DNA from: Candidatus Adlerbacteria bacterium
GTDB lineage: Bacteria > Patescibacteriota > Minisyncoccia > Phycocordibacterales > SBAW01
DNA: 37,952 bases
NCBI GenBank assembly: GCA_903878285.1
Contig: CAIRHB010000010.1
Location: 1 to 37,952, forward strand
Reading direction: 5' to 3'
In this document: piece after piece, positions 1 to 37,952 of the stretch
Numbering within the stretch: position 1 is the first letter of the stretch
Layout of the letters: every line of letters begins with the position of its first letter
The notes under the pieces: model-generated
Database searches by the model: none
What the model saw: only the letters and a program-made list of their open reading frames with translations
What the model was told of the DNA's origin: nothing
Translations under genes and position numbers: made by a program

Positions 1-84
1 CGCTTCATGGAAGTGTTGGGGTTCTATACACCCGAAGAGAAGTATCTGCAGGCACTGAAACGAAAAAAGCGCCCGAAGGCGTAG
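1..84 (+). CDS. 3' end of a gene, possibly a transposase/integrase tail (partial)
   Basis: An open frame enters from the left edge and stops at TAG 82-84, giving 27 residues that end in a basic tail (LKRKKRPKA). The segment LGFYTPEEKYLQ resembles the C-terminal 'LGF-TP-E' signature seen in IS30/IS3-type DDE transposases. That is family knowledge applied to a very short fragment. If right, a mobile element abuts the radical SAM locus. It could equally be the end of an unrelated basic protein. Confidence 0.4.
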   Translation, partial: RFMEVLGFYTPEEKYLQALKRKKRPKA

Positions 85-209
85 AAGATCATCGTCCAAA
101 GAAAGGGGGTTGGGTGCCTGTCCACAAATCATTGACAGATAAGAACATTCTGTTCTACATTGTTTGTAGACGATCTCCGAAACAACCTCGCAAGAAAGGA
201 TTCTGCGTT

Positions 210-1505
210 ATGTACAGAGAGTTAAAGTCTCCTGTTGCGGTCCAACTGGAACTAACGACAAGATGCAATGAAAGGTGCATCCATTGCTACAACCACTGGA
301 GAAGATCCTCCGAAGAAGACAGGACTTTGACCGAGGATGATGTCCGGCGAATCATCGAGAACCTCAAGGAGAGCGAAGTTCCAAATCTGCTCATCACAGG
401 CGGAGAACCGATGCTTTACCCCGACCTATTGATCCGCACACTTGAACTTGGGAGGGAAGCTGGCCTCAGGTGCTCGCTGAACTCCAATCTGACGCTCGTG
501 ACGCCAGAGCTTGCTCGAGAGCTGAAAAGGCTCAAGGTCGGCATACTGACATCGATCCTATCTTTTGACGAGAGACTGCACGATAAGCTCACAACCGTGC
601 GTGGTTCCTTCGACATGCTCGTCAAGGGAATCAGGTTGGTCAGGGAACACGAAATCCCCGTCGGCGCGAACATGGTCGTGATGCAAATGAATGTGGATCA
701 AATCTACGAGACAGGTAGGTTTATCCATAGTCTGGGCGTGACTGCGTTCCGGGCAACGAAAGTACATCCTGCTCAAGGATCCCCATGCTTCGAAAGGATC
801 AAGCTCCCTCCGGAACGCATTGTCGACATCTTCGACACCTTGATCAGATTGCGGGATGATCTCGGACTCGACGTCGATTCTCTGACCACCTACCCCACCT
901 GCCTCCTCAAGGATATGAGCCGCTACGGCCAATTCGTCTCGAGAAGGAGCTGTAGCGCTGGAAAGACTGGCTGCACAATCGGCGCGGACGGACAAGTTCG
1001 CCCGTGCGGCCATTCCGACAACACCTACGGCAACTCGATTGTCGAGCCGCTTCTAGAAATCTGGCCTAGATTGCGGGAGTGGCGAGACGGCTCGCTATTG
1101 CCAACGGAATGCAAAGAATGTAAGCATGTCATTCAATGCAGTGGCGGCTGTCGTATGGATTGCAAGCACTACGGCAACATCAGTGGGATGGATCCATACG
1201 CCCCGGGCAAAGACTTCGCGTACATACCCCAACAACGAGAGGAGGTCACGCCTCTTGATCCTGAATCGGCGCTGGTCGTTAACTCGACCCTTCGCTTGAG
1301 AATCGAGACATTCGGCACAGCACTGATTGTCGATGGGAACTTCAAATCAATCGTCACCTCTGACACGGCCGAATTGCTGGAGCAGCTACGGGGCACAACG
1401 TTCACGCTTGGCTCTATCTCTGCGGAGTATGGTCTTGAGGTGGACATGCTGCGCAAGTTCTTTGCCAGCTTGCACGCCTTGAGAGTCGTCTGCTTTGCTG
1501 GCTAG
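210..1505 (+). CDS. Radical SAM/SPASM peptide maturase with C-terminal PqqD-like domain
   Basis: Predicted 431-residue radical SAM enzyme. The SAM-cluster motif CNERCIHC gives C19, C23 and C26, followed by GGEP at 64-67. A SPASM domain for auxiliary 4Fe-4S clusters fits the family pattern: C248-x12-G-x4-C266, then C301-x2-C304-x5-C310-x3-C314, then C318. Residues about 355-431 look like a PqqD-type winged helix (RiPP recognition element), which would bind a precursor leader. SPASM enzymes with such domains usually crosslink ribosomal peptides through Cys or other side chains; the actual chemistry here is not known. The start at ATG 210 is preferred because AAGGA (196-200) sits 9 nt upstream. 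An in-frame GTG at 114 would add 32 unconvincing residues. Arg codons are largely AGA/AGG, unlike the core genes, which suggests transfer. A Cys-rich peptide gene follows 115 nt downstream. Confidence 0.88.
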   Translation: MYRELKSPVAVQLELTTRCNERCIHCYNHWRRSSEEDRTLTEDDVRRIIENLKESEVPNLLITGGEPMLYPDLLIRTLELGREAGLRCSLNSNLTLVTPELARELKRLKVGILTSILSFDERLHDKLTTVRGSFDMLVKGIRLVREHEIPVGANMVVMQMNVDQIYETGRFIHSLGVTAFRATKVHPAQGSPCFERIKLPPERIVDIFDTLIRLRDDLGLDVDSLTTYPTCLLKDMSRYGQFVSRRSCSAGKTGCTIGADGQVRPCGHSDNTYGNSIVEPLLEIWPRLREWRDGSLLPTECKECKHVIQCSGGCRMDCKHYGNISGMDPYAPGKDFAYIPQQREEVTPLDPESALVVNSTLRLRIETFGTALIVDGNFKSIVTSDTAELLEQLRGTTFTLGSISAEYGLEVDMLRKFFASLHALRVVCFAG

Positions 1506-1508
1506 TAC

Positions 1509-1538
1509 TTGTACTAAAATCTAAAATTGTGCTAGAAA
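1509..1538 (+). promoter_or_regulatory. Possible promoter for the Cys-rich peptide gene
   Basis: TTGTAC (1509-1514) and TAGAAA (1533-1538) are 18 nt apart, and the latter is preceded by TGC as in an extended -10. The stretch also holds an unused AAAGGAGG (1546-1553) with no start codon at normal spacing. A separate promoter would let the peptide be made in excess of its maturase. This is weak pattern evidence. Confidence 0.25.
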
Positions 1539-1620
1539 CAAACAAGAAAGGAGGCATCCTAGGAGTTCCCGATAAGGTTGAGCCGACCACTAAGCAACGT
1601 AAACAGCGAGGAGATAAACC

Positions 1621-1749
1621 GTGAAGACGCTGAATCTGGGTTTCGTCTCGATGGTCACCATCAAGGGGCACGAATCCGAATCCAGCTTGGGTTGCGATAA
1701 CTGCGATTGCAACTGCGACTGTTGGTGCGACTACGACAGGGGGAACTAA
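1621..1749 (+). CDS. Candidate RiPP precursor peptide, six Cys in 42 residues
   Basis: A GTG-initiated frame of 42 codons, with GAGGAG (1608-1613) 7 nt upstream. The N-terminal ~24 residues are Cys-free and leader-like. The C-terminal part has Cys at 25, 28, 30, 32, 34 and 36, i.e. CxxCxCxCxCxC, with Asp/Asn between them and one Trp at 35, ending DYDRGN. The gene lies directly after a radical SAM/SPASM enzyme and is closed by a strong hairpin, so the pair looks like a maturase/precursor unit. The Cys count recalls SCIFF peptides (six Cys in forty-five residues), and C25/D29 has the C-x3-D spacing of some ranthipeptides, but the overall spacing matches neither. Alternative: a small metallothionein-like metal-binding peptide. 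No homologue was checked. Confidence 0.72.
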   Translation: MKTLNLGFVSMVTIKGHESESSLGCDNCDCNCDCWCDYDRGN

Positions 1750-1761
1750 TCCACCAATGAT

Positions 1762-1783
1762 TGCGCATGAATCCTTATGCGCA
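1762..1783 (+). other. Small hairpin upstream of the terminator
   Basis: TGCGCAT (1762-1768) pairs with ATGCGCA (1777-1783) around an 8-nt loop. It begins 13 nt after the peptide stop and precedes a stronger hairpin, so it may protect or process the 3' end of the peptide mRNA. Confidence 0.4.
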
Positions 1784-1788
1784 GAACC

Positions 1789-1830
1789 GCCGGCTAACGG
1801 AAACGTTAGCCGGCTTCCCATTTAATTTGA
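1789..1830 (+). terminator. Terminator hairpin of the peptide locus
   Basis: A perfect 11-bp stem, GCCGGCTAACG / CGTTAGCCGGC, is closed by a GAAA tetraloop (1800-1803). It is followed by a T-containing tail (TTCCCATTTAATTT) rather than a pure U-tract. It separates the radical SAM/peptide unit from the next gene. Confidence 0.65.
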
Positions 1831-1837
1831 GGTATCA

Positions 1838-1843
1838 TATACT
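1838..1843 (+). promoter_or_regulatory. TATACT -10 box close to the ATG
   Basis: TATACT lies 9 nt before ATG 1853, with no Shine-Dalgarno site between, so the mRNA is probably leaderless or nearly so. The same arrangement recurs before many genes in this window. Confidence 0.5.
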
Positions 1844-1852
1844 GGACTATCT

Positions 1853-2701
1853 ATGAAAAATATCACGTTGAAGGAGGATTTTGATGCAGAGGTAGGTATT
1901 TTCTTTAATTTCTTGAACAGCAAAGAATATCCACAACATCGGAATATCATATTTTCTTGCTTCCCTGAATTGAAAGAAAAAATTAAGGCGAATGTCACAG
2001 ATGAAAAATCGGTTGTTACGGCATTCATACAAGAGAAAAGGACACACAACAAACAAGCTATCCAGCAATCGGTTGCCTTTGTTAAGCATGAGCTAGAACA
2101 AAAAGGAGAGAAGACGTTAGAAATACTCGCTCGGCTGATGGATTATGTATGGAAATCTCAAGAGGATCCCTACTTCTTGGTACCAACCATTTTCCCTCTG
2201 TCTCCCTTTAATAAGGATACATTCTTTTTCTCGATATACCCATCACTGCAAGGCAAAACAGAATATCCGAGAGTGTTGGCAGTTTCAGCTCATGAGATAT
2301 CTCACATGATACTTCTCGACATCTTGAAAGAGCGAAACATACAGATGGGACAAGAGCTAGTCTATTTTGTAAAAGAACTGATTGCTCCGGTGTTGGTATA
2401 TCAAGATGATTTCGACGGTATGTTCAAGAAACAAATCGTGGGAAACTACAATGTGTTGGAGGTCTATTTTGAAGAAGGCGGAAAGTCGGTAACGGCTTTC
2501 GATTATTTTCTTGCCATGTTCGCAAATAACAGAGCTGAGGGCAAGAAATTCAATGCATTCCTCGATGATATGATTTCTGTTTGTAGAAAAATAGAGCAGG
2601 AGATACAGGACAAGAGAGCGTTTGATGACGAATACGGCACACGAATACTAAAAGAGCCGGAACTACTGGAGAAATTTAGGGAGCCTATCGTGTTGATGTA
2701 A
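1853..2701 (+). CDS. Hypothetical protein with HExxH zinc-metalloprotease-like motif
   Basis: 282 residues, no signal peptide or membrane segment evident. The motif HEISH at 147-151, in a hydrophobic setting (LAVSAHEISHMILLD), is the classic zinc-binding HExxH. E175, 24 residues after the second His, could be the third ligand as in gluzincins. The rest of the protein is not recognised. The gene is clearly more AT-rich than the ATP synthase genes and uses AGA Arg codons, so it looks acquired. A protease beside a peptide-maturase locus could remove the leader, but a terminator separates them and it has its own -10 box, so this link is only a guess. Confidence 0.7.
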   Translation: MKNITLKEDFDAEVGIFFNFLNSKEYPQHRNIIFSCFPELKEKIKANVTDEKSVVTAFIQEKRTHNKQAIQQSVAFVKHELEQKGEKTLEILARLMDYVWKSQEDPYFLVPTIFPLSPFNKDTFFFSIYPSLQGKTEYPRVLAVSAHEISHMILLDILKERNIQMGQELVYFVKELIAPVLVYQDDFDGMFKKQIVGNYNVLEVYFEEGGKSVTAFDYFLAMFANNRAEGKKFNAFLDDMISVCRKIEQEIQDKRAFDDEYGTRILKEPELLEKFREPIVLM

Positions 2702-2948
2702 AGGGTTTTCACCACTCTAATCCAATACACTCATTGTGTATCTCTTGTTGCGCATCCGCTAGGCGCACTCTAGGGCTTTTCGTAGCATAGAGCTGCTCTG
2801 GTAATACTCCCAGAATCGGGAAATATAGCTTTTTACAGAGTCCAATGTTTTAATGGCTGTGTCCACTACTTCGCTCACTGTTTACAGACAGTCGCCGTGT
2901 TTCTTTTTTTGGCGTAATTCATGTACGCTGCCATCGGCTACGCACAAA
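2702..2948. other. Intergenic stretch with small hairpins, no gene seen
   Basis: Contains ATACAC/GTGTAT around a 5-nt loop (2725-2741), which may end the preceding transcript, then CTCTA/TAGAG (2768-2792) and TCCC/GGGA near 2807-2822. I found no tRNA-like cloverleaf, no convincing reading frame and no clear promoter for the next gene. Confidence 0.4.
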
Positions 2949-2962
2949 CAAGGAGAAAAACG

Positions 2963-3196
2963 ATGCTGCAACATCCGGAACCGAAGCAGGTATTGTACCT
3001 GGACTATCCCCTTGGTGATTCTAGGGACGCGCCCGAAGTGATCGAATACGTCGCGCGCATGTTCTCTGAACGAGGACTGCCCGTTGTGTTTTCTTTCTGC
3101 GGGATTGCCTACGAATTCAACGGCACAGAGACCGTGCCCGAATGTCTCGAAAAGTGGAGGTATCGGTACCACGTCTCCATGGATCTTGATGATTGA
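2963..3196 (+). CDS. Small hypothetical protein (77 aa)
   Basis: I do not recognise this protein. It starts at ATG 2963 behind AAGGAG (2949-2954) with 8 nt spacing. An upstream in-frame ATG at 2921 has no such site. It is soluble, rich in aromatic residues and ends in acidic DLDD; there are two Cys near the middle (SFCGIAYEF and VPECLEK). The strong Shine-Dalgarno site is unusual for this window and is shared with the other accessory small genes. A terminator follows 11 nt after the stop. Confidence 0.6.
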   Translation: MLQHPEPKQVLYLDYPLGDSRDAPEVIEYVARMFSERGLPVVFSFCGIAYEFNGTETVPECLEKWRYRYHVSMDLDD

Positions 3197-3207
3197 GACG
3201 CGAAAGA

Positions 3208-3258
3208 CCGCCGCTAAGCACGCTGTGCTTAGCGGCGGTTCGCTGTATTTATTTTTTA
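3208..3258 (+). terminator. Terminator between convergent small genes
   Basis: A perfect 14-bp stem, CCGCCGCTAAGCAC / GTGCTTAGCGGCGG, with a GCT loop at 3222-3224, is followed after a short gap by a T-rich tract (TATTTATTTTTT). It lies between genes ending at 3196 (+) and 3249 (-) and may serve both strands, though the tail favours the plus strand. Confidence 0.75.
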
Positions 3259-3425
3259 AGCGTACTAAACACCGCGCCCACACCTGCTACTTGTTTGGCG
3301 ACTTGGTCGACGATGGTGGTTTTGAACGGGTAGAGGAGGGAGTCGGGGCTGGCGTGGCTAGCGACCGCGGCGCTGCCGTAGCCGATGGCGGATAGGAGAA
3401 TGAGCGAGCCGATGATTGTTGGCAT
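3249..3425 (-). CDS. Small exported/anchored protein (58 aa), DUF5667-like fragment
   Basis: Minus-strand gene starting at the ATG complementary to 3423-3425, just 6 nt after TATACT (3437-3432 on the minus strand). The N-terminal ~25 residues form a hydrophobic signal or anchor helix (IIGSLILLSAIGYGSAAVAS). The segment SPDSLLYPFKTTIVDQVAKQ resembles the start of DUF5667-type domains ('GD-LYP-K...V'), usually found in much longer anti-sigma-like or secreted proteins. It may therefore be a remnant or a minimal version. It is divergent from atpB. Function unknown. Confidence 0.5.
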   Translation of the reverse strand: MPTIIGSLILLSAIGYGSAAVASHASPDSLLYPFKTTIVDQVAKQVAGVGAVFSTLKK

Positions 3426-3464
3426 ACGTTTAGTATATACCAACTTTCGCACACAGCCTTGGTG

Positions 3465-3473
3465 TGCTAGGAT
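3465..3473 (+). promoter_or_regulatory. Probable extended -10 upstream of atpB
   Basis: TGCTAGGAT (TGn plus TAGGAT at 3468-3473) lies 12 nt before ATG 3486. No clear -35 box and no Shine-Dalgarno site are seen. It would start the ATP synthase operon, back to back with the promoter of the minus-strand gene. Confidence 0.4.
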
Positions 3474-3485
3474 GGGCGCATTGGT

Positions 3486-4301
3486 ATGGAGAAAAGCGGT
3501 TTACATATATCGCTCGCGGCGGAGCGGCTCGGCACCTTGTTTGGTCTGCCGATTACCAACACGCTCGTCGCCGAGTTGACTGTCACGGTCGTGTTGCTTG
3601 CCACCGCCTTTTTTGTGGGGCGCAATCCAAAATTGATTCCTAGTGGCGTACAAAACTTTTTTGAGTCGCTCGTCGAGTTCGTTCTCAATTACATGGAGGG
3701 CGTGCTGGGCTCGCGTGCGCTCGCCGTCAAATTCTTCCCGCTTATCATCACCATCTTTCTGTTTATCGCCACCTCCAATCTATTCGACTTCTTGCCGTTT
3801 GTTGGCAGTATCGGCTTCTTTCATACGGGTGGTGAGTTTGTCCCGCTCTTCCGCCCCGTTAACACCGACCTCAACGTCACGCTCGCGCTCGCGATTATCG
3901 CCGTCATTTCAATCGAGGTGTCCGGCATTGTTGCTGTCGGCTTTTGGCGCTACGCAGGCAAGTTCTTCAACTTCTCCTCGCCGCTCAACTTTGTCGTGGG
4001 GATTATCGAGTTTGTCTCCGAAATGTCGCGATTTATCTCCTTCTCCTTCCGTCTCTTTGGTAACATTTTCGCGGGCGAGGTGCTGCTTGCTGTTGCTGGA
4101 TATTTTATGCCCTACCTCCTGCCGGTGCCGCTGATGGCGTTTGAGACGTTTATCGGCGTCGTCCAAGCAGCAGTGTTCGCACTCCTCACGCTCTTCTTTA
4201 TCAAGCTGGCGATTGCGATGCCGCATGGAGCAGGAGAGAACCACAACCATACATCGAACGAGGCACCTGTCTCGGTCGAGGGCGTGGTTGTGAGCCAGTA
4301 G
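3486..4301 (+). CDS. atpB: F1Fo ATP synthase subunit a
   Basis: 271 residues. This is the membrane stator subunit that carries the proton half-channels against the c-ring. Several hydrophobic helices are visible. The conserved helix SFRLFGNIFAGEVLL contains R189, matching the essential stator Arg of the family (E. coli R210). The C-terminus is hydrophilic and His/Asn-rich. It is the first gene of the operon, with no atpI ahead of it. There is no Shine-Dalgarno site at the start. Confidence 0.96.
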   Translation: MEKSGLHISLAAERLGTLFGLPITNTLVAELTVTVVLLATAFFVGRNPKLIPSGVQNFFESLVEFVLNYMEGVLGSRALAVKFFPLIITIFLFIATSNLFDFLPFVGSIGFFHTGGEFVPLFRPVNTDLNVTLALAIIAVISIEVSGIVAVGFWRYAGKFFNFSSPLNFVVGIIEFVSEMSRFISFSFRLFGNIFAGEVLLAVAGYFMPYLLPVPLMAFETFIGVVQAAVFALLTLFFIKLAIAMPHGAGENHNHTSNEAPVSVEGVVVSQ

Positions 4302-4362
4302 CTGCGTGTTTTTGATGGAGAAGTGTGTTAGAGTGGGCGCATTAGGAGATTAGTTCGCGTAA

Positions 4363-4604
<242 letters not shown>

Positions 4605-4625
4605 CCAGTTTACTTCGCACTCAGT

Positions 4626-5069
4626 ATGAACGCATTACTTGCCGCATTTGGTATCGATTGGCGCTTGTTGCTCATAAACCTGCTTAACTTCGGTCTGCTC
4701 TTTTGGCTGTTGTCGCACTACTTGTACGGCCCGTTGACGCGGATGCTCGAGAGTCGTCGCGAGAAGATCGCCGAAGGTGTGCGCAATGCTGCCGAGGCAG
4801 AAGCGAAGTTGGGAGAGATTAACGACTTGCACGCAGCAATGCTCGCCGAGACAGGCAAAGCTGCCGACCAAATCCTCGCTGATTCGCGCGCACTTGCCGC
4901 CGAGAAACAGCACAAGCTCATTGCCGAAGGTGAGGCAACTGCTGCGGTCATCATCAGTGACGCTAAGCGGCAGGCCGACGAGCTCCAAGCGCAGGCATTG
5001 GTCGAGAGCAAAAAGGAGGCAGCAAAGCTCATTGTGCTCGGGATGGAAAAGCTCGCGCTCGGCAAATAA
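4626..5069 (+). CDS. atpF: F1Fo ATP synthase subunit b
   Basis: 147 residues. An N-terminal membrane helix (about residues 12-32) is followed by a long charged, Ala-rich helix (about 40-140) typical of the dimeric peripheral stalk. It links the membrane sector to delta/alpha. It starts 21 nt after atpE without a Shine-Dalgarno site and ends 5 nt before atpH. Confidence 0.93.
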   Translation: MNALLAAFGIDWRLLLINLLNFGLLFWLLSHYLYGPLTRMLESRREKIAEGVRNAAEAEAKLGEINDLHAAMLAETGKAADQILADSRALAAEKQHKLIAEGEATAAVIISDAKRQADELQAQALVESKKEAAKLIVLGMEKLALGK

Positions 5070-5074
5070 CCACT

Positions 5075-5347
5075 ATGAACTACGCTTCCTACTACGCACA
5101 CGCACTCTTTGACCTCGTCACGCGGGGCGAGGGGGCGAGTGAGCAGCAGGGGAAGCAGTATCTCGACAACCTCAAGCAGGTGCTGGCGCGACGCGGCCAT
5201 CAGTCGCTCTTGCCAAACATCTTTGCAGAGTATCAAAAGTTAGTACAACGCCGCGAGCGTTCATCTGAGTATGCGAAGATCACTCCCGAGCGCGAGCGCA
5301 CCAGAACATTACTCGAGCTATACCGCCGATTAGTAGCGACCCACTAG
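5075..5347 (+). CDS. atpH: F1Fo ATP synthase subunit delta, short form
   Basis: 90 residues, against about 175 in most bacteria. It begins MNYASYYAHALFDL, like the N-terminal helical domain of delta/OSCP, which binds the top of alpha. The C-terminal domain that usually contacts b is absent, and the frame ends cleanly in TAG with atpA starting 7 nt later, so this is a compact version rather than a broken gene. Its identity rests partly on operon position. Confidence 0.85.
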   Translation: MNYASYYAHALFDLVTRGEGASEQQGKQYLDNLKQVLARRGHQSLLPNIFAEYQKLVQRRERSSEYAKITPERERTRTLLELYRRLVATH

Positions 5348-5354
5348 ACCAGTT

Positions 5355-6920
5355 ATGCAACACTTCATTGAACAATTTAAAAAAGAGATAGAGCACTTCG
5401 CGCCGTCGGCGCGCCCAACCAACACCGGCGTGGTCACTAAGGTTGGCGACGGCGTCGCAGAGATCGACGGGCTCGCGGGTGCGGTGATGTCCGAGATGGT
5501 GCGCTTTGTCACTGCAGGTAGCAAGCCGCTTGAAAAAGCGCTTAGTATGCCCGATGTCTTTGGCGTGATACTCAACCTCGAGGAGGACACGGTGCGCGTG
5601 ATTATCCTCGGCGACGCAGCGCTGGTGGCAGAGGGGATGACGGTCGAGTCGACGGGGCAGGTGCTTTCTATACCCGTGGGCGAGGCGATGCTTGGGCGCG
5701 TGGTATCGCCGCTTGGCGAGCCTCTCGACGGGCTCGGGGCGATTGCGTCTACCAAGCGAAACCCTATCGAGCGCGAAGCGTACGGCGTGATGGATCGACA
5801 GTCGGTCAATATTCCGCTCCACACTGGCACCAAGGCGATCGACTCGATGATCCCCATCGGTCGCGGGCAGCGCGAGCTGATTATCGGCGACCGCTACACC
5901 GGAAAGACGACCGTCGCCATCGACACCATCATCAACCAAAAGAGTGAGCCGAAGGAGAGCCGCCCGATTTGTATTTATGTCGCCGTGGGGCAAAAAGAGT
6001 CCAAGACCGCGCGTTTGGTTGCATTGCTTAAAGAGCGCGGCGCACTTGAGTATTCGATTATTGTTGACGCAGGCGCATCCGCTCCGGCAGCGCTGCAGTA
6101 TCTCGCCCCGTTCGCGGGCGCGGCAATCGGCGAGTACTTTATGGAGCAGGGCAAGGATGCGCTCGTGATTTATGACGATTTGTCGAAGCATGCGGTCGCG
6201 TACCGCCAGCTGTCGCTGCTCTTGCGCCGACCACCGGGCCGCGAGGCGTACCCGGGCGACATCTTCTACCTGCACTCTCGCTTGCTCGAGCGCGCAGCAA
6301 AATTGTCGAAGGAGAAAGGCGGCGGCTCGCTGACGGCGCTCCCGATTATCGAGACGCAGGAGGGCGACGTCTCTGGCTATATCCCGACCAACGTGATCTC
6401 GATCACCGACGGGCAGATATTCCTCGAGACAGACCTCTTTAACAAAGGTATGCGCCCTGCAATCAACGCGGGTATCTCGGTCTCACGCGTCGGTTCGTCG
6501 GCGCAGACCAAGGCGATGAAGAAGGTGTCGGGACGCATCAAACTTGAGTTGGCACAATTCCGCGAGCTCGAGGCGTTTATGCAGTTTGCGCAGGATCTCG
6601 ACGCAGACACCAAGCGACAGATCGACGCGGGGCAGCGCCTGATGGCAGTGCTGCGACAGAAAAACGGCGCGCCGATGCCGTTTGAGGTGCAGGCGGTCGT
6701 TATCTACTCGGCGGTCAATGGCTATCTTAAGACCGTCGCGGCAGAGCGCGTGCCCGAGTTTGAGGAGAAACTGCTCGCCTTCCTCGACGCAAGCGCCAAG
6801 GAATTGCTTCCTGGCATCCGCGCAGCAAAGGAGATTACCGCACAGCTGGAAGAGCAGCTCAAAGCAGCGCTCGCGAAGTTTATCGAGACGCATCCAGACC
6901 TTGCGACGGCGACTGTCTAA
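5355..6920 (+). CDS. atpA: F1Fo ATP synthase subunit alpha
   Basis: 521 residues, normal length. The non-catalytic nucleotide site is shown by the Walker A motif GDRYTGKT (178-185; GDRQTGKT in many bacteria). The beta-barrel N-terminal part, the central nucleotide domain (ending around ALPIIETQEGDVSGYIPTNV) and the helical C-terminal domain all appear intact. It starts 7 nt after atpH with no Shine-Dalgarno site. Confidence 0.97.
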   Translation: MQHFIEQFKKEIEHFAPSARPTNTGVVTKVGDGVAEIDGLAGAVMSEMVRFVTAGSKPLEKALSMPDVFGVILNLEEDTVRVIILGDAALVAEGMTVESTGQVLSIPVGEAMLGRVVSPLGEPLDGLGAIASTKRNPIEREAYGVMDRQSVNIPLHTGTKAIDSMIPIGRGQRELIIGDRYTGKTTVAIDTIINQKSEPKESRPICIYVAVGQKESKTARLVALLKERGALEYSIIVDAGASAPAALQYLAPFAGAAIGEYFMEQGKDALVIYDDLSKHAVAYRQLSLLLRRPPGREAYPGDIFYLHSRLLERAAKLSKEKGGGSLTALPIIETQEGDVSGYIPTNVISITDGQIFLETDLFNKGMRPAINAGISVSRVGSSAQTKAMKKVSGRIKLELAQFRELEAFMQFAQDLDADTKRQIDAGQRLMAVLRQKNGAPMPFEVQAVVIYSAVNGYLKTVAAERVPEFEEKLLAFLDASAKELLPGIRAAKEITAQLEEQLKAALAKFIETHPDLATATV

Positions 6921-6973
6921 CTACGGTAGTAACAACACAGAGGAAAGAGTGTGAGATAGAGTAGAACAAATGT

Positions 6974-9347
<2,374 letters not shown>

Positions 9348-9348
9348 G

Positions 9349-9378
9349 CGACAGAGGTCGTTCCTTGGCTCGCCAAGG
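9349..9378 (+). other. Hairpins between atpD and atpC
   Basis: CGAC/GTCG (9349-9360) is followed by a 6-bp stem CCTTGG/CCAAGG with a CTCG tetraloop (9363-9378). The 57-nt gap is structured and may tune the lower expression of epsilon relative to beta. This is inference only. Confidence 0.35.
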
Positions 9379-9404
9379 TGCGTTCTCGGGAGCGAAATCA
9401 CACT

Positions 9405-9653
9405 ATGAAAGTAATTATTGCAAAAGTTGACGAAACACTCTTCTCCGGCGACGCGGTTTCCTTGACGGTACCCGGCGCCGAAGGCGAGATGACAATACTC
9501 GGCGAGCATGAGCCGCTGGTGACGACGCTCAAGGCTGGCTTTGCCATCATCCGCAGCAAGCAAGAGGGAAGTAGCGAACTTCTGGTGCACGAAGTTGCCA
9601 TCCCTGGCGGCCTGCTCGAAGTTCGCCGCGACGGTGCAACTATTATCCTCTAG
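9405..9653 (+). CDS. atpC: F1Fo ATP synthase subunit epsilon, short form
   Basis: 82 residues starting at ATG 9405 (an in-frame upstream start at 9378 would fall inside the preceding hairpin). The sequence covers only the N-terminal beta-sandwich: VSLTVPGAEGEMTIL and the following GEHEPLVTTLKAG are family-typical. The C-terminal two-helix arm that inhibits ATP hydrolysis in other bacteria is missing. It is the last gene of the ATP synthase operon. Confidence 0.88.
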   Translation: MKVIIAKVDETLFSGDAVSLTVPGAEGEMTILGEHEPLVTTLKAGFAIIRSKQEGSSELLVHEVAIPGGLLEVRRDGATIIL

Positions 9654-9672
9654 GAATAGTTTGATAGGGCAT

Positions 9673-10410
9673 ATGCTCCAACCAATCATTCTTGCTGCTG
9701 GCAAAGGGACGCGCATGCAGACAGAAAAACCAAAGGCGCTCTTTCCAATACAGGGCAAGCCAATGATTGACTGGCTACTCGATACGCTTGCACAAGTGCC
9801 AAGCACCAAGTCACCGCTTATTGTTATCGGACACGGCGGCGAGCATATCCGCGCTCATCTTGGTGATAGATACACCTACGTGATGCAGACCGAACTAACT
9901 GGCCCGGCGACTGCGGTCAAGACGTGCATCCCAATCTTTTTAACTCAGGCAGACCCCGCACTTATTTTGTATGGCGACAACCCGTTTATCACAAAAGAAA
10001 GTATTGAACGTGCGGAAGCGCTGTTTACTGCAACGAATGCAACACTTATCTTTGGTTCGGTTACCGTGCCTCATTTTGAAAACGAATACGCATCCTACCT
10101 GCGCTTTGGCAGAGTAACACGAGACGCCGCAGGCGACGTCGAGCGCATTGTCGAATATAAAAACGCGGATGATGCCGAGCGAGCAATCACCGAAGTAAAC
10201 TCGGGTATGTATTGTGTCGACCCAGCATGGCTTGCTAGTGCACTTCAGCAGATACAACCAAACCCTGTATCTGGCGAATATTACCTGACCGACATCGTCG
10301 AACTCGCCAGAGGCGAGGGGAGACGGATTGTGACAGCGAGTCTCGCCCCACGCGAAGGTTTGGGTATCAATAGTATCGAGGACGCCGTTTGCGCACAGTT
10401 TCTTCTGTAA
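9673..10410 (+). CDS. Sugar nucleotidyltransferase (GlmU N-domain-like)
   Basis: 245 residues. The nucleotide-binding signature LAAGKGTRMQTEKPKAL (7-23) and LILYGDNPFI, with the metal-binding Asp, identify an NDP-sugar pyrophosphorylase fold. Later segments (YLRFGRVTRDAAGDVERIVEYKNADDAE, split over residues ~135-165, and the NSGMYC element) resemble the uridylyltransferase half of GlmU. The left-handed beta-helix acetyltransferase half is absent, so it would make an NDP-sugar but not acetylate. It starts 19 nt after atpC and is probably co-transcribed. The exact sugar is unknown. Confidence 0.8.
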   Translation: MLQPIILAAGKGTRMQTEKPKALFPIQGKPMIDWLLDTLAQVPSTKSPLIVIGHGGEHIRAHLGDRYTYVMQTELTGPATAVKTCIPIFLTQADPALILYGDNPFITKESIERAEALFTATNATLIFGSVTVPHFENEYASYLRFGRVTRDAAGDVERIVEYKNADDAERAITEVNSGMYCVDPAWLASALQQIQPNPVSGEYYLTDIVELARGEGRRIVTASLAPREGLGINSIEDAVCAQFLL

Positions 10411-10414
10411 TTTG

Positions 10415-10423
10415 TGCTACACT
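10415..10423 (+). promoter_or_regulatory. Extended -10 (TGCTACACT)
   Basis: TGn followed by TACACT (10418-10423) ends 6 nt before ATG 10430, with no ribosome-binding site. It predicts a leaderless transcript. Confidence 0.5.
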
Positions 10424-10429
10424 TTCTGT

Positions 10430-11290
10430 ATGCTTATCTCGCTACACGCGATTACCGTATTGCTATCCGTGATACAGCAGTTTGGCCTTGTGCTTGGTGT
10501 TGGCGCAGAGACTGTCCTGTTGCTGATGCGCATCTCCGGCGTCACTCGACACGAGTCCGACCCGCGCGAGCGGCGCTTTGTACATGCGATACCGCTCGTG
10601 CGCGATACTGGTATCGCGTTGTTACTCATTTCTGCCATCGCAGTCACCGTTACCGAATATCTCGGGCATCATCTGGACGTGATCTTTACGCCAGCGTACC
10701 TTGCCGTCTGTGCGCTCACCGTGTTGGTGACCCTCTTTACCATCATCACGCACGGCGACTCTTTTTTTGAAGCTATCTGCGAGGGTATCTCGGGGGCAAC
10801 CTGGTATGCACTGTTACTGATGCACGCGCTGGCGCCAGCACTTGCCTGGCGGACGATATTCGACGCCTACGGCATATGGGTTTGTGTATGGACAGTGTGT
10901 TGGGTGGGTATACTCCTGCTCACCCGCAGGGCGCGTCGAAATCAAGTATCTTCTTTTGCCCGCGCACCCACCCAACCGCCCGTAGCAGTCGTGGCCGCGT
11001 CCTTTGGTAATATTGGGTCGTTTGCACTACAGCAAACACAGCGGTGGCCACCAAATGCTCTGTCGCCAATGCCTCCTGGAGCGACGTTTTCCGGCGTCAC
11101 CCCGATCGTGATCCCCAAAGCAGACGCTGCTTCTGTACAGGCAATCAGCAGTTCGATTACGCCGATGCCGGACCCGCCACCTCCTCCGCCACCACCAGCT
11201 ATGCAAACCATCGCTGCATCCAACACACAAGAGTCTTTTGGCCTGCGCGCCGTCAACGTGATGCCACAAAACCCGAGCGAGGTGTCGTAA
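10430..11290 (+). CDS. Multi-pass membrane protein with proline-rich tail
   Basis: 286 residues, function not recognised. About five hydrophobic helices occupy residues 1-165. They are followed by a basic stop (LLTRRARRNQ) and a low-complexity Pro/Ala/Ser-rich tail with a run of eight prolines around residue 250 (PDPPPPPPPP). The tail is likely exposed and flexible, and translating the Pro run would normally call for EF-P. Start chosen at the ATG just after an extended -10 box rather than at the in-frame ATG at 10412, which overlaps the previous stop region. Confidence 0.65.
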   Translation: MLISLHAITVLLSVIQQFGLVLGVGAETVLLLMRISGVTRHESDPRERRFVHAIPLVRDTGIALLLISAIAVTVTEYLGHHLDVIFTPAYLAVCALTVLVTLFTIITHGDSFFEAICEGISGATWYALLLMHALAPALAWRTIFDAYGIWVCVWTVCWVGILLLTRRARRNQVSSFARAPTQPPVAVVAASFGNIGSFALQQTQRWPPNALSPMPPGATFSGVTPIVIPKADAASVQAISSSITPMPDPPPPPPPPAMQTIAASNTQESFGLRAVNVMPQNPSEVS

Positions 11291-11364
11291 TCGTTCACTT
11301 CTCCCGATACACAGAACGCCGTTCTCGAGTGGTCAAAGTGCGATATTTCAGTTACTATGCGCGG

Positions 11365-12486
11365 ATGGCACTCGGAATCGGGCTCGTAGGGCTGCCCAAC
11401 GTAGGGAAGTCGACACTCTTTCAAGCGCTCACTAAAAAGAGCGTCTTGGTGGCAAACTACCCCTTCGCGACCATCGACCCGTCGGTCGGGGTCGTCGCCG
11501 TGCCCGATGAGCGACTCGACCATCTCGCAGTGTTTTCCGAATCGGCAAAAAAGGTGCCAGCCGCAGTCGAGTTTGTCGACATCGCAGGGCTCGTCAAAGG
11601 GGCGAGCGAGGGCGAGGGGCTCGGCAACCAGTTTCTCTCACACATTCGCGAGGTGGATGCAATCGCGCACATTGTGCGACTGTTTGATAATACCGACATT
11701 ATACATGTCGACGGCGAAGTGCAGCCATTGCGTGATATCGAGACTATCAATCTCGAGCTAATTCTTGCCGACCTCGAGACGACCGAGAAGCGTCTCGCGT
11801 CGCTCGAACGCGAGGTAAAGCGCCTGCCCGACAACAATGCGGGAGGAAATAAAGAGGTTTTGGTAGAATATGCAGCGATCCAAAAAGCAAACGTTCTGTT
11901 GAAAGATAGCAAGCTCGCGCAGGCAGCCGACTATACGCCAGAAGAGCGCCTTGCGATTAAAGGGTTGCATCTGCTGACCATGAAGCCGATGCTGTATGTA
12001 CTCAACCGCGAGGCAGGCGGGCATAACATCGACGAGTCGCGCGATGGACGATGGGAAAAGTTGGAGCACTTTTTTGAGGAGAGCGGCGCGTCGTATGTGT
12101 TTGTCGACGCAAATGTCGAGAACGAGCTGCGCGACCTGCATGCAGACGACAAGGCGACCTTTCGCCAGGAGTATGGTGTGCTCGACGACGGCGTAAACGG
12201 GCTGATACGCGCAGGGTACGCACTGCTTGGGTTGATGAGCTTCTTTACTACGGGTAAAGATGAGTCGCGCGCGTGGACTATTCCTGTCGGATCGACTGCC
12301 CCCGAGGCGGGCGCCACAATTCACACCGATTTTAAGACCAAGTTTATCCGCGCCGAGGTGATCAACTGGCAGCAACTCCTCCAAGCGGGCTCCTACGCCA
12401 AAGCGCGCGAGCAAGGGCTGGTACGCACCGAAGGTAAGGGATACATTGTACAGAATGGTGATGTTATGGAGTTTCTGCACTCATAA
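11365..12486 (+). CDS. ychF: Redox-regulated ATPase/GTPase YchF
   Basis: 373 residues (family about 363). P-loop GLPNVGKST near the N-terminus, the DIAGLVKGASEGEGLGNQFL switch region, and a C-terminal TGS domain (SFFTTGKDESRAWTI through KGYIVQNGDVMEF) identify the Obg-related YchF/OLA1 family. These proteins bind ribosomes and hydrolyse ATP. The start at ATG 11365 gives the standard N-terminus MALGIGLVGLPNVGKST. No Shine-Dalgarno site is present. Confidence 0.95.
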   Translation: MALGIGLVGLPNVGKSTLFQALTKKSVLVANYPFATIDPSVGVVAVPDERLDHLAVFSESAKKVPAAVEFVDIAGLVKGASEGEGLGNQFLSHIREVDAIAHIVRLFDNTDIIHVDGEVQPLRDIETINLELILADLETTEKRLASLEREVKRLPDNNAGGNKEVLVEYAAIQKANVLLKDSKLAQAADYTPEERLAIKGLHLLTMKPMLYVLNREAGGHNIDESRDGRWEKLEHFFEESGASYVFVDANVENELRDLHADDKATFRQEYGVLDDGVNGLIRAGYALLGLMSFFTTGKDESRAWTIPVGSTAPEAGATIHTDFKTKFIRAEVINWQQLLQAGSYAKAREQGLVRTEGKGYIVQNGDVMEFLHS

Positions 12487-12524
12487 CAACACACAGAATC
12501 CGTTTTTGGAAATACAAAAGGCGT

Positions 12525-12559
12525 GGTATGCTAGTTTGACATTAGCACTAACGCATACC
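12525..12559 (+). promoter_or_regulatory. Promoter region with imperfect inverted repeat
   Basis: TGG plus TATGCT (12527-12532) forms an extended -10 about 30 nt before ATG 12562, and TTGACA occurs at 12536-12541. GGTATGC-TAGT and ACTA-ACGCATACC form an imperfect inverted repeat around an 11-nt centre containing that TTGACA. Such symmetry over a promoter could be an operator or a leader hairpin. The evidence is visual only. Confidence 0.35.
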
Positions 12560-12561
12560 GT

Positions 12562-13566
12562 ATGGAAATTACCAAAACAACGCCAAAGGATTTCTTTTTG
12601 TGGGTAGGAGCAGTCGTGACGCTCTATGTTGGCATCGGCAACTACATCGGCTTGCTTTGGGACTATATCAACTACACCTTCCCGAGCAACACGCTTTCCT
12701 ATAACTCAGGCGATTTGTATCAGGGCAGCATCAGCTGGGAGATGGCAGCGCTCATCGTGCTTACTCCTGTCTGTTTTGGCTTGCTGTGGCTTATCCGTCG
12801 CGACATCGCGCGCGACGCGAGCCGCCGCGAGGTGTGGGTGCGGCGTTGGGCGCTCTATCTCACGCTCTTTCTCGCGGGCGCGACAGCGGTCATCGACTTG
12901 GTATACGTGCTCTACGCATTCCTCAACGGCAGCGACATCACCGCGCAGTTTTTGCTCAAGGCGTTGGTCGTCCTGCTGATCGCGGCGATTGTCTTTATGC
13001 ACTTTATCGCCGACCTGTGGAACTACTGGGAGCAATACCCGCGTCGCAATCACTACATCGTCGCAGGCACCGCGGTGCTCGTTTTGGCAACCATCATCGC
13101 TGGTTTTTTCATCGTCGGCACACCTTGGCAGGCGCGTGTCTATCGCCAGGACACGCAGCGCGTATCCGACCTGCAAACCTTGCAATACCAAATCACCAAC
13201 TACTGGCAGCACACGCAGGCACTGCCCACAACGCTCGCCAATGTGCGCGACCCGCTGTCGGGCGTCACCATCCCCGTCGACCCTGCGACTGGCGCACAGT
13301 ATGTCTACCAAGCAACTGCAGCAACCACATTCAAACTCTGCGCCACCTTTGGCGCCGAGAGCCAGGGAAATCAGTCTAACAATTACGCTGGAGGAGTAAT
13401 CACGCAACAAGCAGCAACCTCGCCCGCAGAACCTACAGGCCTCGGTGGCTCGGGTGTGAGCGACAACTGGCAACACACAGCAGGGCAGGTGTGCTTTACT
13501 CGCACCATCAACCCCAAGCTCTACCCACCCATCACTTCCCAAGCAGTAACGCCAGTTGGGAAGTAG
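12562..13566 (+). CDS. DUF5671-like membrane protein with pseudopilin-like C-terminal domain
   Basis: 334 residues. Five hydrophobic helices are visible (about 12-34, 61-79, 94-120, 132-152, 163-184), a pattern I associate with DUF5671 proteins of CPR genomes. After the last helix the exposed part (RVSDLQTLQYQITNYWQHT, then ALPTTLANV and DPLSG) resembles the soluble domain of type II/IV pseudopilins, and two Cys (AATTFKLCATF and GQVCFT) could pair. Role unknown; a membrane-tethered pilin-like domain suggests an envelope function. The stop is followed 6 nt later by a palindromic repeat. Confidence 0.7.
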   Translation: MEITKTTPKDFFLWVGAVVTLYVGIGNYIGLLWDYINYTFPSNTLSYNSGDLYQGSISWEMAALIVLTPVCFGLLWLIRRDIARDASRREVWVRRWALYLTLFLAGATAVIDLVYVLYAFLNGSDITAQFLLKALVVLLIAAIVFMHFIADLWNYWEQYPRRNHYIVAGTAVLVLATIIAGFFIVGTPWQARVYRQDTQRVSDLQTLQYQITNYWQHTQALPTTLANVRDPLSGVTIPVDPATGAQYVYQATAATTFKLCATFGAESQGNQSNNYAGGVITQQAATSPAEPTGLGGSGVSDNWQHTAGQVCFTRTINPKLYPPITSQAVTPVGK

Positions 13567-13572
13567 CACCAC

Positions 13573-13593
13573 TACGGAGGTCCGTCCTCCGTA
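13573..13593 (+). repeat. Palindromic repeat, copy 1 (between genes)
   Basis: TACGGAGG / CCTCCGTA, 8-bp arms, loop TCCGT (13581-13585). It is identical in arms and loop to the copy at 30757-30777 and the reverse complement of the copy at 24234-24254. It lies between the 12562 gene and leuS, with no T-tract, so it is not a classical terminator. Confidence 0.85.
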
Positions 13594-13609
13594 TCCAGAC
13601 CGTAACCCT

Positions 13610-16099
13610 ATGGAAAAATACGATCACAAAAAAATAGAAAAAAAGTGGCAGCAGCGCTGGGAAGACGTGCAGGCGTTTCGTGCAGAAGAAAACTCGTCGA
13701 AAGAAAAACTCTACGTACTCGGTATGTTCCCGTATCCATCGGGCGCGGGTATCCACTTGGGACACGCAGAGAATTATGCCGCCACGGACATATACAGCCG
13801 CTTCAAGCGCGCCGACCGTCGCAATGCTGTTGGGTACAACGTGTTGCATCCGATGGGGTGGGACGCGTTCGGTTTGCCTGCAGAGAATTATGCAATCAAG
13901 ACGGGTGTCCCACCACAAAAGACAACCGACGATGCGATACAAACATTCCGCAAACAACTCAAAGAGCTCGGCAATTCCTACGACTGGAGCCGAGAGATTG
14001 CAGCAAACTCGCCAGAGTATTACCAGTGGACACAGTGGTTCTTCCTTTTTCTCTACAAAAACGGCTTAGCAGAAAAACGTCTAGCCAAAGTAAATTGGTG
14101 CCCCAAGGATCAAACTGTGCTCGCCAACGAACAGACCGTGAGCGAAAGTGGCGAGAAAGGCGTGTGCGTGCGCTGCGGTACAAAAATTATCCAGCGCGAT
14201 TTGGAGCAATGGTTTTTCAAGATCACCGATTTTTCTGATGCACTGGTCGACGACCTCGACCAAGTCGATTGGCCAGAGTCAACCAAAATCAACCAGCGCA
14301 ACTGGATTGGTAGAAGCGAAGGCGCCGAAATCGACTTCGCAATCCGCCGAGGTTTAACCTCGGCGGACAATGCCGAGAAAATTACTGTCTTTACTACTCG
14401 CCCAGACACACTGTTTGGTGCGACATACATGGTGCTTGCGCCAGAGCACGCTTTGGTTGCAGATTGGATTGCAAAAAGAGCTCTAGAAAATAATGATGAA
14501 GTTGCGGCGTATGTGGCATCTGTGGCAAACAAAACCGAGCTTGATCGCCAAACAGACGAGAAAGAAAAAACAGGAGTTGAGTTAAAAGGAATCAAGGCAA
14601 TCAACCCCGCAAACAAAAAGGAAATACCGATTTTTGTTGCCGATTATGTGCTCGGCGGCTATGGCACTGGCGCCATCATGGCTGTCCCCGCGCACGACGA
14701 ACGCGACTTTGCGTTTGCAAAGAAGTTTAACTTGCCTATTCGATGCGTGATCAAACCCTTGCTTGCAGCAGATACAGAGGAACAACTTGAACAAAAGAGA
14801 GCTAACATATTACAAGGGCTAGAATGCTATACCCAAAACGGCGACTTGATTAACTCCGGCCAGTTTGATGGTCTAGGTTGGATAGACGCAAAACAGAAAA
14901 TCACCGAGTTTGTGGGTGGAAAGATGACCAAGACGTACAAACTGCGTGATTGGTTGGTGAGCCGTCAGCGCTACTGGGGTGCGCCAATTCCTGTCGTGTA
15001 CGACCCAGAAGGGAAGCCGCATCCCATTCCTGAAGAGCACTTGCCGTGGCTCTTGCCGACCGATGTCGAGTTTCGCCCGACCGGCACCTCGCCGCTCGGG
15101 TTGTCCAAAGAGATGGTCGAGCGCACCGAGCGGATTTTTGGCAAAGGGTGGCGACCAGAGATTGACACGCTCGACACGTTTGTGTGTTCGTCGTGGTACT
15201 ACTTCCGCTTTGGCGACCCACACAACAGCCGAGAGTTCGCGAGCAAGGAGTCGATTGCAAAGTGGCAGCCAGTCGACCTCTACATGGGCGGCGCAGAACA
15301 CACCGTGCTGCATCTTATGTATGCGCGGTTCTTTACGAAAGCATTGCAAAAGTTCAGCTATGTCAACTTTACCGAGCCGTTTAAAAAACTGCGACATCAG
15401 GGACTAATCTTGGCAGAAGATGGATCAAAAATGTCCAAGTCGAAAGGAAACGTGGTGAACCCAGAGGATATTATCGGTCCTTACGGCGCGGACACACTTC
15501 GTCTGCATGTGATGTTTCTGGGGCCGCTTGAGGCGATGAAGCCGTGGAACACCAAGAGCATCATGGGTGTCCGCCGCTTTATCGAGCGGACATGGGCGCT
15601 GTCGCAAAATGTGTCTGATACTCCTGTTGCGGCAGAAACCGAGCGAATCGTGCATCAGACGATTAAAAAAGTGGGGGATGATATTGAGACACTCAAACTC
15701 AACACTGCTGTCTCGGCGCTCATGATGCTGCTGAATCACTTTGCCGAGTTGCCGAAGGTGCCGCGTGCCGCGTTTAGTGCGTTTATACAGCTACTCGCAC
15801 CCTTCGCGCCGCATGTTGCCGAGGAGTTGTGGGAGAAGTTGGGCAACAAGGGGTTTATACACGAGACAGCGTGGCCTGCCTTCGACCTGGCGAAGTTGGT
15901 GGCGAGTGTGGCAAAGGTGGCGGTGCAAGTCAACGGGAAGGTGCGCGCGGTGCTTGAGTTATCCACAGGAGTGGGGGAGGTAGAGGCGCTCGCGGCGGCG
16001 CGTGCCGAGCCCGTGGTGGCAAAATGGCTCGTAGAGGGCAGGGAAACAAAGGCGATGTACGTGCCGGGCAAAATTATCAGCTTCGTGGTTGACCACTAA
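13610..16099 (+). CDS. leuS: Leucyl-tRNA synthetase
   Basis: 829 residues, class I synthetase charging tRNA-Leu. HLGH at 49-52 and KMSKS at 607-611 are intact, and the CP1 editing domain begins around ITVFTTRPDTLFGATYM. A palindromic repeat (14343-14367) is translated in frame at residues ~245-253 (RRGLTSADN), just before the editing domain core, at a place where the family is variable. Start taken at ATG 13610, giving MEKYDHKKIEKKWQQRWED, the typical N-terminus. Confidence 0.96.
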   Translation: MEKYDHKKIEKKWQQRWEDVQAFRAEENSSKEKLYVLGMFPYPSGAGIHLGHAENYAATDIYSRFKRADRRNAVGYNVLHPMGWDAFGLPAENYAIKTGVPPQKTTDDAIQTFRKQLKELGNSYDWSREIAANSPEYYQWTQWFFLFLYKNGLAEKRLAKVNWCPKDQTVLANEQTVSESGEKGVCVRCGTKIIQRDLEQWFFKITDFSDALVDDLDQVDWPESTKINQRNWIGRSEGAEIDFAIRRGLTSADNAEKITVFTTRPDTLFGATYMVLAPEHALVADWIAKRALENNDEVAAYVASVANKTELDRQTDEKEKTGVELKGIKAINPANKKEIPIFVADYVLGGYGTGAIMAVPAHDERDFAFAKKFNLPIRCVIKPLLAADTEEQLEQKRANILQGLECYTQNGDLINSGQFDGLGWIDAKQKITEFVGGKMTKTYKLRDWLVSRQRYWGAPIPVVYDPEGKPHPIPEEHLPWLLPTDVEFRPTGTSPLGLSKEMVERTERIFGKGWRPEIDTLDTFVCSSWYYFRFGDPHNSREFASKESIAKWQPVDLYMGGAEHTVLHLMYARFFTKALQKFSYVNFTEPFKKLRHQGLILAEDGSKMSKSKGNVVNPEDIIGPYGADTLRLHVMFLGPLEAMKPWNTKSIMGVRRFIERTWALSQNVSDTPVAAETERIVHQTIKKVGDDIETLKLNTAVSALMMLLNHFAELPKVPRAAFSAFIQLLAPFAPHVAEELWEKLGNKGFIHETAWPAFDLAKLVASVAKVAVQVNGKVRAVLELSTGVGEVEALAAARAEPVVAKWLVEGRETKAMYVPGKIISFVVDH
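14343..14367 (+). repeat. Palindromic repeat inside leuS
   Basis: A perfect 10-bp palindrome, TCCGCCGAGG / CCTCGGCGGA, loop TTTAA. It shares the loop and the inner AGG/CCT with the intergenic copy at 26535-26555. It is read through in frame. Confidence 0.8.
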
Positions 16100-16131
16100 A
16101 CCAATCCGTGATACAACGTACATACAACTAT

Positions 16132-17187
16132 ATGGCACATACAATAGAGAAAACACCCGACAAGACCGGTTTTAAGCCGAAGGCAATTGTGAAGAAGCTC
16201 CTCTCCGGCTTGCCAGAGCGCTCGCGCATTGTGCTCGAGGCGCGGTTTGGGCTCAGCGCAGACAACCAACGCGTGACGCTTGAGTCGATTGGCCAGAAGT
16301 ACGGCATCACCCGCGAGCGCGTCCGCCAGATCGAGAACCATGCGATCGCAACACTTAAAAAGTCGCCTGTCTTCGCCGAGGCGAGCGCCGCGTTTGCCGA
16401 GCTGGAGCGCATCATCGACTCGCTTGGCGGCATCGTCTGCGAGGACGACCTGCTCGCGTTTATCACCAAAGATCGCTCGATGCAGAACCATATCTACTTC
16501 CTGCTCGTGCTTGGCGACCCGTTTAAATATCGCAAAGAGGACGACGAGATCGAGCGCTGCTGGTACGTCGACCAAGATCTCGCCGCAAAGATCGAGAAGT
16601 CGCTCCAGTCGCTCTACCACAGCATCTCTGACGAGGATTTGATCCCCGAAGGTGAGATGATCAGCCGCTTCCTCAAAGAGCTCGAGACGATTAACGACAA
16701 GCACCGCAACGACGAGGTGCTCAAGCGCTGGCTGTCCATTTCTAAAAACATCGGCAAGAACCCGCTCGGCGAGTGGGGTCATGCTGCGTCGCCAAACGTT
16801 AAGACCAAAGGCGTGCGTGACTACGCCTACCTTGCGGTCAAAAAGCACGGCAGCCCGCTGCACTTCCGCGAGGTCGCGAAGCTGATCGAGAAGACCTTTA
16901 ACCGCGCGGCGCATGTGGCGACGACCCACAACGAGCTCATCAAAGACGACCGCTTCGTGCTCGTCGGTCGTGGCATGTACGCGCTCAAGGAGTGGGGCTA
17001 CACCTCGGGCGTCGTGCGCGACGTGATCCGCGAGATGCTCCGCCGCGACGGCGCACTCACCAAGGAGGAGATCATCGACCGCGTACTCAAAGAGCGCCAC
17101 GTCAAGCCCGGCACGATTGTCGTCAACCTCCAAAATCAAAAATACTTTAAGCGCAGTAAAGAAGGGAAGTTCTCGGTCGTGCGATAA
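16132..17187 (+). CDS. Sigma-70 region 4-like HTH protein with HARE-HTH domain
   Basis: 351 residues. Residues ~30-78 (ARFGLSADNQRVTLESIG, then YGITRERVRQIENHA) are a clear sigma-70 region 4 helix-turn-helix that would contact a -35 element. Regions 2 and 3 of a true sigma factor are missing. Residues ~225-285 (YAYLAVKKHGSPLHFREVAKLI and following) match the HARE-HTH fold known from RNA polymerase delta and some chromatin proteins, and another winged helix may follow. It is probably a transcription regulator or RNA polymerase-associated factor; in my recollection this architecture is widespread in CPR genomes. The upstream in-frame ATG at 16108 is less likely. Confidence 0.8.
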   Translation: MAHTIEKTPDKTGFKPKAIVKKLLSGLPERSRIVLEARFGLSADNQRVTLESIGQKYGITRERVRQIENHAIATLKKSPVFAEASAAFAELERIIDSLGGIVCEDDLLAFITKDRSMQNHIYFLLVLGDPFKYRKEDDEIERCWYVDQDLAAKIEKSLQSLYHSISDEDLIPEGEMISRFLKELETINDKHRNDEVLKRWLSISKNIGKNPLGEWGHAASPNVKTKGVRDYAYLAVKKHGSPLHFREVAKLIEKTFNRAAHVATTHNELIKDDRFVLVGRGMYALKEWGYTSGVVRDVIREMLRRDGALTKEEIIDRVLKERHVKPGTIVVNLQNQKYFKRSKEGKFSVVR

Positions 17188-17201
17188 AAACAGACAGATA
17201 A

Positions 17202-17240
17202 AAAAGCAGCCACTAGTGCCCGCCGCCAGCGGCTGCTTTT
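17202..17240. terminator. Bidirectional terminator overlapping a gene end
   Basis: AAAAGCAGCC (17202-17211) pairs with GGCTGCTTTT (17231-17240), giving an A-run/T-run hairpin usable on both strands between convergent genes. Its loop and right arm lie inside the minus-strand gene, encoding the SKAAAGGGH tail, so the terminator is partly coding. Confidence 0.7.
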
Positions 17241-17596
17241 GATTTAAAGAAGATAATCCAGACAACAAGGAAGATGACGAATATGATGCTCACTGTCATG
17301 TTGGCAGTGTCGTAGCCAAAGATGGTTGCCACAAAGCGCAAGATTTCCCACAGGAGAAATGCTGCGGTGATTTGGAATGCGCCGTTGACCGCGTGTATCT
17401 GTGCGTGCTCCTGATGCTCGACATGCCCATCGTGCATAATAATGTGCCCCGAACCAGAGAGGAAGCCGCTGAGAAAGGTGGTAAACCCGTAGGCCGCCAG
17501 CACACAGAGGCAGCCACCAAGGTAGAGCAGCGGATTGTCGATGAACGCCTGCGAGGCGGTGTGTACCCAGTTGGCAAAGTCGTTGAGTGTTTGCAT
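17213..17596 (-). CDS. Small membrane protein with His-rich loop (127 aa)
   Basis: Minus-strand protein starting MQTLNDFANWVHT. Three hydrophobic helices are visible (about 23-46, 73-92, 101-119). The loop between helices 1 and 2 is His-rich (HIIMHDGHVEHQEHAQIHAVN), with seven His in about 20 residues, suggesting metal or proton interaction. The C-terminus is GGGH. Not recognised as a known family. It is divergent from the 17645 gene, with back-to-back -10-like sequences between them. Confidence 0.65.
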   Translation of the reverse strand: MQTLNDFANWVHTASQAFIDNPLLYLGGCLCVLAAYGFTTFLSGFLSGSGHIIMHDGHVEHQEHAQIHAVNGAFQITAAFLLWEILRFVATIFGYDTANMTVSIIFVIFLVVWIIFFKSKAAAGGGH

Positions 17597-17620
17597 GGTG
17601 ACAAGTGGTAGATACAACAA

Positions 17621-17635
17621 ACTATACGGTATACT
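17621..17635. promoter_or_regulatory. Overlapping divergent -10 boxes
   Basis: ACTATACGGTATACT contains TATACT on the plus strand (17630-17635, 9 nt before ATG 17645) and TATAGT on the minus strand (17626-17621, about 24 nt before the minus-strand ATG). The two boxes are separated by only 3 nt, so the promoters probably exclude each other or share control. Confidence 0.5.
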
Positions 17636-17644
17636 ATACCATGT

Positions 17645-19012
17645 ATGTTTCTGCACACAGAAGCGGCGAAAACATCAGGGTGGCTCGGTGGCTGGGGTTT
17701 AGAGCCGATTGTTATATCGAGCGCCTATTTAGCGTTGCTCGCTGTGTTTGTCGGCTTCTATGACCCGTCGGCGATGTACAACTTTCTCTTTACGATTGTG
17801 GTCACGTCGCCATTTTGGCTGCCGTTTTTCATGCTCACCATCTTTTGGGTTGGGTGGATGCACTATGTGCGCTTTATGTTCTACTTCTCGTATAAAAACG
17901 TTCTCTTGGAGGTGCAGCTGCCGCCCGAGGTAGAAAAATCGCCGCTCGCGATGGAGCTCTTTCTCACCATGTTTAGCAACAATGGTGGCGAGACCACTGT
18001 CTTTAATCGTGTATGGGAAGGGAAGTATCGTGCTATTTGGTCGCTCGAGATCGCAAGCAACGAGGGGCGTATTGGTTTCTACATTCGCACGCGAGATGCG
18101 TTTCGTAATCTGATTGAGGCTCGCCTCTATGGGCAGTTTCCTGAAGCAAAAATATTTGAGGTGGACGACTACGTCAACAAGGTGCCACTTGATTTGAAAG
18201 GCTATGCACTGTGGGGTAACGAGTACGCGAAAGGGAAGCCGCAGGCACTGCCGATTCGCACGTATGTCGACTTTGGTATGGATAAGGATCCAAAAGAAGA
18301 GTACAAGACCGATCCGCTCGCGCACATCCTAGAACTCATCGGACAAATTGGCAAAGACGAATACTTCTGGATTCAGATTATTTTCAAGGCACGCAAATAT
18401 GACGAGTGGTATGGATTGTATCAGCATCACACAGATGCTACGAAAAAGAACGATAGCTATGCCGGCAAAGCCAAGGAGGAGATAAAGAAGATTATGGCGG
18501 GGGCTGCTGCACGCGCTAAAGAAGTGATTACCGAGAACGATATCACCGAGGGGAAGACGTCGCTTTTGACCGACGGCGAAAAGCGTCGCATCGACGCCAT
18601 CGAGCGCGCCATGAGTAAACCACTATTCGAGTGTGGTATCCGGACGCTCTACATAGCCAAGGAGGAGAAATTTAGTGGCATCAACATTGGTCAAGCTATA
18701 AACCTTTTTGCGCCATATAAAGGCAGTAACGACTACAACTCCATTAGCGTTGCGCGCGGGATGGCGTTTTTTGATTATGCGTGGCAAGATTTTAAGAATT
18801 TTCGCAGAAACAAAATCATCAAACAGCTATTCTTTAACTATCGGCATCGGGCATACTTCTATGTGCCGTACGACCAAGTGCCGGTGTTTTTAAACACCGA
18901 AGAGCTCGCGTCGTTGTGGCACTTTCCAGGCTCAAGCATCAAGACGCCGGGGTTGTCGCGCGTGCCGTCGCGCCGCGCCGAGGCGCCCGTCAACCTGCCG
19001 ACGGGGCAGTAA
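17645..19012 (+). CDS. CPR-conserved membrane protein, N-module of a TraG/HerA-type protein?
   Basis: 455 residues. Two hydrophobic segments (about 22-40 and 47-78) are followed by a large soluble domain, ending in a flexible tail with FPGSSIKTPGLSRV. As I recall, proteins like this in CPR genomes are often fused to, or encoded next to, a conjugation/HerA-type ATPase, with this Leu-Trp-His-Phe-Pro and Thr-Pro linker leading into the ATPase. Here the frame stops before any P-loop and mltG follows, so only the membrane/adaptor module is present. A role in an envelope or secretion machine is an inference. Confidence 0.55.
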   Translation: MFLHTEAAKTSGWLGGWGLEPIVISSAYLALLAVFVGFYDPSAMYNFLFTIVVTSPFWLPFFMLTIFWVGWMHYVRFMFYFSYKNVLLEVQLPPEVEKSPLAMELFLTMFSNNGGETTVFNRVWEGKYRAIWSLEIASNEGRIGFYIRTRDAFRNLIEARLYGQFPEAKIFEVDDYVNKVPLDLKGYALWGNEYAKGKPQALPIRTYVDFGMDKDPKEEYKTDPLAHILELIGQIGKDEYFWIQIIFKARKYDEWYGLYQHHTDATKKNDSYAGKAKEEIKKIMAGAAARAKEVITENDITEGKTSLLTDGEKRRIDAIERAMSKPLFECGIRTLYIAKEEKFSGINIGQAINLFAPYKGSNDYNSISVARGMAFFDYAWQDFKNFRRNKIIKQLFFNYRHRAYFYVPYDQVPVFLNTEELASLWHFPGSSIKTPGLSRVPSRRAEAPVNLPTGQ

Positions 19013-19042
19013 TACTCGGCACCAACACATCTCGCATATTCT

Positions 19043-20044
19043 ATGGATTCTTCACAACCTACCGACGCACAGTGGTACAAAGAGCAATGGCAACGCTACA
19101 ACCGCCTGCTGCCGACCGCGTTCCTGTTCGGCGTACTACTGTACCTTATCTACTTCATCACGCTTGCGGCACCGCTCGACTTCCCAACGGCAACCTATCT
19201 TAAAATCGCGCCTAATGAAACACCCGCGCAGGTGGCGCAGGATCTCGCGGCACGACATATTATTCAATCGCCGCAGATCTTCACCCACGTATTGCAAGCG
19301 TATAAAAAGCGAGGAGAGGTTGCCGCTGGTGAATATTTTTTCCCCGGCCCCGAGACAGTGATTACGGTTGCAAAGCGTATCGCGCGCGGCGACTTTGAAC
19401 TCACACCGATTAAAGTGACGATCCCCGAAGGGGCAAACTCGCGCGAGATAGGGGAACTCTTGGCACAAAAATTGCCCGACTTCGATGAGACAACGTTCGA
19501 CCATGACGCACAGCAAAAGGAAGGGCACCTCTTCCCCGACACCTACTTCTTCCTCCCTGGGCAAGACCCCGACACCGTGATCACCATGCTCACCAACAAC
19601 TTCACCAATCATATACAAGAAACACAGGTCGCGCAGGCAATCGCCACCTTTGGCAAACCACTCGCCGATGTTATTACAATGGCGTCACTGCTCGAAAAAG
19701 AAGCGCCAAAGACCGCGGATAGAAAAATGATTGCAGGTATTTTGTGGAAGCGCATTTCGATCGGCATGCCACTGCAAGTTGATGCTGTGTTCCCGTACAT
19801 TATCGGCGTCAATTCGCTTCAACTGACGCGCACCGATCTCAGGACGCCGTCACCGTACAACACTTACATCCACAAAGGTCTGCCCGTGGGACCGATTACC
19901 AACCCCGGGCTCGACGCGATCCTCGCTGCGGTCGAGCCGACTAAAAACCCGTACCTCTACTACCTGTCTGACATGCACGGGAATATGCATTATAGTAAGA
20001 CGTATGCACAGCAGCTCGCGAATCAGCGCACCTATCTCCCCTAA
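19043..20044 (+). CDS. mltG: Endolytic murein transglycosylase MltG
   Basis: 333 residues. One N-terminal membrane anchor (about 24-43), a LysM-like stretch (YLKIAPNETPAQVAQDLA), then the YceG/MltG catalytic domain with E218 in ASLLEKEA as the expected catalytic Glu, and closing motifs GLPVGPITNPG and YYLSDMHGNMHYSKTY. It cuts nascent glycan strands at the membrane and thus sets peptidoglycan strand length. Starts 30 nt after the 17645 gene. Confidence 0.94.
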   Translation: MDSSQPTDAQWYKEQWQRYNRLLPTAFLFGVLLYLIYFITLAAPLDFPTATYLKIAPNETPAQVAQDLAARHIIQSPQIFTHVLQAYKKRGEVAAGEYFFPGPETVITVAKRIARGDFELTPIKVTIPEGANSREIGELLAQKLPDFDETTFDHDAQQKEGHLFPDTYFFLPGQDPDTVITMLTNNFTNHIQETQVAQAIATFGKPLADVITMASLLEKEAPKTADRKMIAGILWKRISIGMPLQVDAVFPYIIGVNSLQLTRTDLRTPSPYNTYIHKGLPVGPITNPGLDAILAAVEPTKNPYLYYLSDMHGNMHYSKTYAQQLANQRTYLP

Positions 20045-20049
20045 AAAAG

Positions 20050-20074
20050 AAAAAGGTGTCAGGTACCTTTTTTC
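20050..20074 (+). terminator. AT-flanked palindrome, probable terminator of mltG
   Basis: AAAAAGGT and ACCTTTTT pair around the 7-nt centre GTCAGGT, giving A-run/T-run arms around an AGG...CCT core. It fits a terminator after mltG, but it ends next to the mnmA ATG (20076), so mnmA may depend on read-through or on a start within it. It also shares the AGG/CCT core of the repeat family. Confidence 0.55.
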
Positions 20075-20075
20075 T

Positions 20076-21149
20076 ATGCAAAAAAGAGTGTTTGTGGGGC
20101 TCTCGGGAGGAGTCGACTCTGCCGTGTCGGCAGCACTGCTCCAAAAGGCAGGATATGCGGTGACGGGCGTCTTTATCCGTATCGCTCTGCCAGGCTACCC
20201 CTGTACTGCAGGCGCGGATAAAATCGAGGCAATGCGCGTCGCGGCGCACCTGCGTATTCCGTTTGTCGAAATCGACCTTTCGAAGGAGTACGAACGGGCG
20301 GTGTTCCAGACAAGCGTGCGCGAATTTGCTGCGGGGAGAACACCCAATCCTGATACGCTCTGCAATAAAGAGATCAAGTTTGGCATTTTTTTTAACTGGG
20401 CGATGAAACACGGTGCAGACTTGGTTGCCACGGGACATTACGCACAGATCAAGCGCAAGAAAAAAGATGGATCTGTTGAGCTTTTTGCTGGCAAAGATAG
20501 CGAAAAAGATCAAAGCTACTTTTTGTGGATGGTGCCCGAGGAGGCGCTGCGACACACACTCTTTCCTGTCGGCGGATTGCACAAAACGCAGGTGCGCGCG
20601 CTGGCAAAGAAGTTCAAGCTCCCAAACGCCGAGCGCAAAGACAGCCAGGGGCTGTGTTTTCTTGGCGATATCTCGATTGGCGACATGCTCCACCGCGAGC
20701 TGACACTCGCACCGGGCAACGTGCTGTCGGAGAGTGGGGAAGTGATCGGCACGCACGACGGCACAGCGCTGTACACGCTCGGGCAGCGGCATGGGTTTAC
20801 TATCGCGTCCGCGTCAACGAAAGCCTCTCAACAAGAGTTGCTGCCCTATTTTGTGATTGCAAAAGATATTACACACAACACCATTACCGTCTCAACGAAT
20901 CGCTTCCCAACAGGAAAGACCGAAACGCGCCTTACATTGCGCGATGTGCAGTGGATTGGACATGTCGCGCTGGGGAAGTATCACGCGCGGTTTCGCTATC
21001 GACAAGAGTTAATCCCCGCAACTAGGACATCGGATGTCCTAGTTATTCTCGATGCGCCGCACTATATTCCAGAAGGGCAATCGTTGGTGTTATACGACGG
21101 CAAGCGTTGTATCGGTGGTGGCATCGTCGTATACTGTGAGCATGAGTAG
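20076..21149 (+). CDS. mnmA: tRNA-specific 2-thiouridylase MnmA
   Basis: 357 residues. The PP-loop SGGVDS (10-15) activates U34 of tRNA-Lys/Glu/Gln with ATP. C96 (NPDTLCNKEIKFG) and C194 (KDSQGLCFLGD) are the catalytic pair of the family. The C-terminal beta domain contains a translated palindrome at residues ~315-323 (TRTSDVLVI), in a loop before the conserved PEGQSLVLYDG. Its final codons overlap the start of a small membrane peptide (ATGAGTAG). Confidence 0.95.
   Translation: MQKRVFVGLSGGVDSAVSAALLQKAGYAVTGVFIRIALPGYPCTAGADKIEAMRVAAHLRIPFVEIDLSKEYERAVFQTSVREFAAGRTPNPDTLCNKEIKFGIFFNWAMKHGADLVATGHYAQIKRKKKDGSVELFAGKDSEKDQSYFLWMVPEEALRHTLFPVGGLHKTQVRALAKKFKLPNAERKDSQGLCFLGDISIGDMLHRELTLAPGNVLSESGEVIGTHDGTALYTLGQRHGFTIASASTKASQQELLPYFVIAKDITHNTITVSTNRFPTGKTETRLTLRDVQWIGHVALGKYHARFRYRQELIPATRTSDVLVILDAPHYIPEGQSLVLYDGKRCIGGGIVVYCEHE
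21020..21044 (+). repeat. Palindromic repeat inside mnmA
   Basis: AACTAGGACA / TGTCCTAGTT, 10-bp arms, loop TCGGA (21030-21034); the AGG/CCT core is here further from the centre. It begins with AACTA like the copies at 24231, 25770 and 30754. It is translated in frame. Confidence 0.75.
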
Positions 21150-21240
21150 ACATCGAAGCCATCATGCACTTGCTACTCTCTTAGCACTTCTCTTACTTGG
21201 TTTTTTTATCCTTTGGGTACTCAACGAATTTTCGATATGA
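21142..21240 (+). CDS. 32-residue single-pass membrane peptide
   Basis: ATG 21142 overlaps the mnmA stop (ATGAGTAG) and its TGA overlaps the next start (ATGA at 21237-21240), so it is translationally coupled on both sides. The product has a basic His-rich N-terminus (MSRHRSHHA) and one Leu-rich helix (LATLLALLLLGFFILWVL). Double overlap plus a clean membrane helix argues for a real gene. Function unknown; possibly a small regulator or anchor. Confidence 0.6.
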   Translation: MSRHRSHHALATLLALLLLGFFILWVLNEFSI

Positions 21241-22064
21241 GCATTCTCGTTGCAAAAGCGGATGGCACTACAGAGCCGTTCGATCCATCAAAACTGCGTA
21301 CATCACTGCGACGCTCGGGCGCTGACGAGGATGTGGCTGAAGAGATTTCGCAAGAGATAGAAAAAGAGCTGTACAGTGGCATTACCACCAGTGAGATCTA
21401 TCGTCGTGCTTTTCTCCATCTGCGCGAGCACCGACACAGCGCCGCCGCACGCTACTCGCTCAAGCGTGCAATACTCGACTTCGGCCCATCAGGATTCCCG
21501 TTCGAGACATATCTCGCCGAACTCTTTCGCACCCAAGGCTACACCGCGAGCATCGACCAGATCATCCAAGGCGGCTGCGTCGAGCACGAGGTTGATGTGG
21601 TGCTCCGAAAGGGTAATGAGACAACATACCTCGAAGCAAAGTTCCACAACACAGCAGGATTTAAGACTGATCTCAAGACGACACTATACGTCAAGGCACG
21701 CATCGACGACATCCGCGCTGCGCATCCCGACAAAAATGTGAAAGGACTACTGGTTACCAACACTAAGTTTACCAGCGTGGCGGAGCAGTATGCGGTGTGC
21801 GAGGGACTGCCGCTGCTTGGATGGGAACACCCACGAGAGCACAACCTGCACGACCAGATCGAGACAGTAAACCTATACCCCGTCACGGCACTTACCACAC
21901 TCAGCAAACGCGAGAAAATAGCGCTACTAAGCGAGAAAAAGGTGCTCTGCGCTACGCTATTGCACGACTCGGAGCTATTGCTACATCTAGGTATACGCGG
22001 CAAACGCGTGGATGCGGTGCTCGCAGAAGTTGGGGCATTGTGCCTCCCCAAGAAGGCGCTATAA
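21237..22064 (+). CDS. ATP-cone domain fused to Mrr-like PD-(D/E)xK nuclease
   Basis: 275 residues. Residues 1-~85 match the ATP-cone fold (VAKADGTTEPFDPSKL...TTSEIYRRA), the nucleotide-sensing module of ribonucleotide reductases and NrdR. Residues ~90-180 contain D120 in EVDVVL and E133-x-K135 in YLEAKFHN, the active-site layout of Mrr-type restriction endonucleases. The tail may form a helix-hairpin-helix. It is probably a DNA-processing or defence nuclease whose activity follows dATP/ATP levels; no methyltransferase partner is nearby. It starts within the stop of the membrane peptide. Confidence 0.75.
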   Translation: MSILVAKADGTTEPFDPSKLRTSLRRSGADEDVAEEISQEIEKELYSGITTSEIYRRAFLHLREHRHSAAARYSLKRAILDFGPSGFPFETYLAELFRTQGYTASIDQIIQGGCVEHEVDVVLRKGNETTYLEAKFHNTAGFKTDLKTTLYVKARIDDIRAAHPDKNVKGLLVTNTKFTSVAEQYAVCEGLPLLGWEHPREHNLHDQIETVNLYPVTALTTLSKREKIALLSEKKVLCATLLHDSELLLHLGIRGKRVDAVLAEVGALCLPKKAL

Positions 22065-22065
22065 T
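22060..22065 (+). promoter_or_regulatory. TATAAT box upstream of the DUF7282-like gene
   Basis: TATAAT overlaps the end of the nuclease gene and lies 39 nt before ATG 22105, leaving a leader of about 33 nt. No -35 box is evident, and no Shine-Dalgarno site precedes the ATG. Confidence 0.35.
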
Positions 22066-22104
22066 ATGGCTATGGGCATTTTATAAGTTAGATAGAACAC
22101 GCGT

Positions 22105-22845
22105 ATGCAAACGAACAGCAATCAGGGACAAGGGAGCAATCAGAACAGCGGCAATCAGCAAAATGGACAACCGAAGCCAACGCTGTCATGGTCGCAGCCG
22201 GTAACCACCAACACGAACGGTGGTAACAAGCAGCCACAGCCACAGAATACTCAGCCACGCACGTCGCTACCGACTACACCAGCCACAGCGACAAGCAGCA
22301 ACACACCGTGGATTATTGCGGGTGTCGTTATTGTCATCGCACTCATTGTCTGGGGCTTTAACTCGGGGCGCAAAGGGAGCGACGAGGCAGCAGGAACTGC
22401 GACTACTACCGACTCTACCGAACTAACCGATACTTCGAGCACAACACCAACAGGAACCACTGCTGGTATATCGACTACAACAACCGCACAGGGCAGCAGC
22501 ACAGGAACTCCAGTAACCGCAAGCGCTATCACCGGGCTTACTATCTCCTCGCCACAGGACTCCGGACTCCAGGTTGCTGTGGCAGATGTTGAGGTCACCA
22601 GCCCGACCTGGGTAGTTGTCTACGAGGACACCAACAATGTCCCAGGCAACGTACTCGGCGCAGGGCTCTTTACCTCCGACCGCAAGAGCGGCGTTGTCGA
22701 GCTCCTTCGTGGCACACTCCCGGGGCAGACCTATTTCATCGGGGAATCGCGTGACGACGGCGACCACATGTACTCGATGACCAACGACCCTGCGACCCGC
22801 GACGCGAGCGGCAATCCCGAGCTGACCACCTTCCAGACAAAATAA
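22105..22845 (+). CDS. Membrane-anchored protein with DUF7282-like domain
   Basis: 246 residues. The N-terminal ~65 residues are low-complexity (Gln/Asn/Ser/Gly/Thr/Pro) and cytoplasmic by prediction. One membrane helix is at ~69-85. A Ser/Thr linker (~95-145) is followed by a compact beta domain (PTWVVVYEDTNNVPGNVLG and GQTYFIGESRDDGDHMY) that resembles the DUF7282 domain of haloarchaeal and CPR surface proteins. It is likely exposed at the cell surface; ligand unknown. Confidence 0.65.
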   Translation: MQTNSNQGQGSNQNSGNQQNGQPKPTLSWSQPVTTNTNGGNKQPQPQNTQPRTSLPTTPATATSSNTPWIIAGVVIVIALIVWGFNSGRKGSDEAAGTATTTDSTELTDTSSTTPTGTTAGISTTTTAQGSSTGTPVTASAITGLTISSPQDSGLQVAVADVEVTSPTWVVVYEDTNNVPGNVLGAGLFTSDRKSGVVELLRGTLPGQTYFIGESRDDGDHMYSMTNDPATRDASGNPELTTFQTK

Positions 22846-22866
22846 TCTTCATGCTACCCGCCAATC

Positions 22867-23346
22867 ATGGATAACCTCTTACATATCATATCGCCGTTCG
22901 GAGCAGCAGAACTCAACTTCGTGTGGCGACTGCTCATCGCGGTCATACTGGGGTCATTGATGGGGCTGGAGCGCTCGATTGCAGGCAAGCACGCCGGCAT
23001 GCGCACCTACGCACTCGTCGCGCTCGGCTCGTGCCTCTTCTGCCTTGTGAGCGTGCTCGCAGGGTTCGAGCTTACCAGCTTCGCTGCAGTGAACCCGCTC
23101 CAGATCGCCGCATCGGTCGTGATTGGCATCGGCTTTATCGGCAGCGGCTTGGCAGTGATGCACGGCGAGAATCCGATCGAGCTCACCACCGCCTCGGGCA
23201 TTTGGGTCGCTGCGGGCGTCGGGATGGCCTGCGGCTTTGGCTTCTACATTATAGCCGCAACAGCTATGGTTCTGACCACCATTGTCTTTTCGTTGCTTGG
23301 CAAAGTCGAACACAATATCCGCACCAGCTGGGGCGTCAAGGCATAA
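22867..23346 (+). CDS. MgtC/SapB-family membrane protein
   Basis: 159 residues with about four membrane helices. GLERSIAGKHAGMRTYALVALGS and the IGIGFIGSG and TTASGIWVAAGVGMA segments are diagnostic for the MgtC N-terminal domain. Family members act in magnesium limitation or ATP synthase control in pathogens; no C-terminal ACT-like domain is present here. It starts 21 nt after the previous gene. Confidence 0.88.
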   Translation: MDNLLHIISPFGAAELNFVWRLLIAVILGSLMGLERSIAGKHAGMRTYALVALGSCLFCLVSVLAGFELTSFAAVNPLQIAASVVIGIGFIGSGLAVMHGENPIELTTASGIWVAAGVGMACGFGFYIIAATAMVLTTIVFSLLGKVEHNIRTSWGVKA

Positions 23347-23351
23347 TAGGG

Positions 23352-23357
23352 TACAAT
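23352..23357 (+). promoter_or_regulatory. TACAAT -10 box before the nuclease gene
   Basis: TACAAT ends 8 nt before ATG 23366, with no Shine-Dalgarno site; this predicts a leaderless mRNA that may continue through ogt and the cyclodipeptide synthase gene. Confidence 0.5.
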
Positions 23358-23365
23358 AGGTACTC

Positions 23366-24214
23366 ATGAGCTCCTACTATAAACCACATCGCAACCCAGG
23401 CTGGAACTATGGCGGGCGCAATTGGCGTCTCTCGCGCAGCAAGATTGCGCTCTTTGTCGAGTGCGCACGCTGCTTCTATATCGACAACAAGCTCGGCACT
23501 GCGCGCCCGCCAGGGTTCCCCTTCAACCTCAACTCAGCGGTCGACGCGCTGCTCAAAAAAGAGTTCGATATCCATCGCGCCGCCGCCTCGATGCACCCCA
23601 TCATGCAGCAGTATGGCGTCGACGCGGTGCCGTACCAGCATGCCGAGATGGACACTTGGCGCGAGAACTTTAAAGGCATCGAGTTTCGCCATCTGCCAAC
23701 CGGTTTTACCATCGCGGGCGCGGTCGACGACGTGTGGGTCAACCCGCAAGGCGAGCTGATTGTCGTCGACTACAAATCGACCAGCAAAGATGAAAAAATC
23801 GACGCGCTCGACGCCGACTGGCACGATGGCTACAAGCGGCAGATGGAGACATACCAGTGGCTGCTGCGCCAGCGCGGGTTTAGGGTCTCCAACACGGGCT
23901 ACTTTGTCTATGCCAACGCGAGCAAAGACCGCCCCGCCTTCGACGGCAAGCTCGAGTTTGATCTCACGCTGATCCCGCATGTGGGCGACACCAGTTGGAT
24001 CGAGCCAACCATCGCCAAGCTCAAACTCTGCCTCGACAGCAACGCACTCCCCGCCGCCGCACCCGACTGCGACTACTGCACCTATCGCCAAGCGGTCGAG
24101 GATGATCTGCGCGAACATGACGTAAAACACGGAGGACGGACATCCGTATCAGAAGCACCAAAATATGCAACCGCAAAAACCAGCAAGAAAAGCAGCAGCG
24201 AACCTACGGGGTAG
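23366..24214 (+). CDS. RecB/Cas4-type PD-(D/E)xK nuclease
   Basis: 282 residues. GAVDDVW (118-124), VVDYKST (133-139, with D135 and K137) and Q159 in QMETYQWLL follow the RecB-family active site order. C33/C36 (VECARC) and C235/C238 (CDYC) could hold an iron-sulfur cluster as in Cas4/AddB nucleases. No cas genes are near, so a general repair role is more likely. The last ~30 residues (KHGGRTSV and a Lys/Ser-rich tail) come from a palindromic repeat and its flank and look dispensable. The gene overlaps ogt by 50 nt. Confidence 0.85.
   Translation: MSSYYKPHRNPGWNYGGRNWRLSRSKIALFVECARCFYIDNKLGTARPPGFPFNLNSAVDALLKKEFDIHRAAASMHPIMQQYGVDAVPYQHAEMDTWRENFKGIEFRHLPTGFTIAGAVDDVWVNPQGELIVVDYKSTSKDEKIDALDADWHDGYKRQMETYQWLLRQRGFRVSNTGYFVYANASKDRPAFDGKLEFDLTLIPHVGDTSWIEPTIAKLKLCLDSNALPAAAPDCDYCTYRQAVEDDLREHDVKHGGRTSVSEAPKYATAKTSKKSSSEPTG
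24129..24147 (+). repeat. Palindromic repeat, degenerate copy in the nuclease gene
   Basis: ACGGAGG / CATCCGT around ACGGA: one mismatch from the perfect copy 105 bp downstream, in the same orientation. It is translated as HGGRTSV near the nuclease C-terminus. Confidence 0.75.
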
Positions 24215-24518
24215 CTGTTCTAACGACAACAACTACGGAGGACGGACCTCCGTATCGCACTTTGCTGCGCGAGTGCGCGCAGTTGTGTCGCAGATCCAAA
24301 AAGGCGAGACAATGACCTACAAACAGGTCGCGGCAGCGGCAGGGAGCCCAAACGCTGCGCGAGCGGTCGGCACCGTGATGTCCAAAAACTTTGACCCCTC
24401 TATCCCGTGCCACCGCGTTGTCCGCTCCGACGGCACACTGGGTGGGTACAACCGTGGCGGCAGCAACAAGAAAAGCGAGCTGCTTGTACAGGAGAAAATA
24501 AACTCGTACAGTATCTGA
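24165..24518 (+). CDS. ogt: Methylated-DNA-cysteine alkyltransferase domain protein (Ogt/MGMT-like)
   Basis: 117 residues. The C-terminal DNA-repair domain of O6-alkylguanine alkyltransferases is clear: helix-turn-helix with ARAVG (65-69) and the acceptor Cys C82 in IPCHRVV, then GGYNRGG. The N-terminal ribonuclease-like domain of longer MGMTs is absent. Residues 1-31 are unlike the family; residues 24-30 (YGGRTSV) are translated from a palindromic repeat. The true start may be different, but no better ATG exists before the domain. CDPS starts 6 nt after its stop. Confidence 0.85.
   Translation: MQPQKPARKAAANLRGSCSNDNNYGGRTSVSHFAARVRAVVSQIQKGETMTYKQVAAAAGSPNAARAVGTVMSKNFDPSIPCHRVVRSDGTLGGYNRGGSNKKSELLVQEKINSYSI
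24234..24254 (+). repeat. Palindromic repeat, copy in ogt
   Basis: TACGGAGG / CCTCCGTA, loop ACGGA (24242-24246): the reverse complement of the copies at 13573 and 30757. It follows the sequence AAC, as at 30754. It is translated as YGGRTSV. Confidence 0.85.
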
Positions 24519-24524
24519 GACAGT

Positions 24525-25214
24525 ATGAAACTATATGCTATCCGGGGTGGAAATAAGGAGGATCTGGAACAAAAACGCTATACCATCGGCGTTGGGATTA
24601 GTCTGGGCAACAAGTGGTTTAGTATCGAGAACATTGTCGAGCTGGTTGCATGGTCGCTTCAATACTCGAAAGACAAGGTGATTGTGTATGTTGCCGACTC
24701 TATACACGCTATCAATCTAGCGGCAAGAAACGGTATCCCGTACGCAAAAGCACTTGCAAAAGCAAACAAGCAGGGTGACGAGATACTCGCAACTATTCGC
24801 GAAGCAGTAGAAAGACGGTTCTCGCCAGAAGAAGTGGTGCGCATTATGTATGTAACATGGGATGAGATTGCAGATGAGAAATACAGAGAAAAAGTGGCAT
24901 TTTTGAAATCGCTCTACAGTACCGACGCAGATTTCCAGAACAGTATTACCGCGATCGTGAGAAACTTTACCCAAAAAGAAGACAGGGTGTTTTCAGAAGA
25001 AAAAATACTGCGCCTTGGCGAATATATTCTCGAAGAGTTGCCGGAAGTGCTTTGCCGCGTCCTAATGCGTGGGATTGTGTGTGACGCCTATACGTATCCA
25101 ACCGATGGAGAACTGACTATGTTGGTGGAACAAATACAAAAAGGGGATAAATTTCCTATCATCAAAGAGAAATTATTGGATACCGAACCAAAAGTATTTT
25201 TAGAAGTTCGATAA
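24525..25214 (+). CDS. tRNA-dependent cyclodipeptide synthase (CDPS)
   Basis: 229 residues (AlbC is 239). These enzymes take two aminoacyl-tRNAs and form a cyclic dipeptide through an aminoacyl-Ser intermediate. Here S26 (GISLGN), Y167 and E171 (YILEELP) and Y191 have spacings of 141, 145 and 165, exactly those I recall for AlbC S37, Y178, E182 and Y202. VIVYVADSIHAINLAARNG also fits the Rossmann core. N29 and P192 give an N-Y-P signature, mixing the known NYH and XYP subfamilies. Arg codons are often AGA/AGG, unlike neighbours, suggesting transfer. It lies 6 nt after ogt and is likely in the same operon. No tailoring oxidase or P450 is seen, and the product cannot be predicted. Confidence 0.82.
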   Translation: MKLYAIRGGNKEDLEQKRYTIGVGISLGNKWFSIENIVELVAWSLQYSKDKVIVYVADSIHAINLAARNGIPYAKALAKANKQGDEILATIREAVERRFSPEEVVRIMYVTWDEIADEKYREKVAFLKSLYSTDADFQNSITAIVRNFTQKEDRVFSEEKILRLGEYILEELPEVLCRVLMRGIVCDAYTYPTDGELTMLVEQIQKGDKFPIIKEKLLDTEPKVFLEVR

Positions 25215-25279
25215 CATGCATTACTAGCATGACTTATAAGATAGATGGATGTTACCGCAGTCAGACTACCGTATAAAAT

Positions 25280-25714
25280 CTACTCGCCCGACATTTCTGA
25301 AAACACGATGCCTTGTTTGATGAGGAGGAGTGCGGCTGCAACTTCTTCGACGACCTTGTCGCCAAGCTCGGCGAGGGTTGCCCAGCGCAAGTCGCCGCAT
25401 TTCTCTGGCTCCATATTTGTCGGCTCGCCCTGCCACTTAGTGGCGGTGAAAAAGTAATTGACGTAGACATCTTTTCGATACATTGCATGCAAAAATATCA
25501 AATCACTCGACGCGATAGTGACTCCAATTTCCTCTTTTGCCTCGCGAATCATCGCCTCGGTTGGGAGCTCGCCTGGGTCGACGTGCCCCGCAGGCAAACT
25601 GTAGAAACCCTCGCGGTAATCGGTATTCTTTCGCTGTGCAAAGAGGTACTTCCCATCTTTCTCCAACACCAAATATACTGCCACCCGCACGCGAAGCCGC
25701 TCGGTTGTTGTCAT
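25280..25714 (-). CDS. Nudix hydrolase
   Basis: 144 residues, minus strand. The Nudix box G-x5-E-x7-REAKEEIGV (starting GHVDPGELPTEAMI) is complete, so it should hydrolyse a nucleoside-diphosphate-linked substrate with a divalent metal; 8-oxo-dGTP or a (d)NTP clean-up role is typical but unproven. A TGGTATCTT extended -10 lies 7 nt before its ATG. It is convergent with the CDPS gene; the 65 nt between them hold only a weak 5-bp hairpin (25215-25231). Confidence 0.9.
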   Translation of the reverse strand: MTTTERLRVRVAVYLVLEKDGKYLFAQRKNTDYREGFYSLPAGHVDPGELPTEAMIREAKEEIGVTIASSDLIFLHAMYRKDVYVNYFFTATKWQGEPTNMEPEKCGDLRWATLAELGDKVVEEVAAALLLIKQGIVFSEMSGE

Positions 25715-25748
25715 ACCCTCAAAGATACCACGCGCGCTGGTAGTTTTG

Positions 25749-25754
25749 TATACT
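25749..25754 (+). promoter_or_regulatory. TATACT -10 box upstream of ung
   Basis: TATACT is followed 4 nt later by ATG 25759, which is in frame with ung but stops at TAG after six codons inside a palindrome. Transcription would begin near 25761, leaving a short leader before ATG 25789. Confidence 0.45.
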
Positions 25755-25773
25755 ACAGATGCGCGGCGTAACT

Positions 25774-25792
25774 ACATAGGGTTACCCTATGT
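25774..25792 (+). repeat. Palindromic repeat at the ung start
   Basis: ACATAGG / CCTATGT, 7-bp arms, loop GTTAC. It carries both an in-frame TAG (left arm) and the ATG of ung (right arm, 25789). Its loop is the reverse complement of the loop in the copy at 37580. Confidence 0.65.
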
Positions 25793-26529
25793 TATCCGCC
25801 ACACCAAATATGAATGCCAAAGACGTAAAAATGGAAGAGTCGTGGAAGCGGCGGCTGGCGGGGGAGTTTGAGAAGCCGTACTTTGCCGAGCTGTCGGCGT
25901 TTGTGCGCCGCGAGTATCAAGGCGAGGTGGTGTATCCGCCGCCCAAATATATCTTCCGCGCGTTTGACCTCTGCCCGTTCGACCAGGTGCAAGTCGTTAT
26001 ACTCGGGCAGGATCCGTATCATGGGCCAAAGCAGGCAAATGGCTTGTGTTTTGCTGTTGACGAAGAGACAAAACTCCCGCCCTCGCTGCAAAATATTTTT
26101 AAAGAGATTGCGAACGAGTACCCGACAACGGCGTCGGGAGGTGAAACCTCCCAACAAACGAAAGAGGAGCGCGAGGCGCGTGCCCTGCGTAGCTTTAGTG
26201 AAGTAGGGGTGCAAGGCGTATTGCTTTTAAACGCGACGCTCACGGTGCGTGCACATATGGCGGGATCACATCAGGGGAAGGGCTGGGAGGAGTTTACTGA
26301 CGCAGCAGTCGCGGCACTGTCGCAGGAGCGCGAGAACTTGGTCTTTATGCTGTGGGGCAACTACGCCAAAGCCAAAGGCGCACATATCGACCGCACGAAG
26401 CATCTCGTGCTCGAAGCGGCACATCCGTCACCATTTTCTGCCTACAACGGATTCTTCGGCTGCGGACATTTCAAAAAAGCGAACGAGTATTTGGTCGCGC
26501 ATGGCAAAAAACCAATACAGTGGCTGTAA
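25789..26529 (+). CDS. ung: Uracil-DNA glycosylase
   Basis: 246 residues, family 1. The water-activating motif GQDPYHGPKQANGLCF (D75) and the DNA-binding motif HPSPFSAYNGFFGCGHF are intact; it removes uracil from DNA. Residues ~116-122 (SGGETSQ) are translated from a palindromic repeat in a loop before GVLLLNATLTV that varies in the family. ATG 25810 (MNAKDVKMEESW) is an alternative start giving a more typical N-terminus; ATG 25789 lies in another palindrome. Confidence 0.94.
   Translation: MLSATPNMNAKDVKMEESWKRRLAGEFEKPYFAELSAFVRREYQGEVVYPPPKYIFRAFDLCPFDQVQVVILGQDPYHGPKQANGLCFAVDEETKLPPSLQNIFKEIANEYPTTASGGETSQQTKEEREARALRSFSEVGVQGVLLLNATLTVRAHMAGSHQGKGWEEFTDAAVAALSQERENLVFMLWGNYAKAKGAHIDRTKHLVLEAAHPSPFSAYNGFFGCGHFKKANEYLVAHGKKPIQWL
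26136..26152 (+). repeat. Palindromic repeat inside ung
   Basis: GGGAGG / CCTCCC, loop TGAAA (or 7-bp arms around GAA). It has the AGG-N5-CCT core and is translated in frame. Confidence 0.6.
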
Positions 26530-26534
26530 AATAC

Positions 26535-26555
26535 CGCCTAGGTTTAACCTAGGCG
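26535..26555 (+). repeat. Palindromic repeat after ung
   Basis: CGCCTAGG / CCTAGGCG, 8-bp arms, loop TTTAA, 5 nt after the ung stop. The loop is the same as in leuS. The following TCGCTTTTTATA is only partly T-rich, so it may act as a weak terminator. Confidence 0.75.
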
Positions 26556-26587
26556 AACACTCGCTTTTTATATACGAACTTCTTCGG

Positions 26588-26593
26588 TATACT
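26588..26593 (+). promoter_or_regulatory. TATACT -10 box before pepF
   Basis: TATACT ends 6 nt before ATG 26600; no Shine-Dalgarno site, so the mRNA should be leaderless. Confidence 0.55.
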
Positions 26594-26599
26594 GCCCAG

Positions 26600-28369
26600 A
26601 TGAAACTCAAGACCACGTGGGATTTGTCGAAGTTGTATTATCCGTCGATCGGGGACAAAAAACTGATGCAAGATGTTGACGCAGGAGACGCAGCGGTCGA
26701 CGCGTTTGTCGAGACGTATAGCAAAAACAAAAAATGGCTGAGCGACCCGAAGGAGCTCAAGAAGGCACTTGCCGAGTACGAAGGGTTGATTAAAAAAGTG
26801 TCGCCATCGCCGCTGTACTACACCATGTACCGCAAGGAGCTCGACGCGACCGACAAAAAGGCCGAGGCGCTGCAGAACCTGCTCGACGAGCGCTACACCA
26901 AGCGCGGCAACAAGCTGCTCTTTTTTGATTTGGAGTTGGCGAAAGTATCTGCCGCGACGCAAAAGAAGTTTCTTGCTGCGAAAGAGCTGAAAGATCTACA
27001 CTACTGGCTCGAAAAGTTGTTCGAACACGCGCGACACAACCTTTCGGAGAGCGAGGAGCGGCTGTTGTCGCTCTTGGGCGACGTCTCGTCTGGCCGCTGG
27101 GTGCAGGCAGTCGACAACATTCTTAACACACGAACGGTCACATGGGGCGGTAAACAGATCCCGCTCAACGAGGCGCAAGAAACGCTCAAAACCTTGCCGA
27201 TGAAGCAGCGCCGCGCACTACACCTTGTTGTTATCGCGGCATACAAGTCGGTCGCTGATATGGCAGAGAGCGAGCTCAACGCGATTGTCACGAAAAAGAA
27301 GATCACCGACGAGCTGCGCGGCTATGCGGAGGCATACGACGCGACGATTATGGGCTACGAAAACAATCGCGAAAGCGTCTTGGCGCTGGTCGAAGCAGTA
27401 ACCAAGCGGTTTGATATCTCTAAGAAGTTCTATCGCGTCAAAGCAAAGATGCTCAAGGAGAAAAAGCTGACCTACGCCGACCGCGCAGCGCCAGTGGGTA
27501 AGATCGCCAAGAAAATCCCCTTCGACGAAGCGGCGAAGATCGTCGGCGAGACATTTGGCAAGCTGCATCCGCGCTACAGAGAAATATTTGAACAACTACT
27601 CCGCAATGGGCAGGTTGATGTGTATCCAAAAAAAGGCAAAAGCGGTGGCGCATACTGCTCGGGCTCGGTCGACCAGCCGACGCTCGTCTTGCTCAACCAT
27701 GTCGACGACGCGCACTCGCTGCTCACCCTCGCACACGAGATGGGGCACGCGGTGCACACCGAGCGCAGCAAGCAGCAGCGCCCGTTCTATGAGGGATACT
27801 CGATAGTCACTGCCGAGACGGCGAGCACTTTTTTTGAACGCGCAGCGTTCGAGTCGCTCGTCGCGCTCTTGCCCGAGAAGGAGCGGCTGATCGCGCTGCA
27901 TGACCGCGCACAGGACGACATCTCGACCGTCTTCCGCCAGATCGCGTGCTTTAACTTCGAGAAAGAGATGCACGCGCAGATTCGCGAGCAGGGGCTCTTG
28001 CCTAAGGATGCGCTCGCGGCGCTGATGAACAAACACATGGCGAGTTACCTGGGCGACGCGGTCGCACTCGCGCCCGACGACGGCTACTTTTTTGTCGCGT
28101 GGGGGCATATTCGCCGATTCTTCTACGTCTACTCCTACGCCTACGGGCAACTCGTCTCGCGCGCACTGTGGGGGCGGGTCAAAACCGACCCCACGTTTAT
28201 GGAGGTGGTCGACAAACACTTTCTCTCCGCGGGCGGCAGCGCTTCGCCAGAATCAATCTTCGCCGCCTGCGGCCTCGACCTCTCCACCCCAGCCGTCTTC
28301 CTCGAAGGGCTCAAAGGTATCGAGCAGGACGTCCTCGCCCTCGAAAAAGCGGTTGCGAAGGGGAAGTAG
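26600..28369 (+). CDS. pepF: M3-family oligoendopeptidase F
   Basis: 589 residues, normal for the family. HEMGH at 379-383 (LAHEMGHAVHTE) plus the Glu of TAETASTFFE about 25 residues later form the zinc site of M3 thimet-type peptidases. No signal peptide, so it probably degrades peptides in the cytoplasm, which would suit a host-dependent or scavenging cell taking up oligopeptides. Confidence 0.93.
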   Translation: MKLKTTWDLSKLYYPSIGDKKLMQDVDAGDAAVDAFVETYSKNKKWLSDPKELKKALAEYEGLIKKVSPSPLYYTMYRKELDATDKKAEALQNLLDERYTKRGNKLLFFDLELAKVSAATQKKFLAAKELKDLHYWLEKLFEHARHNLSESEERLLSLLGDVSSGRWVQAVDNILNTRTVTWGGKQIPLNEAQETLKTLPMKQRRALHLVVIAAYKSVADMAESELNAIVTKKKITDELRGYAEAYDATIMGYENNRESVLALVEAVTKRFDISKKFYRVKAKMLKEKKLTYADRAAPVGKIAKKIPFDEAAKIVGETFGKLHPRYREIFEQLLRNGQVDVYPKKGKSGGAYCSGSVDQPTLVLLNHVDDAHSLLTLAHEMGHAVHTERSKQQRPFYEGYSIVTAETASTFFERAAFESLVALLPEKERLIALHDRAQDDISTVFRQIACFNFEKEMHAQIREQGLLPKDALAALMNKHMASYLGDAVALAPDDGYFFVAWGHIRRFFYVYSYAYGQLVSRALWGRVKTDPTFMEVVDKHFLSAGGSASPESIFAACGLDLSTPAVFLEGLKGIEQDVLALEKAVAKGK

Positions 28370-28370
28370 C

Positions 28371-28386
28371 CAAACCACGCGGTTTG
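28371..28386 (+). other. Small hairpin after pepF
   Basis: CAAACC / GGTTTG around ACGC directly after the pepF stop. No T-tract follows. It may be a processing or weak termination signal and does not have the AGG/CCT core. Confidence 0.4.
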
Positions 28387-28402
28387 ACGTATATACAAAT
28401 AG

Positions 28403-28408
28403 TATGCT
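28403..28408 (+). promoter_or_regulatory. Probable -10 (TATGCT) of the small gene
   Basis: TATGCT lies 42 nt before ATG 28451, with TTGACG at 28384-28389 only 13 nt upstream (short for a -35). The resulting leader of about 35 nt carries a real Shine-Dalgarno site, unlike the leaderless core genes. Confidence 0.35.
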
Positions 28409-28450
28409 ACTGTATTTCCAGCGCACGCTCCTGTGCGAACGGAGGATACG

Positions 28451-28660
28451 ATGGCCGTTTTTCATTTCATAGCAGAGGCAAATGCAGACGGAATAGGTTC
28501 GTACAGATCTGGCGTAATGCGATCTACTTTAAATGCTGAGGCGCTCCAAACAGAGCTGCTTCAGAAACTCATAGATCGTGAAGGTCCTAAAGCTAAAGTA
28601 AAAGTTACAGTTAGACAACTAACTCAAGACGAGATTGAAATACTCGCATGTCGTAATTGA
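28451..28660 (+). CDS. Small hypothetical protein (69 aa)
   Basis: Start at ATG 28451 behind GGAGG (28440-28444) at 6-nt spacing. An upstream in-frame ATG at 28433 has no site. The product (FHFIAEANADGIGSYRSG, then LQTELLQKLIDREGPKAKV) is a mixed alpha/beta soluble protein I do not recognise. It is flanked by its own promoter-like and terminator sequences, so it is a single-gene unit. Base composition is more balanced than that of pepF and alaS. Confidence 0.6.
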   Translation: MAVFHFIAEANADGIGSYRSGVMRSTLNAEALQTELLQKLIDREGPKAKVKVTVRQLTQDEIEILACRN

Positions 28661-28661
28661 C

Positions 28662-28720
28662 CCGTCCACACCGAAGGAAAGCACCCGTGCTATCCTCGGT
28701 GCGGGCGGCTTTTCTTTTTG
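28662..28720 (+). terminator. Long terminator hairpin before alaS
   Basis: CCGTCCACACCGAAGGA pairs imperfectly with TCCTCGGTGCGGGCGG, enclosing an inner GCAC/GTGC stem, and is followed by CTTTTCTTTTT. It ends the 69-residue gene's transcript. Confidence 0.75.
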
Positions 28721-28732
28721 ACGGGGAGGCGG

Positions 28733-28738
28733 TACTCT
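28733..28738 (+). promoter_or_regulatory. -10 box before alaS
   Basis: TACTCT ends 7 nt before ATG 28746; leaderless arrangement as at the other core genes. Confidence 0.4.
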
Positions 28739-28745
28739 ATTTAGT

Positions 28746-30755
28746 ATGACACTCGACGAGATACGGTCACGGTATTTGGCGTTTATGGAGGCGCGGGGGC
28801 ACACGGTGATCCCATCCTCGCGGCTCGTGCCCGAGAACGACCCGACGACCCTCTTTACCGGCTCGGGGATGCAGCAGCTAATGCCGTACCTGCTCGGCAA
28901 GAGCCACCCCGAGGGCAGCCGACTCACCGACTCGCAAAAATGTTTTCGCTCGGGCGATATCGAGGAGGTCGGCGACAATCGACACACCACCTTTTTTGAA
29001 ATGCTGGGCAACTGGTCCTTGGGCGACTACTTTAAACACGAACAGCTGCCGTGGTTTTTTGAGTTTTTGACGAATGGCGATGATGCGCCCGAGAGTAGCC
29101 GCGGTATTGGTCTTGATCCACACAAACTGTATGTGACTGTCTTTATTGGCGACACAACCAACAACATCCCAAAAGACACCGAGTCGGTAGAGCTTTGGAA
29201 AGCAAATTTTGCCAAAAAGGGAATTGACGCGAGAGTAAAAGAAATTGGTAGCGAAGAAAACGGTTACAAGGTCGGCATGCACACAGAAAGCGGCGAAGAA
29301 GCACGTATTTTTTACTACGACGCAAAAAAGAATTGGTGGAGCCGCGCTGGCACGCCTGACAAGATGCCCGCGGGCGAGCCGGGCGGCCCCGACTCCGAAG
29401 TTTTTTATCGCTTTGACGACTCGGAGCACACATCAGAAGAAAAACAGAAGTGGGGCGAGCACTGCCACCCCAACTGCGATTGCGGTCGCTTTCTTGAGAT
29501 CGGCAACTCGGTGTTTATGCAGTATCTCAAAAACGCTGATGGAACCTTTTCGCTTCTTCCCAAACAAAACGTCGACTTTGGCGGTGGGTTGGAGCGACTT
29601 GCGGCAGTGTCTACAAACACTTCGGACGTATTTCTGATAAATGCGTTCGACGAAGCACGTCAAGCAATCGAGAGTGCAACGCAACAAATATACAGCGACC
29701 ACAAGCGCGAGTTTCGTGTCATTCTTGACCACATTCGTGCGGCAGTATTTCTTATTGGAGATGGTATTCTGCCAGACAAAACTGATCGGGGTTACTTCGT
29801 CCGACGACTCATTCGCCGAGCTGTTAGATACTCTGACAAACTTGGAATCACCAAGGGATATGAGCTAGTTATGTCAAAAGATGGAGGCACGTTAGATTTG
29901 AAAAAGAGCGTACTAGCCACTGCTGCAGATGCATTTATTACGCATTACGCTCGTGTATATCCCGACCTAGAGGAACAACGCGTTGCAATACGCGTTGCAA
30001 TTGCCACTGAAGAGAAACATTTTCGAGATACCCTTTCACGCGGTGTAAAAGAGCTCGCGCGGTTTGCGAGCGACGGTTCGATTTCTGCACACGACGCGTT
30101 CCAGCTTGTGACGACCTACGGATTCCCGCTCGAGTTGGTGATTGAGGAGGCTGGGGAGCGGGGGATCAAGCAGATTGATATGGAAGGGTTTAAGGAGCTC
30201 TTGAAGGCACATCAAGAACTGTCGCGCGCAGGCTCGGAGCAGAAGTTTAAAGGCGGCTTGGCGGACGCATCCGAGGCTACGACGCGGCTGCATACGGCAC
30301 ATCACTTGTTATTGAAGGCATTGCAGACGGTGCTGGGCAAGCATGTCAAACAGCGCGGCTCGAATATTACGCAGGAGCGCTTGCGCATCGACTTTAGCCA
30401 TGGCGAGAAGGTAACCAAGGAGCAGCTCGCCGAGGTGGAGCAGCTGGTCAACGAGGCGATCGCTACCGACTTTCCTGTCATCCACAGCGAGTTGCCCAAG
30501 GAGGTCGCCGAAGGGCTTGGCGCCGAGCACGAGTTTGGCGCCAAGTATCCCGACCGCGTGTCGGTCTACTCGGTCGGCCCCAAAGACGCTACCAAGGACA
30601 GTCCTCGGTATGAGCAGGCGTTCTCGATGGAGTTCTGTGATGGCCCGCATGTTGAGCACACGGGCGAACTCGCCGATGGCAACAAACATTTTGTGATTTT
30701 GAAAGAAGAAGCGGTCTCCGCCGGCATCCGCCGCATCAAAGCAGTGTTGCAGTAA
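28746..30755 (+). CDS. alaS: Alanyl-tRNA synthetase, lacking the C-Ala domain
   Basis: 669 residues against about 875 in E. coli. The class II catalytic core (SSRLVPENDPTTLFTGSGMQ and HTTFFEMLGNWSLGDYF), the tRNA-recognition part and the editing domain (HTAHHLL plus C631 in FCDGPHVEHTG) are present. The C-terminal oligomerisation/DHHA1 domain is absent and the gene ends right after IRRIKAVLQ. Trans-editing still looks possible. A degraded palindrome (30591-30609) falls in an apparent insertion before the C...H motif. A perfect palindromic repeat follows the stop. Confidence 0.95.
   Translation: MTLDEIRSRYLAFMEARGHTVIPSSRLVPENDPTTLFTGSGMQQLMPYLLGKSHPEGSRLTDSQKCFRSGDIEEVGDNRHTTFFEMLGNWSLGDYFKHEQLPWFFEFLTNGDDAPESSRGIGLDPHKLYVTVFIGDTTNNIPKDTESVELWKANFAKKGIDARVKEIGSEENGYKVGMHTESGEEARIFYYDAKKNWWSRAGTPDKMPAGEPGGPDSEVFYRFDDSEHTSEEKQKWGEHCHPNCDCGRFLEIGNSVFMQYLKNADGTFSLLPKQNVDFGGGLERLAAVSTNTSDVFLINAFDEARQAIESATQQIYSDHKREFRVILDHIRAAVFLIGDGILPDKTDRGYFVRRLIRRAVRYSDKLGITKGYELVMSKDGGTLDLKKSVLATAADAFITHYARVYPDLEEQRVAIRVAIATEEKHFRDTLSRGVKELARFASDGSISAHDAFQLVTTYGFPLELVIEEAGERGIKQIDMEGFKELLKAHQELSRAGSEQKFKGGLADASEATTRLHTAHHLLLKALQTVLGKHVKQRGSNITQERLRIDFSHGEKVTKEQLAEVEQLVNEAIATDFPVIHSELPKEVAEGLGAEHEFGAKYPDRVSVYSVGPKDATKDSPRYEQAFSMEFCDGPHVEHTGELADGNKHFVILKEEAVSAGIRRIKAVLQ
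30591..30609 (+). repeat. Possible degenerate palindrome inside alaS
   Basis: ACCAAGGAC / GTCCTCGGT around a single A, with one mismatched pair; the centre reads AGG-ACAGT-CCT. It encodes TKDSPR in a segment that seems inserted relative to other AlaRS proteins. It could be chance. Confidence 0.35.
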
Positions 30756-30756
30756 C

Positions 30757-30777
30757 TACGGAGGTCCGTCCTCCGTA
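30757..30777 (+). repeat. Palindromic repeat after alaS
   Basis: TACGGAGG / CCTCCGTA, loop TCCGT (30765-30769), starting 2 nt after the alaS stop; identical to the copy at 13573-13593. No T-tract. Confidence 0.85.
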
Positions 30778-30801
30778 TGGGAGTTGGTTGCGCATTTTTG
30801 A

Positions 30802-30810
30802 TGCTATACT
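30802..30810 (+). promoter_or_regulatory. Perfect extended -10 (TGCTATACT)
   Basis: TGC plus TATACT (30805-30810) ends 6 nt before ATG 30817. It is the clearest example of the leaderless promoter type in this window. Confidence 0.6.
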
Positions 30811-30816
30811 TTTCCT

Positions 30817-31875
30817 ATGTCTGCATGGTTTGGTGGGAAGAAAAAAGTGGAGGAGACGGTACTCGTACTCGATATTGAGTCGGGGAGCGTTGGCAGTGCG
30901 CTCGCGCGCATCTCGACCAAGCACGCGCCGAAGCTGTTTGCCGACAATCGCGTCGCACTGCCAGTACCTGCAACGCTCGACGCACACAAGCTCCTGCGCG
31001 CGACCGAGAAGGCTACACAGGAAGCACTGCTGCATACCGCAACGATTGCTGGGAGACTGCGCACATCGGCGTTATACACAGGCAACGCATCGCAAAAAGC
31101 ATCACATACGATAAAAAATATTGCCAAAGCGGGCACCGTCGACCGCGCGGAGGTTTTTCTCTCGCCACCATGGTCGGACTTCACTCCCGCCAAACGCGGC
31201 AACGCGTGGACGCACGAGCCGCTGCTGCTGGCGCAGACTCGAAAAGCTATCGAGCAAGTGTTTGGTGCCATACTTATCACCTTTCACCCACTCGGGAGCA
31301 TGGTCGCGCAGACCACCTATCGACTATTTGAGCAGCCAGACGAGACACTCTTCGCAACACTCGGCGGAGAGGTACTGGAGCTCGTGCTGTCGCAAGAAGG
31401 GAGGCTCCGTGGACGCTCGACACTACCGGTCGGCACCAATACCCTTGTCCGAACATTACAGACGCATGGTGGAATATCGCTCCCCGAGGCACGCTCGGCA
31501 CTGCACCTTGCCCGATTTTCAACCATGAGCGACACACTGGGCAACCACTCGCCGTACGCACAACCACTCGCAGCGGTGCAGCAGCTGCTCCTGTCGCATA
31601 TCAATACGGTTTCTGACGAGTTGTTGCGGTTTAGCCAAGCGGGGACGATCATCGTCGTGGCGCCCGAGCCGGTTGGCGAACTGCTTGCGCGAGGGTTTGC
31701 CTCGGAGCCTGCACTGCTCGACATCTTCCCACACAGGGCACAGGTGCGTGCACTACACACACACCACCTGACGCCCCACCTTGCCGCGCACGCACCAAAC
31801 CCCGACCTGCTGCTAATCCTCGAGGCGCTCGCTGTGGAAAAGTGCATTACTCAGCTAGCTGTGCCATCACGATAG
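30817..31875 (+). CDS. Actin-like ATPase (PilM/FtsA-type)
   Basis: 352 residues. The N-terminal VLVLDIESGSVGSALARI resembles the phosphate-1 loop of actin-fold proteins such as PilM/FtsA, and LFATLGGEVLELVLSQEGRL the second phosphate loop. The rest is divergent and no membrane segment is present. Together with the next gene, a bitopic membrane protein, it could form an inner-membrane assembly platform as PilM does with PilN. Identity is by weak motif only. Confidence 0.55.
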   Translation: MSAWFGGKKKVEETVLVLDIESGSVGSALARISTKHAPKLFADNRVALPVPATLDAHKLLRATEKATQEALLHTATIAGRLRTSALYTGNASQKASHTIKNIAKAGTVDRAEVFLSPPWSDFTPAKRGNAWTHEPLLLAQTRKAIEQVFGAILITFHPLGSMVAQTTYRLFEQPDETLFATLGGEVLELVLSQEGRLRGRSTLPVGTNTLVRTLQTHGGISLPEARSALHLARFSTMSDTLGNHSPYAQPLAAVQQLLLSHINTVSDELLRFSQAGTIIVVAPEPVGELLARGFASEPALLDIFPHRAQVRALHTHHLTPHLAAHAPNPDLLLILEALAVEKCITQLAVPSR

Positions 31876-31877
31876 GG

Positions 31878-31883
31878 TATACT
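31878..31883 (+). promoter_or_regulatory. TATACT -10 box before the 31892 gene
   Basis: TATACT ends 8 nt before ATG 31892 in the 16-nt gap between the two genes, so the second gene probably has its own leaderless transcript. Confidence 0.5.
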
Positions 31884-31891
31884 CAGACTAT

Positions 31892-33133
31892 ATGCAGGAC
31901 ATGATACCGCCGCGCCGCCCGTCGATTAGAAGCATCCCGGTCGCGCCTGGGCACCGACACCTCCCGTCAGAACAGGGTGGCGCCTCCTCGCACCATCGCT
32001 CACGACGACAGTTTTGGCTCCTTGGCGCAGGAGTACTAGTTACTGGCGCCGTCGTTGGGTTAGTACTCTCGACCTTGTTTGAGCGAGCGACCATCACGGT
32101 GTATCTCAAGACGCAAGATATCGCGCTGCCGCCGACTATCCTTGCTGCACCAAACGCACCCGAGGGCATGCTGTCATACCAAACAGTGACCATCACCGAG
32201 ACTGCCTCGACCTCGGCACAGACGACCGGCACACAGCAGGTATCCAAATACGCCACAGGCGCGATTACCATTTACAACTCCTACAGCACCGCGAGCCAAA
32301 AACTCACCGCGAATACCCGCTTTCAAGCATCAGACGGCAAGATATACCGCATTCACACTGCACTGACCGTGCCTGGCGAGTCTGCAGGGTCGTACGGCAC
32401 CTACACACCCGGCTCGGTGACTACGATTATCTACGCAGACGCCCCCGGTGTCGGCTATAACCGCGCAACAACAACCTCGTTCACTATCCCTGGGTTTAAA
32501 TCCGACCCGCGCTATAGCAAGTTTACTGCGCAGTCACAGGGTGCCATAATCGGCGGGTTTGTCGGCAGTGTCCCTGCGGTCACCTCGACAGATGAGAAAA
32601 CTGCCGAAGGCGTGCTCAAGCAGCAGCTGCAAGCGTCTTTGCAGAGCGCGGCACAGAAAGCAACCCCAAGCGGATTCATCGCCGCGCAAGGACAAGGGGG
32701 TATTACCTATGCTGACATCGTTGAAACACCCGCATCTGCCACCAATGTTACTTTGTCACAAAGCGCGAGCGAGCTGGTTGTGCTTGTCCGTGCATCCGAC
32801 CTAGCAACACTACTCGCCACCCAGGCGATTCCCATCTACAAAAACGAGCCGATTGCGTTTGCCGACCCAAGCAAGGTGGCTCTTACCTTGCCCACAGACG
32901 GTACCACGACAGGGCAGCTGACACTCGGTATGTCCGGCACCACGACGTTGGTGTGGCAGTTTGATCCCAATGCGGTCAAGAAGGCGGTCGCTGGCAAGCA
33001 GCGGTCGACCTTTGAACAGAGTATCGACACCTTCCAGCCGGCAATCGCCAAGGCAACAGCGGCCATCAGTCCGTTTTGGAAGCAGACGTTCCCGACCGAT
33101 CCTGCCAAGATTACAGTACAAGTCGCCCAATAA
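31892..33133 (+). CDS. Bitopic surface protein, baseplate J-like
   Basis: 413 residues. A cytoplasmic Pro/Arg/His-rich N-terminus (~1-42) leads to one membrane helix (~43-65) and a long extracytoplasmic Thr/Ser/Ala-rich part. Segments such as YATGAITIYNSYSTASQKL and RFQASDGKIYRI recall CPR proteins that are annotated as baseplate J/gp47-like, as far as I remember. It is probably cell-envelope exposed and paired with the upstream actin-like protein. It is not phage: no other phage gene is seen. Confidence 0.6.
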   Translation: MQDMIPPRRPSIRSIPVAPGHRHLPSEQGGASSHHRSRRQFWLLGAGVLVTGAVVGLVLSTLFERATITVYLKTQDIALPPTILAAPNAPEGMLSYQTVTITETASTSAQTTGTQQVSKYATGAITIYNSYSTASQKLTANTRFQASDGKIYRIHTALTVPGESAGSYGTYTPGSVTTIIYADAPGVGYNRATTTSFTIPGFKSDPRYSKFTAQSQGAIIGGFVGSVPAVTSTDEKTAEGVLKQQLQASLQSAAQKATPSGFIAAQGQGGITYADIVETPASATNVTLSQSASELVVLVRASDLATLLATQAIPIYKNEPIAFADPSKVALTLPTDGTTTGQLTLGMSGTTTLVWQFDPNAVKKAVAGKQRSTFEQSIDTFQPAIAKATAAISPFWKQTFPTDPAKITVQVAQ

Positions 33134-33203
33134 CACCCTCTATGCACACGAAAAGATTGACGAATATTGGCGCTTCTGATACGATAGCAGACGTCGCCTA
33201 CTG

Positions 33204-33416
33204 ATGGTTGAGAATGAAAAACAAGAAGTACCGGGCACCGTCGAAGAGGCATTGCCCAACACACTGTTTCGCATATCTCTCTCTTCGGGAGAGGTGATAC
33301 TTGCGTACCTAGCGGGCAAGATGCGGCTACACCGGATCAAAGTGCTCGTCGGGGACAAAGTGCTGGTACTGCTCGACCCATACGGTGGCAAGGGGCGGAT
33401 CACAAGACGACTGTAG
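33204..33416 (+). CDS. infA: Translation initiation factor IF-1
   Basis: 70 residues covering the whole OB-fold: VEEALPNTLFRISLSSGEV, ILAYLAGKMRLHRI, and KVLVLLDPYGGKGRI. It blocks the ribosomal A site during initiation. It heads the alpha-operon genes; the usual neighbours secY, adk and map are absent upstream. A second in-frame start at 33216 is possible. Confidence 0.95.
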   Translation: MVENEKQEVPGTVEEALPNTLFRISLSSGEVILAYLAGKMRLHRIKVLVGDKVLVLLDPYGGKGRITRRL

Positions 33417-33431
33417 GACACACTGTTTTCT

Positions 33432-33545
33432 ATGAAGATTAAAGCATCAATCAAACCACGCTGTGCTTCCTGTAAAATGCTCCGCCGCAAGGGGCATGTG
33501 TATGTTATCTGTGTCAACCCGCGCCATAAACAACGCCAAGGTTAA
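33432..33545 (+). CDS. rpmJ: Ribosomal protein bL36
   Basis: 37 residues beginning [15 protein letters not shown] and ending RHKQRQG. The zinc-ribbon ligands C11, C14, C27 and H32 are all present, so this is the zinc-binding form. It sits 15 nt after infA and 12 nt before rpsM, its standard place. Confidence 0.96.
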
Positions 33546-33557
33546 TTTTTATATTGT

Positions 33558-33935
33558 ATGCGTATCTCTGGTATCACCATTCCAAACAAACGAGTCCCGT
33601 ACGCACTCACTGCGCTGTATGGTATCGGTTTGCCGCTCGCACATAAAATCTGCACTCAAGCAAAGATAGATGAGGCAAAAAAGGCCGACACCCTTACTGC
33701 CGAAGAGGAGAACGAGATCCGCCGCGTTATCGAGCAAATCAAAATCGAGGGAGACCTCAAGCGTGAGGTGTCTGGAAACGTCAAGCGCCTTAAGGATATC
33801 GGCTCGTACCGCGGCTCACGCCACAGCAAGCACATGCCAGTTCGCGGGCAGCGCACCAAGACCAACTCACGCACCGTCCGAGGCAATGTGCGCAAGACCA
33901 TGACGTCCGGTCGCCGAAAGGTTGAAAAGACGTAA
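33558..33935 (+). CDS. rpsM: Ribosomal protein uS13
   Basis: 125 residues. RISGITIPNKRVPYALTALYGIG at the start, YRGSRHSKHMPVRGQRTKTNSRT and a basic tail are typical of S13 in the 30S head, which contacts tRNA and the 50S subunit. There is no Shine-Dalgarno site in the AT-rich 12-nt gap. Confidence 0.97.
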   Translation: MRISGITIPNKRVPYALTALYGIGLPLAHKICTQAKIDEAKKADTLTAEEENEIRRVIEQIKIEGDLKREVSGNVKRLKDIGSYRGSRHSKHMPVRGQRTKTNSRTVRGNVRKTMTSGRRKVEKT

Positions 33936-33964
33936 AAAGTATAGTATAACCACTGACATCACCT

Positions 33965-34390
33965 ATGGGTAAGAAACGAATAGTCAAAAAAGGAGGGGAC
34001 ACAGCGGGTAGCCGCGGGGCGTCTTCTCGTGTGAGCAAGCGTAAGCTGGATGCGGGTATTTTGTATGTCGAAGCAACGTACAACAACACCAAGGTACAGC
34101 TCGCGGATATAAAGGGTAACGTGGTGGCATGGTCATCCAGTGGATCACTCGGATTTTCAGGCGCAAAGAAGGGCACGCCGTTTGCCGCAGCAAAGGTTGG
34201 CGAGATTCTCGGCGACCGCGCAACGCAGATGGGCATCAAGGAGGTCTCGGTTGTTGTCTCGGGTGTTGGTGCTGGCCGTGAGTCGTCAATCCGCGCTTTC
34301 GCAGGGAAGGGCATCCAAATCGGCGGCATCAAAGACACGACCCCGATCCCACACAACGGACCACGACCGCCGAAAGCACGCCGCGTATAA
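33965..34390 (+). CDS. rpsK: Ribosomal protein uS11
   Basis: 141 residues. The core AYIEATYNNT-like element appears as YVEATYNNTKVQLAD, and the C-terminal DTTPIPHNGPRPPKARRV is diagnostic. It lies in the 30S platform near the mRNA exit. A TATAGTATAAC stretch upstream (about 33940) could be an internal promoter. Confidence 0.97.
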   Translation: MGKKRIVKKGGDTAGSRGASSRVSKRKLDAGILYVEATYNNTKVQLADIKGNVVAWSSSGSLGFSGAKKGTPFAAAKVGEILGDRATQMGIKEVSVVVSGVGAGRESSIRAFAGKGIQIGGIKDTTPIPHNGPRPPKARRV

Positions 34391-34409
34391 GCATCATCTT
34401 ATTTTATTT

Positions 34410-35024
34410 ATGTTGGTAGGACCAAAATACAAAATCTGCAAGCGTCTCGGAGCATCCGTGTTTGAGAAGTGCCAGACGCAAAAGTTCCAGCTCGCGGAGG
34501 CTCGCGCCCCGCGCCGCACGGCACGCCCTAAGCGCGGTGGCGGCAGCGACTTTGGCGCACAACTCCTAGAGAAGCAGAAGGCGCGTTTTACCTACGGACT
34601 TTCCGAAAGCCAGTTTGCCCGCTACGTGCACGAGGCGATGGAGAAGCGCGGCACCACCGCGTCGGCTGGGCTCCTTTCGCGCCTTGAGGCACGCCTCGAT
34701 AACGTCGTCTTCCGCGCAGGGCTCGTCAAGACACGCCGCGCAGCACGCCAGCTTGTCTCGCATGGCCACATACAGATTAACGGTCGCCGCATGACGATTC
34801 CCTCGCATTGCGTCGCAGTTGGCGATATGGTGAGTATCCGCCCCGAGAGCCGCGACAGTGCACTCTTTGCTGCGCGTGCCGAGACCGCGCTCGACACCAG
34901 GACCCCGAACTGGCTCACTCTCGAGGAGGGAGGTTTATCTGCAAAGATCGTCAGCGCACCGATGGTCGGCGAGACCGAGTTGCCGTTTGACGCCGCGGTC
35001 ATCATCCAATTCTACAGCCGTTAA
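34410..35024 (+). CDS. rpsD: Ribosomal protein uS4
   Basis: 204 residues. The S4 RNA-binding domain is seen in RLEARLDNVVFRAGL and RAARQLVSHGHIQINGRR. The N-terminus has only two Cys (CKRLGASVFEKC), so the four-Cys zinc form is not present. S4 nucleates 30S assembly and in many bacteria represses this operon; no such leader structure was identified. Confidence 0.97.
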   Translation: MLVGPKYKICKRLGASVFEKCQTQKFQLAEARAPRRTARPKRGGGSDFGAQLLEKQKARFTYGLSESQFARYVHEAMEKRGTTASAGLLSRLEARLDNVVFRAGLVKTRRAARQLVSHGHIQINGRRMTIPSHCVAVGDMVSIRPESRDSALFAARAETALDTRTPNWLTLEEGGLSAKIVSAPMVGETELPFDAAVIIQFYSR

Positions 35025-35061
35025 CACTACCCGTATCTTACTAAGTAACCGCTATTTGCGT

Positions 35062-36030
35062 ATGATGGAATATTCAATCACATTGCCGAGCAAGCCGCGT
35101 GTTGTCTCCGAAGAGGAGCATGCAGGCACCTACGAGATCGACGGTCTCTACCCTGGGTATGGCCACACCTTGGGCAATAGCTTGCGCCGCATCATCCTCT
35201 CCTCGCTCCCTGGCGCAGCGATTACGAGCGTCAAGATCGACGGCGTAGAACACGAGTTCTCGACCATAGACGGCGTCCGCGAAGATGTGGTAACCATTTT
35301 GCTTAATCTCAAGAAGCTCCGCTTTGAACTCCTCACCAACGAGCCACAGACAGTAACTCTCTCGGCAAAAGGGCCGAAGCGCGTATCTGGCGAAGATCTC
35401 ACTCTCCCTGGCCAGGTCCGCTTGCTCAACCCAAACTCCTACATCTGCGAGTTGACCGACAAGAACGCATCCATCGACGCAGAGTTCCGCATCGAGCGGG
35501 GTCTCGGCTACGTGCCACGCGAGGCGCTCAAGAAAGACCGCGTCGACATCGGCGAGATCTCGGTTGACGCGATCTTTTCCCCGATCCGCCGCGTCAACTA
35601 CGAGGTAGAGAACATGCGCGTCGGCGACCGCACCGATTTTAATCGCCTGCGACTGTCGATCGAGACCGATGGAACAATCGAGCCGCGCGCAGCGCTTGAG
35701 CAGTCGATCGAGGTGATGATTACCCAGCTGAAGGCGGTTGTTGGCTTCCGTGAGGAAGAGCTCCCGACAGCAGCGGCACACACCATCGCCACGGCGGCTG
35801 ACGCTGGCGCCACGGCTGCAGAGCAGAACACCGACGCACTCAAGACACGCATCGAAGAGCTCGACCTCTCGGCACGCACCGTCTCAGCACTCGAGAAGGC
35901 GAACATCCGCACCGTCGGTGGCCTCGCACGCAAGAAGGAGACAGACCTCTCGGACATCGAGGGCTTGGGGCCGAAGGCGATCCAGGAGATCAAGCGCGCA
36001 CTGGCAAACTTCGGCATCGTATTAAAGTAA
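35062..36030 (+). CDS. rpoA: RNA polymerase subunit alpha
   Basis: 322 residues. The N-terminal dimerisation domain contains GYGHTLGNSLRRIILSSLPG, and the C-terminal domain (about residues 258-322, LSARTVSALEKANIRTVGGL onward with LGPKAIQEIKRAL) keeps the helix-hairpin-helix that binds UP elements and activators. A linker of ~30 Ala/Thr-rich residues joins them. Two adjacent ATGs (35062, 35065) could start it. Confidence 0.97.
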   Translation: MMEYSITLPSKPRVVSEEEHAGTYEIDGLYPGYGHTLGNSLRRIILSSLPGAAITSVKIDGVEHEFSTIDGVREDVVTILLNLKKLRFELLTNEPQTVTLSAKGPKRVSGEDLTLPGQVRLLNPNSYICELTDKNASIDAEFRIERGLGYVPREALKKDRVDIGEISVDAIFSPIRRVNYEVENMRVGDRTDFNRLRLSIETDGTIEPRAALEQSIEVMITQLKAVVGFREEELPTAAAHTIATAADAGATAAEQNTDALKTRIEELDLSARTVSALEKANIRTVGGLARKKETDLSDIEGLGPKAIQEIKRALANFGIVLK

Positions 36031-36051
36031 TCTGACTGACCCTTACTCACC

Positions 36052-36399
36052 ATGCGACACGGAAACAACAACAGAAAATTCGGACGAGAGACAGGCGAGC
36101 GCCGCGCGCTGCTAAAGTCGCTCGCGCGCTCGCTGGTCTTGGAGGGACACATCACTACCACAGAGGCGAAGGCAAAAGAAATCCGCCCGCTTGTCGAGAA
36201 GCTCGTCACCCGCGGTCGCGAGGCAACTGTGGCTAACCGCCGCATCCTCATCGCCGCACTCGGCGACGAGCGCACTGCAGCGAAGCTGATTAAAACGGCA
36301 GAGAACTACACCGAGCGCCCGGGCGGCTACCTGCGCATCGTCAAAATGGGCCCACGAAAAGGGGACGCATCGCCGATGGCAGTCATCGAGTTTGTATAA
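36052..36399 (+). CDS. rplQ: Ribosomal protein bL17
   Basis: 115 residues. MRHGNNNRKFGRETGERRAL and SLARSLVLEGHITTTEAKAKE are family-typical, and GGYLRIVKMGPRKGDASPMAVIE closes the protein. 50S subunit, near the exit tunnel. It starts 21 nt after rpoA. Confidence 0.97.
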   Translation: MRHGNNNRKFGRETGERRALLKSLARSLVLEGHITTTEAKAKEIRPLVEKLVTRGREATVANRRILIAALGDERTAAKLIKTAENYTERPGGYLRIVKMGPRKGDASPMAVIEFV

Positions 36400-36429
36400 T
36401 CTGATTCTATTTCTATCCACTACACTAGT

Positions 36430-36771
36430 ATGATTACTATCGACGCAAAAGATAAAACACTGGGACGAGTCGCGAGCGCGGCAGCAAAGGCGCTGCTCGG
36501 CAAGCACTCTGCCGATTTCGCCAAGAACGTCGTCGCTGATGATGGCGTCACAGTCATCAACGCATCGCGCGTCAAGGTGACTGGCACAAAAACCCGCGAC
36601 AAAGAGTACGTCCGCTACTCGGGCTACCCAGGCGGGCAAAAGTTCGAAAACTATGCTATGCTCACGGCGCGCAAAGGTGAGGAGGAGGCAATCCGCAAGG
36701 CAGTCCTCGGCATGCTCCCCAAGAATCGCCTGCAGGCAAAGCGCATCAAGCTGCTCACCATCGAGAAATAA
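36430..36771 (+). CDS. rplM: Ribosomal protein uL13, short form
   Basis: 113 residues, against about 142 in E. coli. The core is present (DAKDKTLGRVASAAAKALLGK, VINASRVKVTGTKTRDKEYVRYSGYPGG, AVLGMLPKNRL). The N-terminal ~15 residues before the core Asp and the C-terminal tail after the MLPKNRL element are trimmed. A TACACT lies just before the ATG (36421-36426), only 3 nt away, so its promoter role is doubtful. One nucleotide separates it from rpsI. Confidence 0.95.
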   Translation: MITIDAKDKTLGRVASAAAKALLGKHSADFAKNVVADDGVTVINASRVKVTGTKTRDKEYVRYSGYPGGQKFENYAMLTARKGEEEAIRKAVLGMLPKNRLQAKRIKLLTIEK

Positions 36772-36772
36772 T

Positions 36773-37198
36773 ATGGCTACTACTACCACAACAACCAAAG
36801 CAAAAGAGGAGCGCTACATCGAGGCAGTCGGCCGTCGCAAGACCGCCATCGCTCGCGCTCGCATCACCCCGGGCACGCGCTCGCAGGTGACGATTAACGG
36901 CAAAGATCTTGCCCAGTATTTTGATACCGAGGCGCTCCGCGCACAGGCGGTCGAGCCGTTTCTCAAGGTCGCGCTTAGCACCCAGTTTGTCGTGACGGTC
37001 GTCGTGCGCGGTGGCGGCATCGCGGGGCAGGCGGTCGCGGTGCGCCATGCAATCTCGCGCGCACTTATCGACTACGACATCAACCTGCGCGGCGCACTCA
37101 AAAAAGAGGGCTTCCTCAAGCGCGACCCACGCGCCAAAGAGCGCCGCAAGCCCGGCCTCGTCAAAGCCCGCAAGCGCAAGCAGTGGTCGAAGCGCTAA
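36773..37198 (+). CDS. rpsI: Ribosomal protein uS9
   Basis: 141 residues. After a Thr-rich N-terminus comes EAVGRRKTAIARARITPG, then GGGIAGQAVAVRHAISRAL, and the basic tail ending KARKRKQWSKR that reaches the P-site tRNA. It starts at ATG 36773, 1 nt after the rplM stop, so the two are translationally linked. Last gene of the operon. Confidence 0.97.
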   Translation: MATTTTTTKAKEERYIEAVGRRKTAIARARITPGTRSQVTINGKDLAQYFDTEALRAQAVEPFLKVALSTQFVVTVVVRGGGIAGQAVAVRHAISRALIDYDINLRGALKKEGFLKRDPRAKERRKPGLVKARKRKQWSKR

Positions 37199-37215
37199 TC
37201 TCCTCCAATCTCTCC

Positions 37216-37247
37216 CAAAACCCCGCACGACGCGGGGTTTTGCTTTT
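37216..37247 (+). terminator. Rho-independent terminator of the ribosomal operon
   Basis: CAAAACCCCGC / GCGGGGTTTTG, 11-bp perfect stem, loop ACGAC (37227-37231), then CTTTT. It begins 18 nt after rpsI. Confidence 0.93.
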
Positions 37248-37302
37248 ACCAGAATCTAGTGGTATAAGAACACTGCGTCAACCTAAAGAAGGATGTGAGG
37301 CA

Positions 37303-37509
37303 ATGAGAAGCTTTCCGACTTTGCTGGGGGCGTTCGGCTTCTGCTCTATACTTTGGGCGCTGATTTCGGTGCACCTAATCGATGCGCTTCCGAGGACGCA
37401 ACCAGCGTATTCGCAAGGCTCGGTCATTTTGGGCATCATCGGAAGTGCCGCGTTCGTGGCGGCTATCGCACTGCGGCTTGGCCGCAGAAGGAGGACTGCC
37501 AACCACTGA
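37303..37509 (+). CDS. Small membrane protein (68 aa), two helices
   Basis: Starts MRSFPTLLGAFGFCSILWAL. Two hydrophobic helices (about 6-25 and 40-57) surround a short polar loop, and the C-terminus is basic (RLGRRRRTANH), placing it in the cytoplasm. GAAGGA (37288-37293) lies 9 nt upstream of the ATG. The family is not recognised. It is a single-gene unit between two terminators. Confidence 0.55.
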   Translation: MRSFPTLLGAFGFCSILWALISVHLIDALPRTQPAYSQGSVILGIIGSAAFVAAIALRLGRRRRTANH

Positions 37510-37516
37510 GTTCGAC

Positions 37517-37580
37517 AACCCTCCGCATCCTCCACACTCGCGCAGCCGCGCAGGGTGGGGAAGCGGAGGGTTTCGTCTTT
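37517..37580 (+). terminator. Terminator after the small membrane gene
   Basis: AACCCTCCGC (37517-37526) pairs with GCGGAGGGTT (37563-37572), enclosing an imperfect inner stem, and is followed by TTTCGTCTTT. Confidence 0.65.
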
Positions 37581-37598
37581 CCAAGGGTAACCCTTGGA
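37580..37598 (+). repeat. Palindromic repeat before the small RNA
   Basis: TCCAAGG / CCTTGGA, loop GTAAC (reverse complement of the loop at 25774). Its right arm overlaps the candidate -35 box of the following RNA. Confidence 0.6.
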
Positions 37599-37622
37599 TT
37601 TTATCAAGTGTTGCTGTATATT
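37595..37622 (+). promoter_or_regulatory. Candidate promoter of the structured RNA
   Basis: TTGGAT (37595-37600) and TATATT (37617-37622) are 16 nt apart. The predicted start, about 7 nt further, coincides with G37629, the first base of the outer helix of the RNA described next. Confidence 0.45.
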
Positions 37623-37628
37623 CTCTTT

Positions 37629-37750
37629 GGGAGTGGGTCGGGACATCTGTTACATTCTCGCCGATGTGACGTGACTCTGACCATGTGACGCTAGAATTAT
37701 GGTCTACTCGACCTGCTCCCAGCCGACGCTTCTGCGCCGGCTTCTTTTTT
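37629..37750 (+). ncRNA. Candidate ~120-nt structured RNA, three-way junction plus terminator
   Basis: An outer helix pairs GGGAG-TG-GGTCG (37629-37640) with CGACC-TG-CTCCC (37709-37720), 10 pairs interrupted by a TG/TG internal loop. It encloses ACATC/GATGT (37643-37667) and a perfect GACCAT/ATGGTC (37679-37704) hairpin. The octamer ATGTGACG occurs twice (37664-37671 and 37683-37690). A terminator follows at once, and a promoter sits exactly upstream. No reading frame of note is present. It does not match the SRP RNA, 6S or tRNA features I know. It could be a trans-acting RNA; a riboswitch is less likely because the next gene has its own promoter. Confidence 0.45.
37721..37750 (+). terminator. 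Rho-independent terminator of the candidate RNA
   Basis: AGCCGACGC / GCGCCGGCT, 9-bp stem with one mismatch, loop TTCT (37730-37733), followed by TCTTTTTTT. No protein gene lies between this and the previous terminator, so it must end a non-coding transcript or read-through. Confidence 0.85.
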
Positions 37751-37768
37751 TGAGTTACGTATTTCTTG

Positions 37769-37777
37769 TGGTATACT
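37769..37777 (+). promoter_or_regulatory. Extended -10 (TGGTATACT)
   Basis: TGG plus TATACT (37772-37777) ends 7 nt before ATG 37785; leaderless promoter type. Confidence 0.55.
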
Positions 37778-37784
37778 ATTTGGC

Positions 37785-37856
37785 ATGGAACAGGTACTCC
37801 AACTCAAGATAAATCAACCACCCCACCCCAAGGGGTGGGGTATGACCGGAGCATGA
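37785..37856 (+). CDS. Possible 23-residue leaderless peptide or gene remnant
   Basis: ATG 37785 opens 23 codons (MEQVLQLKINQ, then PPHPKGWGMTGA) ending at TGA. The middle is translated from a 22-nt C/G palindrome. It could be a leader peptide, or the start of a gene whose frame was cut by the palindrome. Weak coding evidence beyond its promoter. Confidence 0.3.
   Translation: MEQVLQLKINQPPHPKGWGMTGA
37820..37841 (+). repeat. C/G-rich palindrome
   Basis: ACCCCACCCC / GGGGTGGGGT separated by AA. As RNA it would fold with 8-9 pairs and a CAAG-type loop. It lacks the AGG-N5-CCT core and may be a different element. Confidence 0.6.
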
Positions 37857-37862
37857 GCGTCA

Positions 37863-37952
37863 GTGCCAGAGTGTGAGCTGTGTGGTGTGCGGCATCGTCT
37901 TTCCTTGGTTAGCGACGTACTGTTCTACGATTTTCCAGTTGCCTCGTTCGGA
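37863..37952 (+). CDS. 5' part of a gene with a CxxC motif (partial)
   Basis: From GTG 37863 the frame stays open to the right edge for 30 codons, starting VPECELCGVRHRLSLV. The CELC pair suggests a zinc ribbon. GGAG (37847-37850) lies 12 nt upstream. In-frame TGA at 37854 excludes an earlier start. It is too short to identify. Confidence 0.4.
   Translation, partial: MPECELCGVRHRLSLVSDVLFYDFPVASFG

Follow-up and report, generated by a model that had tools for sequence, protein, structure and literature searches.

The window analyzed in this study, a 37,952-nucleotide stretch of a Candidatus Adlerbacteria contig, carries a cassette of three genes that encode a radical SAM/SPASM enzyme, a tiny Cys/Asp-rich peptide and an HExxH zincin-like protein. 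It is a real, conserved and mobile element, and with high probability a radical-SAM RiPP cassette. CPR bacteria combine tiny genomes with a dependence on other cells, and the host of the cassette is a very small, probably symbiotic bacterium; its 0.93-Mb (930-kb) Patescibacteria (CPR) genome gave a single match to PF04055, which is the maturase of the window. The genes follow one another on the forward strand, with the maturase at 210–1505, the peptide at 1621–1749 and the HExxH gene at 1853–2701. A first-pass annotation had described the enzyme and a 42-residue peptide with six cysteines, both of which were confirmed from the domains and the frame, and had ended the cassette at 1830, a limit that proved too short, the HExxH gene having been missed. 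No exporter gene is present in the cassette, and neither a C39 domain nor a C39 exporter was found in the genome. A modified peptide is very likely the product of the cassette.

The 431-aa product of 210–1505 was identified as a radical SAM/SPASM peptide maturase by its Pfam matches to PF04055 (3e-28) and PF13186 (1e-6), in agreement with its earlier assignment, and both domains were present in all 20 clade members. Alignment of 20 homologues revealed that the CX3CX2C cluster motif (C19/C23/C26) is invariant, as are six SPASM cysteines (C248, C266, C301, C304, C310 and C314) and C231. The SPASM cysteine pattern had previously been called complete, which does not hold for its seventh candidate, C319, as this residue varies among the same homologues. 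The nearest named relative of the maturase is 96% identical and is from Candidatus Adlerbacteria, consistent with a CPR origin; identity of the maturase to its clade homologues is 29–39%. SkfB was the nearest PDB sequence and also a Foldseek match, and the fold neighbors of the first 316 residues were ChlB with its leader, SkfB, anSME and SuiB, the top neighbor being ChlB 9gm3 (Z 20.7, 288 residues, rmsd 3.5). These structural searches covered mainly residues 1–316, and the AlphaFold2 model, which was built from four sequences, had a mean pLDDT of 63.6 with a poor SPASM region. The neighbors of the model are mostly peptide-modifying enzymes, which we counted as favoring a RiPP maturase. None of the NCBIfam maturase models scored above its own cut-off; the sactipeptide models were far below theirs and the PapB model scored 62.6 relative to a cut-off of 340.

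The precursor peptide (1621–1749, forward strand) is a 42-aa frame with a GTG start that reads MKTLNLGFVSMVTIKGHESESSLGCDNCDCNCDCWCDYDRGN, and its six cysteines are C25, C28, C30, C32, C34 and C36. Directly upstream of the GTG is CGAGGAGATAAACC, and the Shine-Dalgarno region on the same strand (1607–1620, with GAGGAG before the start) is kept in the sister species; the peptide and its good ribosome-binding site are as first described. The peptide may be divided into a putative leader, MKTLNLGFVSMVTIKGHESESSLG, and a putative core, CDNCDCNCDCWCDYDRGN, with a border predicted from the sequence. Relative to the window, the frame of the sister species L002 carries synonymous changes and has lost 12 nt in frame within its Cys region, the four codons AAC TGC GAT TGC being absent from the L002 core; because of this deletion and the replacement of one further cysteine, the L002 precursor keeps three cysteines only. 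The dN of the peptide was 0.156, relative to 0.018 for the maturase. Immediately downstream, on the forward strand at 1762–1814, are two consecutive perfect hairpins of 9 and 11 bp (z = -6.4), the same hairpins being present in the sister species. These two strong hairpins are what had been annotated as a terminator; their T tract is poor and the terminator scan made no call, and they represent a possible terminator or transcript-processing element.

The third gene (1853–2701, forward strand) encodes a 282-aa HExxH(+Glu) zincin-like protein, a candidate leader peptidase whose motif reads HEISH. Its residues H147, E148, H151 and E175 occur without exception in 17 homologues encoded beside maturases, and this combination of HExxH with a downstream Glu ligand is of the gluzincin type and suggests a metallopeptidase. 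The window protein itself had no meaningful match in Pfam or NCBIfam, and its family profile had no credible match in the PDB; its structure model was kept out of the fold search because of its low confidence (pLDDT 50.5). The gene has a G+C content of 39%, relative to 55% elsewhere. Members of this family were also observed in other settings. A second homologue is present in the same genome on contig C44 (L131:2425–3213) with no adjoining radical SAM gene, and another, at L132:2588–5005, accompanies a peptide ending DNACMTECSDCPCPDGDCCTDY and a radical SAM protein of a different kind (450 aa, CNLDCDYC). A third radical SAM type (CxxxCxWCYA) is found near further Cys/Asp-rich peptides close to the core cassette at L090:4473–6192 and L061:1957–3937, the former with an HEIIH protein as well.

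The co-occurrence of these genes was surveyed by a maturase profile search of 384 genomes of the class. A full-length maturase was matched in 16 (about 4%), all at 340 bits or more, while the remaining matches were below 180 bits; the maturases are therefore a discrete clade, with a clear gap in score to the other radical SAM proteins. Together with related loci and relatives, the profile matches made up 20 defining loci, all of which have a Cys-rich frame near the maturase. Most of these frames are within 300 bp, although in L064 and L066 the frame is about 1 kb away, past the HExxH gene, and the peptides of L062, L063 and L068 were found by eye, the automatic listing having missed them. An HExxH protein is encoded in 17 of the defining loci; L062 and L063 have a methyltransferase gene instead, and L004 has neither. 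As a separate observation, the peptides of the core maturases in L062 and L063 are very short and end in FCCQNCGT and FCCQSCGT, respectively. Another 380 genomes, sampled from the phylum, yielded nine more loci, none of which had contributed to forming the idea; seven of these (L090–L095 and L098) have both the peptide and the HExxH protein. The other two, L096, whose maturase is truncated, and L097, lack the pair of partners, and neither shows a clear peptide. In total, peptide and maturase occur together in 27 of 29 loci, and 24 of the 29 have the HExxH gene next to the maturase. By one fixed automatic criterion, an acidic Cys-rich frame lies within 500 bp in 19 of the 29 loci, and the density of such frames is 0.72 per kb within 500 bp of maturases compared to 0.125 per kb farther away. 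This frame density and the nature of the changes in the sister species demonstrate that the peptide frame is more than chance. The check proposed with the first-pass annotation, a conserved Cys-rich frame beside homologous maturases in CPR genomes, was thereby borne out.

The precursors share features that extend beyond their location. A leader motif, (G/A)(F/Y/I/L)x(S/T/A/K/R/Q)(L/I/M/V), or GFxS(L/I)-like, was present in 13 of 24 leaders compared to 1.1 expected, a count that is somewhat optimistic as the motif was devised from the leaders on which it was scored; the maximum in 2000 shuffles was six leaders. Cysteines number 143 in 544 core residues and two in 666 leader residues, a contrast that is partly by construction since the border was placed at the Cys-rich part. 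The gaps between cysteines vary across the family (CxC 42, CxxC 38, CxxxC 18), and a fixed CxC spacing was rejected as a class signature. The claim of a new radical-SAM RiPP-like system is well supported in the CPR by the 27 of 29 loci, but not through spacing: the alternating CxC of the window peptide is real, yet CxxCxCxCxCxC does not define the class. What the family has in common is a cysteine followed directly by aspartate, along with the conserved leader motif. With the Cys positions fixed, Asp was found family-wide at +1 from Cys 57 times relative to 39.0 expected (z = 4.3) and was depleted at -2 (z = -3.1), whereas at +4 (CX3D) the count of 33 relative to 26.1 was not significant (z 1.9); these z values are upper limits, as related genomes contribute precursors that are not independent of one another. 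NCBIfam precursor models, including SCIFF, had no meaningful match for ten precursors at E up to 10. A short precursor gene with a conserved leader and a variable core thus lies beside the modifying enzyme, as in a RiPP cassette.

The C-terminal domain of the maturase (about residues 351–431; 1260–1502, forward strand) is a probable leader-binding RRE, as suggested by its AlphaFold2 fold and family profile. Residues 355–429 were modelled mostly with high pLDDT (about 88) as strands, three helices and a short last strand, consistent with a winged helix, and the weak matches of the family profile in the PDB were mostly winged-helix chains, among them the N-terminal part of SuiB (E 0.083). A PqqD-like C-terminus had been proposed previously, and the support for it comes from the predicted fold. 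Pfam PqqD had no match in this domain of the maturase or the scanned clade members, PF05402 was detected in 2 of 55 class genomes, both below the cut-off, and hhalign of the domain with PqqD proteins of a sister CPR family was not significant. That diverged sister family (L072, L073, L044 and L074) has a 330-aa SPASM maturase and an HExxH protein, and three of its loci have a separate PqqD-like protein or frame between the two genes, which Pfam recognizes at 1e-5 to 1e-6. Peptides in three loci of the sister family are 41–42 aa and end in a KCxGxCTCxCCK-type sequence. The reading of the cassette as an RRE-dependent RiPP system is more secure because this sister family has a separate, Pfam-recognizable PqqD-like protein.

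Comparison with L002 also revealed that the cassette is within a horizontally exchanged island (about 120–3300). Most of the island matches L002 at 94–100% identity, with a dip to 88–91% at the peptide region (1600–2000), and its downstream flank is mostly 75–90% identical; therefore, the island moves horizontally. Before about 120 there is no homology to L002, the contig of the window starts at base 1 and the upstream genes differ between the genomes compared. The dS values relative to L002 were 0.12 for the maturase and 0.07 for the HExxH gene, compared to 0.60 for atpB just outside the island, and among 35 genomes of the genus, only 2 carry a close maturase. At 3249–3452 on the reverse strand, a 67-aa frame resembles the N-terminal part of a 170–180-aa gene located upstream of atpB in congeners that lack the cassette, and looks as if it had been cut by insertion of the island. 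A frame of 77–91 aa (2921–3196), situated in a stretch (2600–3200) with nearly 100% identity to the sister species, may also be part of the mobile island. Tree building placed a protein from a Clostridia MAG inside the CPR clade, which may reflect transfer or mis-binning. Viral contigs had no match, and plasmids and phages had only distant radical SAM proteins, with no DNA match in the plasmids.

Taken together, these results point to a minimal RiPP cassette and suggest how it might function. Translation of the small ORF would produce a precursor with an N-terminal leader bearing the GFxS-type motif and a Cys/Asp-rich core, and the RRE-like winged-helix domain of the maturase would hold the leader. 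The maturase would then cleave SAM reductively and abstract hydrogen from a core residue, most likely Asp, so that neighboring Cys thiols could form thioether crosslinks with the help of the SPASM clusters, after which the HExxH zincin would cut off the leader. We regard this explanation as probable. What the analysis demonstrates is the gene content, conservation, co-occurrence and horizontal movement of the cassette; leader binding, crosslink chemistry, proteolysis and any role in competition or host interaction are inferred. For the chemistry alone, the chances that the modification consists of Cys thioethers appear evenly balanced, with Cys-Asp thioethers the best guess. We advance more tentatively, as a possibility well short of even, a CPR-wide, horizontally mobile RiPP class whose radical SAM/SPASM-RRE enzyme links Cys to the Asp beside it (CX0D), a connectivity that the known sactipeptide and ranthipeptide patterns do not include, and whose dedicated partner is an HExxH zincin. 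Counted against the RiPP reading were the lack of a Pfam match and of a significant hhalign result for the RRE domain, the absence of an exporter, the three cysteines of L002, L096 and L097 with no clear peptide, and L004, L062 and L063 without the HExxH gene.

One alternative is that the product is a metal-binding (metallothionein-like) or redox peptide, whose metal binding is tuned by a radical SAM modification other than a thioether, such as hydroxylation, epimerization, a C–C link or methylation. Such a peptide would chelate soft metals through the CxC/CxxC and Asp of its core, the cysteines are spaced differently from locus to locus, unlike a fixed ring pattern, and the nearest structure, ChlB, is from a cyclophane system with Asp/His hydroxylation (PMC12636437). 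However, Asp adjoins Cys beyond chance, and metallothioneins need no dedicated radical SAM enzyme, conserved leader or HExxH partner, and we consider this alternative rather unlikely. In a second alternative, the HExxH protein has no peptidase role and instead carries out a second modification, for example as an alpha-ketoglutarate/iron HExxH beta-hydroxylase acting on Asp. Such enzymes are known in RiPP pathways and can be radical SAM fusions (PMC12636437), the cores are Asp-rich, and the same HExxH family also occurs beside other radical SAM types. This role is nonetheless unlikely on the present evidence: TIGR04267 had no match in the genome up to E 10 or in the 17 HExxH members up to E 1, Peptidase_MA_2 matched three (and only three) of those members, and their invariant downstream Glu is as in gluzincins. 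Finally, the small ORF could be Cys-rich by chance and the enzyme could modify something else. Background DNA does contain short Cys-rich frames (0.125 per kb in a strict test, 0.45 in a loose one), but the presence in 27 of 29 loci, a leader motif, an in-frame indel, synonymous changes and ribosome-binding sites make this reading very improbable.

That a genome in which no second radical SAM protein was found carries a dedicated, mobile cassette for modifying peptides suggests that the product is worth its cost, perhaps in competition or host contact. The 27 precursor–maturase pairs make the chemistry open to co-expression and provide a defined leader and core rule for searches. No family or description of the cassette was found in NCBIfam, Pfam or the open-access literature, and its peptides seem to form a family of enzyme-modified products not described before, which within the radical-SAM RiPPs has a genuine chance of being a new crosslink class. 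Peptide natural products had been called rarely considered in CPR genomes; there is a precedent in the graspetides reported from CPR bacteria (PMC8939145), and no radical SAM RiPP was found described in the CPR in the open-access literature. The graspetide clusters are likewise RiPP clusters of the CPR, although they employ ATP-grasp ligases rather than a radical SAM enzyme (PMC8939145).

Three radical SAM systems invite closer comparison. Sactipeptides (SkfB, subtilosin and thuricin type) also have a Cys-containing precursor beside the maturase, and SkfB is the nearest match, but the extra domain of the cassette maturase is C-terminal and the cassette cores are acidic Cys/Asp repeats. The ChlB/ChlA system likewise combines a radical SAM enzyme, an HExxH protein (an alpha-ketoglutarate hydroxylase) and a small peptide, and produces a cyclophane scaffold with Asp/His hydroxylation (PMC12636437); the HExxH proteins of the cassette differ in having no TIGR04267 match, and its cores in being Cys/Asp-rich. 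Ranthipeptides (PapA/PapB, freyrasin type) resemble the cassette in their SPASM maturase, their several core Cys and Asp residues and their thioethers, which are proposed here for the cassette. PapB joins Cys to Asp in CX3D motifs and disfavors CX0D in nested variants (PMC9413430), whereas the cassette family, as a statistical trend over its precursors, is enriched in Asp at CX0D and not significantly at CX3D. Therefore, if thioethers form at its CX0D pairs, a family dominated by CX0D would have a different connectivity from that of the ranthipeptides.
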